Shown: piece by piece, positions 1 to 44,520 of the stretch
Layout of the letters: every line of letters starts with the position of its first letter
How positions within the stretch are numbered: the stretch's first letter is position 1
Notes under the pieces: generated by a model
The model's database searches: none
Told to the model about the DNA's origin: nothing
The model's input: the letters and a program-made list of their open reading frames with translations, nothing else
NCBI GenBank assembly: GCA_011523785.1
Contig: WTFW01000093.1
Span: forward strand, 1-44,520
Source: Chloroflexota bacterium
GTDB taxonomy: Bacteria > Chloroflexota > UBA11872
Reading direction: 5' to 3'
DNA: 44,520 bases
Position numbers and translations under genes: made by a program

Positions 1-72
1 GCCCCTGCGCGCCCCTCGAAACGCAACATGACCCACGTCCGAACCGTCGCAGGCACTACAGACGCCTCTCGA

Positions 73-78
73 TATACT
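73..78 (+). promoter_or_regulatory. possible -10 box upstream of secA
   Basis: TATACT lies about 50 bases before the secA ATG in a short GC-rich leader. It is one mismatch from the sigma-70 consensus TATAAT. The region 17 bases upstream (around 50-55) is not a recognisable -35 box. This is a weak call based on base composition contrast only. Confidence 0.25.
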
Positions 79-129
79 CGAATGACGCCCCGCGCCCGCC
101 GCGGGTGCTACGGCAGTTAATCGACGCAC

Positions 130-2778
<2,649 letters not shown>

Positions 2779-2795
2779 CCGGGGTCTCCGCCCGC

Positions 2796-3927
2796 ATGAC
2801 CGAAGCCATCGACACCGCCGATCTCGAAGGGCGCGCCCGCCGCGCCCGGCAGCGTGTCACCGAGATTCGGAGGCACCTTTGACCTGGCGGCAAAGCGCGC
2901 CACGCTAGCCGACCTCGACCAGCAAGTCGCCGCGCCCGACCTCTGGGACGACCCCGATCGCGCCCGCGACGTCATGCGCCGCCACCGGCGCGTCAAGGAC
3001 GAAGTCGACCTCTGGGACGAACTCGACGCACAGGCCGACGACGTGGTCGGGCTGGTTGAGTTCCTGGACCCGGACGACCCGGATCTTCAGCAGGAAATCG
3101 CCGGCGAAGTCGCCGCGCTCGAAGACCGTCTGGCCGCGCTCGAGTTTCAACTCCTGCTCGGCGACGAATACGACGAGCACGACGCCTTCCTCACCGTCCA
3201 GTCCGGCGCCGGCGGCACCGAATCCCAGGACTGGGCCGAAATGCTGCTGCGCATGTACTCGCGCTGGGCCGACGCTCGCTCCTTCGCGCCCGACGTCGTC
3301 GACATCTCCCACGGTGAAGAGGCCGGTATCAAGAGCGCCACCTTGCGCGCTTCGGGTCGCTACGCCTACGGCTACCTCAAGGCCGAGCGCGGCGTGCATC
3401 GCCTCGTCCGGCTCTCCCCCTTCGATGCCAGCAACCGCCGCCACACCTCCTTCGCCCGCGTTGACGTAGTGCCCGTGCTGGAGGACGTGGACGAAGTCGC
3501 GATCAGCCCCGAGGATCTGCGCGTTGAGACCTTCCGCGCCAGCGGCGCCGGCGGCCAGTACGTCAACAAGACCGACTCGGCCGTCCGCATCCGTCACGAA
3601 CCCACCGGCATCGTCGTCTCCTGCCAGAACCAGCGCTCCCAGCACCAGAACCGCGAGGTCGCCATGGAGATGCTCGGCGCGCGTTTGCTGGAGCGCCAGA
3701 TCGCCGAGCGCGAGGCTGAGCAGGCCCGCCTGCGCGGCGACCAGGCCGCCGTCGACTTCGGCAGCCAGATCCGCTCCTACGTCCTGCACCCCTACCGGCA
3801 GGTCAAGGACCTGCGCACCGGGTTCGAGGTCGGCAACGCCGACGCCGTGCTGGACGGCGCGATCGACCCCTTCATCGAGGCTTGGCTTCGCGCGTCGATT
3901 TCGACCGGAAACGAGCCCGGCGAGTGA
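2796..3927 (+). CDS. prfB: peptide chain release factor 2, programmed +1 frameshift
   Basis: RF2 recognises UGA and UAA stop codons and triggers peptide release on the ribosome. The gene is split over two frames. Frame 1 starts at ATG 2796 and runs 28 codons to CTT (2877-2879) followed by an in-frame TGA (2880-2882). A +1 slip at CTT lets GAC (2881) be read and translation continue to 3927, giving about 376 residues. The frame-1 peptide ending ...EIRRHL followed by DLAAKR... matches the RF2 N-terminus, in which E. coli has ...RGYL-DYDAKK. The tripeptide anticodon SPF is at about 207-209 and the catalytic GGQ at about 252-254, both intact. An uninterrupted reading frame from an ATG at 2854 also exists but would give a non-homologous start, so 2796 is preferred. 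The TGA at the 3' end overlaps the GTG start of the next gene. Confidence 0.97.
2868..2882 (+). promoter_or_regulatory. RF2 autoregulatory +1 frameshift site
   Basis: The order is CGGAGG (internal Shine-Dalgarno), CAC, CTT, TGA, C. The spacing of three bases between the SD-like block and the CTT slip codon is the same as in the well-studied E. coli site (AGGGGG TAT CTT TGA C). When RF2 is scarce, slow termination at the TGA lets the peptidyl-tRNA-Leu slip onto UUU and restores RF2 synthesis. All elements are seen directly; the function is known for the family. Confidence 0.95.
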
Positions 3928-5141
3928 CCGCGGGGCTGCCCTGCGGGCCGTCCAGCCGCCGGCTGCCGAGGCGCCTCGCGCTGGCCCTCGTCGGGCTCGT
4001 TGTGGCCGCAGCTGCCTGGTTCACGTCCGGCCTCGCACCCGTCGGCGCCGCCCAGTCGATACCGGCCGATCTTGAGGCCGATGTCGAAATCCGCTCCGCC
4101 ATTACCTTCCGGCTAGACGCGCCGTGGACCGGTCCGCCGCCGTCCCGGGTTTCCATCCTGTTCGGTCTTCCCCAGGGCGCGGTCAGTCGGCGCGGACGCG
4201 CCGACTTTGAGCTTGACGCCGGCCGCCTGACTGCCTCCCATCGCTGGCGGCCCCGCGGGACCCTGCTGCCGGGCGCGGAGATCGAGTACCGCTTCGAAGT
4301 CCACGGCGCCGACGGCACGTCCCAGACCACCCGCAGCACGGTCGTCTACATCGACCCCGAGCTTCCCTGGCGGACCCAGGCCGAGGGCCTGGTGGACATC
4401 TGGTGGTATGCGGGTGGCGATGGTCTGGCTACCGACGCCGTGAGTGGCATTCAACGCGGACTTACCGCCCTTGATGAGGACTTTGGCCTCGAAATCCAGC
4501 GACCGACCCGCCTTGTCCTCTACGCCGATGGTGACCGCATGCGCGCCGACATGGGCCGGGGCACCCGCCCCTGGGTGGGAGGTGTCGCGGCCGCCCGATT
4601 CAACCTGATCGTGCTGTACGCCTCTGAATTCGAGTGGGGGCGAACCACGCTCCCCTCAACCATTGCCCACGAACTCACCCACATCGCCATCGAGCACACC
4701 GTCGGCGAGCCAGCGCGTCCTATTCCAACCTGGTTGCACGAAGGCGTGGCCACCGTCGTCGAGAGCTCCGTTGGTGAGCGGTTTTCGTACGAGGACATCG
4801 TGGCCTCGGCGTTCGAGGCCGATCGGCTGATCTCCCTGCGCGGCCTCACCGGGTCATTTCCCGTACATAGCGGCGGCGCGCTGCTGGCCTACGCCCAGAG
4901 CAACTCCTTCGTCAAATTCATCATCCACCGCTGGGGTGAATCCGCGATCACCGAAATCCTTGACGCCTACCGCCAGGGCGCCTCCCAGGACCGGGCCCTG
5001 CGGCGGGCGGTCGGTCTTGGGCTCAACGCCCTCGAAGCCGAGTGGCTCGCTACCCTTGACCCGTCAGACGCCGAACCCACAGTCAGCGCCGGCGGCCTGT
5101 TCAGCGCTCCGGCTTTCTCGCTGTCCCTGTCGCAACCATGA
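3924..5141 (+). CDS. exported gluzincin metallopeptidase (peptidase MA-like)
   Basis: About 405 residues from the GTG at 3924, which overlaps the prfB stop as GTGA; an in-frame ATG at 3882 lies inside prfB and is less likely. The N-terminus has an Arg-rich stretch and then a hydrophobic segment (LALALVGLVVAAAAWF) that looks like a signal peptide or anchor. A middle domain of about 110 residues looks beta-rich. The zinc site is HELTH (residues 249-253) with a downstream WLHEG whose Glu (273) is the likely third ligand, the pattern of the peptidase MA-like gluzincins. It should act outside the membrane. Its stop overlaps ftsE by four bases (ATGA), so it is translationally coupled to ftsEX, which suggests a role in envelope or wall maintenance. 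The substrate cannot be told. Confidence 0.8.
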   Translation: MTAGLPCGPSSRRLPRRLALALVGLVVAAAAWFTSGLAPVGAAQSIPADLEADVEIRSAITFRLDAPWTGPPPSRVSILFGLPQGAVSRRGRADFELDAGRLTASHRWRPRGTLLPGAEIEYRFEVHGADGTSQTTRSTVVYIDPELPWRTQAEGLVDIWWYAGGDGLATDAVSGIQRGLTALDEDFGLEIQRPTRLVLYADGDRMRADMGRGTRPWVGGVAAARFNLIVLYASEFEWGRTTLPSTIAHELTHIAIEHTVGEPARPIPTWLHEGVATVVESSVGERFSYEDIVASAFEADRLISLRGLTGSFPVHSGGALLAYAQSNSFVKFIIHRWGESAITEILDAYRQGASQDRALRRAVGLGLNALEAEWLATLDPSDAEPTVSAGGLFSAPAFSLSLSQP

Positions 5142-5818
5142 TCGTTCTGCAGAACGTCACCAAGGTCTACCCCAACGGAACCCGGGCGCTTGACGACGTC
5201 AGTCTCCAGATTGAAGAGCGCGAGTTCGTCTTTCTCGTGGGACCCAGCGGCGCCGGCAAGACCACCCTCATCCGGCTCATCAACCGCGACACGAGGCCCG
5301 ACAGTGGCAACGTCTTCGTCGAAAACACCGAGGTCACCCGCATTCCGCGTCGCGAGGTTCCCAGGCTTCGCCGCCGCGTCGGTGTCATCTACCAGGACTA
5401 CAAGCTGCTCCCCGGGCTCAGCGTGCGTGAGAACGTGGAATTCGTCCTCAAGTCCACCGGCGAGTTCAATGGCCGTACCTCCCGGTGGGTGGACGAGGCG
5501 CTCGCCCTGGTCCAATTGAGCGACCGCGCCGATCACCACCCCCACGAACTCTCCGGCGGCGAACAGCAGCGCACCGCCATCGCCCGCGCCATCGTGCGCC
5601 GCTGCCCCATCCTGGTCGCCGACGAACCCACCGGCAATCTGGATCACGCAACCGGTTGGGACACGATTCAACTATTGGTACGAATCAACGCCCTGGGAGC
5701 CACCGTGCTCATGGCCACCCACAACCGCGAGATCGTGGACACCATGCGACGTCGCGTCATCGAAATTGCCGACGGCAAGGTCGTCCGCGACGAACTCGGC
5801 GGCGGCTATGACAGCTAA
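5138..5818 (+). CDS. ftsE: cell division ATP-binding protein FtsE
   Basis: FtsE is the cytoplasmic ATPase of the FtsEX complex, which transmits ATP hydrolysis through FtsX to activate peptidoglycan hydrolases at the septum. The 226-residue protein has Walker A GPSGAGKT (35-42), the Q-loop YQDYKLLPG, the ABC signature LSGGEQQR (138-145), Walker [13 protein letters not shown] (D162, E163) and an H-loop ATHNRE. The YQDYKLLP and DEPTGNLD strings are typical of FtsE rather than LolD. The start overlaps the upstream metallopeptidase stop (ATGA) and the stop overlaps the ftsX start by 11 bases, so the three genes form one translationally coupled unit. Confidence 0.95.
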
Positions 5819-6701
5819 GCTCAACGTCCTGCGCTACATCCTCGGCGCGGCCATGTTGGGCCTCTGGCGCAACCGCACCATGACGCTGGGCGCCGTCGTC
5901 ACCACGGCCGTCATGCTGGTCACCCTGGCTGCCTTCCTGGCCATCAACGACACGCTCAACGAGATGGTCACGGCGCTCGGCCGCAAGAGCAATCTCATCG
6001 CCTACGTCCGCGACGACGCCCGCCCGTCTCGCGTAACCGCCATCATGCAGGATCTGGAGCAGCGCCCCGGCGTCGGCGAGGTCGTTTTCGTCACAAAGGA
6101 GGACGCCCTGCGCGTCTTCCAGGAACGCTTCTTCGACCAGCGCGACGTCATCGACATCCTGCAGGCCAACCCGCTGCCCGCCAGCGTCGAACTCCGCATG
6201 GACGATCCCGCTGTTCTGCCGGGGCTTGCGGACGAGCTTCGTGGGATGACTGAGATATTCGAGAGCGTGGCTGTTCCCCTCGATGTGGTCGAGCGCCTGA
6301 TCTCTATCAGCAACGTCTCGCGCGCCGCTGGCACGGCCATGATCATCGCCCTCACCGCCGTCGCCCTCTTCGTCATCGCCAACACCATTCGCATTGCCGT
6401 CTACGCCCGCCGCCAGGAAATCGAGATCATGAAGCTGGTCGGCGCTACCGACTGGTTCGTGCGCGGCCCGTTCCTCATCGAAGGAGCCTTCATCGGTCTG
6501 GTGGGCGCCACCATCGCCGCCATCGCCCTGGTCGTGCTCTACCTGCAGGCCGCGCCCACGGTGACGCGTATCATCTCGTTCCTGCCCATCGCCACCGACG
6601 TGTCCTTCGTCCGCAACCTGGCCGTGTTCATCGTCCTCGTCGGCCTGGTCGTCGGAAGCATCGGAAGCTACGTCTCCGTCCGCCGTTACCTCGCCGTATG
6701 A
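5808..6701 (+). CDS. ftsX: cell division protein FtsX
   Basis: FtsX is the membrane partner of FtsE. Translation from the ATG at 5808 (inside the end of ftsE) gives 297 residues beginning [13 protein letters not shown]. The topology fits the family: one membrane segment near residues 22-45, a large extracellular loop of about 120 residues (KSNLIAYVRDDARPS ... ELRMDDPAVLPGL), then three membrane segments in the second half, with the conserved EIEIMKLVGATDWF loop before TM3 that contacts FtsE. No EnvC- or PcsB-like hydrolase is adjacent; the CtpA protease and the metallopeptidase are the nearest exported proteins. The gene ends one base before a repeat block starts. Confidence 0.95.
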   Translation: MTAKLNVLRYILGAAMLGLWRNRTMTLGAVVTTAVMLVTLAAFLAINDTLNEMVTALGRKSNLIAYVRDDARPSRVTAIMQDLEQRPGVGEVVFVTKEDALRVFQERFFDQRDVIDILQANPLPASVELRMDDPAVLPGLADELRGMTEIFESVAVPLDVVERLISISNVSRAAGTAMIIALTAVALFVIANTIRIAVYARRQEIEIMKLVGATDWFVRGPFLIEGAFIGLVGATIAAIALVVLYLQAAPTVTRIISFLPIATDVSFVRNLAVFIVLVGLVVGSIGSYVSVRRYLAV

Positions 6702-7348
6702 GACCTCTGCAAAACCCCGTCTCGTCCGCGAAGATAGGGCGGCTCTTTCTCCCTCTCCCTCTGCAGACCTTTGCAAAACCCCGCCTCGACCTTGCAAGCG
6801 GGGCCGCTCTTTCTCCCTCGCCCTTGAGAGTCCATTGCACAACATCCCTAGCCCTCGAATCTGCGGTCGCTCTTACTCGCACCTGGGCGAATGCAGCGGT
6901 GCTCGGTGTCAATCCATTCAAGGGGACGCCGGTCTTTACCCTCTCCAAGGGGAGAGGCAGATTCCGCCGTCCTCGGCGGAAATCGGTGAGGGGTCTTCCG
7001 GGCAGCCAAGCTCGGGTTACGCAAGGGTCTCCCTTGAGGGAGAGGGCTGGAGCCTGCCCCGGACCCCGATCCGGGGGTGAGGGTGGCTTCCTCGGTGAAG
7101 CACCCAGGTCGAAGTCGACCACCGTCCGGCAGGGCCGCCGCGTCTTAATCCCTCTCCTGGGGGAGAGGGTTGGGGTGAGGGGTCTTCCGCGCAACCAACT
7201 CCGGGTTACGCAAAGGTCTCCACTGGCAAAGGGTCGGGGTGAGGCTCTTCCGGGCACCCATCCCCAGGGATATGCAAAGGTCTCCTCTGGGAGAGGGTCG
7301 GGATGAGCGTCTTCCGGGCAACCAAGCTCGGGTTACGCAAAGGTCTCC
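6702..7348. repeat. cluster 1 of dispersed GC-rich intergenic repeats
   Basis: A gap of about 660 bases without a credible gene, filled by two related repeat types. The first is three units of 64 bases starting at 6702, 6766 and 6830, each opening with GACCTxTGCAAAACC or a close variant. The second is a set of 63-base units ending in GGTTACGCAAAGGTCTCC, with the last three in tandem at about 7160-7222, 7223-7285 and 7286-7348, and a further copy near 6975-7030. They contain short hairpins of the type CCCTCTCC...GGAGAGGG. The same family recurs near 17.3-17.7 kb, 19.56 kb and 38.4-38.7 kb. Open frames across it (PHPNPLPQ-like peptides) are repeat artefacts. Confidence 0.85.
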
Positions 7349-7364
7349 ATACAGGAGCGCCCCG

Positions 7365-8045
7365 CTGATCGTCGTCCAGGGAGTCACCAAGCGCTACGAC
7401 GGCGAGCCTGCCCTCGCCGATGTCTCCATCGCCATCGCCCGCGGCGAGTTTGCCTTCCTCATCGGCTCCAATGGCGCGGGCAAGACCACGCTGCTCCGCA
7501 TCCTGCTTCGCGAGGAAGCCTTCGATTCCGGCGTCGTCCTCGTCAACGGCGTTGATGTCTCGAAGATTCGCGGCGCAGCCCTCACCAAGTTTCGCCGCCG
7601 TATTGGCGTCGTCTTCCAGGACACCCGCTTGCTGCCAAACGCCACCGTCCGCGAGAACGTCGGCCTGCCGCTCCAGGTCCGCGGGCGCGCCAATCGCCAG
7701 ATCGACGTGGCTGTCGACGAGGTGCTCGAGCGCGTGGCCCTGGCGAACAAGTCGGAGCGCTTTCCTCGTCAGCTCTCCGGCGGCGAACAGCGCAAGGTCG
7801 CCCTCGCCCGCGCCGTCATCTCCAAGCCCGATGTCCTGCTCTGCGACGAACCCACCGACAGCATCAACCCCACCCACGCGCGCGAGATTATGGGCCTCTT
7901 GCTCGAAATCAACGGCGATGGCGTCACCACCCTCGTCGCCACCCACGACAGCGAAATCGTCAACAACCTCCGCCGCCGCGTCATCCGCATGGACGCCGGC
8001 GCCATCCTCGCCGACGAACCGGTTGGAGTGTTCAACTCCGGCTAG
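7365..8045 (+). CDS. second FtsE-like ABC ATPase
   Basis: An ABC ATPase closely resembling FtsE. Read from CTG 7365 it has 226 residues, the same length as FtsE, and its start LIVVQGVTKRY aligns position for position with the FtsE start [16 protein letters not shown] at 7353-7357 sits seven bases upstream and supports the CTG start; an ATG at 7239 would add about 42 residues encoded entirely by repeat sequence. Motifs: Walker A GSNGAGKTT (34-42), Q-loop FQDTRLLPN, signature LSGGEQRK, Walker B VLLCDEPTDSINP, H-loop ATHDSE. The D-loop reads SINP where FtsE has GNLD. No second ftsX is adjacent, so it may work with the same FtsX or with a permease elsewhere. It looks like a tandem duplicate separated from ftsEX by repeat insertion. 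Confidence 0.88.
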   Translation: MIVVQGVTKRYDGEPALADVSIAIARGEFAFLIGSNGAGKTTLLRILLREEAFDSGVVLVNGVDVSKIRGAALTKFRRRIGVVFQDTRLLPNATVRENVGLPLQVRGRANRQIDVAVDEVLERVALANKSERFPRQLSGGEQRKVALARAVISKPDVLLCDEPTDSINPTHAREIMGLLLEINGDGVTTLVATHDSEIVNNLRRRVIRMDAGAILADEPVGVFNSG

Positions 8046-8137
8046 CAGCGCACCGCTAACGCCAAACCGCCCGTTTCTCATCGCCTGCGCATTACGCTGC
8101 GCTACGGTGGAACCAACCTCCTCCGGTCATTCGTCCC

Positions 8138-9382
8138 ATGCACCGCCCCATCCGCGCCGCCCTGATGCTGGCCGGCTCCGTTGTCGCGCTCTGTTTCGTG
8201 TTCTCCATCGGGTTTGTCGCTGGCGCCACGGCGCTGGGCCCTGGCGTCCCGCCGCCGCGGGTCCTGGCGGGCGATCCGCCGCCGGAGGTCAAGGACGGGG
8301 ACGAGGAGGTCGACTTCAGCCTGTTCTGGGAAGCCTGGAACGTCATCCAGGACAACTACTTCGACGGCCCGCTGGCCGCCGAAACCTTGCGCGAAGGCGC
8401 CATCCGCGGCCTGGCTCAGGCCACGGAGGATCCCTACACCCTCTACCAGGATCCTGAGCAGGCCCGGCGGTCCACCGCGCATCTGTCTGGTTCGTTCGTC
8501 GGCGTCGGCATTCGCATTGAGCTTCGCAACGACCTCCCCTTCATCATCCAGCCTATTCCCCAATCACCGGCCGAGGCCGCCGGCATCGGCATCCACGAGT
8601 ACGTCCTGGCCGTGGATGGTGTCTCCACCGAGGGCATGGCCCTTTCGGAATTCGGACAACGCGTGCGCGGCGAGCGCGGAACACCGGTCACGCTCACCCT
8701 GCGACGCGAAGGTGAAACGGCCCAGCGCGACGTCACCGTCATCCGTGACCGGATCATCGTGCAGTCGGTGACGACCAAGGTCTTCGACGATGTCGGCTAC
8801 CTGCGCATCGCCAACTTCTCGTCTCGAACATCCGGCGAGGTTCACCACGCTCTCAGCGGGTTTCAGACGGCGGGCGTTGAGCGGCTGATTGTCGATCTGC
8901 GCAACAACCCCGGCGGGCTACTTGACGCCAGCGTGTCGGCCACCAGCCGCTTCCTGCCCGAGGGCGAACTGATCCTGCGGCGGGAAAGCCGCAAGGAGCC
9001 GACCCAGGTCTACAACGCCATCAGCGGGTACCGCGACCTGCGGACGCCACTGGTCGTCCTCGTCAATTCCGGATCGGCCAGCGGTTCTGAGGTGTTCGCG
9101 GGCGCCCTCCAGGCCCATGGCCGCGCCACCCTCATCGGTGAACAGACGCACGGCAAGGGCTCCGTGCAGGAACTGCACAGGCTCTCCGACGGCTCCATCA
9201 TGCGCGTCACCACCGGCATCTGGTTCACGCCGGCCGGCGTTGCGCTGGCGGGCGACGGCAGCGGCCTCACGCCGGACCTTGAGGTCCAAATGCCCGAAGG
9301 CCAACTGGGCGGTGACGACGATCCGGTGCTGGCGGCCGGACTGGAAGCCGTGCGAGCCCTGCCGCTGGACGTTAGCCGCTAG
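8138..9382 (+). CDS. ctpA: carboxyl-terminal processing protease (S41 family)
   Basis: A 414-residue S41A serine protease that trims C-termini of envelope proteins outside the membrane. An N-terminal hydrophobic segment (about residues 8-30) serves as signal or anchor. A CTP leader helix (EEVDFSLFWEAWNVIQDNYFDG) precedes a PDZ domain (about 115-205, with VGVGIRI and AGIGIHEYVLAVDG). The catalytic core has LRNNPGGLL, the nucleophile Ser315 in GSASGSE and the general-base Lys340 in THGKGSVQ; the 25-residue Ser-Lys spacing equals that of E. coli Prc (S430/K455). ctpA beside ftsEX and prfB is a recurrent bacterial order. The last 11 bases overlap the convergent PASTA gene. Confidence 0.95.
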   Translation: MHRPIRAALMLAGSVVALCFVFSIGFVAGATALGPGVPPPRVLAGDPPPEVKDGDEEVDFSLFWEAWNVIQDNYFDGPLAAETLREGAIRGLAQATEDPYTLYQDPEQARRSTAHLSGSFVGVGIRIELRNDLPFIIQPIPQSPAEAAGIGIHEYVLAVDGVSTEGMALSEFGQRVRGERGTPVTLTLRREGETAQRDVTVIRDRIIVQSVTTKVFDDVGYLRIANFSSRTSGEVHHALSGFQTAGVERLIVDLRNNPGGLLDASVSATSRFLPEGELILRRESRKEPTQVYNAISGYRDLRTPLVVLVNSGSASGSEVFAGALQAHGRATLIGEQTHGKGSVQELHRLSDGSIMRVTTGIWFTPAGVALAGDGSGLTPDLEVQMPEGQLGGDDDPVLAAGLEAVRALPLDVSR

Positions 9383-10526
9383 CCGCCGGCGCCGGCGCCG
9401 GGCTGGGAGCTGCGCCGGGGATCGCCACGATCAGCCGCACGCCGTAGCCCCGCGCCACCTTGGCTCCGGGGCCGGGCTCCTGGCCCACCACGATCTCACC
9501 GGCCGCCCCGGGCGTTGGAATCAGCCGAATCGAACCAACCAGCAGTCCGTTGTCGAACAGCGTGCGTTCAGCCGCGTCTACCGTCACTCCCGCCAGCTCG
9601 GGAACGACAACCTCCCCGATTCGCACCACCGTCAATTGCACTTCGGACCCGCTCGGCACGCCTTCGCCGCTGGCCGGAACCTGCCCAACCACGACGCCGT
9701 TCGGCGCCGAGTCGTCCTCGACATAGGTGGTTTCACCCACCGCCAGCCCCACAAGCTCGATAGCGCGCCGCGCATCGTCTTCCGCCCGCCCAATCACCGG
9801 GGGTGCCGGCACGATCTCAACGCCGCGACTGATCTGCATCACGACTACCGATCGCCGATCCACAACCGCCCCCGCCAGCGGTTCCTGGCCAAGCACCGTT
9901 CCGGCCGGCACGTCCTCGTTGAAGGCGGCTACCTCGATCACCTGGAATCCTCCCCGGTCCAGGGTGGCGCGTGCGTTCTCCACCGGAAGCCCAACGACAT
10001 TGGGGAGCGGCGCCAGCGACGGCCCCCGGCTGACCGTCACGATCACCGGCGTCAATCGCTGAACTGAGCTGCCGGCCGCCGGGTCCTGGCGGATCACCAG
10101 TCCCGCGGCCGCCCGGTCGTCGAACGCCTCCTCAACCCGTGGCTCGAGGCCTGCGGCTTCCAGCAGATCCTTCGCTTCCTCGGCGTCCAGGTTGACTGCC
10201 AGGGGCACATCCACAACGTCCGCGTTCGGGTCTTCGCGGCGCGGAACCAGCGGCTCATCGCTGCTCGGCGCCGGCGCCCCCGGCTGCAGGAGCGCCACGG
10301 CGTCGTCAGCCAGGTTCTGGAGCCCGGCCAGCGGGTTGACCACGGCGGCCAGCACCAGCATGAACGCGATCGCGGCCGCTCCCAGCGCCAGGGCTAGGCC
10401 CCACACCGGCACCACGGTCCGGCGTGCCAGCTGCCTGGGTCGGCGCGTCGAGTTGACGCGCCTGGCGCGCCTTCGGCGTCGCTCCACGGCGGTACTCATA
10501 TCACTGGGTAACGTGGAACCTCGCAT
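9372..10526 (-). CDS. membrane-anchored protein with four PASTA domains, no kinase
   Basis: The protein of 384 residues has a basic cytoplasmic tail (residues 1-39), one membrane segment (about 40-63) and four extracellular PASTA repeats (about 103-168, 172-235, 237-302 and 305-370), each ending in a V..GQxPxxG...G..V.L.V pattern. A Pro/Ala tail follows. PASTA domains bind peptidoglycan fragments or beta-lactams in PknB-type kinases and class A PBPs; here neither a kinase nor a transpeptidase domain is present, so it is a stand-alone wall-sensing or scaffolding protein. An internal ATG at 10499 (residue 10) is an alternative start. It lies 45 bases downstream of smc on the same strand and is likely co-transcribed with rnc and smc. 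Its 3' end overlaps ctpA tail to tail by 11 bases. Confidence 0.88.
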   Translation of the reverse strand: MRGSTLPSDMSTAVERRRRRARRVNSTRRPRQLARRTVVPVWGLALALGAAAIAFMLVLAAVVNPLAGLQNLADDAVALLQPGAPAPSSDEPLVPRREDPNADVVDVPLAVNLDAEEAKDLLEAAGLEPRVEEAFDDRAAAGLVIRQDPAAGSSVQRLTPVIVTVSRGPSLAPLPNVVGLPVENARATLDRGGFQVIEVAAFNEDVPAGTVLGQEPLAGAVVDRRSVVVMQISRGVEIVPAPPVIGRAEDDARRAIELVGLAVGETTYVEDDSAPNGVVVGQVPASGEGVPSGSEVQLTVVRIGEVVVPELAGVTVDAAERTLFDNGLLVGSIRLIPTPGAAGEIVVGQEPGPGAKVARGYGVRLIVAIPGAAPSPAPAPAASG

Positions 10527-10571
10527 CGCTGTAGTCGCTTCGAGCCTACGGCGCAGCGCTCGCCGACGGCT

Positions 10572-13500
10572 TCACGTAGCGCTGGCGGCGCTCCGGCGAT
10601 TGCCCGCGCCAACCGGCGCCAGCTCATGTCCGTTGGTCGACTCACCGTTCTTCGGAGTCCCGTCCAGGCGCAGTGACAACAGCTCCGAGACGCCGTCCTC
10701 GCGCATCGTCACGCCGTAAACCGTGGACGCCGCTTCAACGCTCAGGGCGTTATGAGTAATCAGCAGAATCTGCGTGCGCTCGCTCAGGCGTTGCACGTGC
10801 CGGCAAAACCGCAGGACATTCTGATCGTCCAGCGCCGCATCCACTTCATCCAGGATGCAGAACGGCGGCGGTCGTATCTTCAGCAGCGCCAGGATCAGTG
10901 CCGCCGACACCAGCGCCCGCTCGCCGCCCGACAGCGCCGCCAGCTGCTGCGCCCGCTTGCCCGGCATGCGAATCGAGAACTCCACTCCCGTCTGTTCGAT
11001 GTCGCTGGGTGACGTCAGCGTCATGTGCGCCTCGCCGCCCCCGAACAGGTCGGTAAAGGTCTCGCTGAATGCCGCGTTCATGGTTTCAAAGGTGGCCATG
11101 AATTCGGTGTGCAGTTGCTGCTGCAGGTCGCGCGCCAATGTCTGCAAGTTGGCCTCGGCGCCCTCCAGGTCGCCGATCTGCCGCCGCGCGTCCTCAACCC
11201 GGCTGCGCTCCCGCTCGTACTCCTCCGGCGCCAGCGGATTGATCGGCCCCAGCCGGTCCAGCATCCGCCGAAGCTCAGCCGTCCGGCGCTCGATTTGGCC
11301 GACCGGCGTTGTCGCCTTACCGGCCTCAAGCCGTTCAACGCCCAAATCGTCGCGGGCTTGCGCCCGAATCTCGGCGCGCCGTTCCACCAGGCGCTCGGTC
11401 TCGCGCTGCGCCGCCGCCACCTCCGCCTCGGCCCGGGCCTGTTCTTGCGCTCGCACCTCCGTCTGCATTTGCAAGCGCTGCAGTTCCAGGCGAGCCTCCA
11501 ATGCCTCGGACTCCAGCCGTCGTACCGACGCCTCGTCAGGCGCGCCCTCGCCGTCCGGGACAGCGTCCATCTCGGCTATCGCGGCGGCGGCTGCGGTCTG
11601 GCTACGCTCCGCGTCCAGCCGCTCGTGCTCCACGGCCTCAGCCTCGGCCCGTGCCTGCGTTGAGGCCGTGCGGCGCTGAGCCGTCTGGGCCCGTAAATCT
11701 GCCGCGCGCCGTTCATTGACGCTAAGCCCTGCCTCAAGCGCCGCCAGCTGCGCCTCCGCCTCTGCGGCGCCCGTCGCGGCCTGCCCCGAGTGATCGAGTT
11801 CCTCGCTCAGCCGCGCCACGTCCTGCTCGGACTCCTCGACGCGCGGCGCCAGCGTCTCCAGCCGCTTCCTGATCCCGCCCAGGCGTTCCTCGGCGTCGTC
11901 GATTCGCGCGCCGAGCGTTTGTGACTCGGCCTCCGCACGCTGATGCCGCCGGATGGCTGCGGTCGCCGCCTCGTGCGCGTGCTGATGCGTGCCGGCTGCG
12001 GAGGCTCGGTCCGCTTCGGCGCCGCGCAGGGCGTCGTCCGCCGTGCGCAGTTCTTCGTCGGCCGCCCTCGCGGCGTGTTCCAGTTCAGGCTGTCGACGTC
12101 GAGCTTCATCCAGCGCCCGTTCCGCCCCGGCCAGCCGCTTGCCGATATCCCGTCCCGCGGCATCCTCCGTACTCAGCCGCACCGTGCCGTCGCCGTCAAT
12201 CGCGTGGCCATCCAGCGTCACGATCTGATAGTCGGCAAGATCGTCGCGGTCCTGGCGCGCCCGCAGCGCGGCGTCCAGGCTCTCGGCCACCACCACCCGG
12301 CTCAGCAACCGCCGGATCAGCTTGGCGTCGGGGCCGCGGACCTCCACCGTGTCCGCCAGCGTCCCGCGCAGGCCTGCGGGCGCCGCGGCCCCCGCGTCTC
12401 CCTCGTATGGCCAGCCCCGGAACCCCGCCGCCGGTCGCCAGCGCAGCCGGTTCAGACGCAAGTCGCGCGCGGCCCCTCGCAGGGCCGTCCCGTCCTCGGG
12501 CCTTGCGACCAGCAACGTGTCGAGCCCGTTCGCAAACGCCGCCTCCAGCAGCCGCAGGGCCTCGCGGCCGCGCGGGCGCATCTGATCACGGAACCGGCCG
12601 AGCACCGTGTCGGGCATCGCCGCCTGCAACGCGCGCAGCGCCTCGTCGGATCCTCCGGCTTGCGCCGTGGCTTCCCGCAGCGCGTCCAACTCCCGTTCCA
12701 ACGAGGCGCTGGTCTCGGACCCCGCGCGCAGGTCCGCCTGCGCGCGGGCCTGGGCCTGCTGCGCGGCCCGAGCCGCATCAACAGCGGCGCGCTGCGCAGC
12801 TGTTGCCTGTTCAACGCGTGTCGCTGCGGCTTGGGCCTCATGCTCTGTCGCCTCCGCGGCTACGCGCGCGGTCGCGGCTAGGTCCCGCGTGTCCGCCAGC
12901 TGGTCCGTCAGCCGCCTGATCTCAATCTCCAGCGTTTCGCCTTCGCCTACCAGGTGTCGTTGGCGTTCCCGCAGCGACGTGCGCCGGTCCCGTGCGCTGG
13001 AGAGCTGGCTTGCCAGCATCTGCATCCGGCCCCGCCGTTCGCGCTCCGGCGCCAGCGTCTCGAGCAGCCGTTGCCGTTCGCTTTGCACCTGCGCCACGTG
13101 GGCATCCAATTCATCCAGCGACTGCTCGGCCACCTGGGCTTCCTCGGCCAGCGCCTCGGCGCGCGCGCCCAGGCTTGCGCCCCGCGCGCTCAGGTCCGTT
13201 TGGCGGCTCTCCAGGTGTCGCTGGCGTTCCACCAGCCGCGCCCGTTCCGCCGCCCGTTCCGCCGCCTCGCGTCGGGCTTGCTCCGCCTGCCGCCGCGCGG
13301 TGGACAGCTCCTGCTCGAATTCCGAACTCCGCAGCGAGGCCTGCGCGGCCTGCCGGCGCAACTCCTCCGCCGGTTCGGCCAGCAATGCCGCCAGCGTTTC
13401 GGTCGCCTGCTGTTCGCGCGTTTCCGCGGCCTCCAGTTGCCGGTTCACCGTGAAGAACCGGTGCCGGGCCAGCGTCATCTGGCCCTCTACCAGTTCCCGC

Positions 13501-14156
13501 TGCAGGTCCGCCCCGCGCTCGGCCACCTGCGCCTGCTCGCGCAGCGTGTCCAGCCGCGATTCGATCTCGGCGGTCAGGTCGCGCAGGCGCTGAAGATTCC
13601 GCCGCGTTTCCGTCAGTCGCCGCCAGGCCTGATCGCGCCGCGTGTAGAACCGAGCCACCCCCGCTGCTTCTTCCAGGAACGCCCGCCGATCCTCCGGCCG
13701 CTGCTGCAACACCTGCTCCACCTGGCCCTGGTTGATCACCGAGTGCCCGCCATGGCTCGCCGATCCCGCGCTCATCAGGTCCAGCACATCACGCAGGCGC
13801 ACGCGCGCCCCATTGATCGTGTACTCCGACGCCCCCGTCCGGAACAGCCGACGCCCGATCACCACCTCGTCGAACTCGGTCGGCAGCCAGTCGGCGGCGT
13901 TGTCGAAGGTCAGCCGCACCTCCGCCATCCCGGTACGCCGCCGCGAATCCGAGCCCCCGAAAATCACGTCCTCCGCTCGGCGGATCCGCAGCAGCCGCGG
14001 CGCCTGCTCGCCCATCGCCCAGCGGATGGCGTCCGACAGGTTGCTCTTGCCCGCGCCGTTCGGTCCCACGATAGCCGTGACCCCGGGCCGGAACTCGAAC
14101 GTCGTCCGGCGCGGGAACGTCTTGAACCCTTGCAGGTCAATCCGCCGCAGGTACAT
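10572..14156 (-). CDS. smc: chromosome segregation ATPase SMC
   Basis: SMC dimers with ScpAB extrude DNA loops to compact and segregate the chromosome. The 1194-residue protein has an N-terminal head with Walker A GPNGAGKSN (31-39) and the signature-like segment QGQVEQVLQQRPEDRR. A long coiled coil rich in Ala, Arg, Glu and Gln runs to a hinge at about 500-660 (RALQAAMPDTVLGRFRDQM ... VVVAESLDAAL), then returns to a C-terminal head with LSGGERALVSAA (about 1075), Walker B FCILDEVDAALDD (about 1100) and the H-loop ITHNALSVE. The coil is unusually Ala/Arg-rich, which fits the genome's GC content. The start overlaps the 3' end of rnc by 20 bases. No scpA or scpB is in the window. Confidence 0.97.
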   Translation of the reverse strand: MYLRRIDLQGFKTFPRRTTFEFRPGVTAIVGPNGAGKSNLSDAIRWAMGEQAPRLLRIRRAEDVIFGGSDSRRRTGMAEVRLTFDNAADWLPTEFDEVVIGRRLFRTGASEYTINGARVRLRDVLDLMSAGSASHGGHSVINQGQVEQVLQQRPEDRRAFLEEAAGVARFYTRRDQAWRRLTETRRNLQRLRDLTAEIESRLDTLREQAQVAERGADLQRELVEGQMTLARHRFFTVNRQLEAAETREQQATETLAALLAEPAEELRRQAAQASLRSSEFEQELSTARRQAEQARREAAERAAERARLVERQRHLESRQTDLSARGASLGARAEALAEEAQVAEQSLDELDAHVAQVQSERQRLLETLAPERERRGRMQMLASQLSSARDRRTSLRERQRHLVGEGETLEIEIRRLTDQLADTRDLAATARVAAEATEHEAQAAATRVEQATAAQRAAVDAARAAQQAQARAQADLRAGSETSASLERELDALREATAQAGGSDEALRALQAAMPDTVLGRFRDQMRPRGREALRLLEAAFANGLDTLLVARPEDGTALRGAARDLRLNRLRWRPAAGFRGWPYEGDAGAAAPAGLRGTLADTVEVRGPDAKLIRRLLSRVVVAESLDAALRARQDRDDLADYQIVTLDGHAIDGDGTVRLSTEDAAGRDIGKRLAGAERALDEARRRQPELEHAARAADEELRTADDALRGAEADRASAAGTHQHAHEAATAAIRRHQRAEAESQTLGARIDDAEERLGGIRKRLETLAPRVEESEQDVARLSEELDHSGQAATGAAEAEAQLAALEAGLSVNERRAADLRAQTAQRRTASTQARAEAEAVEHERLDAERSQTAAAAAIAEMDAVPDGEGAPDEASVRRLESEALEARLELQRLQMQTEVRAQEQARAEAEVAAAQRETERLVERRAEIRAQARDDLGVERLEAGKATTPVGQIERRTAELRRMLDRLGPINPLAPEEYERERSRVEDARRQIGDLEGAEANLQTLARDLQQQLHTEFMATFETMNAAFSETFTDLFGGGEAHMTLTSPSDIEQTGVEFSIRMPGKRAQQLAALSGGERALVSAALILALLKIRPPPFCILDEVDAALDDQNVLRFCRHVQRLSERTQILLITHNALSVEAASTVYGVTMREDGVSELLSLRLDGTPKNGESTNGHELAPVGAGNRRSAASAT

Positions 14157-14880
14157 CCGTCGTTCCTTCGCCGTCCAGAATCGCCGTCAACGCCGCGCGT
14201 GCCGCCGCCTGCTCCGCGCGCTGCTTGCTCGAACCTTCACCCGACGCCAGCACAGCCCTGCCCAGTCGAACCGACATGGTGAACAGGAGGTGGTGGTCGG
14301 GACCCTCCATCGATACCAGCTCGTATTCGGGCGTGCCTTCCGCGTTGGCTTGCAGGTGCTCTTGCAACCGCGACTTGAAGTCCTTCGCCGGTCCCTCCCA
14401 ACCGTAGAGGTCGAGCTCGCGGATCAGGAGCGGGTTCAACACCTCGCGCAGCGCGTCCAGTCCCTGGTCCAGGTACACCGCGCCCAGCACCGCCTCCAGG
14501 GCCCGGCCCAGCATGCTCCGGCGCTCGCGGCCGCCGCTCAGGTCCTCGCCCCGCCCCAGTTGTACAAACTCGCCCAGGCCCAGCGCTCCGCCAATCTCGC
14601 CCAGCGTTTCCAGGTTCACCAGCGACGCGCGGGCGTGCGTCAGCCCGCCCTCGGCGCGGTCCGGATAGCGTCGATACAGCAACTCGGCCGCCACCAGCCC
14701 CAGCGCCGCATCGCCCAGAAACTCCAGCCGTTCGTTGCAGTCCGTGTCCGCCAGGTCCGCTTCATTGACCAGTGATCGATGCACCAGCGCCTGCGCCAGC
14801 AGCGACCGGTCCTTGAAGCGATACCCCAGGCCCGCTTCCAGCCGTTCCAGGGCGCAGTCGTCCAGTTGCACATTGGCCAT
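14137..14880 (-). CDS. rnc: ribonuclease III
   Basis: Endoribonuclease that cleaves double-stranded RNA in rRNA maturation and mRNA decay. The 247 residues comprise the nuclease domain with signature NERLEFLGDAAL (49-60; E50, E53, D57) and a C-terminal dsRNA-binding domain (DFKSRLQEHLQAN ... SSKQRAEQAAARAAL). The second metal-site motif reads LGRALEAVLGAVYLD (124-138). Glu129 matches E. coli E117, but the position of the metal ligand D114 is Arg126. The DNA at about 14499-14501 (CCG on the plus strand) is unambiguous. Because the rest of the active site is intact, activity is uncertain rather than excluded. The gene overlaps smc, the usual partner order. Confidence 0.93.
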   Translation of the reverse strand: MANVQLDDCALERLEAGLGYRFKDRSLLAQALVHRSLVNEADLADTDCNERLEFLGDAALGLVAAELLYRRYPDRAEGGLTHARASLVNLETLGEIGGALGLGEFVQLGRGEDLSGGRERRSMLGRALEAVLGAVYLDQGLDALREVLNPLLIRELDLYGWEGPAKDFKSRLQEHLQANAEGTPEYELVSMEGPDHHLLFTMSVRLGRAVLASGEGSSKQRAEQAAARAALTAILDGEGTTDVPAAD

Positions 14881-15013
14881 GGCTCAGGCCCCGTACGTTC
14901 GTCGGGGTCGCAAGAGTCGGTGAGCTACGGATCGTGGGCTGGCAGTGCCCACGCGGGTGGGCCGTCGGAGGCGTTTCGCGATCAGCGCGTCCGTGCCTCC
15001 ATTCGCCCCCCGA

Positions 15014-15970
15014 TCATGCGTGCTGTGCGGCACCCTGTTCCTGCACGCTCAGACACCACTCACGATACTTCGCCGAGCGGCCCCGCACGATGTCAAAGTA
15101 CAGATCCTGCAGCGCGCCCGTCACCGGTCCGATCTCGCCGTCGCCGATGATCCGTCCGTCGATCTCCCGCACCGGCGAAATCTGCGCCCCCGTTCCCACC
15201 AGGAACAGCTCGTCCGCGATATAGAGTTCCGTGCGGTCGATCGGACGTTCGATCGTCTCGATCCCCAGGTCGTCCAGCGCGATCTGCATCACCGTGCCGC
15301 GCGTCACGCCTTCCAGGATGTCCTCGCTCAGCGACGGCGTCAGCAGTTTCCCGTGCCGCACGATGAACAGGTTTTCGCCCGAACCCTCGCTCACGTGCCC
15401 GTCGTGCGTCAGCATGATCGCCTCGTCGAATCCGGATTCCAGCGCTTCAGTCTTGGCCAGCGACGAGTTCACGTAAATCCCCGTCACCTTGCCTCGCGCG
15501 GGGATCATGTTGTCGTTGACCCGCCGCCAGGCCGAAATCGTGCAGCGGATCGGCTTCTCGATGTCCAGGTAATTGCCGAACGGCAGCGCGAACAGCGTGA
15601 ACCCGTTCTCGATCGGCCGCAGCCCATCCGGCCCCATCGCCACCATGTTCAGTCCCACTTGCAGCGCGCTCTTGAACGCCAGCGGCCGCACGTACACGTC
15701 CTCGCGGAAGTTCCCCGCCCGCAGCACGTTCACGCAGATATCCACCAGCTCGTCCACCGAGTAGTCGATGCCGATCCGCAGAATCCGGGCCGACTGGTGC
15801 ATCCGCTCAAAGTGCTCGCGCACCCGGAACAGCAGCAGCTGCTCCTCTTCGTCGTCCCAGTAGGCGCGAATCCCCTCAAACACCCCGGTCCCGTAATTCA
15901 GCGCATGCGTCATCACGTTGACCTTGGCGTCCGCCAGATCCATGTATTCGCCGTTAAGAAACGCTTGCAT
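15014..15970 (-). CDS. ilvE: branched-chain amino acid aminotransferase
   Basis: PLP enzyme of fold type IV that transfers amino groups between glutamate and the 2-oxo acids of valine, leucine and isoleucine. From ATG 15970 it has 318 residues and starts MQAFLNGEYMD; a GTG at 15994 would add eight. Visible family features are HALNYGTGVFEGIRAY, the PLP lysine in ARGKVTG (Lys161), the segment SLAKTEALESGFDEAI, the EGSGENLFIV block that binds the phosphate, and GTGAQISPVREIDGR. The upstream GGGGG five bases before the ATG supports this start. It is 133 bases upstream of rnc on the same strand. That gap shows a GTGGGC/GCCCAC stem (plus-strand 14935-14955) but no U-tract. Confidence 0.95.
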   Translation of the reverse strand: MQAFLNGEYMDLADAKVNVMTHALNYGTGVFEGIRAYWDDEEEQLLLFRVREHFERMHQSARILRIGIDYSVDELVDICVNVLRAGNFREDVYVRPLAFKSALQVGLNMVAMGPDGLRPIENGFTLFALPFGNYLDIEKPIRCTISAWRRVNDNMIPARGKVTGIYVNSSLAKTEALESGFDEAIMLTHDGHVSEGSGENLFIVRHGKLLTPSLSEDILEGVTRGTVMQIALDDLGIETIERPIDRTELYIADELFLVGTGAQISPVREIDGRIIGDGEIGPVTGALQDLYFDIVRGRSAKYREWCLSVQEQGAAQHA

Positions 15971-16163
15971 CAGGACCCCCGCCAACGGGCTCACACCTGC
16001 AAAACGCGAGCAACCGCGCGGCGCTCAGGGCGCCCACGCGGACGCGCCGCATGGTATCACCGGACCCGGGCCGAAACCGGCGCCTCGAAGACCCAACCGC
16101 CTCGTCAGGAGTTCTCCCTACGCGAGTCTTCCGATATCTCAGCCGCGACCGTCGTCGCGGGTC

Positions 16164-16454
16164 TCAGACATCCAGGGCTTCCTGTTCCACCTGCGCGCGC
16201 ATCTCCGCCCGCACCTCTTCCCGGGTCACCATTTCCACAGGTCGCTGTAGCAAGTCTTCCAGGAAGCACTGGGCGCCGAAGTAGGTTCGCCAGTTCGGGT
16301 CAGCGTCGAACCGCACCAGGATGTCCACATCGCTTCCGTCCGTCGCCTGATCCCGCGCGAACGAGCCGAACAAGGCAAGCTCCACCACGCCAAACCGCTC
16401 CGCCAGCGTCGGCCGGTGAGCGCGCAGCGCGTCCAGCACCTCTGCTCGGGTCAT
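16164..16454 (-). CDS. MNT-type nucleotidyltransferase domain protein (MntA-like antitoxin)
   Basis: A 96-residue minimal nucleotidyltransferase. The catalytic pattern GSFARDQATDGSDVDILV (G30, S31, D42, D44) is complete. Related proteins act as MntA antitoxins that add AMP groups to a partner HEPN ribonuclease. No HEPN gene is seen in the 170 bases downstream or the 140 bases upstream, so it appears orphaned. It is unlikely to belong to the ilvE transcript functionally. An alternative is a solitary DUF4062/KNTase-like protein with another target. Confidence 0.8.
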   Translation of the reverse strand: MTRAEVLDALRAHRPTLAERFGVVELALFGSFARDQATDGSDVDILVRFDADPNWRTYFGAQCFLEDLLQRPVEMVTREEVRAEMRAQVEQEALDV

Positions 16455-16595
16455 GCGGTCACTTCGTCTCCATCACCACAATCGTCGAGACTGGTGGAAG
16501 CGATCTACCTCAGCCTCATCTGCCCGTCGTCGGCGCCATGTGACGTTCACCAGGCGCCACGCGCCGCCACAGGTCAGCCTAGCGTAGGCCGCCAG

Positions 16596-17147
16596 CTACC
16601 CTTGGCTCGTGACCAGTCGCATCTCCGCTGGCGCCTCAAACACCTCCCGCCGCATGAACACCAGGTCGCCCCTTAGGTCGAAACTCTCGTAGTACCGCTC
16701 GAATCCCCACTTCGCATACAGCCGCCGCGCCGCCTCATTCGGCCGGTCCACCCCAATCGAAACGTGCGTGCACCCGCGCCTGGTGGCCAGCGCCGACGCG
16801 CTTCGCACCAGTCCCTCCGCCACGCCCAGCCGGCGAAACTCCGGCATCACCACCAGCGTATGCACGTATACCAGCGGCAGGCCGGCCTCGATCGCCGGAT
16901 CGATATGCCGCAGCCGCACCCACAGCTGTCCGATCGGATTCCCGTTGAAATCCGCCACCAGCCCCCGCTGCACCCCGTCCGCCTGCTCCCGGAAATAGCG
17001 CCGCAGGTGTCGCTGCCGCGAGGCTATACCCTTCGGCCCCCACAGCTCGCATAGCCGCCGCATCTCATCCACCCGCGCGGCCCGCACCGTCACAGGCACA
17101 TCAATCCTGATCACCTGCCCACCATCCGCCGCCCGTTCCAAGCCCAT
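16596..17147 (-). CDS. GNAT family N-acetyltransferase
   Basis: About 183 residues from ATG 17147; a TTG at 17165 would add six. The GNAT acetyl-CoA site is seen as VVMPEFRRLGVAEGLV (motif A, with the R-R-x-G-V-A loop) and the later NEAARRLYAKWGF (motif B). Upstream strands contain QLWVRLRHIDP and LVYVHTLVV. The substrate cannot be inferred; family members acetylate amines, antibiotics or N-terminal residues such as RimI. It is flanked by repeats upstream and by 140 non-coding bases before the MNT gene. Confidence 0.85.
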   Translation of the reverse strand: MGLERAADGGQVIRIDVPVTVRAARVDEMRRLCELWGPKGIASRQRHLRRYFREQADGVQRGLVADFNGNPIGQLWVRLRHIDPAIEAGLPLVYVHTLVVMPEFRRLGVAEGLVRSASALATRRGCTHVSIGVDRPNEAARRLYAKWGFERYYESFDLRGDLVFMRREVFEAPAEMRLVTSQG

Positions 17148-17784
17148 CACCACACCCGCCCCCAAAAGCCGTAGCAGCCTACTCCGTTCGGCCCTCGTAT
17201 CACCCCACGCCTTCTGCTCGCCGTATTATCTCGCTTCTCTCTACTTCTCCCCTCACTTCTCGACATCGGGTGAGGGTCTTCCGGTCGAGGTCTCCACGCC
17301 AGCAACCACCCACGGACTCAATCGACTATCTGTGACGCCGCTCGTAACCCTCGCCAAGGGGAGAGGCAGGCTCGGCGCACTCTGCCGTACGCAGACCACC
17401 TGGGACCCCACCACGCCCTAATCCTTGACATCCCAACACAGGTGCTTTCCTGCGGGAGAGGGTTGGGGTGAGGGGTCTTCCGCGCAACCAGTCTCGGGTT
17501 ACGCAATGGTCACCCGTGCACGAGGGCTAGAACTTGCTTCTGACCCGATCCAGGGGTGAGGGCCCTCCGGTCGAGGTCACCACGTCAGCAACCACGCACG
17601 GACTCAATCGAGTACCTGTGACGCCGCTCTTCACCCTCTCCAAGGGGAGAGGCAGGTTCGGCGTACCCGCCGAAACCGGTGAGGGGTCTTCCGTGCAACC
17701 TCCCGACACCAGCAACTCAGCGGTGCTCACCTACCAACCAGAAAGTCGCCGTCTTGAACCCTCTCCGAAGAGAAAAGCCAGCCG
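17148..17784. repeat. cluster 2 of dispersed repeats with a long direct repeat
   Basis: No gene is apparent in this 637-base gap. It holds a direct repeat of about 120 bases at 17268-17388 and 17554-17674 (offset 286), roughly nine bases in ten identical by eye, both running through AACCACxCACGGACTCAATCG and ending in the GGGGAGAGGCAGG module. Between them, 17453-17515 is a copy of the 63-base unit found at 7160-7348 (GGGTTGGGGTGAGGGG ... GGGTTACGCAA). The second copy continues as GGTTCGGCGTACCC/GCCGAAACC, an imperfect hairpin also found inverted at about 38507-38535. Confidence 0.85.
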
Positions 17785-18648
17785 CTACCTGATCCTCACC
17801 CCCGCCTGCTCCGCCTCCCCGGCCAAAAAGCCGTACACCCCCGGCGCATCCTCCGTCGAGCAACCCTCCACAATCAGGTAAATATCCGGATCCAGCGCCT
17901 CCAGCCGTTGCATGTAGCGCTGGTGGTCGATAGCCCCTTGGCCCGTGGTCACCGTGTCCAGGTGCACCGTATGCCGGTCCCAGAGGTCGATGTCCTTGCT
18001 GTGCCCGCTGCCGATGCGGTTGCCCAGCGTGTCGAACATCGAGTCAATGGCGGAGCCCGTGTCGTAGTACGTATCCAGCGTGATCCAGTTCACCGGATCC
18101 ATGTCGACTCGCACCCACGGCGACCCGACCGCATCGACGACCCGCCGGGTAATGCCCGCGTCGCGAAGCGTGACGTACTGGTGGCCCTCCAGGTGAATCC
18201 GCACCCCCACCTCCGCCGCGACCTCGGCGGCCCGGCCCAGCGAGTCGACCAGGTTGGCCTCGGCCCAGGGTTGCCAGTTGTCGGGGTGCGGCGACCAGGG
18301 TCCGGTGTCGCTCATGCTGCCGGGACCGGTGTCGATACAGGCGGCCCCCAGCCGCGCGGCCAGCCGCAGACCCGCGCAAAGCACCCGAACGTTGCTCAAG
18401 CGAGTCTCGACATCCGGATGCACCAGGTTCTGCCAGTAGCCGGTGGCCATGTAGTGCTCCAGGCCGGCATCGGCCAGGATCTCGCGGAAGCGCCGGCACT
18501 CGGCGTCGGACGGCGGCTCCAGCGGATCGTTCCCCCGCAGCCGCGTGAATACGCCGGTGTAGCCCCACGAGCGCATGGTGCGCGCCGCTTCGGGCGTCAG
18601 GTCGCGAATGTCGTTCGGCAGCAGCGTGCCGGAGATACCCAGTCGCAT
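17785..18648 (-). CDS. sugar phosphate isomerase/epimerase (AP endonuclease 2-like TIM barrel)
   Basis: The 287-residue product from ATG 18648 is a xylose isomerase-like TIM barrel. Putative metal ligands at strand ends are Glu154 (HLEGHQY), Asp184 (VDMDPVNW), His216 (GSGHSKDI) and Glu261 (LIVEGCS). The start is two bases after the stop of the upstream SDR gene, so the two are co-transcribed. The pair resembles catabolic modules for sugars or cyclitols, and three Gfo/Idh/MocA dehydrogenases lie 1.2 kb beyond on the other strand. The exact substrate cannot be read. Confidence 0.88.
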   Translation of the reverse strand: MRLGISGTLLPNDIRDLTPEAARTMRSWGYTGVFTRLRGNDPLEPPSDAECRRFREILADAGLEHYMATGYWQNLVHPDVETRLSNVRVLCAGLRLAARLGAACIDTGPGSMSDTGPWSPHPDNWQPWAEANLVDSLGRAAEVAAEVGVRIHLEGHQYVTLRDAGITRRVVDAVGSPWVRVDMDPVNWITLDTYYDTGSAIDSMFDTLGNRIGSGHSKDIDLWDRHTVHLDTVTTGQGAIDHQRYMQRLEALDPDIYLIVEGCSTEDAPGVYGFLAGEAEQAGVRIR

Positions 18649-18650
18649 GC

Positions 18651-19379
18651 TCAGCCTCCGCCGTCGACGGGAACGATGCCGCCGGACATGTAGGTGTTGC
18701 GCTCGCTGGTCAGAAAGGCCACCACTTCGGCCACCTCCTCGGGATCGGCGTAGCGGCCGATCGCCACCGGCGGATTGCGCACGATCTCTTCGGGCACTCG
18801 CGAAACCACCATGTTGGTCAGCGCCCGCCCGGGCAGCACGGCGTTCACCAGCACCCCGCGCCCCGTGAACTCCCGCGCGAACGCCCGGGTGATCGGCACC
18901 ACGCCCGCCTTGCTGACCGCATAGGGAATCAGGGCCGGCGTGCCGTGCCGGGCGCCGGAGGTGAAGTTCACGATGCGTCCCCATCCCCGCTCCGCCATGC
19001 CGCCCACCACCAGGCGAGAGGCCAGGTAGGTCCCCGTCAGGTTGACCGCCAGCACCCGCTCCCACTCATCCAGCGGCGTCTCCAGCACGCTCGCGTCCAC
19101 GCCGATGATCGCTGCGGCGTTGACCAGGATGTCCACCGGGCCAAGAACGTCGCGGGTCGTGGTGTGCGCCCGCTCCAGCGACTCCCGCGAGGCCACGTCC
19201 AAGTGCACCGCCAGGGCCTTCGCGTCACGCCGATGCAGCTCCGCGGTCGTCCGCTCGGCGGCGGCGGCGTCCGAGTCCCAGATCGCAATCGCCCGGCCGT
19301 CCTCCGCCAACCGCAACGCCGCAGCCCGCCCCAACCCATTCGCCCCACCCGTCACCACCGCAACCCGAGGCCGCTCCAT
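18651..19379 (-). CDS. short-chain dehydrogenase/reductase (SDR)
   Basis: Classical SDR of 242 residues from ATG 19379; a GTG at 19388 would add three. It has the cofactor motif TGGANGLG (10-17), NAAAI after strand 4 (87-91), and the catalytic Ser141, Tyr153 and Lys157 (PYAVSKAG). An acidic residue after strand 2 (IWDSD) suggests NAD rather than NADP. The C-terminus ends in the family's SGGIVPVDGGG. It should oxidise a hydroxyl of a sugar or polyol, feeding or following the adjacent isomerase. Tight spacing marks a two-gene operon. Confidence 0.92.
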   Translation of the reverse strand: MERPRVAVVTGGANGLGRAAALRLAEDGRAIAIWDSDAAAAERTTAELHRRDAKALAVHLDVASRESLERAHTTTRDVLGPVDILVNAAAIIGVDASVLETPLDEWERVLAVNLTGTYLASRLVVGGMAERGWGRIVNFTSGARHGTPALIPYAVSKAGVVPITRAFAREFTGRGVLVNAVLPGRALTNMVVSRVPEEIVRNPPVAIGRYADPEEVAEVVAFLTSERNTYMSGGIVPVDGGG

Positions 19380-19391
19380 CACCTCCACCGT

Positions 19392-19487
19392 CTAGGCGCG
19401 GGCCCGGGCGCCGGCCGCAAGCCCCAACTCCTCGAGCTCCTCACCCAGCACTTCCCCTGGATGCACCGGCCGCATCTCGCTGCTCAT
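19392..19487 (-). pseudogene. HigA-like antitoxin fragment
   Basis: A 31-residue reading frame, MSSEMRPVHPGEVLGEELEE plus 11 more residues, then stop. PVHPGEVLxEEL..LGL is the highly recognisable N-terminus of HigA/VapI XRE-type antitoxins, but the helix-turn-helix core and the C-terminus are gone. It directly precedes the SDR gene. No HigB toxin is recognisable upstream. Read as a degraded toxin-antitoxin remnant. Confidence 0.55.
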
Positions 19488-19557
19488 ACCCAAGTCTCGC
19501 TCCTCGTCCCTGGCGATCCACGATACCCCCGCCAGCCCTGCGCGCACGCTTCCCGGA

Positions 19558-19621
19558 GACCGCTGCACAACGCCCCGCGTCCTCGAAGACGCGGCCGCTC
19601 TGCCCCCCTCCCCCTGTGGGA
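19558..19621 (+). repeat. solo copy of the 64-base intergenic repeat
   Basis: Starts GACCGCTGCACAAC and continues through GCGGCCGCTCTGCCCCC to a GTGTCCAGACC that begins a partial next unit at 19622, again 64 bases on. It matches the units at 6702, 6766 and 6830 in order of blocks (GACC.TTGCA.AAC, then G.GGCCGCTCT, then a C/T-rich run). Confidence 0.65.
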
Positions 19622-19665
19622 GTGTCCAGACCGGGGATTTCACGTACACGTGTTCGGAGACATGG

Positions 19666-19780
19666 TTTACACATCCCGCGCCAAAGTGGACACATTGCCC
19701 TCAAAACTGGACACATTTCGGCAAAAACTGGACACATCGGGCCGAAAAGTGGACACATCGGCCTGACGGCGTGGACACAT
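19666..19780 (+). repeat. array 1: six TGGACACAT motifs at 21-base spacing
   Basis: The 9-mer TGGACACAT begins at 19687, 19708, 19729, 19750 and 19772, preceded by a variant TTTACACAT at 19666. Steps are 21, 21, 21, 21 and 22 bases. Spacers are about 12 bases and tend to end in AAAA followed by G or C. Two helical turns between motifs would put bound proteins on one face. Resembles multi-site transposase-binding ends of IS21-type elements or an operator array; no protein-coding meaning is assumed. Confidence 0.85.
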
Positions 19781-19883
19781 CCCCGTTATCCCGCGTCCCC
19801 GAAGACCTGTCCTGAGCTTGCCGTGGGAGAGAATCTTGCCCTCCTTCCGTGCCCCACCCCAACCAATCCGAACCGCCGGAAAG

Positions 19884-19998
19884 TGAACACATCGGGCCAA
19901 AAAGTGAACACATTGGCCCGGAAATTGAACACATCCGACGAAAAACTGAACACATTGCCCCCGAAACTGAACACATCGCCCCGATCGAGTGAACACAT
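19884..19998 (+). repeat. array 2: six TGAACACAT motifs at 21-base spacing
   Basis: The 9-mer TGAACACAT begins at 19884, 19905, 19926, 19947, 19968 and 19990, with steps of 21, 21, 21, 21 and 22 bases. The count and the final 22-base step are the same as in array 1, 218 bases upstream, but every unit has A where array 1 has G. Spacers are also similar (for example CGGGCCAAAAAG here, CGGGCCGAAAAG in array 1) but in a different order. Confidence 0.85.
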
Positions 19999-20144
19999 CC
20001 CAAACCGCGCCGACCGCACGCCGCCTCATCCTCTCCCCGTCTTCTCTCACTCCTCGGCCCTCTTCTCTCTCCCTTTCTTTCTTCAATTGAGGCCTCTTCC
20101 AATCGAGGCCCCCCACGCGGCCTTGCAATGTGCACTCACCCGAT

Positions 20145-20161
20145 GTACACTGTGAGTGTAC
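20145..20161. promoter_or_regulatory. GTACACT-GTG-AGTGTAC inverted repeat
   Basis: Perfect 7-base arms around a 3-base centre, typical of a dimeric regulator's operator. It is about 385 bases before the first Gfo/Idh/MocA gene, which is far for an operator of that operon. Function unproven. Confidence 0.3.
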
Positions 20162-20371
20162 CAACTCTCCCCACCCTTGAGTCCCCGTGTCCCTGCCCGC
20201 CGCGTGCTCCCACCGCGCCTTCCCTTCCGGCGCCTTCCCTCGCCCCGCCGGCGTCCTCGCTGACACGCCCCAACCGTTGTCTTTGCGCGGTTTTCCTCCT
20301 CTTCCGCACCCCGCCTCGTCCGCTGATTCGTCCGCCGAAGATCTCGAGCATCCACCAAAAAAATCCGCCAA

Positions 20372-20424
20372 AACCCTCTCTCGCCAGCCCGACCCCTATG
20401 GGGTCGGGCTGGCGAGAGAGGGTT
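20372..20424. repeat. perfect 25-base palindrome with TAT loop
   Basis: Left arm 20372-20396 and right arm 20400-20424 are exact reverse complements (arm begins AACCCTCTCTCGCCAGCC and ends GACCCC), separated by TAT. Such an extended hairpin is either a strong terminator or the tip of a small palindromic element. On the minus strand it is followed by TTGGCGGATTTTTTTGG, which is T-rich; on the plus strand no T-tract follows. It lies 122 bases before the Gfo/Idh/MocA operon. Confidence 0.8.
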
Positions 20425-20546
20425 CCCCCCTTCATCCCCCAGGCGCCAATACGCTCACGGACCGCGCTTCGCGGGCCCGGCCGGTTGACCGCAAGGGCAA
20501 GAACTGATCAATATGACGCGCGCCAGAGGTGCGAAAGGCCGTGCGC

Positions 20547-21683
20547 ATGACCGCTGAGACGTTGAGGGCCGTGGTCGTGGGTTGCGGTGTGGGACGCAAC
20601 CACGCCGACGCCTACGTGCATTCCGACGCCGCCGAACTGGTGGCGCTCTGCGATATCGACGAAGTCGCCCTTAACCGGGTTGCCGACGCGAACGACGTCG
20701 AGGCCCGCTACACCGACTTCGAAACCATGCTGCGCGAAGAGCAGCCCGACCTGATCAACATCGCCACCGCCCAGCCGCTGCACGCCGAAATGACCATCCT
20801 GGCGGCCACCCAGTACACGCCCAAGGGCATCCTCTGCGAGAAGGGCATGGCCAACAACATGGGCGAGGCGCGGTCAATGATCGCGGCCTGCGACCGCAAT
20901 GGCGTCAAGCTGGCCATCGGCCACGAGTCGCGCTACCTGACCCAGATCCAGGAAGCCCGCGAGCTGATCACCGGCGGCGCCATCGGCACGGTGCGCCTGG
21001 CGCACGGCTGGTACGAACAGGGCGGCATGCTCAACCAGATGTGCCACGGCTGCGACCGCGCCCTGTTCATCCTCGGCGACCCCGCGCCGCAGTGGGTGAT
21101 GGGCAACATCCAGCGCAACTCCGACCGCTGGGAACGCAGCTGGCCCTGCGAGGAAACGGCGATCGGCATCGTCGGATTCGCCGATGGCTCCCGCCTGATC
21201 CTGGAAGGCGAAACCCCCGGTGGCGCGCAAGTCGAACAGCACCGGCTGACCTTCGTCGGCGACGAAGGCACGCTCTACGTCCGCACCGAAGGCGAAGTCC
21301 GGCCACCGGGTACCGTGCCCGAGGATCCAATTGGCCTTCGGATTCAGCGCGGCGACGGCAGTGTCGAGGAAATCGAGTTTCACAACGACCCCTACCTGGA
21401 CGCCCGCCATCGCGAGATCGACGCCTTCGCCCGCTGGGCCGGCGGCGAACTGGACGGGCACTACCAGGACGCGCATTTCTGCGTGCAAACGCAGGAGATC
21501 CTGATGGCCATCTACGAGTCGGCGCGGACCCACGGCCTGGTGCAACTGCCCATGAAGACCCAGTCCTCGCCGCTGATCGAGATGATCAACAGCGGCGCGT
21601 TGCCGGTCAGCAACCCGGGCTGGCACGACATCCGGCACGGCACCAGAATTGCGCCGGTGGATTACGGCGGAGGGAACTCGTGA
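20547..21683 (+). CDS. Gfo/Idh/MocA family oxidoreductase 1
   Basis: NAD(P)-dependent sugar or cyclitol dehydrogenase of about 378 residues from ATG 20547 (an upstream start at 20529 is possible). The Rossmann domain begins VVVGCGVGRNHADAY. The usual EKP motif reads EKG here (Lys99), the catalytic Lys being kept and the Pro lost. GGMLNQMCHGCDRALF supplies the conserved His167 and Asp. The C-terminal domain ends with ESARTHGLVQLPMKT and WHDIRHGT, blocks shared with the next two genes. First of three tandem paralogs; its stop overlaps the next start as GTGA. Confidence 0.9.
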   Translation: MTAETLRAVVVGCGVGRNHADAYVHSDAAELVALCDIDEVALNRVADANDVEARYTDFETMLREEQPDLINIATAQPLHAEMTILAATQYTPKGILCEKGMANNMGEARSMIAACDRNGVKLAIGHESRYLTQIQEARELITGGAIGTVRLAHGWYEQGGMLNQMCHGCDRALFILGDPAPQWVMGNIQRNSDRWERSWPCEETAIGIVGFADGSRLILEGETPGGAQVEQHRLTFVGDEGTLYVRTEGEVRPPGTVPEDPIGLRIQRGDGSVEEIEFHNDPYLDARHREIDAFARWAGGELDGHYQDAHFCVQTQEILMAIYESARTHGLVQLPMKTQSSPLIEMINSGALPVSNPGWHDIRHGTRIAPVDYGGGNS

Positions 21684-22768
21684 GCGCCCAACCTCTCCGC
21701 GCCGTCATCGTCGGCGGCCACATCGGCCGCAGCCACGCCATGGGCTACCAGGCGAGCGACCGCATCGACCTCGTCGCCGTCTGCGACATCGATCCCAACA
21801 CGCTGGCAGAGTTCGGCGACGAGTTCGACGTCGAGAACCGCTACACCGACTTCGAGACCATGCTGCGCGAGGAGGAACCGGACCTCGTCAGCATCGGCAC
21901 GCCGCAGCAACTCCACGCCTCGATGACGATCCTGGCGGCCACCCGCTATTCGCCGCGCGCCATCGTTACCGAGAAACCCATGGCCAGCAGCACCGGCGAG
22001 GGCTACGCCATGCTGGCGGCCTGTGAGCGCAACGGCGTGAAGCTGGCCATCGGGCACCAGGGCCGCTGGATGCCGCGGCACGAGAAGGTCCGGCAGCTGA
22101 TCGCCGACGGCGCGATCGGCACGGTGCTCACCGGCTTTGCCGGGCCGCCCAAGCCGGACGCCGGCCTCATGAACATCGCCACCCACCAGTTGAACTACTG
22201 GCAGTACATGCTCGGCGACCCAACGCCGCTCTGGGTGCTGGCCAACGTGCAGCGCCAGACCGACCGCTACGAACGCGGCTGGCCAGCCGAGGACCTGGCG
22301 GGACTGCTGGTGGAGTTCGAGGGCGGTATTCGCCTCTCGATGGAAAGCGACACGTCGCCCGAAGGCCTGGAGCGGGACCTGCGCGTGATCACCGGAACCG
22401 AAGGCGTGATCTGGCTGGCCGGCGGGACCGCCGGCAACGTCATCCGGCTCCTGCGCCACGGCGCCTCGGGCTGGGAAACCATCGAGGCCAGCGAGGCAGA
22501 GTTCAGCGACGCACGCACGCTCGAACTCGACGCGCTGGCGGCCTGGGCCACCGGTGAAATCGACGAGCACCGCGGCGACGCCCACCTGGCCATCCACACC
22601 CTCGAAATCCTGATGGGTATCTACGAGTCGGCCCGGACGCACAGCCTGGTTCAACTGCCGCTGAAGACCAAGGGATCGCCGCTGACCGCCATGATCGACG
22701 CCGGCGATCTGCCGGTTCGCTATCCGGGGCACTACGACATCCGCCACAAGTCCGCCACGCCAGACTAG
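21680..22768 (+). CDS. Gfo/Idh/MocA family oxidoreductase 2
   Basis: From GTG 21680, with a GGAGGGA ribosome site six bases before it, the protein has 362 residues. It starts with a less usual glycine loop (VIVGGHIGRSHAMGY). EKP is intact (Lys99). The active-site helix reads ATHQLNYWQYMLGD, keeping His but having Asn where paralogs 1 and 3 have Asp, which suggests a different substrate or altered chemistry. RYTDFETMLREEEPDL is almost identical to paralog 1, so the pair diverged after duplication. The C-terminus carries ESARTHSLVQLPLKTKGSPL and YDIRHKS. Confidence 0.9.
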   Translation: MSAQPLRAVIVGGHIGRSHAMGYQASDRIDLVAVCDIDPNTLAEFGDEFDVENRYTDFETMLREEEPDLVSIGTPQQLHASMTILAATRYSPRAIVTEKPMASSTGEGYAMLAACERNGVKLAIGHQGRWMPRHEKVRQLIADGAIGTVLTGFAGPPKPDAGLMNIATHQLNYWQYMLGDPTPLWVLANVQRQTDRYERGWPAEDLAGLLVEFEGGIRLSMESDTSPEGLERDLRVITGTEGVIWLAGGTAGNVIRLLRHGASGWETIEASEAEFSDARTLELDALAAWATGEIDEHRGDAHLAIHTLEILMGIYESARTHSLVQLPLKTKGSPLTAMIDAGDLPVRYPGHYDIRHKSATPD

Positions 22769-22779
22769 GGGCCGCTGAC

Positions 22780-23874
22780 ATGACGACATACCGCGCTGGA
22801 GTCATCGGACTGAATCTCGGCCAGTCGCACGTTCGCGGGTTCGACGAGGCCGACGGAGTCGAGGTCGCGGCGGTCTGCGACATTGACGAATCACGGCTCG
22901 AGGAGGTCGCCGACCAGTACGACGTGGCCGGTCGCTATACCGACGCCGCGGCCATGCTGGAGGCCGAGTCGCTGGACATCGTCAGCGTCACCACCCCGGC
23001 GGCGCTGCATCCCATGATGACCCTGCTGGCCGCGCGCTACCCCGTGCAGGCGATCATCTCCGAGAAGCCGCTGGCCAACTCGATGGGCGAAGCCGACGCC
23101 ATGCTGGCGACCTGCAACGCCGCCGGCATCAAGCTGCTCTGCGGCTACCAGGGCCGCCACATGCCCGCCTTCGAACGCGCCCGCGGGCTGATCGCCGACG
23201 GCGCTATCGGCAAGCCGCTTTCGGTGAAGGTCAACGTCGAAGAAGGCGGCCTGCTCAACCAGGGGTCGCACCTGATCGACCGCGCCCTGTATGTGCTGGG
23301 CGACCCTGAACCGCTGTGGGTACTTGGCCAGGTCCAGCGGGAAACGGACCGCTATGAGCGCGGCTACGTCTGCGAAGACCTCTGCTTCTGCATTGCCGCG
23401 GTTGAAGGCGGCGCGCGGATCATCTACGACAACGACATCGGCCCACACGGCGATCTGGGCAACAGGGCCTTCGTGATCACGGGCGACGACGGCGTTCTGA
23501 TCGTGGAGCCGGAAGATCCGGCGATTTCGATGTCGTTCGGAGTCAAGCTCATTTCAGGAAGTCGCGGCGACCTGCACGAGCCCTGGGACGGCGTACCGCC
23601 AAACTTCATGCTGGAACAGGCCAACGAGCTCGTGGCCTGGCTCAACGGCGACACCGACGGCCACCGGCAGGACGCCCACCACGCCATCAAGTCGCAGTCG
23701 ATCCTGATGGGACTCTACGAAAGCGCGCGCACCCACACGCTGGTCCACGTTCCCATCCAGACCAAGCTGGCGCCCTTGGAAGCCGCGATCAACGAAGGCT
23801 CCCTCAAGGTCCGCTACCCGGGCGCCTACGACATCCGCCGCCCGTTCGTCTACGCCAAAGACCAGGTCCGCTAG
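22780..23874 (+). CDS. Gfo/Idh/MocA family oxidoreductase 3
   Basis: 364 residues, starting 11 bases after paralog 2. The cofactor loop reads VIGLNLGQSHVRGF. EKPLANS (Lys96) and GGLLNQGSHLIDRALYVLGD give a complete set of expected active-site residues. It ends ESARTHTLVHVPIQTK ... YPGAYDIRRP. It is more distant from paralogs 1 and 2 than they are from each other, judged by the 40-80 region (RYTDAAAMLEAESLDI). All three probably act on related sugars, working with the SDR and isomerase on the opposite strand. Confidence 0.92.
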   Translation: MTTYRAGVIGLNLGQSHVRGFDEADGVEVAAVCDIDESRLEEVADQYDVAGRYTDAAAMLEAESLDIVSVTTPAALHPMMTLLAARYPVQAIISEKPLANSMGEADAMLATCNAAGIKLLCGYQGRHMPAFERARGLIADGAIGKPLSVKVNVEEGGLLNQGSHLIDRALYVLGDPEPLWVLGQVQRETDRYERGYVCEDLCFCIAAVEGGARIIYDNDIGPHGDLGNRAFVITGDDGVLIVEPEDPAISMSFGVKLISGSRGDLHEPWDGVPPNFMLEQANELVAWLNGDTDGHRQDAHHAIKSQSILMGLYESARTHTLVHVPIQTKLAPLEAAINEGSLKVRYPGAYDIRRPFVYAKDQVR

Positions 23875-24050
23875 GTGCGCTGACCACAGAAGTGTGAGAC
23901 ACGGCTGACGGGTGGCAGGCCGATCACCCGAATCCGTGTCCCGCGTATAGTGAACTCGAGGCAGTACAAACGGACATCGATGTAGCCGATGGCCACGTAG
24001 CCAGCCTCGCCTCCGGGATCCGAAGGTTCGACCAGCGCGCCATCCAAGTC
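23871..24050 (-). pseudogene. decayed BrnT-like toxin fragment
   Basis: A 59-codon minus-strand frame without a start contains GYVAIGYIDVRLYCLEFTIR then GTRIRVIGLPPVSR, which matches the second half of BrnT-type RNase toxins (typically R.xAIGxxDGRLxxxVFTxRG..xRIIS.RxASRRE). A TGA lies immediately upstream in this frame and the downstream end (VSHFCGQRT) no longer resembles the family, so it is truncated or frameshifted. No BrnA antitoxin follows; the stop lies in the last bases of paralog 3. The similarity is read by eye. Confidence 0.45.
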
Positions 24051-24165
24051 GAGCCGTCACTTTCTCCTTCGGCCACTGGGGACCATCACCTAACCGTAGG
24101 GACGTGTGCCCGACGGACCCCTTGCATGTGCCCAACTCGGTGGACACTCCAAGGCTCTGTGAATG

Positions 24166-24840
24166 CTAAAGGGGCCGGGTGCGGGTCTTCGCTGCGCAAT
24201 CGTCAAGCTTGTCCACGAGCGAAGGCTGCGTTGCCAGGTCGTCTACCACCAGCCGTGCGGCATTCAGAGCCACAGCGCTCAGCAGGTCGTTTCGCAGCGG
24301 CCAATCCGGCGGCAACTGGGCAAATACGGCGTACGTTCCCGGATTGACGGACACGACGACCAGCGCCTGACCGAACGTGGCTGCTTGGACCGGTCGCCAG
24401 GCATCGCCGTCCAGCCGATAGACCCTTGCCGCTTCGGGTTTCGGCTGCATGAACGTCAGGCCGGCCGCTGGCGAGAGGTCTACGTCCCGGCCGCCCGCAT
24501 CCCGAGCCGTGATCGTGATCGCCGGCGAGATTCGCAGCAGGTTGGGCCCCACGCCGGGCAGCGCCACGTAGGTGGGCTGCGCCAGCAGCGTCAGGTCCGC
24601 GCCGTCCGGCAGAGCGCGGCCGTCCTCGTCAAGCCTGGCGCTCGATAGCCTGAGCGTGACGAGCGCCGGGGCAGGCCTGGTGCCCGCGGGAGGTTCCGTC
24701 GACGCGGCCGCCGTTTCGCGCAGGCGCACGTCCGGAGCCGTCTGTGCCCTGGCGGCCGGCGGGGCCGATGGCCAGAGGGCCATGACCGCTAGCAGCACCA
24801 CGAGTGCCCCGGCAGCGCCGGCTGTTAGCCGGCGGGTCAT
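24166..24840 (-). CDS. exported protein of unknown function
   Basis: 224 residues with a clear signal peptide (basic start MTRRLTAG, hydrophobic stretch AALVVLLAVMALW-like, then AARAQ). The rest is rich in Ala, Leu and Pro and looks beta-stranded (YVALPGVGPNLLRISPAITITA, VYRLDGDAWRPVQ, VVVSVNPGTYAVFAQ), resembling an immunoglobulin-like or carbohydrate-binding fold, but no family is recognised. ATGA overlap with the DUF2723 gene places it last in the glycan cluster. It ends 116 bases from the BrnT remnant. Confidence 0.65.
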   Translation of the reverse strand: MTRRLTAGAAGALVVLLAVMALWPSAPPAARAQTAPDVRLRETAAASTEPPAGTRPAPALVTLRLSSARLDEDGRALPDGADLTLLAQPTYVALPGVGPNLLRISPAITITARDAGGRDVDLSPAAGLTFMQPKPEAARVYRLDGDAWRPVQAATFGQALVVVSVNPGTYAVFAQLPPDWPLRNDLLSAVALNAARLVVDDLATQPSLVDKLDDCAAKTRTRPL

Positions 24841-26378
24841 GGCGGGCTCAGCGGCCGCAGCGTGGCGAGCACATCGGCTGATAGGGTGCCCGTTGCCTCA
24901 ATGTCCACGGCCCAGAGCGGCCGCTCCGCTGGCCATTCGCCGCTGGCCAGCAGGGTGGCCGGCGACACGTCAGTCGGAATCCCGGCGTGCCGGCCAAGCA
25001 ACTGCCGGTACCAGGTGAACCGCCAGAGGCGGAGATCAAGGATCGTCACGTTAGTCCGTCCGCCGCGCGTGAAGCGGGCATACCAGAGGGGAAAGGTCGC
25101 GCGGTCGTCCTCGGTCAGGAGCACGGCGCCTGGTTCGGCCTGTACCAGTACCGCTTGGGCGAACGCCCCCGCGTGCGTGGCGTCGCGCATGGATATATTC
25201 GGCCCGAATTCCGTGGCGCGAATGACCAGTGTCGCTATCAACAGCGTTGGGAGGGTTACGGCGACGAACCGACGGATCCCGGACCTGCCGGCCATGAGCA
25301 GTCGTGCGATCTCGTCCATGCCCACCACCGACCACACCGCCACCACCGCAAGGGCGGGCAGGATCAGTACTTCGTCGTCGCGCGAGGTATAGATCGTGCC
25401 CACTCCGAGAGCGCTGACTGCTATCCAGCCCGTCGCGAGCAGAGTCCGCCGGTGGCGTCGAGTCAGCGACACCCCGCCAACCGCCAGCAACGGCAAAAGC
25501 ACCCAGGTCAACTGGCGCACCGGTTCGCCAAGCAACCAGGCGGCCTTGCCTACGGTCGCGCCGGCGTCGCTTCCTCCCAGGCGAGAGCGGTAAACCTCGC
25601 CGCTAACCACGGACCAGAAGCGTTCGAGGGTGTTTGGCGCTCCCCAATTGATTGGGGGATCAAACGACGCGGCGATCGGTAGATATACAAAGACCGTGCA
25701 GCCCGCTACCAGGCCCGCGGCCGCGGGCGCGGCCAGGCGCCATGCCGTGCGCTGCCGCAAGCCGTCTGAAAGGAGGACAACCGCCAACGCCGGTGCGCTC
25801 AGCATCACCGTCACGTGCGCACCCGTTCCCAGTCCCAGCAAGACGCCTGCAGCGATCGCCCAGCGCGCTCCACCCTTCCCTGTCGCCGCCGCGGCACTGG
25901 CGCGCCCTGCCGCGTACAACGCGCTCCACAGGAACAGGCTGGCGAATGCGTAGACCTCCGTCACGATCGCGTTTGACCAGACCAGCGGCGCCAGGCCGTA
26001 AAGGGCCAGCACGGCGGCGGCGGCCACGGCCTCCGGAACAGCCAGCGAAGCCCCCGTGCTCGGTCGAATCCGGGCGGCCAGCAAGCCCAGCGGAATCAGC
26101 GACCCGGCCGCCGCCAGCGCGGTCAGAACATTCAGCCGCAGCGCCAGGTCGCCCGGCGGGATTGCGCGCACGGCCAGTCCCAGCAACATCACGGTTGGAT
26201 ATCCGGTGGGATGCGGCACGCCGCCCACCGCCACCGCGGCGGCCAGGTCGCCGCTGTCGATCCCCGCGCCGGCCCACACCACCCCCGGGGCCAGCGTCAG
26301 CAGGTAGGCAACCAGCACGCCCGCGGCGGCGCTCAGCCCAACCGCGGCGCCTGCGAACCGATCGGCAACACGCGGCAT
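24837..26378 (-). CDS. DUF2723 polytopic membrane protein (GT117-like)
   Basis: 513 residues with about ten to eleven membrane segments. The first loop has the DUF2723 hallmark DSGDLAAAVAVGG followed by VPHPTGYP (family consensus GDSGELxxA...GIPHPPGYP). This acidic loop after TM1 is where GT-C fold lipid-phosphosugar-dependent mannosyltransferases have their catalytic Asp; Asp42 is the candidate. Related proteins are linked to O-glycosylation of exported proteins. It starts seven bases after the glycosidase-like gene and overlaps the following gene by four bases, so it belongs to the polysaccharide transcript. Substrate unknown. Confidence 0.85.
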   Translation of the reverse strand: MPRVADRFAGAAVGLSAAAGVLVAYLLTLAPGVVWAGAGIDSGDLAAAVAVGGVPHPTGYPTVMLLGLAVRAIPPGDLALRLNVLTALAAAGSLIPLGLLAARIRPSTGASLAVPEAVAAAAVLALYGLAPLVWSNAIVTEVYAFASLFLWSALYAAGRASAAAATGKGGARWAIAAGVLLGLGTGAHVTVMLSAPALAVVLLSDGLRQRTAWRLAAPAAAGLVAGCTVFVYLPIAASFDPPINWGAPNTLERFWSVVSGEVYRSRLGGSDAGATVGKAAWLLGEPVRQLTWVLLPLLAVGGVSLTRRHRRTLLATGWIAVSALGVGTIYTSRDDEVLILPALAVVAVWSVVGMDEIARLLMAGRSGIRRFVAVTLPTLLIATLVIRATEFGPNISMRDATHAGAFAQAVLVQAEPGAVLLTEDDRATFPLWYARFTRGGRTNVTILDLRLWRFTWYRQLLGRHAGIPTDVSPATLLASGEWPAERPLWAVDIEATGTLSADVLATLRPLSPP

Positions 26379-26385
26379 CGTCCGG

Positions 26386-28170
26386 CTAGGTCAGCGCCCG
26401 CCGGCGGAAAGTCCGGCCCAGGCGGGTCAGGTCCGAGCGGGCGTCCGGCGCCTCCAGCAATGAAATGCCGGCGAACGTGGTGAAGATCGGGTCGGGAATT
26501 CCGTGGTCGGCGAAAACGAACCAGCGTTCAACGCCCAGCCGCCGTCCGCGCGACTCCAGCCAGTCCAGCGCGTCGCCGAGAAACGCATCGATCAGATCGG
26601 CGCGAAAACGGCCCGCGGGCGCGACCAGCAGTTCCCCATCCGGTCCGTCCTCCACCCGCCAGTCGTCGTAACCCCAGATAATGGCGAACTCGGTCAGCCA
26701 GATGGGGCGTCCCCGCTGCGCCGGAATCGAGTCCAGGTAGGCCCGCAGGCCCTCCAGCTGCGTTTGCAGCACCGAGACGTCCGTCATGGGCGGATCGACC
26801 CAGTCGATCTCGTAGGCGTGAATGCCCCAGGTGTCGATCGGCGGCTCCGTGCCTCGCAATTCCCGGTACGCCGCCCGAAACCCGTCAATCCACTCGCGCC
26901 CCGTCAGGTCGTCGCCGGCGCAGCCCCGGCAGCGGAAATCGAAGTTCAGCGTGTTCGGCGCCACGATCCGGGCCGAGGGATCGCCCGACCGGATGGCTGT
27001 CACCACCCGGTCAAAGAACGCCGCATAAGCCCGCGGACTCAGGTTGTCCTGCAGGCCCGTGTTTGGCTCATTGCCGATCGCCCAGGCCGCCCCCGGATGC
27101 CGCGCCGCCAGCGCTCGCAACTCGGCCGCTGACGGTTCGTTGTTCGGCCGAACCACGGCCATCTTCTCCGTCCCCGGCGGCGCGTCGTCCAGGCTGGCGC
27201 TGTAGTCCAGGTAGCTGCGGGCGCCGGTTCGAACCAGCACGTTTCGCACGCTGCCGGAGTCGTGACCGTGCAGGACAACGACGCCGTACCGCCAGTCACC
27301 TGCAATCGACCGCGACGTCGTGTCGGTCGCGGGAAGGAACGCGTCGGTCAAGTCCGAGTCCGGTAGCTCGGCGGGACGGCGCATGCCCAGGGGAAAGTGC
27401 GGCGCGTACTGCCGCAGCAGCGGGTTGTCGGCCGCGGCCGTGGCCAGGCCCGCGCTCAGCCGCTCTCCGGTCATCAGCGACTTGAGGTAGTCGCCAAGCG
27501 GCAGACCGTTCGTGGCCCCGGTCGTCGCCGAGTAGTACATGACGCCGCGCTGAAACCGCTGGTACACGAATCCGGCGTTCGCCGGATCCGGCATCGGACG
27601 GCTGCGTGGAAAGCCCCAAAACTCCAGTGCGGCCAACTCTTGTAGGGGTCGGGGGATCCCGGGCGGCGCGGCGGCCAGAAACTGTCGGAGGAAACCGACC
27701 TCCCGGCCCTGCCAGGAATCCGGGACGTGCGCTCGAATAAACGCCCGTATGGCGTCGGTGTAGCCCGACGAGCCGGCTTTTGGCGCGGCTGAAATCAGAT
27801 CATCGTCGACTTGCGGAATCGTTAGTTCGCCAAACCGTCGGTAGTCCAGGTAGGGCCACTGCAGGATGTTCAGGCCGCGCGGCGAGCCGTCGGGTCCGAT
27901 CCGGATGCCCTGCCGCTGGAAAAGCTGAACCTCGATCCCATACAGCGTGAACACGTTGCTGATCGGAAACCCAAACGTCGCCACGCCCCCATGGGATTCG
28001 TAATAGGCGCGAAGCTTCGGGTTCCAGACGCCGAAGCCCGTCTCCGGAAAAAACCAGGCATCGGGCTCATCTGCTTGGGCTGCGCCCGCCGCCACCGCCG
28101 CTAGCAGCGCCGCGACCACCGGGGCCACCAGTGTTCGCCAGCATCGCCGCCAGCCGTGACAACCTCGCAT
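26386..28170 (-). CDS. secreted glycoside hydrolase-like protein with FGFP-type repeat
   Basis: 594 residues. A signal peptide runs to about residue 32 (VAAGAAQA before DEPDAW). The N-terminal half has the Chloroflexota-type repeat YYESHGGVATFGFPISN ... FQRQGIRIGPDG and a second, weaker one (GFVYQRFQRGVMYYSATTG). The C-terminal half is a TIM-barrel glycosidase of clan GH-A type: AIGNEPN with the likely acid/base Glu368, HAYEIDWVD, and WLTEFAI with the likely nucleophile Glu494 (126 residues apart, a normal gap). Both residues are present, so activity is plausible. It could trim or remodel the polymer made by the cluster. It shares one base (TGATG) with the upstream gene. Confidence 0.75.
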   Translation of the reverse strand: MRGCHGWRRCWRTLVAPVVAALLAAVAAGAAQADEPDAWFFPETGFGVWNPKLRAYYESHGGVATFGFPISNVFTLYGIEVQLFQRQGIRIGPDGSPRGLNILQWPYLDYRRFGELTIPQVDDDLISAAPKAGSSGYTDAIRAFIRAHVPDSWQGREVGFLRQFLAAAPPGIPRPLQELAALEFWGFPRSRPMPDPANAGFVYQRFQRGVMYYSATTGATNGLPLGDYLKSLMTGERLSAGLATAAADNPLLRQYAPHFPLGMRRPAELPDSDLTDAFLPATDTTSRSIAGDWRYGVVVLHGHDSGSVRNVLVRTGARSYLDYSASLDDAPPGTEKMAVVRPNNEPSAAELRALAARHPGAAWAIGNEPNTGLQDNLSPRAYAAFFDRVVTAIRSGDPSARIVAPNTLNFDFRCRGCAGDDLTGREWIDGFRAAYRELRGTEPPIDTWGIHAYEIDWVDPPMTDVSVLQTQLEGLRAYLDSIPAQRGRPIWLTEFAIIWGYDDWRVEDGPDGELLVAPAGRFRADLIDAFLGDALDWLESRGRRLGVERWFVFADHGIPDPIFTTFAGISLLEAPDARSDLTRLGRTFRRRALT

Positions 28171-29360
28171 CAGACCCCGTCGGCGGGAATCGGTGGAGAT
28201 CCGGCGCCGGCCTCGCCGTTGGCCGCCAGCATGGCCATGAACTCGCGGCCGATCGGCCGGATACTGACTTCCCCGGTCGCGTCGTTCATCCGGAGCTTCA
28301 GATGCTGGAAGTACTGGTCGGTGAATCCGGGCGCCGCGGCCAGCGTTTCCGTGATTGGGAATCCCAGGACGTCGACTCCACCCAGGGCCACAAACTTCGT
28401 GAGGAAGGCGCCGCTCAGGTTGTGGCCGGTCTGCGCGAAATAGCGGCCCTCGCCCGAGTTCGCCACCGGCGGATCGGGCCCAACGAATCGCCCGTTCTCA
28501 CCGCGAACCCAGTGCGTCGCCAGCACCGGCTGAATCTCGAATCCCGTGCCGGCCAGCTCCGGGTGGTACCCCAGCACGCCGTTGGCGCAGACCTGGATGT
28601 ATACGCCTGATCCCGTCGGCGCCTCGACAATCGTGCCGGCCGATCCCACTTCCGCGAAGAAGCCGTGGGTCAGGCAGGGCCCCCAGGTCAACTCGCCGCC
28701 GGTCGACGCGTAGTATGTCGCGAGTTCTGGAATAACGGGCTTCGTTCCGGTTCCTACCACGAACGTGCCCGGTTCCGTAAACACGAACTCCACGCACACC
28801 GCCCCACGTTCCAGTTCTGCGTTTACAAGACGGCCGGGGTCAACGTCCAGCGACTCCAGGCCTACCCCGGGCGGCTTTGCCGACGACGGGAAACAAAGCC
28901 TGGCCAGTTGCGCACGGGTCAGCGACTCCGCCATCGTGCCCCGGCCCGTGGCGCCCACGCTGATTTGCAGGCCGATCATCGGCTGCCCACCCCTCGTCGC
29001 GTCGATGAACCGATCGGCGACCGCGGATATCGTTGATGGCTGCCGTTGACGGCTCGGGTTGGACTCCCGTGTTGAGACGTCAATTAGGCGCACACTGGCT
29101 TGCGGACGGTCCGTAGTCTCCGCGCCGCCCGAGTAGGGCTTTACAAGGACTGCGTACTCGTCCGAAGGAGGTGCTGGGATCGCGACTGGCGGAGTAAGCG
29201 CGGGCCCCGTCTGACCAATCGCTTCTTGGGGGCGGGAGGCGAAAAGCGCTGCCGCGACACCCAGCGACACCGCGACGACGGTCCACCCAGCCAGCAGGCG
29301 CGTGATGCGAAACAGGGTCGTCGCTTGCCGCCAGCGGTCGCTCGATGCACTACGGCTCAC
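28170..29360 (-). CDS. membrane-anchored repeat protein of unknown function
   Basis: 396 residues from a GTG at 29360 that lies inside the end of the lipoprotein gene (11-base overlap). One N-terminal membrane segment (about 22-44) is followed by a Pro-rich linker. The C-terminal 170 residues contain two blocks of the type seen in its neighbour: YYASTGGELTWGPCLTHGFF and RYFAQTGHNLSGAFLTKF ... LGFPITE. The same FGFPxxN/LGFPITE signature links this protein to the secreted glycosidase-like gene, pointing to a shared ligand, perhaps the glycan itself. No catalytic motif is visible. Confidence 0.7.
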   Translation of the reverse strand: MSRSASSDRWRQATTLFRITRLLAGWTVVAVSLGVAAALFASRPQEAIGQTGPALTPPVAIPAPPSDEYAVLVKPYSGGAETTDRPQASVRLIDVSTRESNPSRQRQPSTISAVADRFIDATRGGQPMIGLQISVGATGRGTMAESLTRAQLARLCFPSSAKPPGVGLESLDVDPGRLVNAELERGAVCVEFVFTEPGTFVVGTGTKPVIPELATYYASTGGELTWGPCLTHGFFAEVGSAGTIVEAPTGSGVYIQVCANGVLGYHPELAGTGFEIQPVLATHWVRGENGRFVGPDPPVANSGEGRYFAQTGHNLSGAFLTKFVALGGVDVLGFPITETLAAAPGFTDQYFQHLKLRMNDATGEVSIRPIGREFMAMLAANGEAGAGSPPIPADGV

Positions 29361-30189
29361 GTATCGCCGCCGATCCGACCGGAGTCTGAACGAGCCGCTG
29401 AAGCAGTGAGCGGCCCCAGCCGTCGGTGATCTGATCGCCCCATACCAGCACGAGGGTGAGCGTGGTCTGGTGCCGACGGGCGGACCATGTCTCCAGGACG
29501 CTGTGGGTGCGGCTTCCGTCCAGGGCTATAAACCAGCCGGCTTGCAGGGTGCGGGTCGCGGTGAGACCCAGGGCGAGTTCGTGGCTGGAGGATGGGGTCC
29601 GCGTCAGCGTCGCGATGAGACCCAGCTGGCTCGCCGCTCCGCTATTAGCCAGGATCTCCTGGCCGGCGGCCGCGTCGGCTACCGCGGCAGAGCGGGCTGC
29701 GGATTCGACGCTGTGGTGCCGCGTCAACCGGGCGATAGCGGCCAACGGGCCGCCGCGTTCGATCCGTTCGTCGCGCAGCTTGGCGCGCTCGCTGAAGCCG
29801 AACCCGACCACAGCAACACTGACTTGGCCTGCCGGACCATGCCCACGACCGGCATCCCACACTAAGGCGAGTAGTTCGAAGTAGTTTGGTCCCAAATCTG
29901 CGGCAACGGGCAGTCGTAGGATTGATTGCGTCCTGCCGCCTGACGTGTCGCCACGCTGTCTATCCGCCGATGACGACGAGTCACCCAACCTCCCAGTGTG
30001 CGCAACCCTGGGAGCTAAGAGCGCAGCCCGCGGATCCTGCGAAGCCGGAGTCGTCGGATTTGACAGCACGGCCGATGGAGTGATTGCCGCTTCAGGGCTG
30101 AGCTGCAGCTCGGATTGGACTGGTGCGCACGCGGCGAGCAGCGCAACCGTGCCGATCACGGCCAGCCGAATTCCGCTGCTTGGCCGCAT
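29350..30189 (-). CDS. putative lipoprotein of unknown function
   Basis: 279 residues from ATG 30189, two bases after the DUF4012 stop; longer frames start inside DUF4012. The N-terminus MRPSSGIRLAVIGTVALLAAC has a lipobox LAAC with Cys21, so it should be lipid-anchored outside the membrane. The rest has repeated short strands (LPVAADLGPNYFELLALVWDAG, QVSVAVVGFGF, TLTLVLVWGDQ) without a recognised domain. Context suggests a role in assembling or presenting the polysaccharide. Confidence 0.65.
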   Translation of the reverse strand: MRPSSGIRLAVIGTVALLAACAPVQSELQLSPEAAITPSAVLSNPTTPASQDPRAALLAPRVAHTGRLGDSSSSADRQRGDTSGGRTQSILRLPVAADLGPNYFELLALVWDAGRGHGPAGQVSVAVVGFGFSERAKLRDERIERGGPLAAIARLTRHHSVESAARSAAVADAAAGQEILANSGAASQLGLIATLTRTPSSSHELALGLTATRTLQAGWFIALDGSRTHSVLETWSARRHQTTLTLVLVWGDQITDGWGRSLLQRLVQTPVGSAAIREP

Positions 30190-30191
30190 GC

Positions 30192-32018
30192 CTACGAGCC
30201 CGGTTCCCGAATCACCAGATCGGTGGTTAGCCGTCCGTCGAAGACAACGCCCTGCGGCGTCTCCACCGTCAGCCGGTGCCCGTCGGTTCCGGGCTGCTTG
30301 GATACGTGCAGCGCGTAGCTGCTCGCACTCCAGCGCGCAGCCAGAAGGGGCGGCAGCCAATACCGGAACTGCACCTGGCGCTGTCCACCGGGCGGCAGAT
30401 CCAGGAATCCCGAGAACTCGGTGAGCCCGTTCACTTGGCGCGCAGGCTGAGCGCCGGTCAGTCCCGACACCGATATGAGACGTGTACCGGCCGGGACGTA
30501 TACCCGCAGGTAGTCCGCCAGGCGCCCGTTAGCGTCGGCCGGCGAGTTCACGTTGACGTAGTCGATCGTCAGCGTTGCGCGTCCGGTCTTCGGATTCGCG
30601 TGGTAGTGCACGGTCTGTTCGGTCGATCGGAATGGCGCTCCGTGGTCGATCTGGGCGTCGACTACGTACAGCAGGTCGTCAGGGACCGCCGGCAGACGTC
30701 CACCCGCACCAACGCCATCTACCAGGTCCTGTGCAGCCGGGTCCTTAAACGCGGCCATCAGGTGCTTCTCGCCCACCATGGCCTGGAGGGCGCCAATGAC
30801 CGCCTGCGGATCACTTCGCAGGCGGTCGGTGATCGCACTGAGCAGGGCCGACGTCAGTTCGGCGTAGAACGGCCGGGCGCTGAACCAGGCTCGACGGTCG
30901 CCGGTGGAATGGGCGTAGTGTTCCAGCACGGTGTACGCGTTGGCGCTGCTGATCCGCACCGCATGCCCCGGAATTTCAATCGGGCCGATGGCAGCCAACA
31001 GGATGCCCAGCGCCTGCTGGTCGAATGCAAGCATGCCGTCAACTGGCGCAATGCCGTTTAGCGCCAGAAACCGCTGGATTTCGTCCGCAGACGCCCGAAA
31101 ATCTGGATGCCAGTTCGCGTCGCGAAGGTTCCAGTCGCGCATGCCCTGGTAGCGGCGGAAGGGCGGCGGCGGCGGAACGCGCGGGCGGGTCGGATTCTCG
31201 ACCAGGTAGCTGCGCAGATACGTCAGGTCTCGCGCTTCGCCGTCCGCGAGTGTCACAAACGCAATATTGCCAATGAATCCGCCGGTCGGCCGCAGCTCGT
31301 CGCTCTTTTGCGCCAGGAGCAGGTAGCGCTTAGGCGTCGGCGAGCCAAGCGCCTGCGGCGCCAGCAACGCAGCACGGAGTGCGGCGTGCAGGGCCTCGAT
31401 CGAGTCTCGAAGCGCCTTCGTGTGCGGGTCGCCCACGTGACCACCCGGAGCAGACACTAGGGTGTCCAGCCGGGCGCTGGCGCGCTCGACAAGTGCCAGT
31501 TGACCGCGAATTGATTCGCGCTCGGTCTTGAGGGTTTCGACCAGTGCCGGAAGTGGCTCGTCCCGCGATTCGCCCGTACCCGTGAGCCGGTCCAAGAGAC
31601 CTGCAGCCACGTCCAACGACATCGCGCCAGCCGAGCTGAGGTCAACGTGAATCGCTAGCAGCGCCTGGGTCTCCTCAATCCGGCGCCTGAGGGGCGGGAC
31701 GATGGATGCGACCGCCAGGGCAGGCCCGTAGCGATCCAGTCGGCGCTCAATCTCGGACAGTCGTGCGGCGGCGGACTCCAGGGTGTCGCCGCCGTCGCGC
31801 AATGCGTCGGCATCGGCGATGGCGCTGTCGACATGCCAGCGGACATCGCCGACCGAATCGACTGTGGCCCTGGCCTCCAACGCGAGCCGCACCAGATCGA
31901 AGGCGGTGAGGCCGACGAGCGCAAGCGTGGTGGTCAGAAAGACCCAGATTAGCCACCGGTGCAGCCGCACACGGCTGGCCCGACTTGTGAAGCCGTGTAG
32001 CGGACTAGGCGGCGCCAC
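30192..32018 (-). CDS. DUF4012 membrane-anchored extracellular protein
   Basis: 608 residues. An N-terminal membrane segment (about 22-45) is followed by a predicted coiled coil (about 50-220, with ARLSEIERRLDRYG and LKTERESIRGQLALVERASARL) and then the DUF4012 domain with its hallmark SDELRPTGGFIGN (about 238-250) and RDANWHPDFRASADE (about 297-311). DUF4012 proteins recur beside exopolysaccharide genes in Actinobacteria and Chloroflexi, with no settled activity. The gene overlaps the priming sugar transferase by 14 bases, so the two are translated together. Topology predicts the bulk outside the cell. Confidence 0.9.
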   Translation of the reverse strand: MAPPSPLHGFTSRASRVRLHRWLIWVFLTTTLALVGLTAFDLVRLALEARATVDSVGDVRWHVDSAIADADALRDGGDTLESAAARLSEIERRLDRYGPALAVASIVPPLRRRIEETQALLAIHVDLSSAGAMSLDVAAGLLDRLTGTGESRDEPLPALVETLKTERESIRGQLALVERASARLDTLVSAPGGHVGDPHTKALRDSIEALHAALRAALLAPQALGSPTPKRYLLLAQKSDELRPTGGFIGNIAFVTLADGEARDLTYLRSYLVENPTRPRVPPPPPFRRYQGMRDWNLRDANWHPDFRASADEIQRFLALNGIAPVDGMLAFDQQALGILLAAIGPIEIPGHAVRISSANAYTVLEHYAHSTGDRRAWFSARPFYAELTSALLSAITDRLRSDPQAVIGALQAMVGEKHLMAAFKDPAAQDLVDGVGAGGRLPAVPDDLLYVVDAQIDHGAPFRSTEQTVHYHANPKTGRATLTIDYVNVNSPADANGRLADYLRVYVPAGTRLISVSGLTGAQPARQVNGLTEFSGFLDLPPGGQRQVQFRYWLPPLLAARWSASSYALHVSKQPGTDGHRLTVETPQGVVFDGRLTTDLVIREPGS

Positions 32019-32613
32019 GGCGAGAGAGGACCGCAGGAATCGTGCGCGCCAGGATGACCAGGTCGAGCGCGAGCGATTGACGCTGGATATAGAGGAGATC
32101 GGTCGCGACCAGCCGTCGAAACGTCGAGCACCCGCGAGAGGTCACCTGCTGGAGGCCTGTGATTCCGGGTCGAACTGCGAGGCGACGCTTGGCTCGCGTG
32201 TCGTATTGCTGGAACTCATAGGTCAGTGGCGGACGTGGCCCCACGAGGCTCATGTCGCCGCGCAGCACGTTCAGCAACTGGGGAAACTCGTCCAGACTCC
32301 AGACGCGAAGCAGACGACCAACGCGGGTTAGGCGCGGATCATCGAGCAGTTTTCCTTGGGGGCATCTTCCCTGGATGTACGAGGCGATGAATGCCACGTG
32401 CAGGCCCTTCGGCGCGCTCGCTCGCATGGTTCGGAACTTGTAGTAGCGGAACGGTCGGCAATCCCGACCGTGAACCACCGCGCTGTAGAGCACCGGACCG
32501 GGTGAGTCCAGCTTGATTAGGGTGGCGATCAAGAGCCAGAGCGGTAGCCCTGCAAGCAGCAGAGACAACGCGAGGCCAAGGTCAACGGCGCGCTTGGCGG
32601 ATTTGTACGTCAC
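32005..32613 (-). CDS. priming sugar-phosphate transferase (bacterial sugar transferase)
   Basis: 202 residues from GTG 32613. It is the short, monotopic form of the family: one membrane helix (LGLALSLLLAGLPLWLLIATL, about 11-31), then the DSPGPVLYS ... RYYKFRTM segment, the catalytic SLDEFPQLLNVLRGDMSLVGPRP block, and a tail with RPGITGLQQV. These enzymes transfer a sugar-1-phosphate from a nucleotide sugar to undecaprenyl phosphate, the first step of repeat-unit assembly. This makes the cluster self-sufficient for initiation. The start lies 126 bases after the GT2 stop, the only sizeable gap in the cluster. Confidence 0.92.
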   Translation of the reverse strand: MTYKSAKRAVDLGLALSLLLAGLPLWLLIATLIKLDSPGPVLYSAVVHGRDCRPFRYYKFRTMRASAPKGLHVAFIASYIQGRCPQGKLLDDPRLTRVGRLLRVWSLDEFPQLLNVLRGDMSLVGPRPPLTYEFQQYDTRAKRRLAVRPGITGLQQVTSRGCSTFRRLVATDLLYIQRQSLALDLVILARTIPAVLSRRGAA

Positions 32614-32681
32614 CTACGGGCGGCCTGCGGTCACGGTGAGGTCTCACTGCGCACCGCGCTATGTGCGGGTCCGGCCGCCCG

Positions 32682-32701
32682 AACATCCCGAGGGGGATGT
32701 T
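32682..32701 (-). terminator. stem-loop between GT2 and the sugar transferase
   Basis: AACATCCC and GGGATGTT form a perfect 8-base stem with a 4-base GAGG loop, in the 126-base gap between the GT2 stop (32740) and the sugar-transferase start (32613). No T-tract follows on the minus strand, so it may be an attenuator or processing site as easily as a terminator. A second promoter in this gap is possible. Confidence 0.35.
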
Positions 32702-32739
32702 TCCCTGAACCTGTCGGGTCCGCCCTTAGTTTGTCACAT

Positions 32740-33912
32740 CTACTGCTGTCGACGAGCCGAGGATTCTTGGACGCGCGACATCGGCTGCGGTGGACGCACG
32801 GGCTTCCAGCTGTCGATTGGTCTGCGTGCTATGTAGCGTGCGAGGCCGATCAGGGCAGCCAGGTTTGCCAACAGTGCGTATCCGGCAACTTGAACCACAG
32901 TTCCGAGAGAGCGACTGGTTGAAGCTGAGAGCCCGGCTAGAGCGAGGCCAACGGCCCACACTGTTGGTGTGACTCTCATACGGGTCGGGCGTGCCGAAAC
33001 GACTAGCGTGATGGCGCCCGCAATCATGACTGATGGCGCCGCAATGCGAAGCAGCTTGTGTCCGGCCAACTTCCACCAGAGGTCGCCACTTGAGGGGCCG
33101 AGAATTCCCGGGAGGCTTGCCAGTGCAAACAGGGCGCCAGAGGTCGTGCGAACTCGGGCCGTGAGAGATTCCCTCGCGATTGGCAATTCAGGTTCTGTTG
33201 TTCTGGCTTCCGGCGCGATAACGATTCGCCCTGCGGATTGGGCCGCTCGCAGCGAAATCAGCAGATCATCCGCCGCTCCGGCAACGGGCGATGCGTCCAC
33301 TGCTGACGTCCGCACGGCGAACAGCGCCCCGTCCGCGCCGGCGATAGAGCCGCTGGCGCTTTCAAGCGTGCGGATCCAGCGTTCGTATCGCCAGTAGGTC
33401 GCTTCGGGACCAGCGTTAATGTGCTTGGCCCCCGAGACTGCGGCCACGGATGGGTCGGCCAGGGGAGCAACGAGGTGGCGAAGCGCGTCGCGTTCGAGCA
33501 GCACATTGGCGTCCGTGAACGCGATGACCTCGCCGCGCGCATGCGGAAGGGCGGCGCGGATGGCGGCCAGTTTGCCCCGCTGTCGAGGCAATTCGATGAC
33601 CTGGAGGCGGTCATCACCGGCCGCGCGGGCAGCGTCCGCTGTGTCGTCGGTGCAACCGTCGCAGACCACGGTGCATGTGTATGTACCAGGTGCGTAGTCC
33701 TGTTCAAAGACGTTGCGGACTTTCGCGCCGATCAGCGCCGCCTCGTTATGCGCGGCGATCACGACTGCGACGAGTGGCTTGTGGTTCGGGTCAGTGAGGT
33801 ATGGGCGGGGTTGAAGGATTGCCGCCGCCCACACCAGCGCGGGATAGCCTCCGTAGGCGGCCACGGGAACACCGACCAACGCGCCAAGCCCGAGTAGCCG
33901 GCGGATTTTCAC
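32740..33912 (-). CDS. membrane glycosyltransferase, family 2
   Basis: 390 residues from GTG 33912, which overlaps the upstream stop as GTGA. An N-terminal hydrophobic segment is followed by a GT-A domain (about 45-270): VVIAAHNEAALIGAK, VVCDGCTDDTAD, and the metal-binding FTDAN at the DxD position, then GADGALFAVR and ADDLLIS. Three or so membrane segments close the protein (LLRIAAPSVMIAGAITLV, VWAVGLALAGLS, YALLANLAALIGLARYI). This is the architecture of processive or single-addition GT2 enzymes that build exopolysaccharide on lipid carriers. Sugar specificity cannot be read. Confidence 0.9.
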   Translation of the reverse strand: MKIRRLLGLGALVGVPVAAYGGYPALVWAAAILQPRPYLTDPNHKPLVAVVIAAHNEAALIGAKVRNVFEQDYAPGTYTCTVVCDGCTDDTADAARAAGDDRLQVIELPRQRGKLAAIRAALPHARGEVIAFTDANVLLERDALRHLVAPLADPSVAAVSGAKHINAGPEATYWRYERWIRTLESASGSIAGADGALFAVRTSAVDASPVAGAADDLLISLRAAQSAGRIVIAPEARTTEPELPIARESLTARVRTTSGALFALASLPGILGPSSGDLWWKLAGHKLLRIAAPSVMIAGAITLVVSARPTRMRVTPTVWAVGLALAGLSASTSRSLGTVVQVAGYALLANLAALIGLARYIARRPIDSWKPVRPPQPMSRVQESSARRQQ

Positions 33913-35201
33913 TCGGTGACCTTGGCTTCTCGTGGCAGACGGCCGCAGGCAAGACCAAGGCCGAGTACCAGCCAGATCGGCAAACCGCCGCGCGCTCCCG
34001 GCGCGATGGTGTCGGTGAGGCCGTACACAACGTAGGCCAGCAGCGAGCCTGCGAGGCCGACTGCAAGCATCTGCAGTGACCTGTCCCTGGAATCTCGCGC
34101 AGTGAGGATCAGACCACGGACGACGAGAGCAAGCAGAAGGCCCAGAAGCAGGCTGCCGGGAAGGCCGAGGTCCAGCAGCGCCTGCAGCACGAAGTTGTGG
34201 GCGTGAGGAATGTGCGGGGCGACTGAGGCGCCGATGTCGGGAAAGGCGGCTTTGAGGACGAGCGGGAACTGGCCGGGTCCAACGCCGGTGTAGAGATACT
34301 CGCCGATCAATAGAACGCTGGCCGTCCAAATCCGGAGGCGGCCGGTGAGGGTGTCGGTGGTGGAGTCGAGCGGCACCAGCCAGGTGCTCGCAACGGCCGC
34401 CATCAGGAGCGCGAGACCCAAGCCAAGCGCCACGTGCAGTGCCGTTCGGCCTAATGGCCGTCGCCGCAGCCACGCCGAACGGCTGATCCGCCACCAGCCC
34501 ACAAGGGCCAGGCCCAGCAGCGCGCCCACAAAAGCGCTGCGCGACTGGGTGAGCAGGAGGACGGTTATGGCCAACGCCACGGTTACGGCGGCGAGCCTTC
34601 GGACGTTTCTACTGCTCCCGGTTGCGTCCAGCGACAGCGCCAGTCCCAACGGTGCCAGCAGGGCCAGCGCGCCGCCGATCTGATTTGGCCCGATGCCTCC
34701 GATGCGACCGCCGTGATCCACGACGCGCGGTCCCGCGGGGAGCACAGCGTAGATGCCGTCCAGCGGCAGGAGTTTGCGCTGCGGCCACTCGGTCAGAACC
34801 AGCGCGGCGAGTATGACCAGGGTCGTCAGGCCAACGGCGAGGCCGAGCCACTGGGTTCGAAGCTTGGCTCCGGAGATGGGGTCCAAACCGATGACGTACA
34901 CCAAGGACAACCCCATCAGTGCGCCAAAGAGCTTTGGGGCCGCGGTGTGCCAGTCCCTGACGGCTAGCGCGGTTACCCCGACCCATAGCGCGCAGGCGAT
35001 GACCAATCCATCGGTACGCCTCAGCCCAATGGGCAGTCGCAATATGCGCCGCGCGACCAGCATTGCCGGTAGAAGCGCGAGAGCGAAGCCTCCAGCAGGG
35101 CCGGCGAACCAGATCGCCGGCGCCGTACCTAGCAGGACTATTGCCCCCGCCGTGTCAACGCGTGCGGCCAGCCGGGGCCTCTGGCACTGCCCGTGGCTCA
35201 C
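33909..35201 (-). CDS. O-antigen ligase/polymerase family membrane protein
   Basis: 430 residues, about 11-12 membrane segments. The Wzy_C/WaaL signature is in the large loop: GVGPGQFPLVLKAAFPDI then PHIPHAHNFVLQALLDLGLPG, including the HAHN box. Such proteins either polymerise lipid-linked repeat units (Wzy) or ligate them to another acceptor (WaaL). With no lipid A expected in a Chloroflexota cell, a polymerase or a ligase to a wall or protein acceptor is more likely. It starts 23 bases after the epimerase stop and overlaps the GT2 gene. Confidence 0.9.
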   Translation of the reverse strand: MSHGQCQRPRLAARVDTAGAIVLLGTAPAIWFAGPAGGFALALLPAMLVARRILRLPIGLRRTDGLVIACALWVGVTALAVRDWHTAAPKLFGALMGLSLVYVIGLDPISGAKLRTQWLGLAVGLTTLVILAALVLTEWPQRKLLPLDGIYAVLPAGPRVVDHGGRIGGIGPNQIGGALALLAPLGLALSLDATGSSRNVRRLAAVTVALAITVLLLTQSRSAFVGALLGLALVGWWRISRSAWLRRRPLGRTALHVALGLGLALLMAAVASTWLVPLDSTTDTLTGRLRIWTASVLLIGEYLYTGVGPGQFPLVLKAAFPDIGASVAPHIPHAHNFVLQALLDLGLPGSLLLGLLLALVVRGLILTARDSRDRSLQMLAVGLAGSLLAYVVYGLTDTIAPGARGGLPIWLVLGLGLACGRLPREAKVTE

Positions 35202-35224
35202 TCGGCTCTCGCCATCAGTCGTCG

Positions 35225-36292
35225 CTAGCGCTCCGTGAGGCGGTGCGCCAGGCGGGCAGCAACATCGTTCGGGCGGTGGTTGTTGACGTACCAGTCGATG
35301 GTTCTGCGTAGTCCGTCTTCGAATCGGACGCGGGGTGTCCAGCTCAGCAACTGCTCGGCCAGCGAGGGGTCGGCGACTCGATTCATGGGCCCGGTGGGCA
35401 TGTCCGCGCGCAGGCGGATCTCAGGCCGGTGTCCTGTCAATTCCAGCACCTGCCGTGCAGCGTCGATGACGCGGATGCGCTCGCGGGTGCCCAGGTTGAC
35501 GGCGCGGGCGTCGTCTATACGGGTGGCGGCCAGGAGGGTGCCGGCCACGATGTCGCTCACGTAGGTCCAATTGCGCACCTGGCGGCCCGATCCCCAGACC
35601 TCGAACGGGTCTTGCCGGATAAGGGCGCGGGCGATCATGGCCATGACCGCGTGGTTCTCGTGGCCGCGCGGCCCGTAGACGGTGAAGTAACGGCAGCTCA
35701 CCGACTTGAGGCCGTAGTCCCGGTGGTAGGCGCGGAGGGTGAGTTCGCCCATCAGCTTGGCCCAGCCGTACATGTTGTCGGCGTCGTAGGGCGGGCCGAC
35801 CTGGTCTTCGCCGAGGTACAGCTCCCTGGTCGAGTCTGTCTGCAGATGGTTCGGGTAGACGCAACCGGAGGAGGCGTAGACGACCTTTTCGACGCCGGCC
35901 AGGTGGCATACCCGGAAGACGACGCCATCGAGGAGGAGATTCGTTGCGCAGTCGGCCTGGTGGAGTTCGACGTAGCCGCGTCCCCCGTGATTGGCGGCAA
36001 GGTGAAAGACGCTGTGCATGCCGGCAACGGCTTTCGCTGCAGCGTCGGGGTCCAGGAGATCGGCCTGCTCGAACTCGATCGCGCCGGAGTCGACGTGGCG
36101 GCTGATGTTGGCGAGCTTGCCGCTGCTGAGATCGTCGACGACGCGGACCCGGGCGTTCATGGCGACCAGCGCGTCGACGAGGTGGGAACCGATGAACGAG
36201 GCGCCGCCGGTGACCAGTACGGGGCGGCCGACAAATGCCGGGGCTACATCGTCGGAGCGGTCTCCTTGGTCGTTCAGGGACTGCACCTTCAT
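35225..36292 (-). CDS. NAD-dependent nucleotide-sugar epimerase/dehydratase
   Basis: 355 residues from ATG 36292, with ATGA overlap with the GT4 stop. It is an extended SDR: TGGASFIGSH (28-37; the more usual G at the fifth place is S), VVDDLSSG, DLLDPDA, YASSGCVYP, and the catalytic Tyr175/Lys179 in YGWAK. CRYFTVYGPRGHE and RNWTYVSDIVAG are typical of UDP-glucose 4-epimerase and GDP-mannose 3,5-epimerase groups; FHLAANHGGRGY recalls the latter. It should supply a sugar donor for the cluster's glycosyltransferases. Confidence 0.9.
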   Translation of the reverse strand: MKVQSLNDQGDRSDDVAPAFVGRPVLVTGGASFIGSHLVDALVAMNARVRVVDDLSSGKLANISRHVDSGAIEFEQADLLDPDAAAKAVAGMHSVFHLAANHGGRGYVELHQADCATNLLLDGVVFRVCHLAGVEKVVYASSGCVYPNHLQTDSTRELYLGEDQVGPPYDADNMYGWAKLMGELTLRAYHRDYGLKSVSCRYFTVYGPRGHENHAVMAMIARALIRQDPFEVWGSGRQVRNWTYVSDIVAGTLLAATRIDDARAVNLGTRERIRVIDAARQVLELTGHRPEIRLRADMPTGPMNRVADPSLAEQLLSWTPRVRFEDGLRRTIDWYVNNHRPNDVAARLAHRLTER

Positions 36293-37515
36293 CGTCCAGG
36301 CGGGCTGGCGAGCGACTCGAGAATCGACGCTTGCCTGGCAACGACTTTGGAACGGTCGAATTCGCGTTCGGCGAACGCGCGCCCCGCGGCGCCAAGCTGG
36401 CGGCGACGATCCGGGTCGTCCAGCAATTCGGCTACTGCATCTCGAAGCAACGCTGGCGCTTCGGGTTGGACGACGAGACCGCATTTGGCACTGCGAATCA
36501 GGCGTGCGGCCTCGCTGCTGGCATGCACGGAGGCGACAACGGGTAGGCCGGCGGCCATGTAGGTGACGAGCTTTGAAGGGACGACTGCGTCGATCAGGTG
36601 GCGACGCTGGGTCAGGAGCGCAACGTCGGAGGCCGCCAGAATGTCGGCCAGTTCCGGCCGCGAGAGGAAGGGCAGAAAGCGCAGGCGACCTGCGGGCGCG
36701 GAGCGCTGGATGGCAGGCCGCTCGGGTCCATCGCCGACGAGGAGCCAGCAGGCGCCCGTTTGATCTTCGTCGGCCGCTCGAGCAGCGACCTGTAAACCCT
36801 GCTTGCGACCGATGCCGCCAATGTGGGTGATGAGCGGTTGATCCGGGTCGAGACCGTGGCGCCGGCGGGTTTCGGCGCGCGTTCTGGTGGGCCGGAAGCT
36901 GTCCAGATCCTCGGAGTCGGGCACGACATGGAGTCTTCGACCGCGCAGGCCGTGCCGGGTCAGTTCCTCGGCGAATCCCTCGCTGAGGACGACAACGGCG
37001 TTGGCCCGCCGGTAGATCGTGTACTCGACGCTTCGCAGGAGGCGGACCAGGACGGGATGCCGGATGATTCCGACGGCAGCGCCGGCGTTGACGGCTAGGT
37101 CGGCAACTTTGGCGACCCAGGGGCGACGCCGAATTCGAGCAACGAGTGCCGTGGCCGCCGCGACGGCGGGCTGGGCGCCGACGTACAGATAGACGTCGGC
37201 GCGCGGTAACAGGAGGGCCGTGAGGCCAGCGATCAGGGCAAACGACCCGTCGTAGAGCAGGCGAGAGATGAGCGCTCCGGGATGCGCCGGGATGTAGGAC
37301 GGCACACGGATGACTCGCACTCCGTCGAGCGTTTGGCGCAGGAAGCCGGATTGCCGGTGCTCGGGAAAGACGCGCCAGGCCGGGTAGTGAGGTTTGGCGG
37401 TGACCATATGCACGTCGTCGCCGCGGGCGGCCAGAGGGCGGCAGAGGGTGGCGGTGTGAGGCGCAATGCCAGCCACTTCGGGTGGGAAGTTGATGCCGAT
37501 GACGACCACGCGCAT
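36289..37515 (-). CDS. glycosyltransferase family 4 (WbuB-like)
   Basis: 408 residues from ATG 37515. GT-B fold: N-terminal domain opens MRVVVIGINFPPEVAGIAPHT and includes HMVTAKPHYP; a hydrophobic hairpin (LLYDGSFALIAGLTALLLP) marks membrane association; the C-terminal domain has HIGGIGRKQGLQ, LVGDGPERP and the donor-site stretch VPSKLVTYMAAGLPVVAS. The features match WbuB-type transferases in O-antigen and capsule clusters. It overlaps the epimerase by four bases and begins 11 bases after the methyltransferase. Confidence 0.92.
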   Translation of the reverse strand: MRVVVIGINFPPEVAGIAPHTATLCRPLAARGDDVHMVTAKPHYPAWRVFPEHRQSGFLRQTLDGVRVIRVPSYIPAHPGALISRLLYDGSFALIAGLTALLLPRADVYLYVGAQPAVAAATALVARIRRRPWVAKVADLAVNAGAAVGIIRHPVLVRLLRSVEYTIYRRANAVVVLSEGFAEELTRHGLRGRRLHVVPDSEDLDSFRPTRTRAETRRRHGLDPDQPLITHIGGIGRKQGLQVAARAADEDQTGACWLLVGDGPERPAIQRSAPAGRLRFLPFLSRPELADILAASDVALLTQRRHLIDAVVPSKLVTYMAAGLPVVASVHASSEAARLIRSAKCGLVVQPEAPALLRDAVAELLDDPDRRRQLGAAGRAFAEREFDRSKVVARQASILESLASPPGR

Positions 37516-37526
37516 GGCTGGAGCGG

Positions 37527-38273
37527 CTAGCGCCGCGCCACGACTTTCAACGAATTGCCCCAGCGGCCAGATGCGAGGTTCAGCAGGCGGTACGCCAGGA
37601 CAAAGACCGCGAACACCGGAAGACGGTCGGCCATCCGGTAGATCGCGAAGGTCCACGGCTGGTAATAGACGAAGTCACGGGCCGAGCGAACGTGCCGCCA
37701 GCCGCGAGCCTCAAGTCGCTCCCGAATTCCGGTGGCGTTGAGTCGCCGCACCGCGTTTCCGGCCGGTTCAACGTCGGCCGCCAGACCCACCGCCACGGCC
37801 AGCCGGGTGAGGGCTGCGGAGGCAGGCTCCATCACAACCAGTTCGTGCTTTGCTACACGCGCCATCTCGTCCAAGGCGCCATAGGGATCGTCCAGGTGGT
37901 GTAGCCCGTCGTGGACGAGCGCCATGTTGAAGCTCTGGTCGCTGAACGGAAGTCGAGCTGCGTCGCCTCGAACTAACGTCGCGGTAAATCCATGCCGCTG
38001 TGCGCGGATGCGGGCTCGCGCCAGGGCTTCAGGCGAGATGTCCAGGATCGTCGGCCGGACAGCCCGATGGGCCAGCCACTCGGCATCCATGCCCGACCCG
38101 CCGCAGACGCAGAGCGCGTCAGTCGACGCTACGTGCCCCAGCAGTCGGAGCGCGCGGTGAAACTTGCTCTCGATGAGGAGGCGGACCGGCCGCGGGTAGT
38201 GGCGGGGCCGTTCGATCTCGCTCTCGGCGTCCAGCGACGCATAGAACTCGATCTGCCGTGCGCGCGATTGCAA
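37527..38273 (-). CDS. SAM-dependent methyltransferase (class I)
   Basis: 248 residues from a TTG at 38273 with GGAGA five bases upstream. The Rossmann core has a motif I variant LCVCGGSGMD (the usual D/E-x-G-x-G-x-G reads C-G-G-S-G), then ILDISPEALARA, GDAARLPFSDQSF and LVHDGLHHLDDPYGAL. This pattern is typical of methyltransferases acting on sugars or small lipids. It is the first gene of the glycan cluster and may cap or modify a repeat unit. Target is inferred only from position. Confidence 0.85.
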   Translation of the reverse strand: MQSRARQIEFYASLDAESEIERPRHYPRPVRLLIESKFHRALRLLGHVASTDALCVCGGSGMDAEWLAHRAVRPTILDISPEALARARIRAQRHGFTATLVRGDAARLPFSDQSFNMALVHDGLHHLDDPYGALDEMARVAKHELVVMEPASAALTRLAVAVGLAADVEPAGNAVRRLNATGIRERLEARGWRHVRSARDFVYYQPWTFAIYRMADRLPVFAVFVLAYRLLNLASGRWGNSLKVVARR

Positions 38274-38751
38274 TGCAGTCTCCAGGGCGTCCGAATGGCC
38301 GCTGCGTTTGCGCCCCGCCCTGGCAGCCGCGCGCGGCTGTCAGGCGTACATCCTACGAGGCGGGGCGGCCCTTGTGGAAACGCCTAAGTGAGCAGGTAGT
38401 GGGTTACTTTGAACTTTTGGGTGGCGAAGACCCCTCACCCCAACGCTCTCCCCCAGGGAGACCTTGGCGTAACCCGGGGTTGGTTGCCCGGAGGACCCCT
38501 CACCGGTTTCGGCGGGGACGCCGAACCTGCCTCTCCCCCAGGAGAGGGTGAAGAGCGGCGGCCTCTTGAACAGATTGACCCCGAACACAGTTGCTCTCCC
38601 CCGGGGCCGGAGCAAGAGCCGTCGAACGTTCGAGGAGGCGGGACGTTTTGCAAAGGTCTCCCAGGAGAGGGAGGAAGAAGGGGGCCCGCTTCGGAGTGAA
38701 GGGAATAATCAACGTGACCCACTGCCCGTGAGCGGGCCCGCTTGTCCAGAC
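38274..38751. repeat. cluster 3 of dispersed repeats, inverted relative to clusters 1 and 2
   Basis: 478 bases without a gene. From about 38430 to 38700 lie minus-oriented copies of the repeat family: GACCCCTCACCCCAACGCTC, then GGCGTAACCCGGGGTTGG, then CCCCTCACCGGTTTCGGC and GGGACGCCGAACC, then TTTTGCAAAGGTCTCCC at about 38646. Reverse-complemented, the 38507-38560 block matches 17631-17690 nearly base for base. A perfect 16-base palindrome (CAGCCGCGCGCGGCTG) is at 38324-38339. The promoter of the methyltransferase-led transcript is presumably in 38274-38420 but no clear box is seen. Confidence 0.8.
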
Positions 38752-39582
38752 TTATGCGTGGAGTCCGACCAGGCCGCGCTGGATGGCGATGCGCTCACAT
38801 TGCGTGTAGGCCCAGGCTCCGCCGACAACGCTGGCTAGGGCGATGGCGGCGACGAGCAGGAATTCAATCTCGATGGGGAAGAGCGACGGTGTTCCGATGG
38901 TCGTGGAGCGGAGAAGGTCAATTACGTAAGTGAATGGGTTGATGTAGGTGATCCAGCGGACGCTCCAGGGCAGGATGCTGATTGGGTAGCTGGAGCCAGC
39001 CAAGACAATCGCGAGCCCAACAAGCACCTCCGGGAGGCGTGCGCCACGGGCGACGAGACCCAGTCCTGCGAATGCGAGACCCATGCCCCAGAAGGCGACC
39101 AACGCGATCAGCACCGACAGAACCGCCGGCCCCGTAACGATGTAGGTGGCGCCTCCCATTACGACGCTTGCGATCACGAGCACGAGCACACTTCGGAATC
39201 CCGCAATGCCAAGGTTGACCAGCGTTACGCCGATCAGCGCGGCCCAACGAGGGGCCTCGGCGGTCCACACATGGGGCAGTGTTCCCCGCTGGTTGGAGCG
39301 CACCAGGGATTCCCAGCCGTGCCAAAGAGCGGAGGTCGCGACACCAAGCGTGACGTAGCCGATCACGGCGAATGCCAGGAAGCTTGGGCCACCTCCACTT
39401 GCCTCAAAGCCGTCGTTGCCGTACGCGATCCCTGTGAGGGCAAGGGGGAGGAAGAAGAGGAACGCCCAGCCAAACTGAAAGAACCACATGGCCTTGAAGC
39501 GCGCCGTCTCCAGCCACTCGACTCGAGCGAAGGCGAAGGCAATCCGGGCGAGCGAGGCTGCTTCAGAACGGATGTCAGCCAC
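38752..39582 (-). CDS. ABC-2 type transporter permease 1
   Basis: 276 residues from GTG 39582, directly abutting the stop of permease 2. About six membrane segments are visible (WFFQFGWAFLFFLPLALTGI, FLAFAVIGYVTLGVA, SVLVLVIASVVMGG, AVLSVLIALVAFWGMGLAF, VLVGLAIVLAGSSYP, FLLVAAIALASVVGGAWAY). The loop YPISILPWSVRWITYINPFTYVIDLLR is the ABC-2 family signature between the last helices. It should pair with permease 2 as a heterodimer with the upstream ATPase. Confidence 0.88.
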   Translation of the reverse strand: MADIRSEAASLARIAFAFARVEWLETARFKAMWFFQFGWAFLFFLPLALTGIAYGNDGFEASGGGPSFLAFAVIGYVTLGVATSALWHGWESLVRSNQRGTLPHVWTAEAPRWAALIGVTLVNLGIAGFRSVLVLVIASVVMGGATYIVTGPAVLSVLIALVAFWGMGLAFAGLGLVARGARLPEVLVGLAIVLAGSSYPISILPWSVRWITYINPFTYVIDLLRSTTIGTPSLFPIEIEFLLVAAIALASVVGGAWAYTQCERIAIQRGLVGLHA

Positions 39583-40428
39583 TTAGACCCACTCGAGTTC
39601 ACCTTTGGCACGAGCCGCCGCATCCATCACGCGCAACAGCCCAAGTCCGATGGCACCGTAGGCCAGCGCCATTCCAAGCAGGACGACGCAAGCGTTTCGT
39701 ACGTCGTCCAATTCGCCGAAGATGAACGCGGCACGAAGACCACGAATCATCCAGGTTGCCGGAAAGACATTGCCTATCCATTGGCCCCAGACCGGCAGTA
39801 CTTCTACCGGGTAGGCAATCCCGGCGAGAATTCCGGACCCCATTAGGAATAGCTGTTCCAGAAAGTGGCCCTCGCGATATCTCAAGAGAATTGCAGCCCA
39901 TGACAGGGCGATTCCGACGCTCGCCAATACGCCGCAGACCATTGCAGCCGCGCCCGGTCCGATGTTTGGCTCCAGGGGAAATCTGAGAAGTGCCCACGCA
40001 ACCGCAAACGCGCCAACTGCCACGACAGACGGCCAAAGCGTGCGTCCAATCGGTCCACCGCTGATGAGTACAAGGCGCGATGTGGCGCTGGCCCATATGG
40101 TGGGCAGCGTGCCCAGATTCCGTTCCTGACGGAGATCGCTGGCGAGTACTGTCGTGATCCAGCCGATCCACAGAAACGTTGTTGCGCCGATCACAGTGAA
40201 GGCTAGGTAATTGTCTGTTCCGGCCAAATTGACAAAGTTCTCGAGTCCTGTGGCATTTGGGCCGGCCAGCGCGATCGTGGCCAGGACCACTGGCAGCACC
40301 CACTCCACGGTTAACAGGACGCTTGCCGTCGCGAAATACGGCTGCCGGCGTTCAATCGTCGAGCCCTTACGAGTGAGTCTGACCAAGGCCCAGAGCTCAC
40401 TGCGTAGCTGCGTCGCTCTAGCGTTCAA
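39583..40428 (-). CDS. ABC-2 type transporter permease 2
   Basis: About 281 residues if started at TTG 40428, 11 bases inside the ATPase gene; the open frame runs further up but those codons lie in the ATPase. Six membrane segments and the ABC-2 block AYPVEVLPVWGQWIGNVFPATWMIRGLR are seen. It is homologous in layout to permease 1 (FTVIGATTFLWIGW in place of FAVIGYVTLGVATSALWHGW). The base composition is visibly lower in GC than its neighbours. The start codon is the weakest part of this call. Confidence 0.85.
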   Translation of the reverse strand: MNARATQLRSELWALVRLTRKGSTIERRQPYFATASVLLTVEWVLPVVLATIALAGPNATGLENFVNLAGTDNYLAFTVIGATTFLWIGWITTVLASDLRQERNLGTLPTIWASATSRLVLISGGPIGRTLWPSVVAVGAFAVAWALLRFPLEPNIGPGAAAMVCGVLASVGIALSWAAILLRYREGHFLEQLFLMGSGILAGIAYPVEVLPVWGQWIGNVFPATWMIRGLRAAFIFGELDDVRNACVVLLGMALAYGAIGLGLLRVMDAAARAKGELEWV

Positions 40429-41455
40429 TGAAGGGCCGCTCGATGCGTGAGCCGGTGATGGCGATGTAGGCGTCTTCGAGGTCGGGTTCGCGGAGGCGGG
40501 CTTCCTCGACCACGATGCCCTGACTGACAAGCGTGCTGGTAAGGGCGTCGCTGCTGCGCCAGCCGTCGGGTGCTCGTACCGCAACAGCGAATTCACCATC
40601 TCGGTTTACCTCGCCCCACCAGAGGCCGTCGGAGCCGATGAGTGCTTTGGCCGTGCCCAGGTCGCCGCGCAGGAGCAGGTCGAGGCGAGGCATTTCGCCG
40701 GCCTGGCGGATGAGATCGGCCGGGCGGCCCTGGGCGACCAGTGAGCCGCTCTGAATGATTCCGACGCGATCGCAGATCTGCTCGGCTTCGTAGAGGTTGT
40801 GCGTAGTGAGCAGGATGGCGGTGCCCGCCTCGGCGATCTGGCGGATGAGGTGTCGGGCTTCGCGGGCGGCGACGGGGTCTAGGGCAGCGGTCGGCTCGTC
40901 GAGCAGCAGCACCGGCGGGTCGTGGAGGGTGGCGCGGGCGAGGTTGAGGCGTTGTTTCATGCCGGTGCTGTAGGTCTCGACCAGATCGTCCATTCGATCC
41001 TCAAGGCCGAATCGGTGTGCGGCCGCCTCGATGCGTTCGCGGAGGCGCTCGCGGGGCATGAAGGACAGGGTGCCGAAGAGTTCGAGGTTTTCGCGGCCGG
41101 ACAGCCGCCAGTACATGCCGCGCTCGCCGGCGAAGAGGACGCCGATGTTGCGGCGGACCTGGCGCGGCGAGCGGACTACGTCGAAACCGGCCACGGAGGC
41201 GCTGCCGGAGGTGGGTTCCAGGAGGGTGGCGAGCATCTTGACGGTGGTGGTCTTGCCCGCGCCGTTGGGACCTAGCAGGCCGAAGCAATGGCCCGGGGCG
41301 ATTTCCAGATCCAGGTCGTTGACGGCGACGATGCGCTTGGGTTCGGCGGGCTCGGCCCGGAAGCGCGGGAGAAGTCCGCGCAGGCCGCGACGCACCCGCG
41401 GTTCGAAGACACGGGTCAGCGACCGTACGGACACGGCGGGCGGCTGCGAGCTCAT
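40418..41455 (-). CDS. ABC transporter ATP-binding protein (NatA/DrrA-like)
   Basis: 345 residues from ATG 41455; a GTG at 41512, inside the fumarase gene, would add 19. It has Walker A GPNGAGKTT (62-70), Q-loop FAGERGMYWRLSG, the signature YSTGMKQRLNLARA, Walker B VLLLDEPTAALDP and TTHNLYEAE. A 70-residue C-terminal extension after the core (LDLLLRGDLGTAKALIG ... LEDAYIAITG) is the DrrA-type regulatory domain. With the two permeases it forms an ABC-2 exporter for a lipid, drug or polymer. It lies upstream of the glycan cluster on the same strand, but a repeat-filled gap separates them. Confidence 0.92.
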   Translation of the reverse strand: MSSQPPAVSVRSLTRVFEPRVRRGLRGLLPRFRAEPAEPKRIVAVNDLDLEIAPGHCFGLLGPNGAGKTTTVKMLATLLEPTSGSASVAGFDVVRSPRQVRRNIGVLFAGERGMYWRLSGRENLELFGTLSFMPRERLRERIEAAAHRFGLEDRMDDLVETYSTGMKQRLNLARATLHDPPVLLLDEPTAALDPVAAREARHLIRQIAEAGTAILLTTHNLYEAEQICDRVGIIQSGSLVAQGRPADLIRQAGEMPRLDLLLRGDLGTAKALIGSDGLWWGEVNRDGEFAVAVRAPDGWRSSDALTSTLVSQGIVVEEARLREPDLEDAYIAITGSRIERPFIER

Positions 41456-41498
41456 GTTGGGTAGGTCGCTTTCAGCCAGCGCTTCGTTGCGCGGCCCG

Positions 41499-42911
41499 TT
41501 AGCCGCCTCCACCGCCGCCGGCGCGCACGCCGGGTTCGGTCATGGGCGCCGGGTCCAGGGCTTCGGCCAGTTCGTCCGCCGACAGATCGGTCATGCGAGC
41601 GGCGACGACCGGAATGGTCTCGCCCGTGGCGACCGCCTGCTTGGCGATTTCGGCGGCGGCGGCGTAGCCGATCTTGGGGGCCAGGGCGGTGGCCAGCATG
41701 GTGTTGCGCTCCAGCCAATAGCGGAGCATTTCATCGTCGGTTTCCAGGCCGTCGACACCCTTGCGGGCGAAGGCCAGCGATCCGGTGGCCAGGATCTCGA
41801 TGGACTGGCAAAGGTTGTGTGCGATCAGGGGCATCATCACGTTCAGTTCCAACTGACCGGCGGTGACCGCCGAGGCGATGGCCAGGTCGTTGCCCTGGAC
41901 CTGGAAGCAGATCATGTTGAGGCACTCGGCCATGACGGGGTTGATCTTGCCGGGCATTATCGAGGAGCCGGGCTGCACCGGCGGCATACGCAGTTCGGAG
42001 ATGCCGGTGCGCGGTCCCGATCCCAGCAGGCGAAAGTCGTTGGCGATCCGGTTCAGGTCCAGCGCCAGGGTGCGAAGGGCGCCGGAGAGCTGGGCGAAGC
42101 GAGCCATGCTCTGCATGGCGTAGAAGTAGTCGGTGGACTGCCGAACCTCGAATCCGGTCAGGTCGGCGATGACTTCGACTACCTGGGACTGATAGGCCGG
42201 TTCGGCGTTGAGGCCGCTACCGACGGCGGTGCCGCCCAGGCTCAGTTCGAGGCTGGCGTCAGCAGCCTCACGGATGGCGGCGGCATTGCGCCGCACGGCT
42301 TCCGCGTAGGCGCCAAATTCCTGGCCCAGGCGAACGGGTGTGGCGTCTTGCAGGTGGGTCCGGCCGGACTTGACGATGCCATCCCAGGCCGTGGCCTTGG
42401 CTTGCAGGCTCTCGGCCAGGACGTCGAGCGAATCGTGAAGATCGGGCAGCAGCTTTAGCGCGGCCAGGGCAATGGCGGTGGGGATCAGGTCGTTGGTGGA
42501 CTGGGCCATGTTGACGTGGTCGTTGGGGTGGATGGGGTCGTAGCTGCCGCGCGGCTGGCCCAGGAGTTCGTTGGCGCGATTGGCCAGCAACTCGTTGGCG
42601 TTCATGTTGTGCGACGTGCCGGCGCCGGCCTGGAAGACGTCGACCACGAACTGGTCTGCGTGCTGGCCATTAAGGACTTCGTCGGCGGCTTGGACGATGA
42701 CGTCGGCCAGATCACCGTCCAGGCGGCCAGTCTGCTTGTGCGCGACGGCGGCGGCTTTCTTGATCAGGACCGTGGCCCATACGAAGGCGTGGTGCGGCGG
42801 TAGTCCGCTGATTGGGAAGTTCTCGACCGCTCGCTGGGTCTGTACGCCATAGAGCGCGGATTCCGGGACCTCAAGCTCGCCCAGTGGGTCGCTCTCAATT
42901 CGCGTCTGCAT
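41499..42911 (-). CDS. class II fumarate hydratase or aspartate ammonia-lyase
   Basis: 470 residues of the fumarase/aspartase superfamily. Signatures: TSHNMNANELLANRANELLG, HVNMAQSTNDLIPTA, GRTHLQDATPVRLGQEF (His at about 187, catalytic in FumC), and the mobile loop GSSIMPGKINP (about 310-320) with the catalytic Ser. THLQDATP and NELLANRANE favour fumarase; QSTND is seen in aspartases, so the choice is not settled. The C-terminus ends in a run of glycines (GGGGGG), atypical but short. It overlaps the MidA-type methyltransferase by 17 bases, and its own 3' end nearly meets the ABC ATPase. Confidence 0.88.
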   Translation of the reverse strand: MQTRIESDPLGELEVPESALYGVQTQRAVENFPISGLPPHHAFVWATVLIKKAAAVAHKQTGRLDGDLADVIVQAADEVLNGQHADQFVVDVFQAGAGTSHNMNANELLANRANELLGQPRGSYDPIHPNDHVNMAQSTNDLIPTAIALAALKLLPDLHDSLDVLAESLQAKATAWDGIVKSGRTHLQDATPVRLGQEFGAYAEAVRRNAAAIREAADASLELSLGGTAVGSGLNAEPAYQSQVVEVIADLTGFEVRQSTDYFYAMQSMARFAQLSGALRTLALDLNRIANDFRLLGSGPRTGISELRMPPVQPGSSIMPGKINPVMAECLNMICFQVQGNDLAIASAVTAGQLELNVMMPLIAHNLCQSIEILATGSLAFARKGVDGLETDDEMLRYWLERNTMLATALAPKIGYAAAAEIAKQAVATGETIPVVAARMTDLSADELAEALDPAPMTEPGVRAGGGGGG

Positions 42912-44025
42912 CGAGTCCTGCTCCTTCGTCGCTGCGGGTAGTGGTTAGGCCGCGGATTGCGTCCAGGTCAACGCCCTTGCCCTGCGTCAGAACCTGGAAG
43001 CGTCCGAGGTCGGTGGGTGAGACGAGTTGGAATACAGCTTCGCGCTCCGCCCGGTAGGTTTCCAGCGTGGCGTCCGCTCGCTCCTGGAAGCGCACGAGGT
43101 GATCGCCGACGCCAAGGGCGGCCAGAAAGTCGGCCTGCTGGCCCATTCGGAAGCTGTCGAATCCCTGGGACCGGCCCGCGTCGATCAACTGTGTGAAGTT
43201 TACGTGGGTGGTCAGGTCGGCCTCGCCCGGGTTGGCGAGGACGTCGTCCGATGCCTGATGGCGCCGATACGCAAGCAATGTTCCCGCGGCCAGCCGTTCG
43301 GAATGGACCGTCGCGCTGTCGCCACCGTAGTCGATGCTCGTCATCACGATCTTTTCACCAAGCCTGGCGGCGTGACGATAGATCGTCTCGACACCCTGCC
43401 GGACTTCCATGCGGCCGTCCGTAGGGGTGGCGCCGGCATAGCGATCGGCGTAGCTGCGGAGCTCGGCCGGCGCGGGCCGGTCCGTGAGGAACGCCTTGCC
43501 TCCTTCGAATGCCACGCATTCCTCGACCCAGCCGGTGGGTGTGCGACGGGCCAAGCGCACAGGGAGGGCGTCGAAGAACTCGTTCGAAAGAATCGCCGCG
43601 GCGTCGGATGCGGGAATCTCGTCGATCGAACGGTAGAGAACGTCCAGCGAGTCCGCCGCGTGGGACGCGGGCGCGCGCTCGACTCCCACGTACGTGAGCG
43701 AGCCGCCCCAGGGGAACTGTCCGGCCGCGTCGCGAATCTGGCGCGCGAGTCGGCCATCGGCCGCGCCAAGCTCGACGATGCGGAACGGATCGGGTTGTCC
43801 AAGCCTTCGCCAGACGTCGTCCAGGTGGGCCGCCAGCAGCTGGCCGAACAGGGCCGGATGCACGCTGACGCTGGTGAAGTAGTCCGCGTAGGGCGCATCG
43901 TCGCGGCTATAGAAGCCGTGGGTTGGATCGTAGAGGGCCTGTTCCATGTACACGTTGAACGGCAGGGGGCCGTGGGCGTTGGCCTGGGATTGCAGGCGCT
44001 GGGCCAGGGCGTTGGCGGCCTTCAT
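42895..44025 (-). CDS. SAM-dependent methyltransferase, MidA/NDUFAF7 family
   Basis: 376 residues. The N-terminus has the family hallmark GPLPFNVYMEQALYDPTHGF followed by YS, then the SAM motif IVELGAADGRLARQI, the acidic post-core motif SNEFFDALPVR, and YGGDSATVH, NPGEADLTTHVNFTQLIDAG, all characteristic. In mitochondria NDUFAF7 dimethylates an Arg of the 49-kDa subunit of respiratory complex I during assembly; in bacteria the target is usually unproven. Co-translation with a fumarase/aspartase gene suggests a link with central respiratory metabolism, but that is inference. It lies 72 bases from the zinc-ribbon gene upstream. Confidence 0.9.
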   Translation of the reverse strand: MKAANALAQRLQSQANAHGPLPFNVYMEQALYDPTHGFYSRDDAPYADYFTSVSVHPALFGQLLAAHLDDVWRRLGQPDPFRIVELGAADGRLARQIRDAAGQFPWGGSLTYVGVERAPASHAADSLDVLYRSIDEIPASDAAAILSNEFFDALPVRLARRTPTGWVEECVAFEGGKAFLTDRPAPAELRSYADRYAGATPTDGRMEVRQGVETIYRHAARLGEKIVMTSIDYGGDSATVHSERLAAGTLLAYRRHQASDDVLANPGEADLTTHVNFTQLIDAGRSQGFDSFRMGQQADFLAALGVGDHLVRFQERADATLETYRAEREAVFQLVSPTDLGRFQVLTQGKGVDLDAIRGLTTTRSDEGAGLDADAN

Positions 44026-44097
44026 AGGGCGTCGATCAGCAGCCGCGAATCTCGGGGCCTCTGCCTGGTGAGGGGCGCGCGCCCGTCCGGACTGGCG

Positions 44098-44442
44098 CTA
44101 TTGCAGAGCCGACATCGCGTAGATGAATGCGATGAAAACGAAGGCGATCAATCCCCAGACCAAGATTGGGATGCCAAGGAAGCTCCCGCCGGTTCCCGGC
44201 GAGGCCTGGGTCGGCCGCTGGCGGGCGCGTTCGCGCTCGGTGCGGTCGCGGAGCCGGCGCAGGTTTTCGCTGATCTGGGGTGCGAATCGGCTCGGTTCGT
44301 CGCTCTCGGCCGTCGATCCGGCCGGCTTCCCCGAGGTCTCCGCAGCCTGTTCCTGATCCTCCGGCCTCGGCAACTTTGCCCCGCAGTTGATGCAGAGCCA
44401 GGCGCCCTCGGTGTTCTGGTGGTCGCACTCTTGACAGCGCAT
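44098..44442 (-). CDS. zinc-ribbon membrane protein
   Basis: 114 residues. An N-terminal zinc ribbon has two CxxC pairs (C3, C6 and C17, C20: RCQECDH ... CINCGAKL). A charged, disordered middle with PRPEDQEQAAETSGK is followed by one C-terminal membrane segment (about 88-110, IPILVWGLIAFVFIAFIYAM). It should be a tail-anchored cytoplasmic sensor or adaptor. GGAG lies four bases before the ATG. Such short zinc-ribbon proteins are common but of unknown role. Reading frame in another register up to 44482 is not favoured. Confidence 0.75.
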   Translation of the reverse strand: MRCQECDHQNTEGAWLCINCGAKLPRPEDQEQAAETSGKPAGSTAESDEPSRFAPQISENLRRLRDRTERERARQRPTQASPGTGGSFLGIPILVWGLIAFVFIAFIYAMSALQ

Positions 44443-44520
44443 GGCGCTCCGGTCTGGCCGTGAGTTGCAGGTCGTGATTCATGCTAGCACCAGGCCGGGC
44501 GGGTGGCCGGGGGTGGAAAC

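Follow-up and report, generated by a model that had tools for sequence, protein, structure and literature searches.

Twin arrays of a nine-base box in the window, our term for the whole stretch of 44,520 nucleotides of Chloroflexota DNA that was analysed, are on balance best read as IS481-type boxes serving as operators in a dispersed, insertion-polymorphic regulatory cassette, a reading that suggests parts of a jumping gene turned into gene switches. The arrays themselves are not an IS481 element, nor are they an IS21 element. The interpretation given by the first-pass annotation survives in part: transposase-type boxes and an operator array are favoured, while the assignment to the IS21 family and the origin by conversion are not.

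Twin arrays and their surroundings in the window

The features on which the analysis draws are listed with their coordinates and strands.

18654..19388, minus strand: upstream divergent gene, short-chain dehydrogenase (Pfam)
19623..19674, plus strand: solitary TT-variant IS481-type end (TGTCCAGACCGG ... GTTCGGAGACATGGTTTACACAT) with no transposase gene attached
19666..19674, plus strand: degenerate first unit TTTACACAT, identified as the IS481 end's inner box and keeping the 21-bp phase of array 1
19687..19780, plus strand: array 1, five exact G-type boxes TGGACACAT at steps of 21, 21, 21 and 22
19884..19998, plus strand: array 2, six exact A-type boxes TGAACACAT at steps of 21, 21, 21, 21 and 22
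20123..20151, plus strand: promoter-like TTGCAA-N17-TACACT, weak, 8/12 by hand count
20152..20371, plus strand: C-rich leader between the promoter-like element and the hairpin, defined by position only
20372..20424, plus strand: hairpin with a perfect 25-bp stem and a 3-base loop
20483..20514, plus strand: the downstream gene's own promoter-like region, kept in cassette-free relatives (L251, L256)
20547..21683, plus strand: downstream gene, Gfo/Idh/MocA-type oxidoreductase (Pfam; orthologues in relatives)

The G-type boxes of array 1 start at 19687, 19708, 19729, 19750 and 19772, and the A-type boxes of array 2 at 19884, 19905, 19926, 19947, 19968 and 19990. Exact TGRACACAT occurs 11 times in the 44,520 bases, every time inside these two arrays, and the longest exact run at step 21 comprises five units versus a maximum of one in 300 composition-matched first-order Markov windows. 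Counting thus bore out the twin arrays that had been noticed at the outset, with their shared unit identity and steps of 21, 21, 21, 21 and 22 in both; the description of six units each is right for array 2, whereas array 1 has five proper units, the supposed first being the inner box of the IS481 end. That end matches the IS481-end pattern exactly at 19652-19674 and resembles the ends of transposase-bearing IS481 copies. Both arrays lie on the plus strand, and the inverted orientation of the ends of an IS481 element was not found. The consensus of 372 step-21 units, drawn from related loci as well as the window, is approximately [TC][CG]GCCCnAAAA[CG]TG[GA]ACACAT, so the spacers are non-random. 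Between the arrays, at about 19806-19830, lies a piece resembling a CCTGTCCTGAGCTTG... repeat that is also present in several related loci.

A Pfam scan of the five ORFs around the arrays identified four as sugar or short-chain oxidoreductases or a xylose-isomerase-like TIM barrel; the fifth had no Pfam match and is antisense to a second Gfo/Idh gene. As the first-pass annotation had stated, no istA or istB gene was found among these five, nor was an IS481 transposase. The window's own assembly, a 3.3-Mb draft in 214 contigs that is 91% complete, gave 0 matches to an IS481-type HTH gene and no HTH_28 match over the cut-off, while 15 of the 19 family genomes contain IS481-type HTH matches.

Distribution and filled and empty sites

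The absence from all relatives that the first-pass annotation had envisaged does not hold: arrays were detected in 10 of the 13 genomes of genus g1, and in 0 of 28 further genomes of the class that were searched (triple-unit pattern, at most 1 mismatch). In the window's genome, the triple-unit pattern at up to 2 mismatches gave 39 matches on 9 contigs, compared with 0 for the reversed control, and G010 alone has 40 matches at up to 1 mismatch. Exact triple-unit stretches, taking one genome per species, numbered 57, of which 52 were in genomes labelled Chloroflexi or Chloroflexota; the rest were three Bacteroidota tandem repeats, L068 in a bin labelled "bacterium", and L069 in a Bryobacterales bin, the last two reflecting either transfer or mis-binning. 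Judging by their names, the source samples are presumably mostly sponges. No plasmid relatives of the array were found, and viral contigs contained no exact triple-unit match.

The cassette comes and goes as a unit, with filled and empty orthologous sites observed at two loci. Between dprA and secD it is present in seven genomes (G000, G009, G010, G012, G013, G015 and G016), where the gap measures 587-965 bp if both genes were found; without it, the gap is 63 bp in G011 and G014 and 216 bp, with no boxes, in G018. At the window locus, arrays are present in G000, G017, G010 and G013, and the site is empty in G009 and G011, which have an SDR-Gfo spacer of about 175 bp in which the promoter region of the downstream gene is kept. 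Only the hairpin end was seen in G014, where the contig ends; the versions in G012 and G015 are altered, with no arrays in the 1.3 kb seen, G018 has no boxes, and the G008 sequence is cut off. Because G009 and G014 are in opposite states at the two loci, gain and loss of the cassette do not simply follow species. Inspection of the cassette edges at filled sites by eye revealed no shared terminal inverted repeat or target duplication.

Promoter-like element, leader and hairpin

The usual order of the cassette is one or more arrays, a promoter-like TTGCC-N17-TACAMT, a leader and finally a perfect hairpin of some 25 bp. Among 59 array loci, counted without the HTH-TerL loci L053, L060, L069 and L091, the promoter-like element matched a loose pattern in 42, was not matched in 11 and was truncated in 6. 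The 42 matches represent 41 distinct strings, 38 of which have exactly 17 bp between TTG... and TA...T; these share features that the pattern did not require, namely an internal GTAATCA-like core (G in 38, T in 35 and C in 37 of 38) and a GTG preceding TACA. A consensus promoter scan did not report the window's own element, and most other cassettes have one nearer to consensus. For the leader, a frame shift between orthologues, judged by eye, argues against coding potential.

Hairpin covariation was assessed after aligning 36 of 39 distinct hairpins, with L071, L165 and L166 left out as short or truncated. Among 35 distinct hairpins, both-sided changes affected 12 of the 25 pairs (79 cells) versus one-sided changes in only 6 cells, the set having required at least 18 paired bases, which biases the paired fraction upward and the both-sided changes less so. 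In this excess of both-sided changes the hairpin resembles a DNA palindrome more than it does an RNA helix that drifts by way of G-U pairs. Searches against Rfam returned only matches below the gathering score. In G010, boxes lie upstream of 8 of the 11 exact hairpins, whereas the 1.1 kb above the other 3 contains none, a fraction taken only from this complete set, since 20 loci were chosen partly by array presence or absence. Hairpin copies are often found where a contig ends or gives way to runs of G or to Ns (for example L225, L248 and L101), and for this reason the hairpin probably breaks short-read assemblies. At L250 and L254, upstream of the Gfo/Idh gene, a different element around AAAACTCTTATTGCGCGCGAGACCCCC stands where the window has the 25-bp hairpin.

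Genes beside the cassette

Downstream ORFs were co-directional with the cassette in 38 of 42 cases by the ORF caller and in 35 of 41 after corrections, while upstream ORFs were split 32 to 25 by the ORF caller. The corrections concerned L067 and L090, whose long ORFs match no family and have an SDR homologue on the other strand; L072:721, where the ABC transporter gene of L075 has its end in convergent orientation; and L080, which was dropped from the strand count because its ORF overlaps the array. By our own grouping, the co-directional cases represent about 16 distinct sites versus three or four convergent ones, the latter comprising SDR genes, an ABC transporter and an O-antigen ligase. 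Genes downstream of the cassette include SecD, M3 peptidase, AMP-binding CoA ligase, UvrA, HisG, cytidylate kinase, nitroreductase and oxidoreductases, and we saw no common pathway among them.

G- and A-type boxes and spacer divergence

Across 92 arrays, 34 had no A-type unit, 38 had no G-type unit and 20 had both, although many of the counted loci are orthologues of one another and the counts are not independent. The mixed arrays mostly consist of one G run adjoining one A run, and the order of A and G blocks varies, with blocks sometimes fused. Neighbouring units share the G/A state in 402 of 425 pairs, compared with about 50% expected. L078, which is near-identical to the window, was left out of the unit, array and promoter statistics and kept in the ORF-caller strand count.

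The first-pass annotation had explained such uniformity by conversion or duplication from one unit, an explanation with which the spacers are at odds, as they are no more alike within an array than between loci. Spacer identity was 6.81 of 12 positions within arrays versus 6.66 between loci overall, and 6.87 versus 6.89, 7.10 versus 6.93 and 6.35 versus 6.42 in three single genomes. Recent duplication or gene conversion, which would have made the spacers alike too, is rejected by this comparison even inside single genomes; selection on the box therefore fits better, and the diagnostic G/A base looks to be under selection. The same 9-mer at step 21 also occurs in L055, L103 and L104 (Prevotellaceae/Bacteroidota) as simple tandem arrays with near-identical spacers; these are either chance or unrelated occurrences and were kept out of the counts.

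IS481 elements of these genomes

Transposases of about 370-381 residues were reached through the HTH of some genes adjacent to arrays, and one of them scored 273 bits with the IS481 model NF033577 (cut-off 224) and 58 bits with the IS21 model (cut-off 160), at variance with the IS21-type ends first suggested. The more general proposal of transposase-type binding sites is upheld at the level of sequence, in that the array box is identical to the IS481 end box. These IS481 ends have two boxes per end, 23 bp apart, in the form TGAACAC, TGGACAC or TTTACAC.

The box variant appears largely to track the recognition helix of the transposase. In counts that ignore the kinship of these mutually related IS481 copies and leave out L148 (SAPT, TT), L131 (SAPT, cut short, TT), L144 and L149, all 10 copies with helix SAPT have TT boxes, all 4 left-end boxes of the two APMT copies are GG, and 9 of the 10 left-end boxes of the five APAT copies are GA, the exception being one GG box in L130 despite APAT. 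L144 and L149, which have APMT, are also exceptions, with a GA outer and a GG inner box. At right ends, 10 of the 13 readable copies agree with the helix, with disagreement in L142, L134 and one box of L136. Shared descent could account for part of this match. L142 and L134/L155 are mosaic IS481 copies whose left and right ends have different box variants.

No array of at least three units bounds a transposase at the loci around IS481-type transposases (L135-L155), among which only L137 has such an array, nearly 3 kb from the transposase. All 10 genomes with arrays have IS481 ends, as do 6 of the 9 without; G011 has IS481 and lacks arrays, and the array-free relatives G002 and G006 have 19 and 21 IS481-end matches.

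Terminase genes with an IS481-type HTH

The terminase large subunit (TerL), identified by a PHROG terminase match (E = 2.3e-23) and a PDB terminase match (E = 2.4e-10), is present in 18 of the 19 family genomes, only four of which (G008, G010, G014 and G015) have a TerL with an N-terminal IS481-type HTH; the fusion thus occurs in 4 of the 10 array-bearing genomes, and L069 is a fifth case. In the G003 copy of TerL, the HTH match begins at residue 35 and there is an internal stop. HTH-bearing TerL genes lie directly under an array at L053, L060, L069, L091 and L156. By comparison, an HTH-less TerL homologue adjoins a portal-like gene in G000 (L269) and G018 (L274).

In 5 of 5 HTH-TerL genes, the distance from the proximal array box to the start codon, which is homologous to the IS481 transposase start, is 46 bp. 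The same 46 bp was found in the nine listed GA/GG-type IS481 copies, and 47-48 bp in the TT type. The second box lies 23 bp further up, as in an IS481 left end, and the step is 21 thereafter. Helix and base correspond here as well: APAT accompanies A arrays at L157 and at L156, the latter with one TGGACGCAT among its units, and SHTT accompanies G arrays at L060, L069 and L091. With this geometry and the helix/base match, the array at HTH-TerL loci takes the place of an IS481 left end. Viral relatives of the TerL part are all distant (23-30% identity, 63 loci). The predicted structure of HTH-TerL is poor (mean pLDDT 36.6), and only residues 20-60 or so reach 62-79, as three helices at the expected HTH position.

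Proposed function and alternatives

If the arrays are operators, the two blocks would provide boxes of two specificities, G and A, at the upstream side of the cassette. Neighbouring boxes, spaced by two helical turns and facing the same side of the DNA, would be occupied by adjacent molecules of an IS481-type HTH protein, either the transposase itself or a relative that has been exapted. The bound protein would control the cassette promoter and through it usually the downstream gene, with the choice of G or A setting which HTH variant reads an array. The arrays most likely serve to control the cassette promoter and, through it, the next gene when that gene is co-directional; we infer binding, regulation and, for this genome, the protein responsible. 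What weighs most against the operator reading is that the search for an IS481-type HTH gene in the draft genome containing the window found none. Moreover, the cassette may not drive the gene in the window, because the gene's own promoter region stays below the hairpin. A wider and more tentative possibility is a genus-wide operator system with two letters, exapted from IS481 boxes, in which matching variants of one transposase HTH family would read G- or A-type arrays that control mobile promoter-hairpin cassettes next to metabolic and housekeeping genes of unrelated function, the HTH having also been fused to a terminase under its own array.

Alternatively, an IS481 transposase docking on the arrays could move the cassette in trans as a non-autonomous mobile element, any effects on genes being a by-product. 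The cassette's presence or absence at two orthologous loci in patterns differing among genomes, the identity of its boxes to IS481 end boxes, and the solitary IS481 end abutting array 1 in the window would agree with this. However, the diverged spacers, the shared direction of the two blocks, unlike the inverted ends of a DDE element, the edges, where inspection by eye recognised neither a shared terminal inverted repeat nor a target duplication, and the co-directional lean (35 of 41) make it unlikely. We give still less weight to the arrays as decoys that titrate IS481 transposase, thereby damping transposition or protecting a neighbouring promoter: boxes are numerous in a genome (40 triple-unit matches in G010 at up to 1 mismatch) and all 10 array-bearing genomes have IS481 ends, yet the coupling to a promoter-like element and hairpin and the steady G/A blocks would be left without explanation, and the array-free G002 and G006 have many IS481 ends (19 and 21).

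A role in packaging, in which the HTH fused to TerL recognises the array before its own gene as a pac site and packaging of host DNA begins at the dispersed arrays, would account for arrays directly before HTH-bearing TerL genes with helix and base matching, and for the portal gene next to HTH-less TerL in G000 and G018. We consider it very improbable, given that the fusion occurs in only 4 of 10 array-bearing genomes, that viral contigs have no exact triple-unit match, and that promoter and hairpin are not accounted for. Least credible of all is that the arrays are the ends of an IS21-type element, or that a private duplication in tandem was made uniform by conversion. IS21 is known to have multiple repeats at each end, according to PMC10122671, but the matching transposase is IS481; as for private duplication, the spacers show no recent duplication, the arrays recur at many loci and in many species, and the Bacteroidota tandem arrays with their near-identical spacers are what duplication looks like.

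Comparison with known systems

The arrays share with IS481 ends the box and its G, A and TT variants, and, at HTH-TerL genes, the 46-bp and 23-bp geometry. In contrast to the two boxes at 23 bp of an IS481 end, they have about six boxes at 21 bp and no transposase, and their two blocks, in direct orientation, are coupled to a promoter-like element and a hairpin. IS21 ends (L1/L2 and R1/R2) similarly have several transposase-bound repeats in a row, two per end according to PMC10122671. The transposase found here, however, is of another family, and the five adjacent ORFs scanned included no istA or istB. Like iterons and multi-site operators, which are direct repeats at about two helical turns, the arrays have regular direct boxes; unlike iterons, they occur at many loci on many contigs beside diverse genes, with no replication gene among the named neighbours. 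REPIN, BOX, MITE and "mobile promoters" are non-coding, multi-copy, hairpin-bearing and present or absent at orthologous sites, all of which applies to the cassette, but unlike them it has ordered operator-like blocks, a two-letter code and a promoter-like element. A literature search, judged by titles and the openings of abstracts, returned nothing on such arrays.

Most documented cases of transposons exapted as regulators are, to our knowledge, eukaryotic. In the present bacterial genus the boxes occur side by side with the related element and the HTH variants, with an apparent recognition code. With a hairpin that seems to break metagenome assemblies, this dispersed non-coding cassette may be under-counted.
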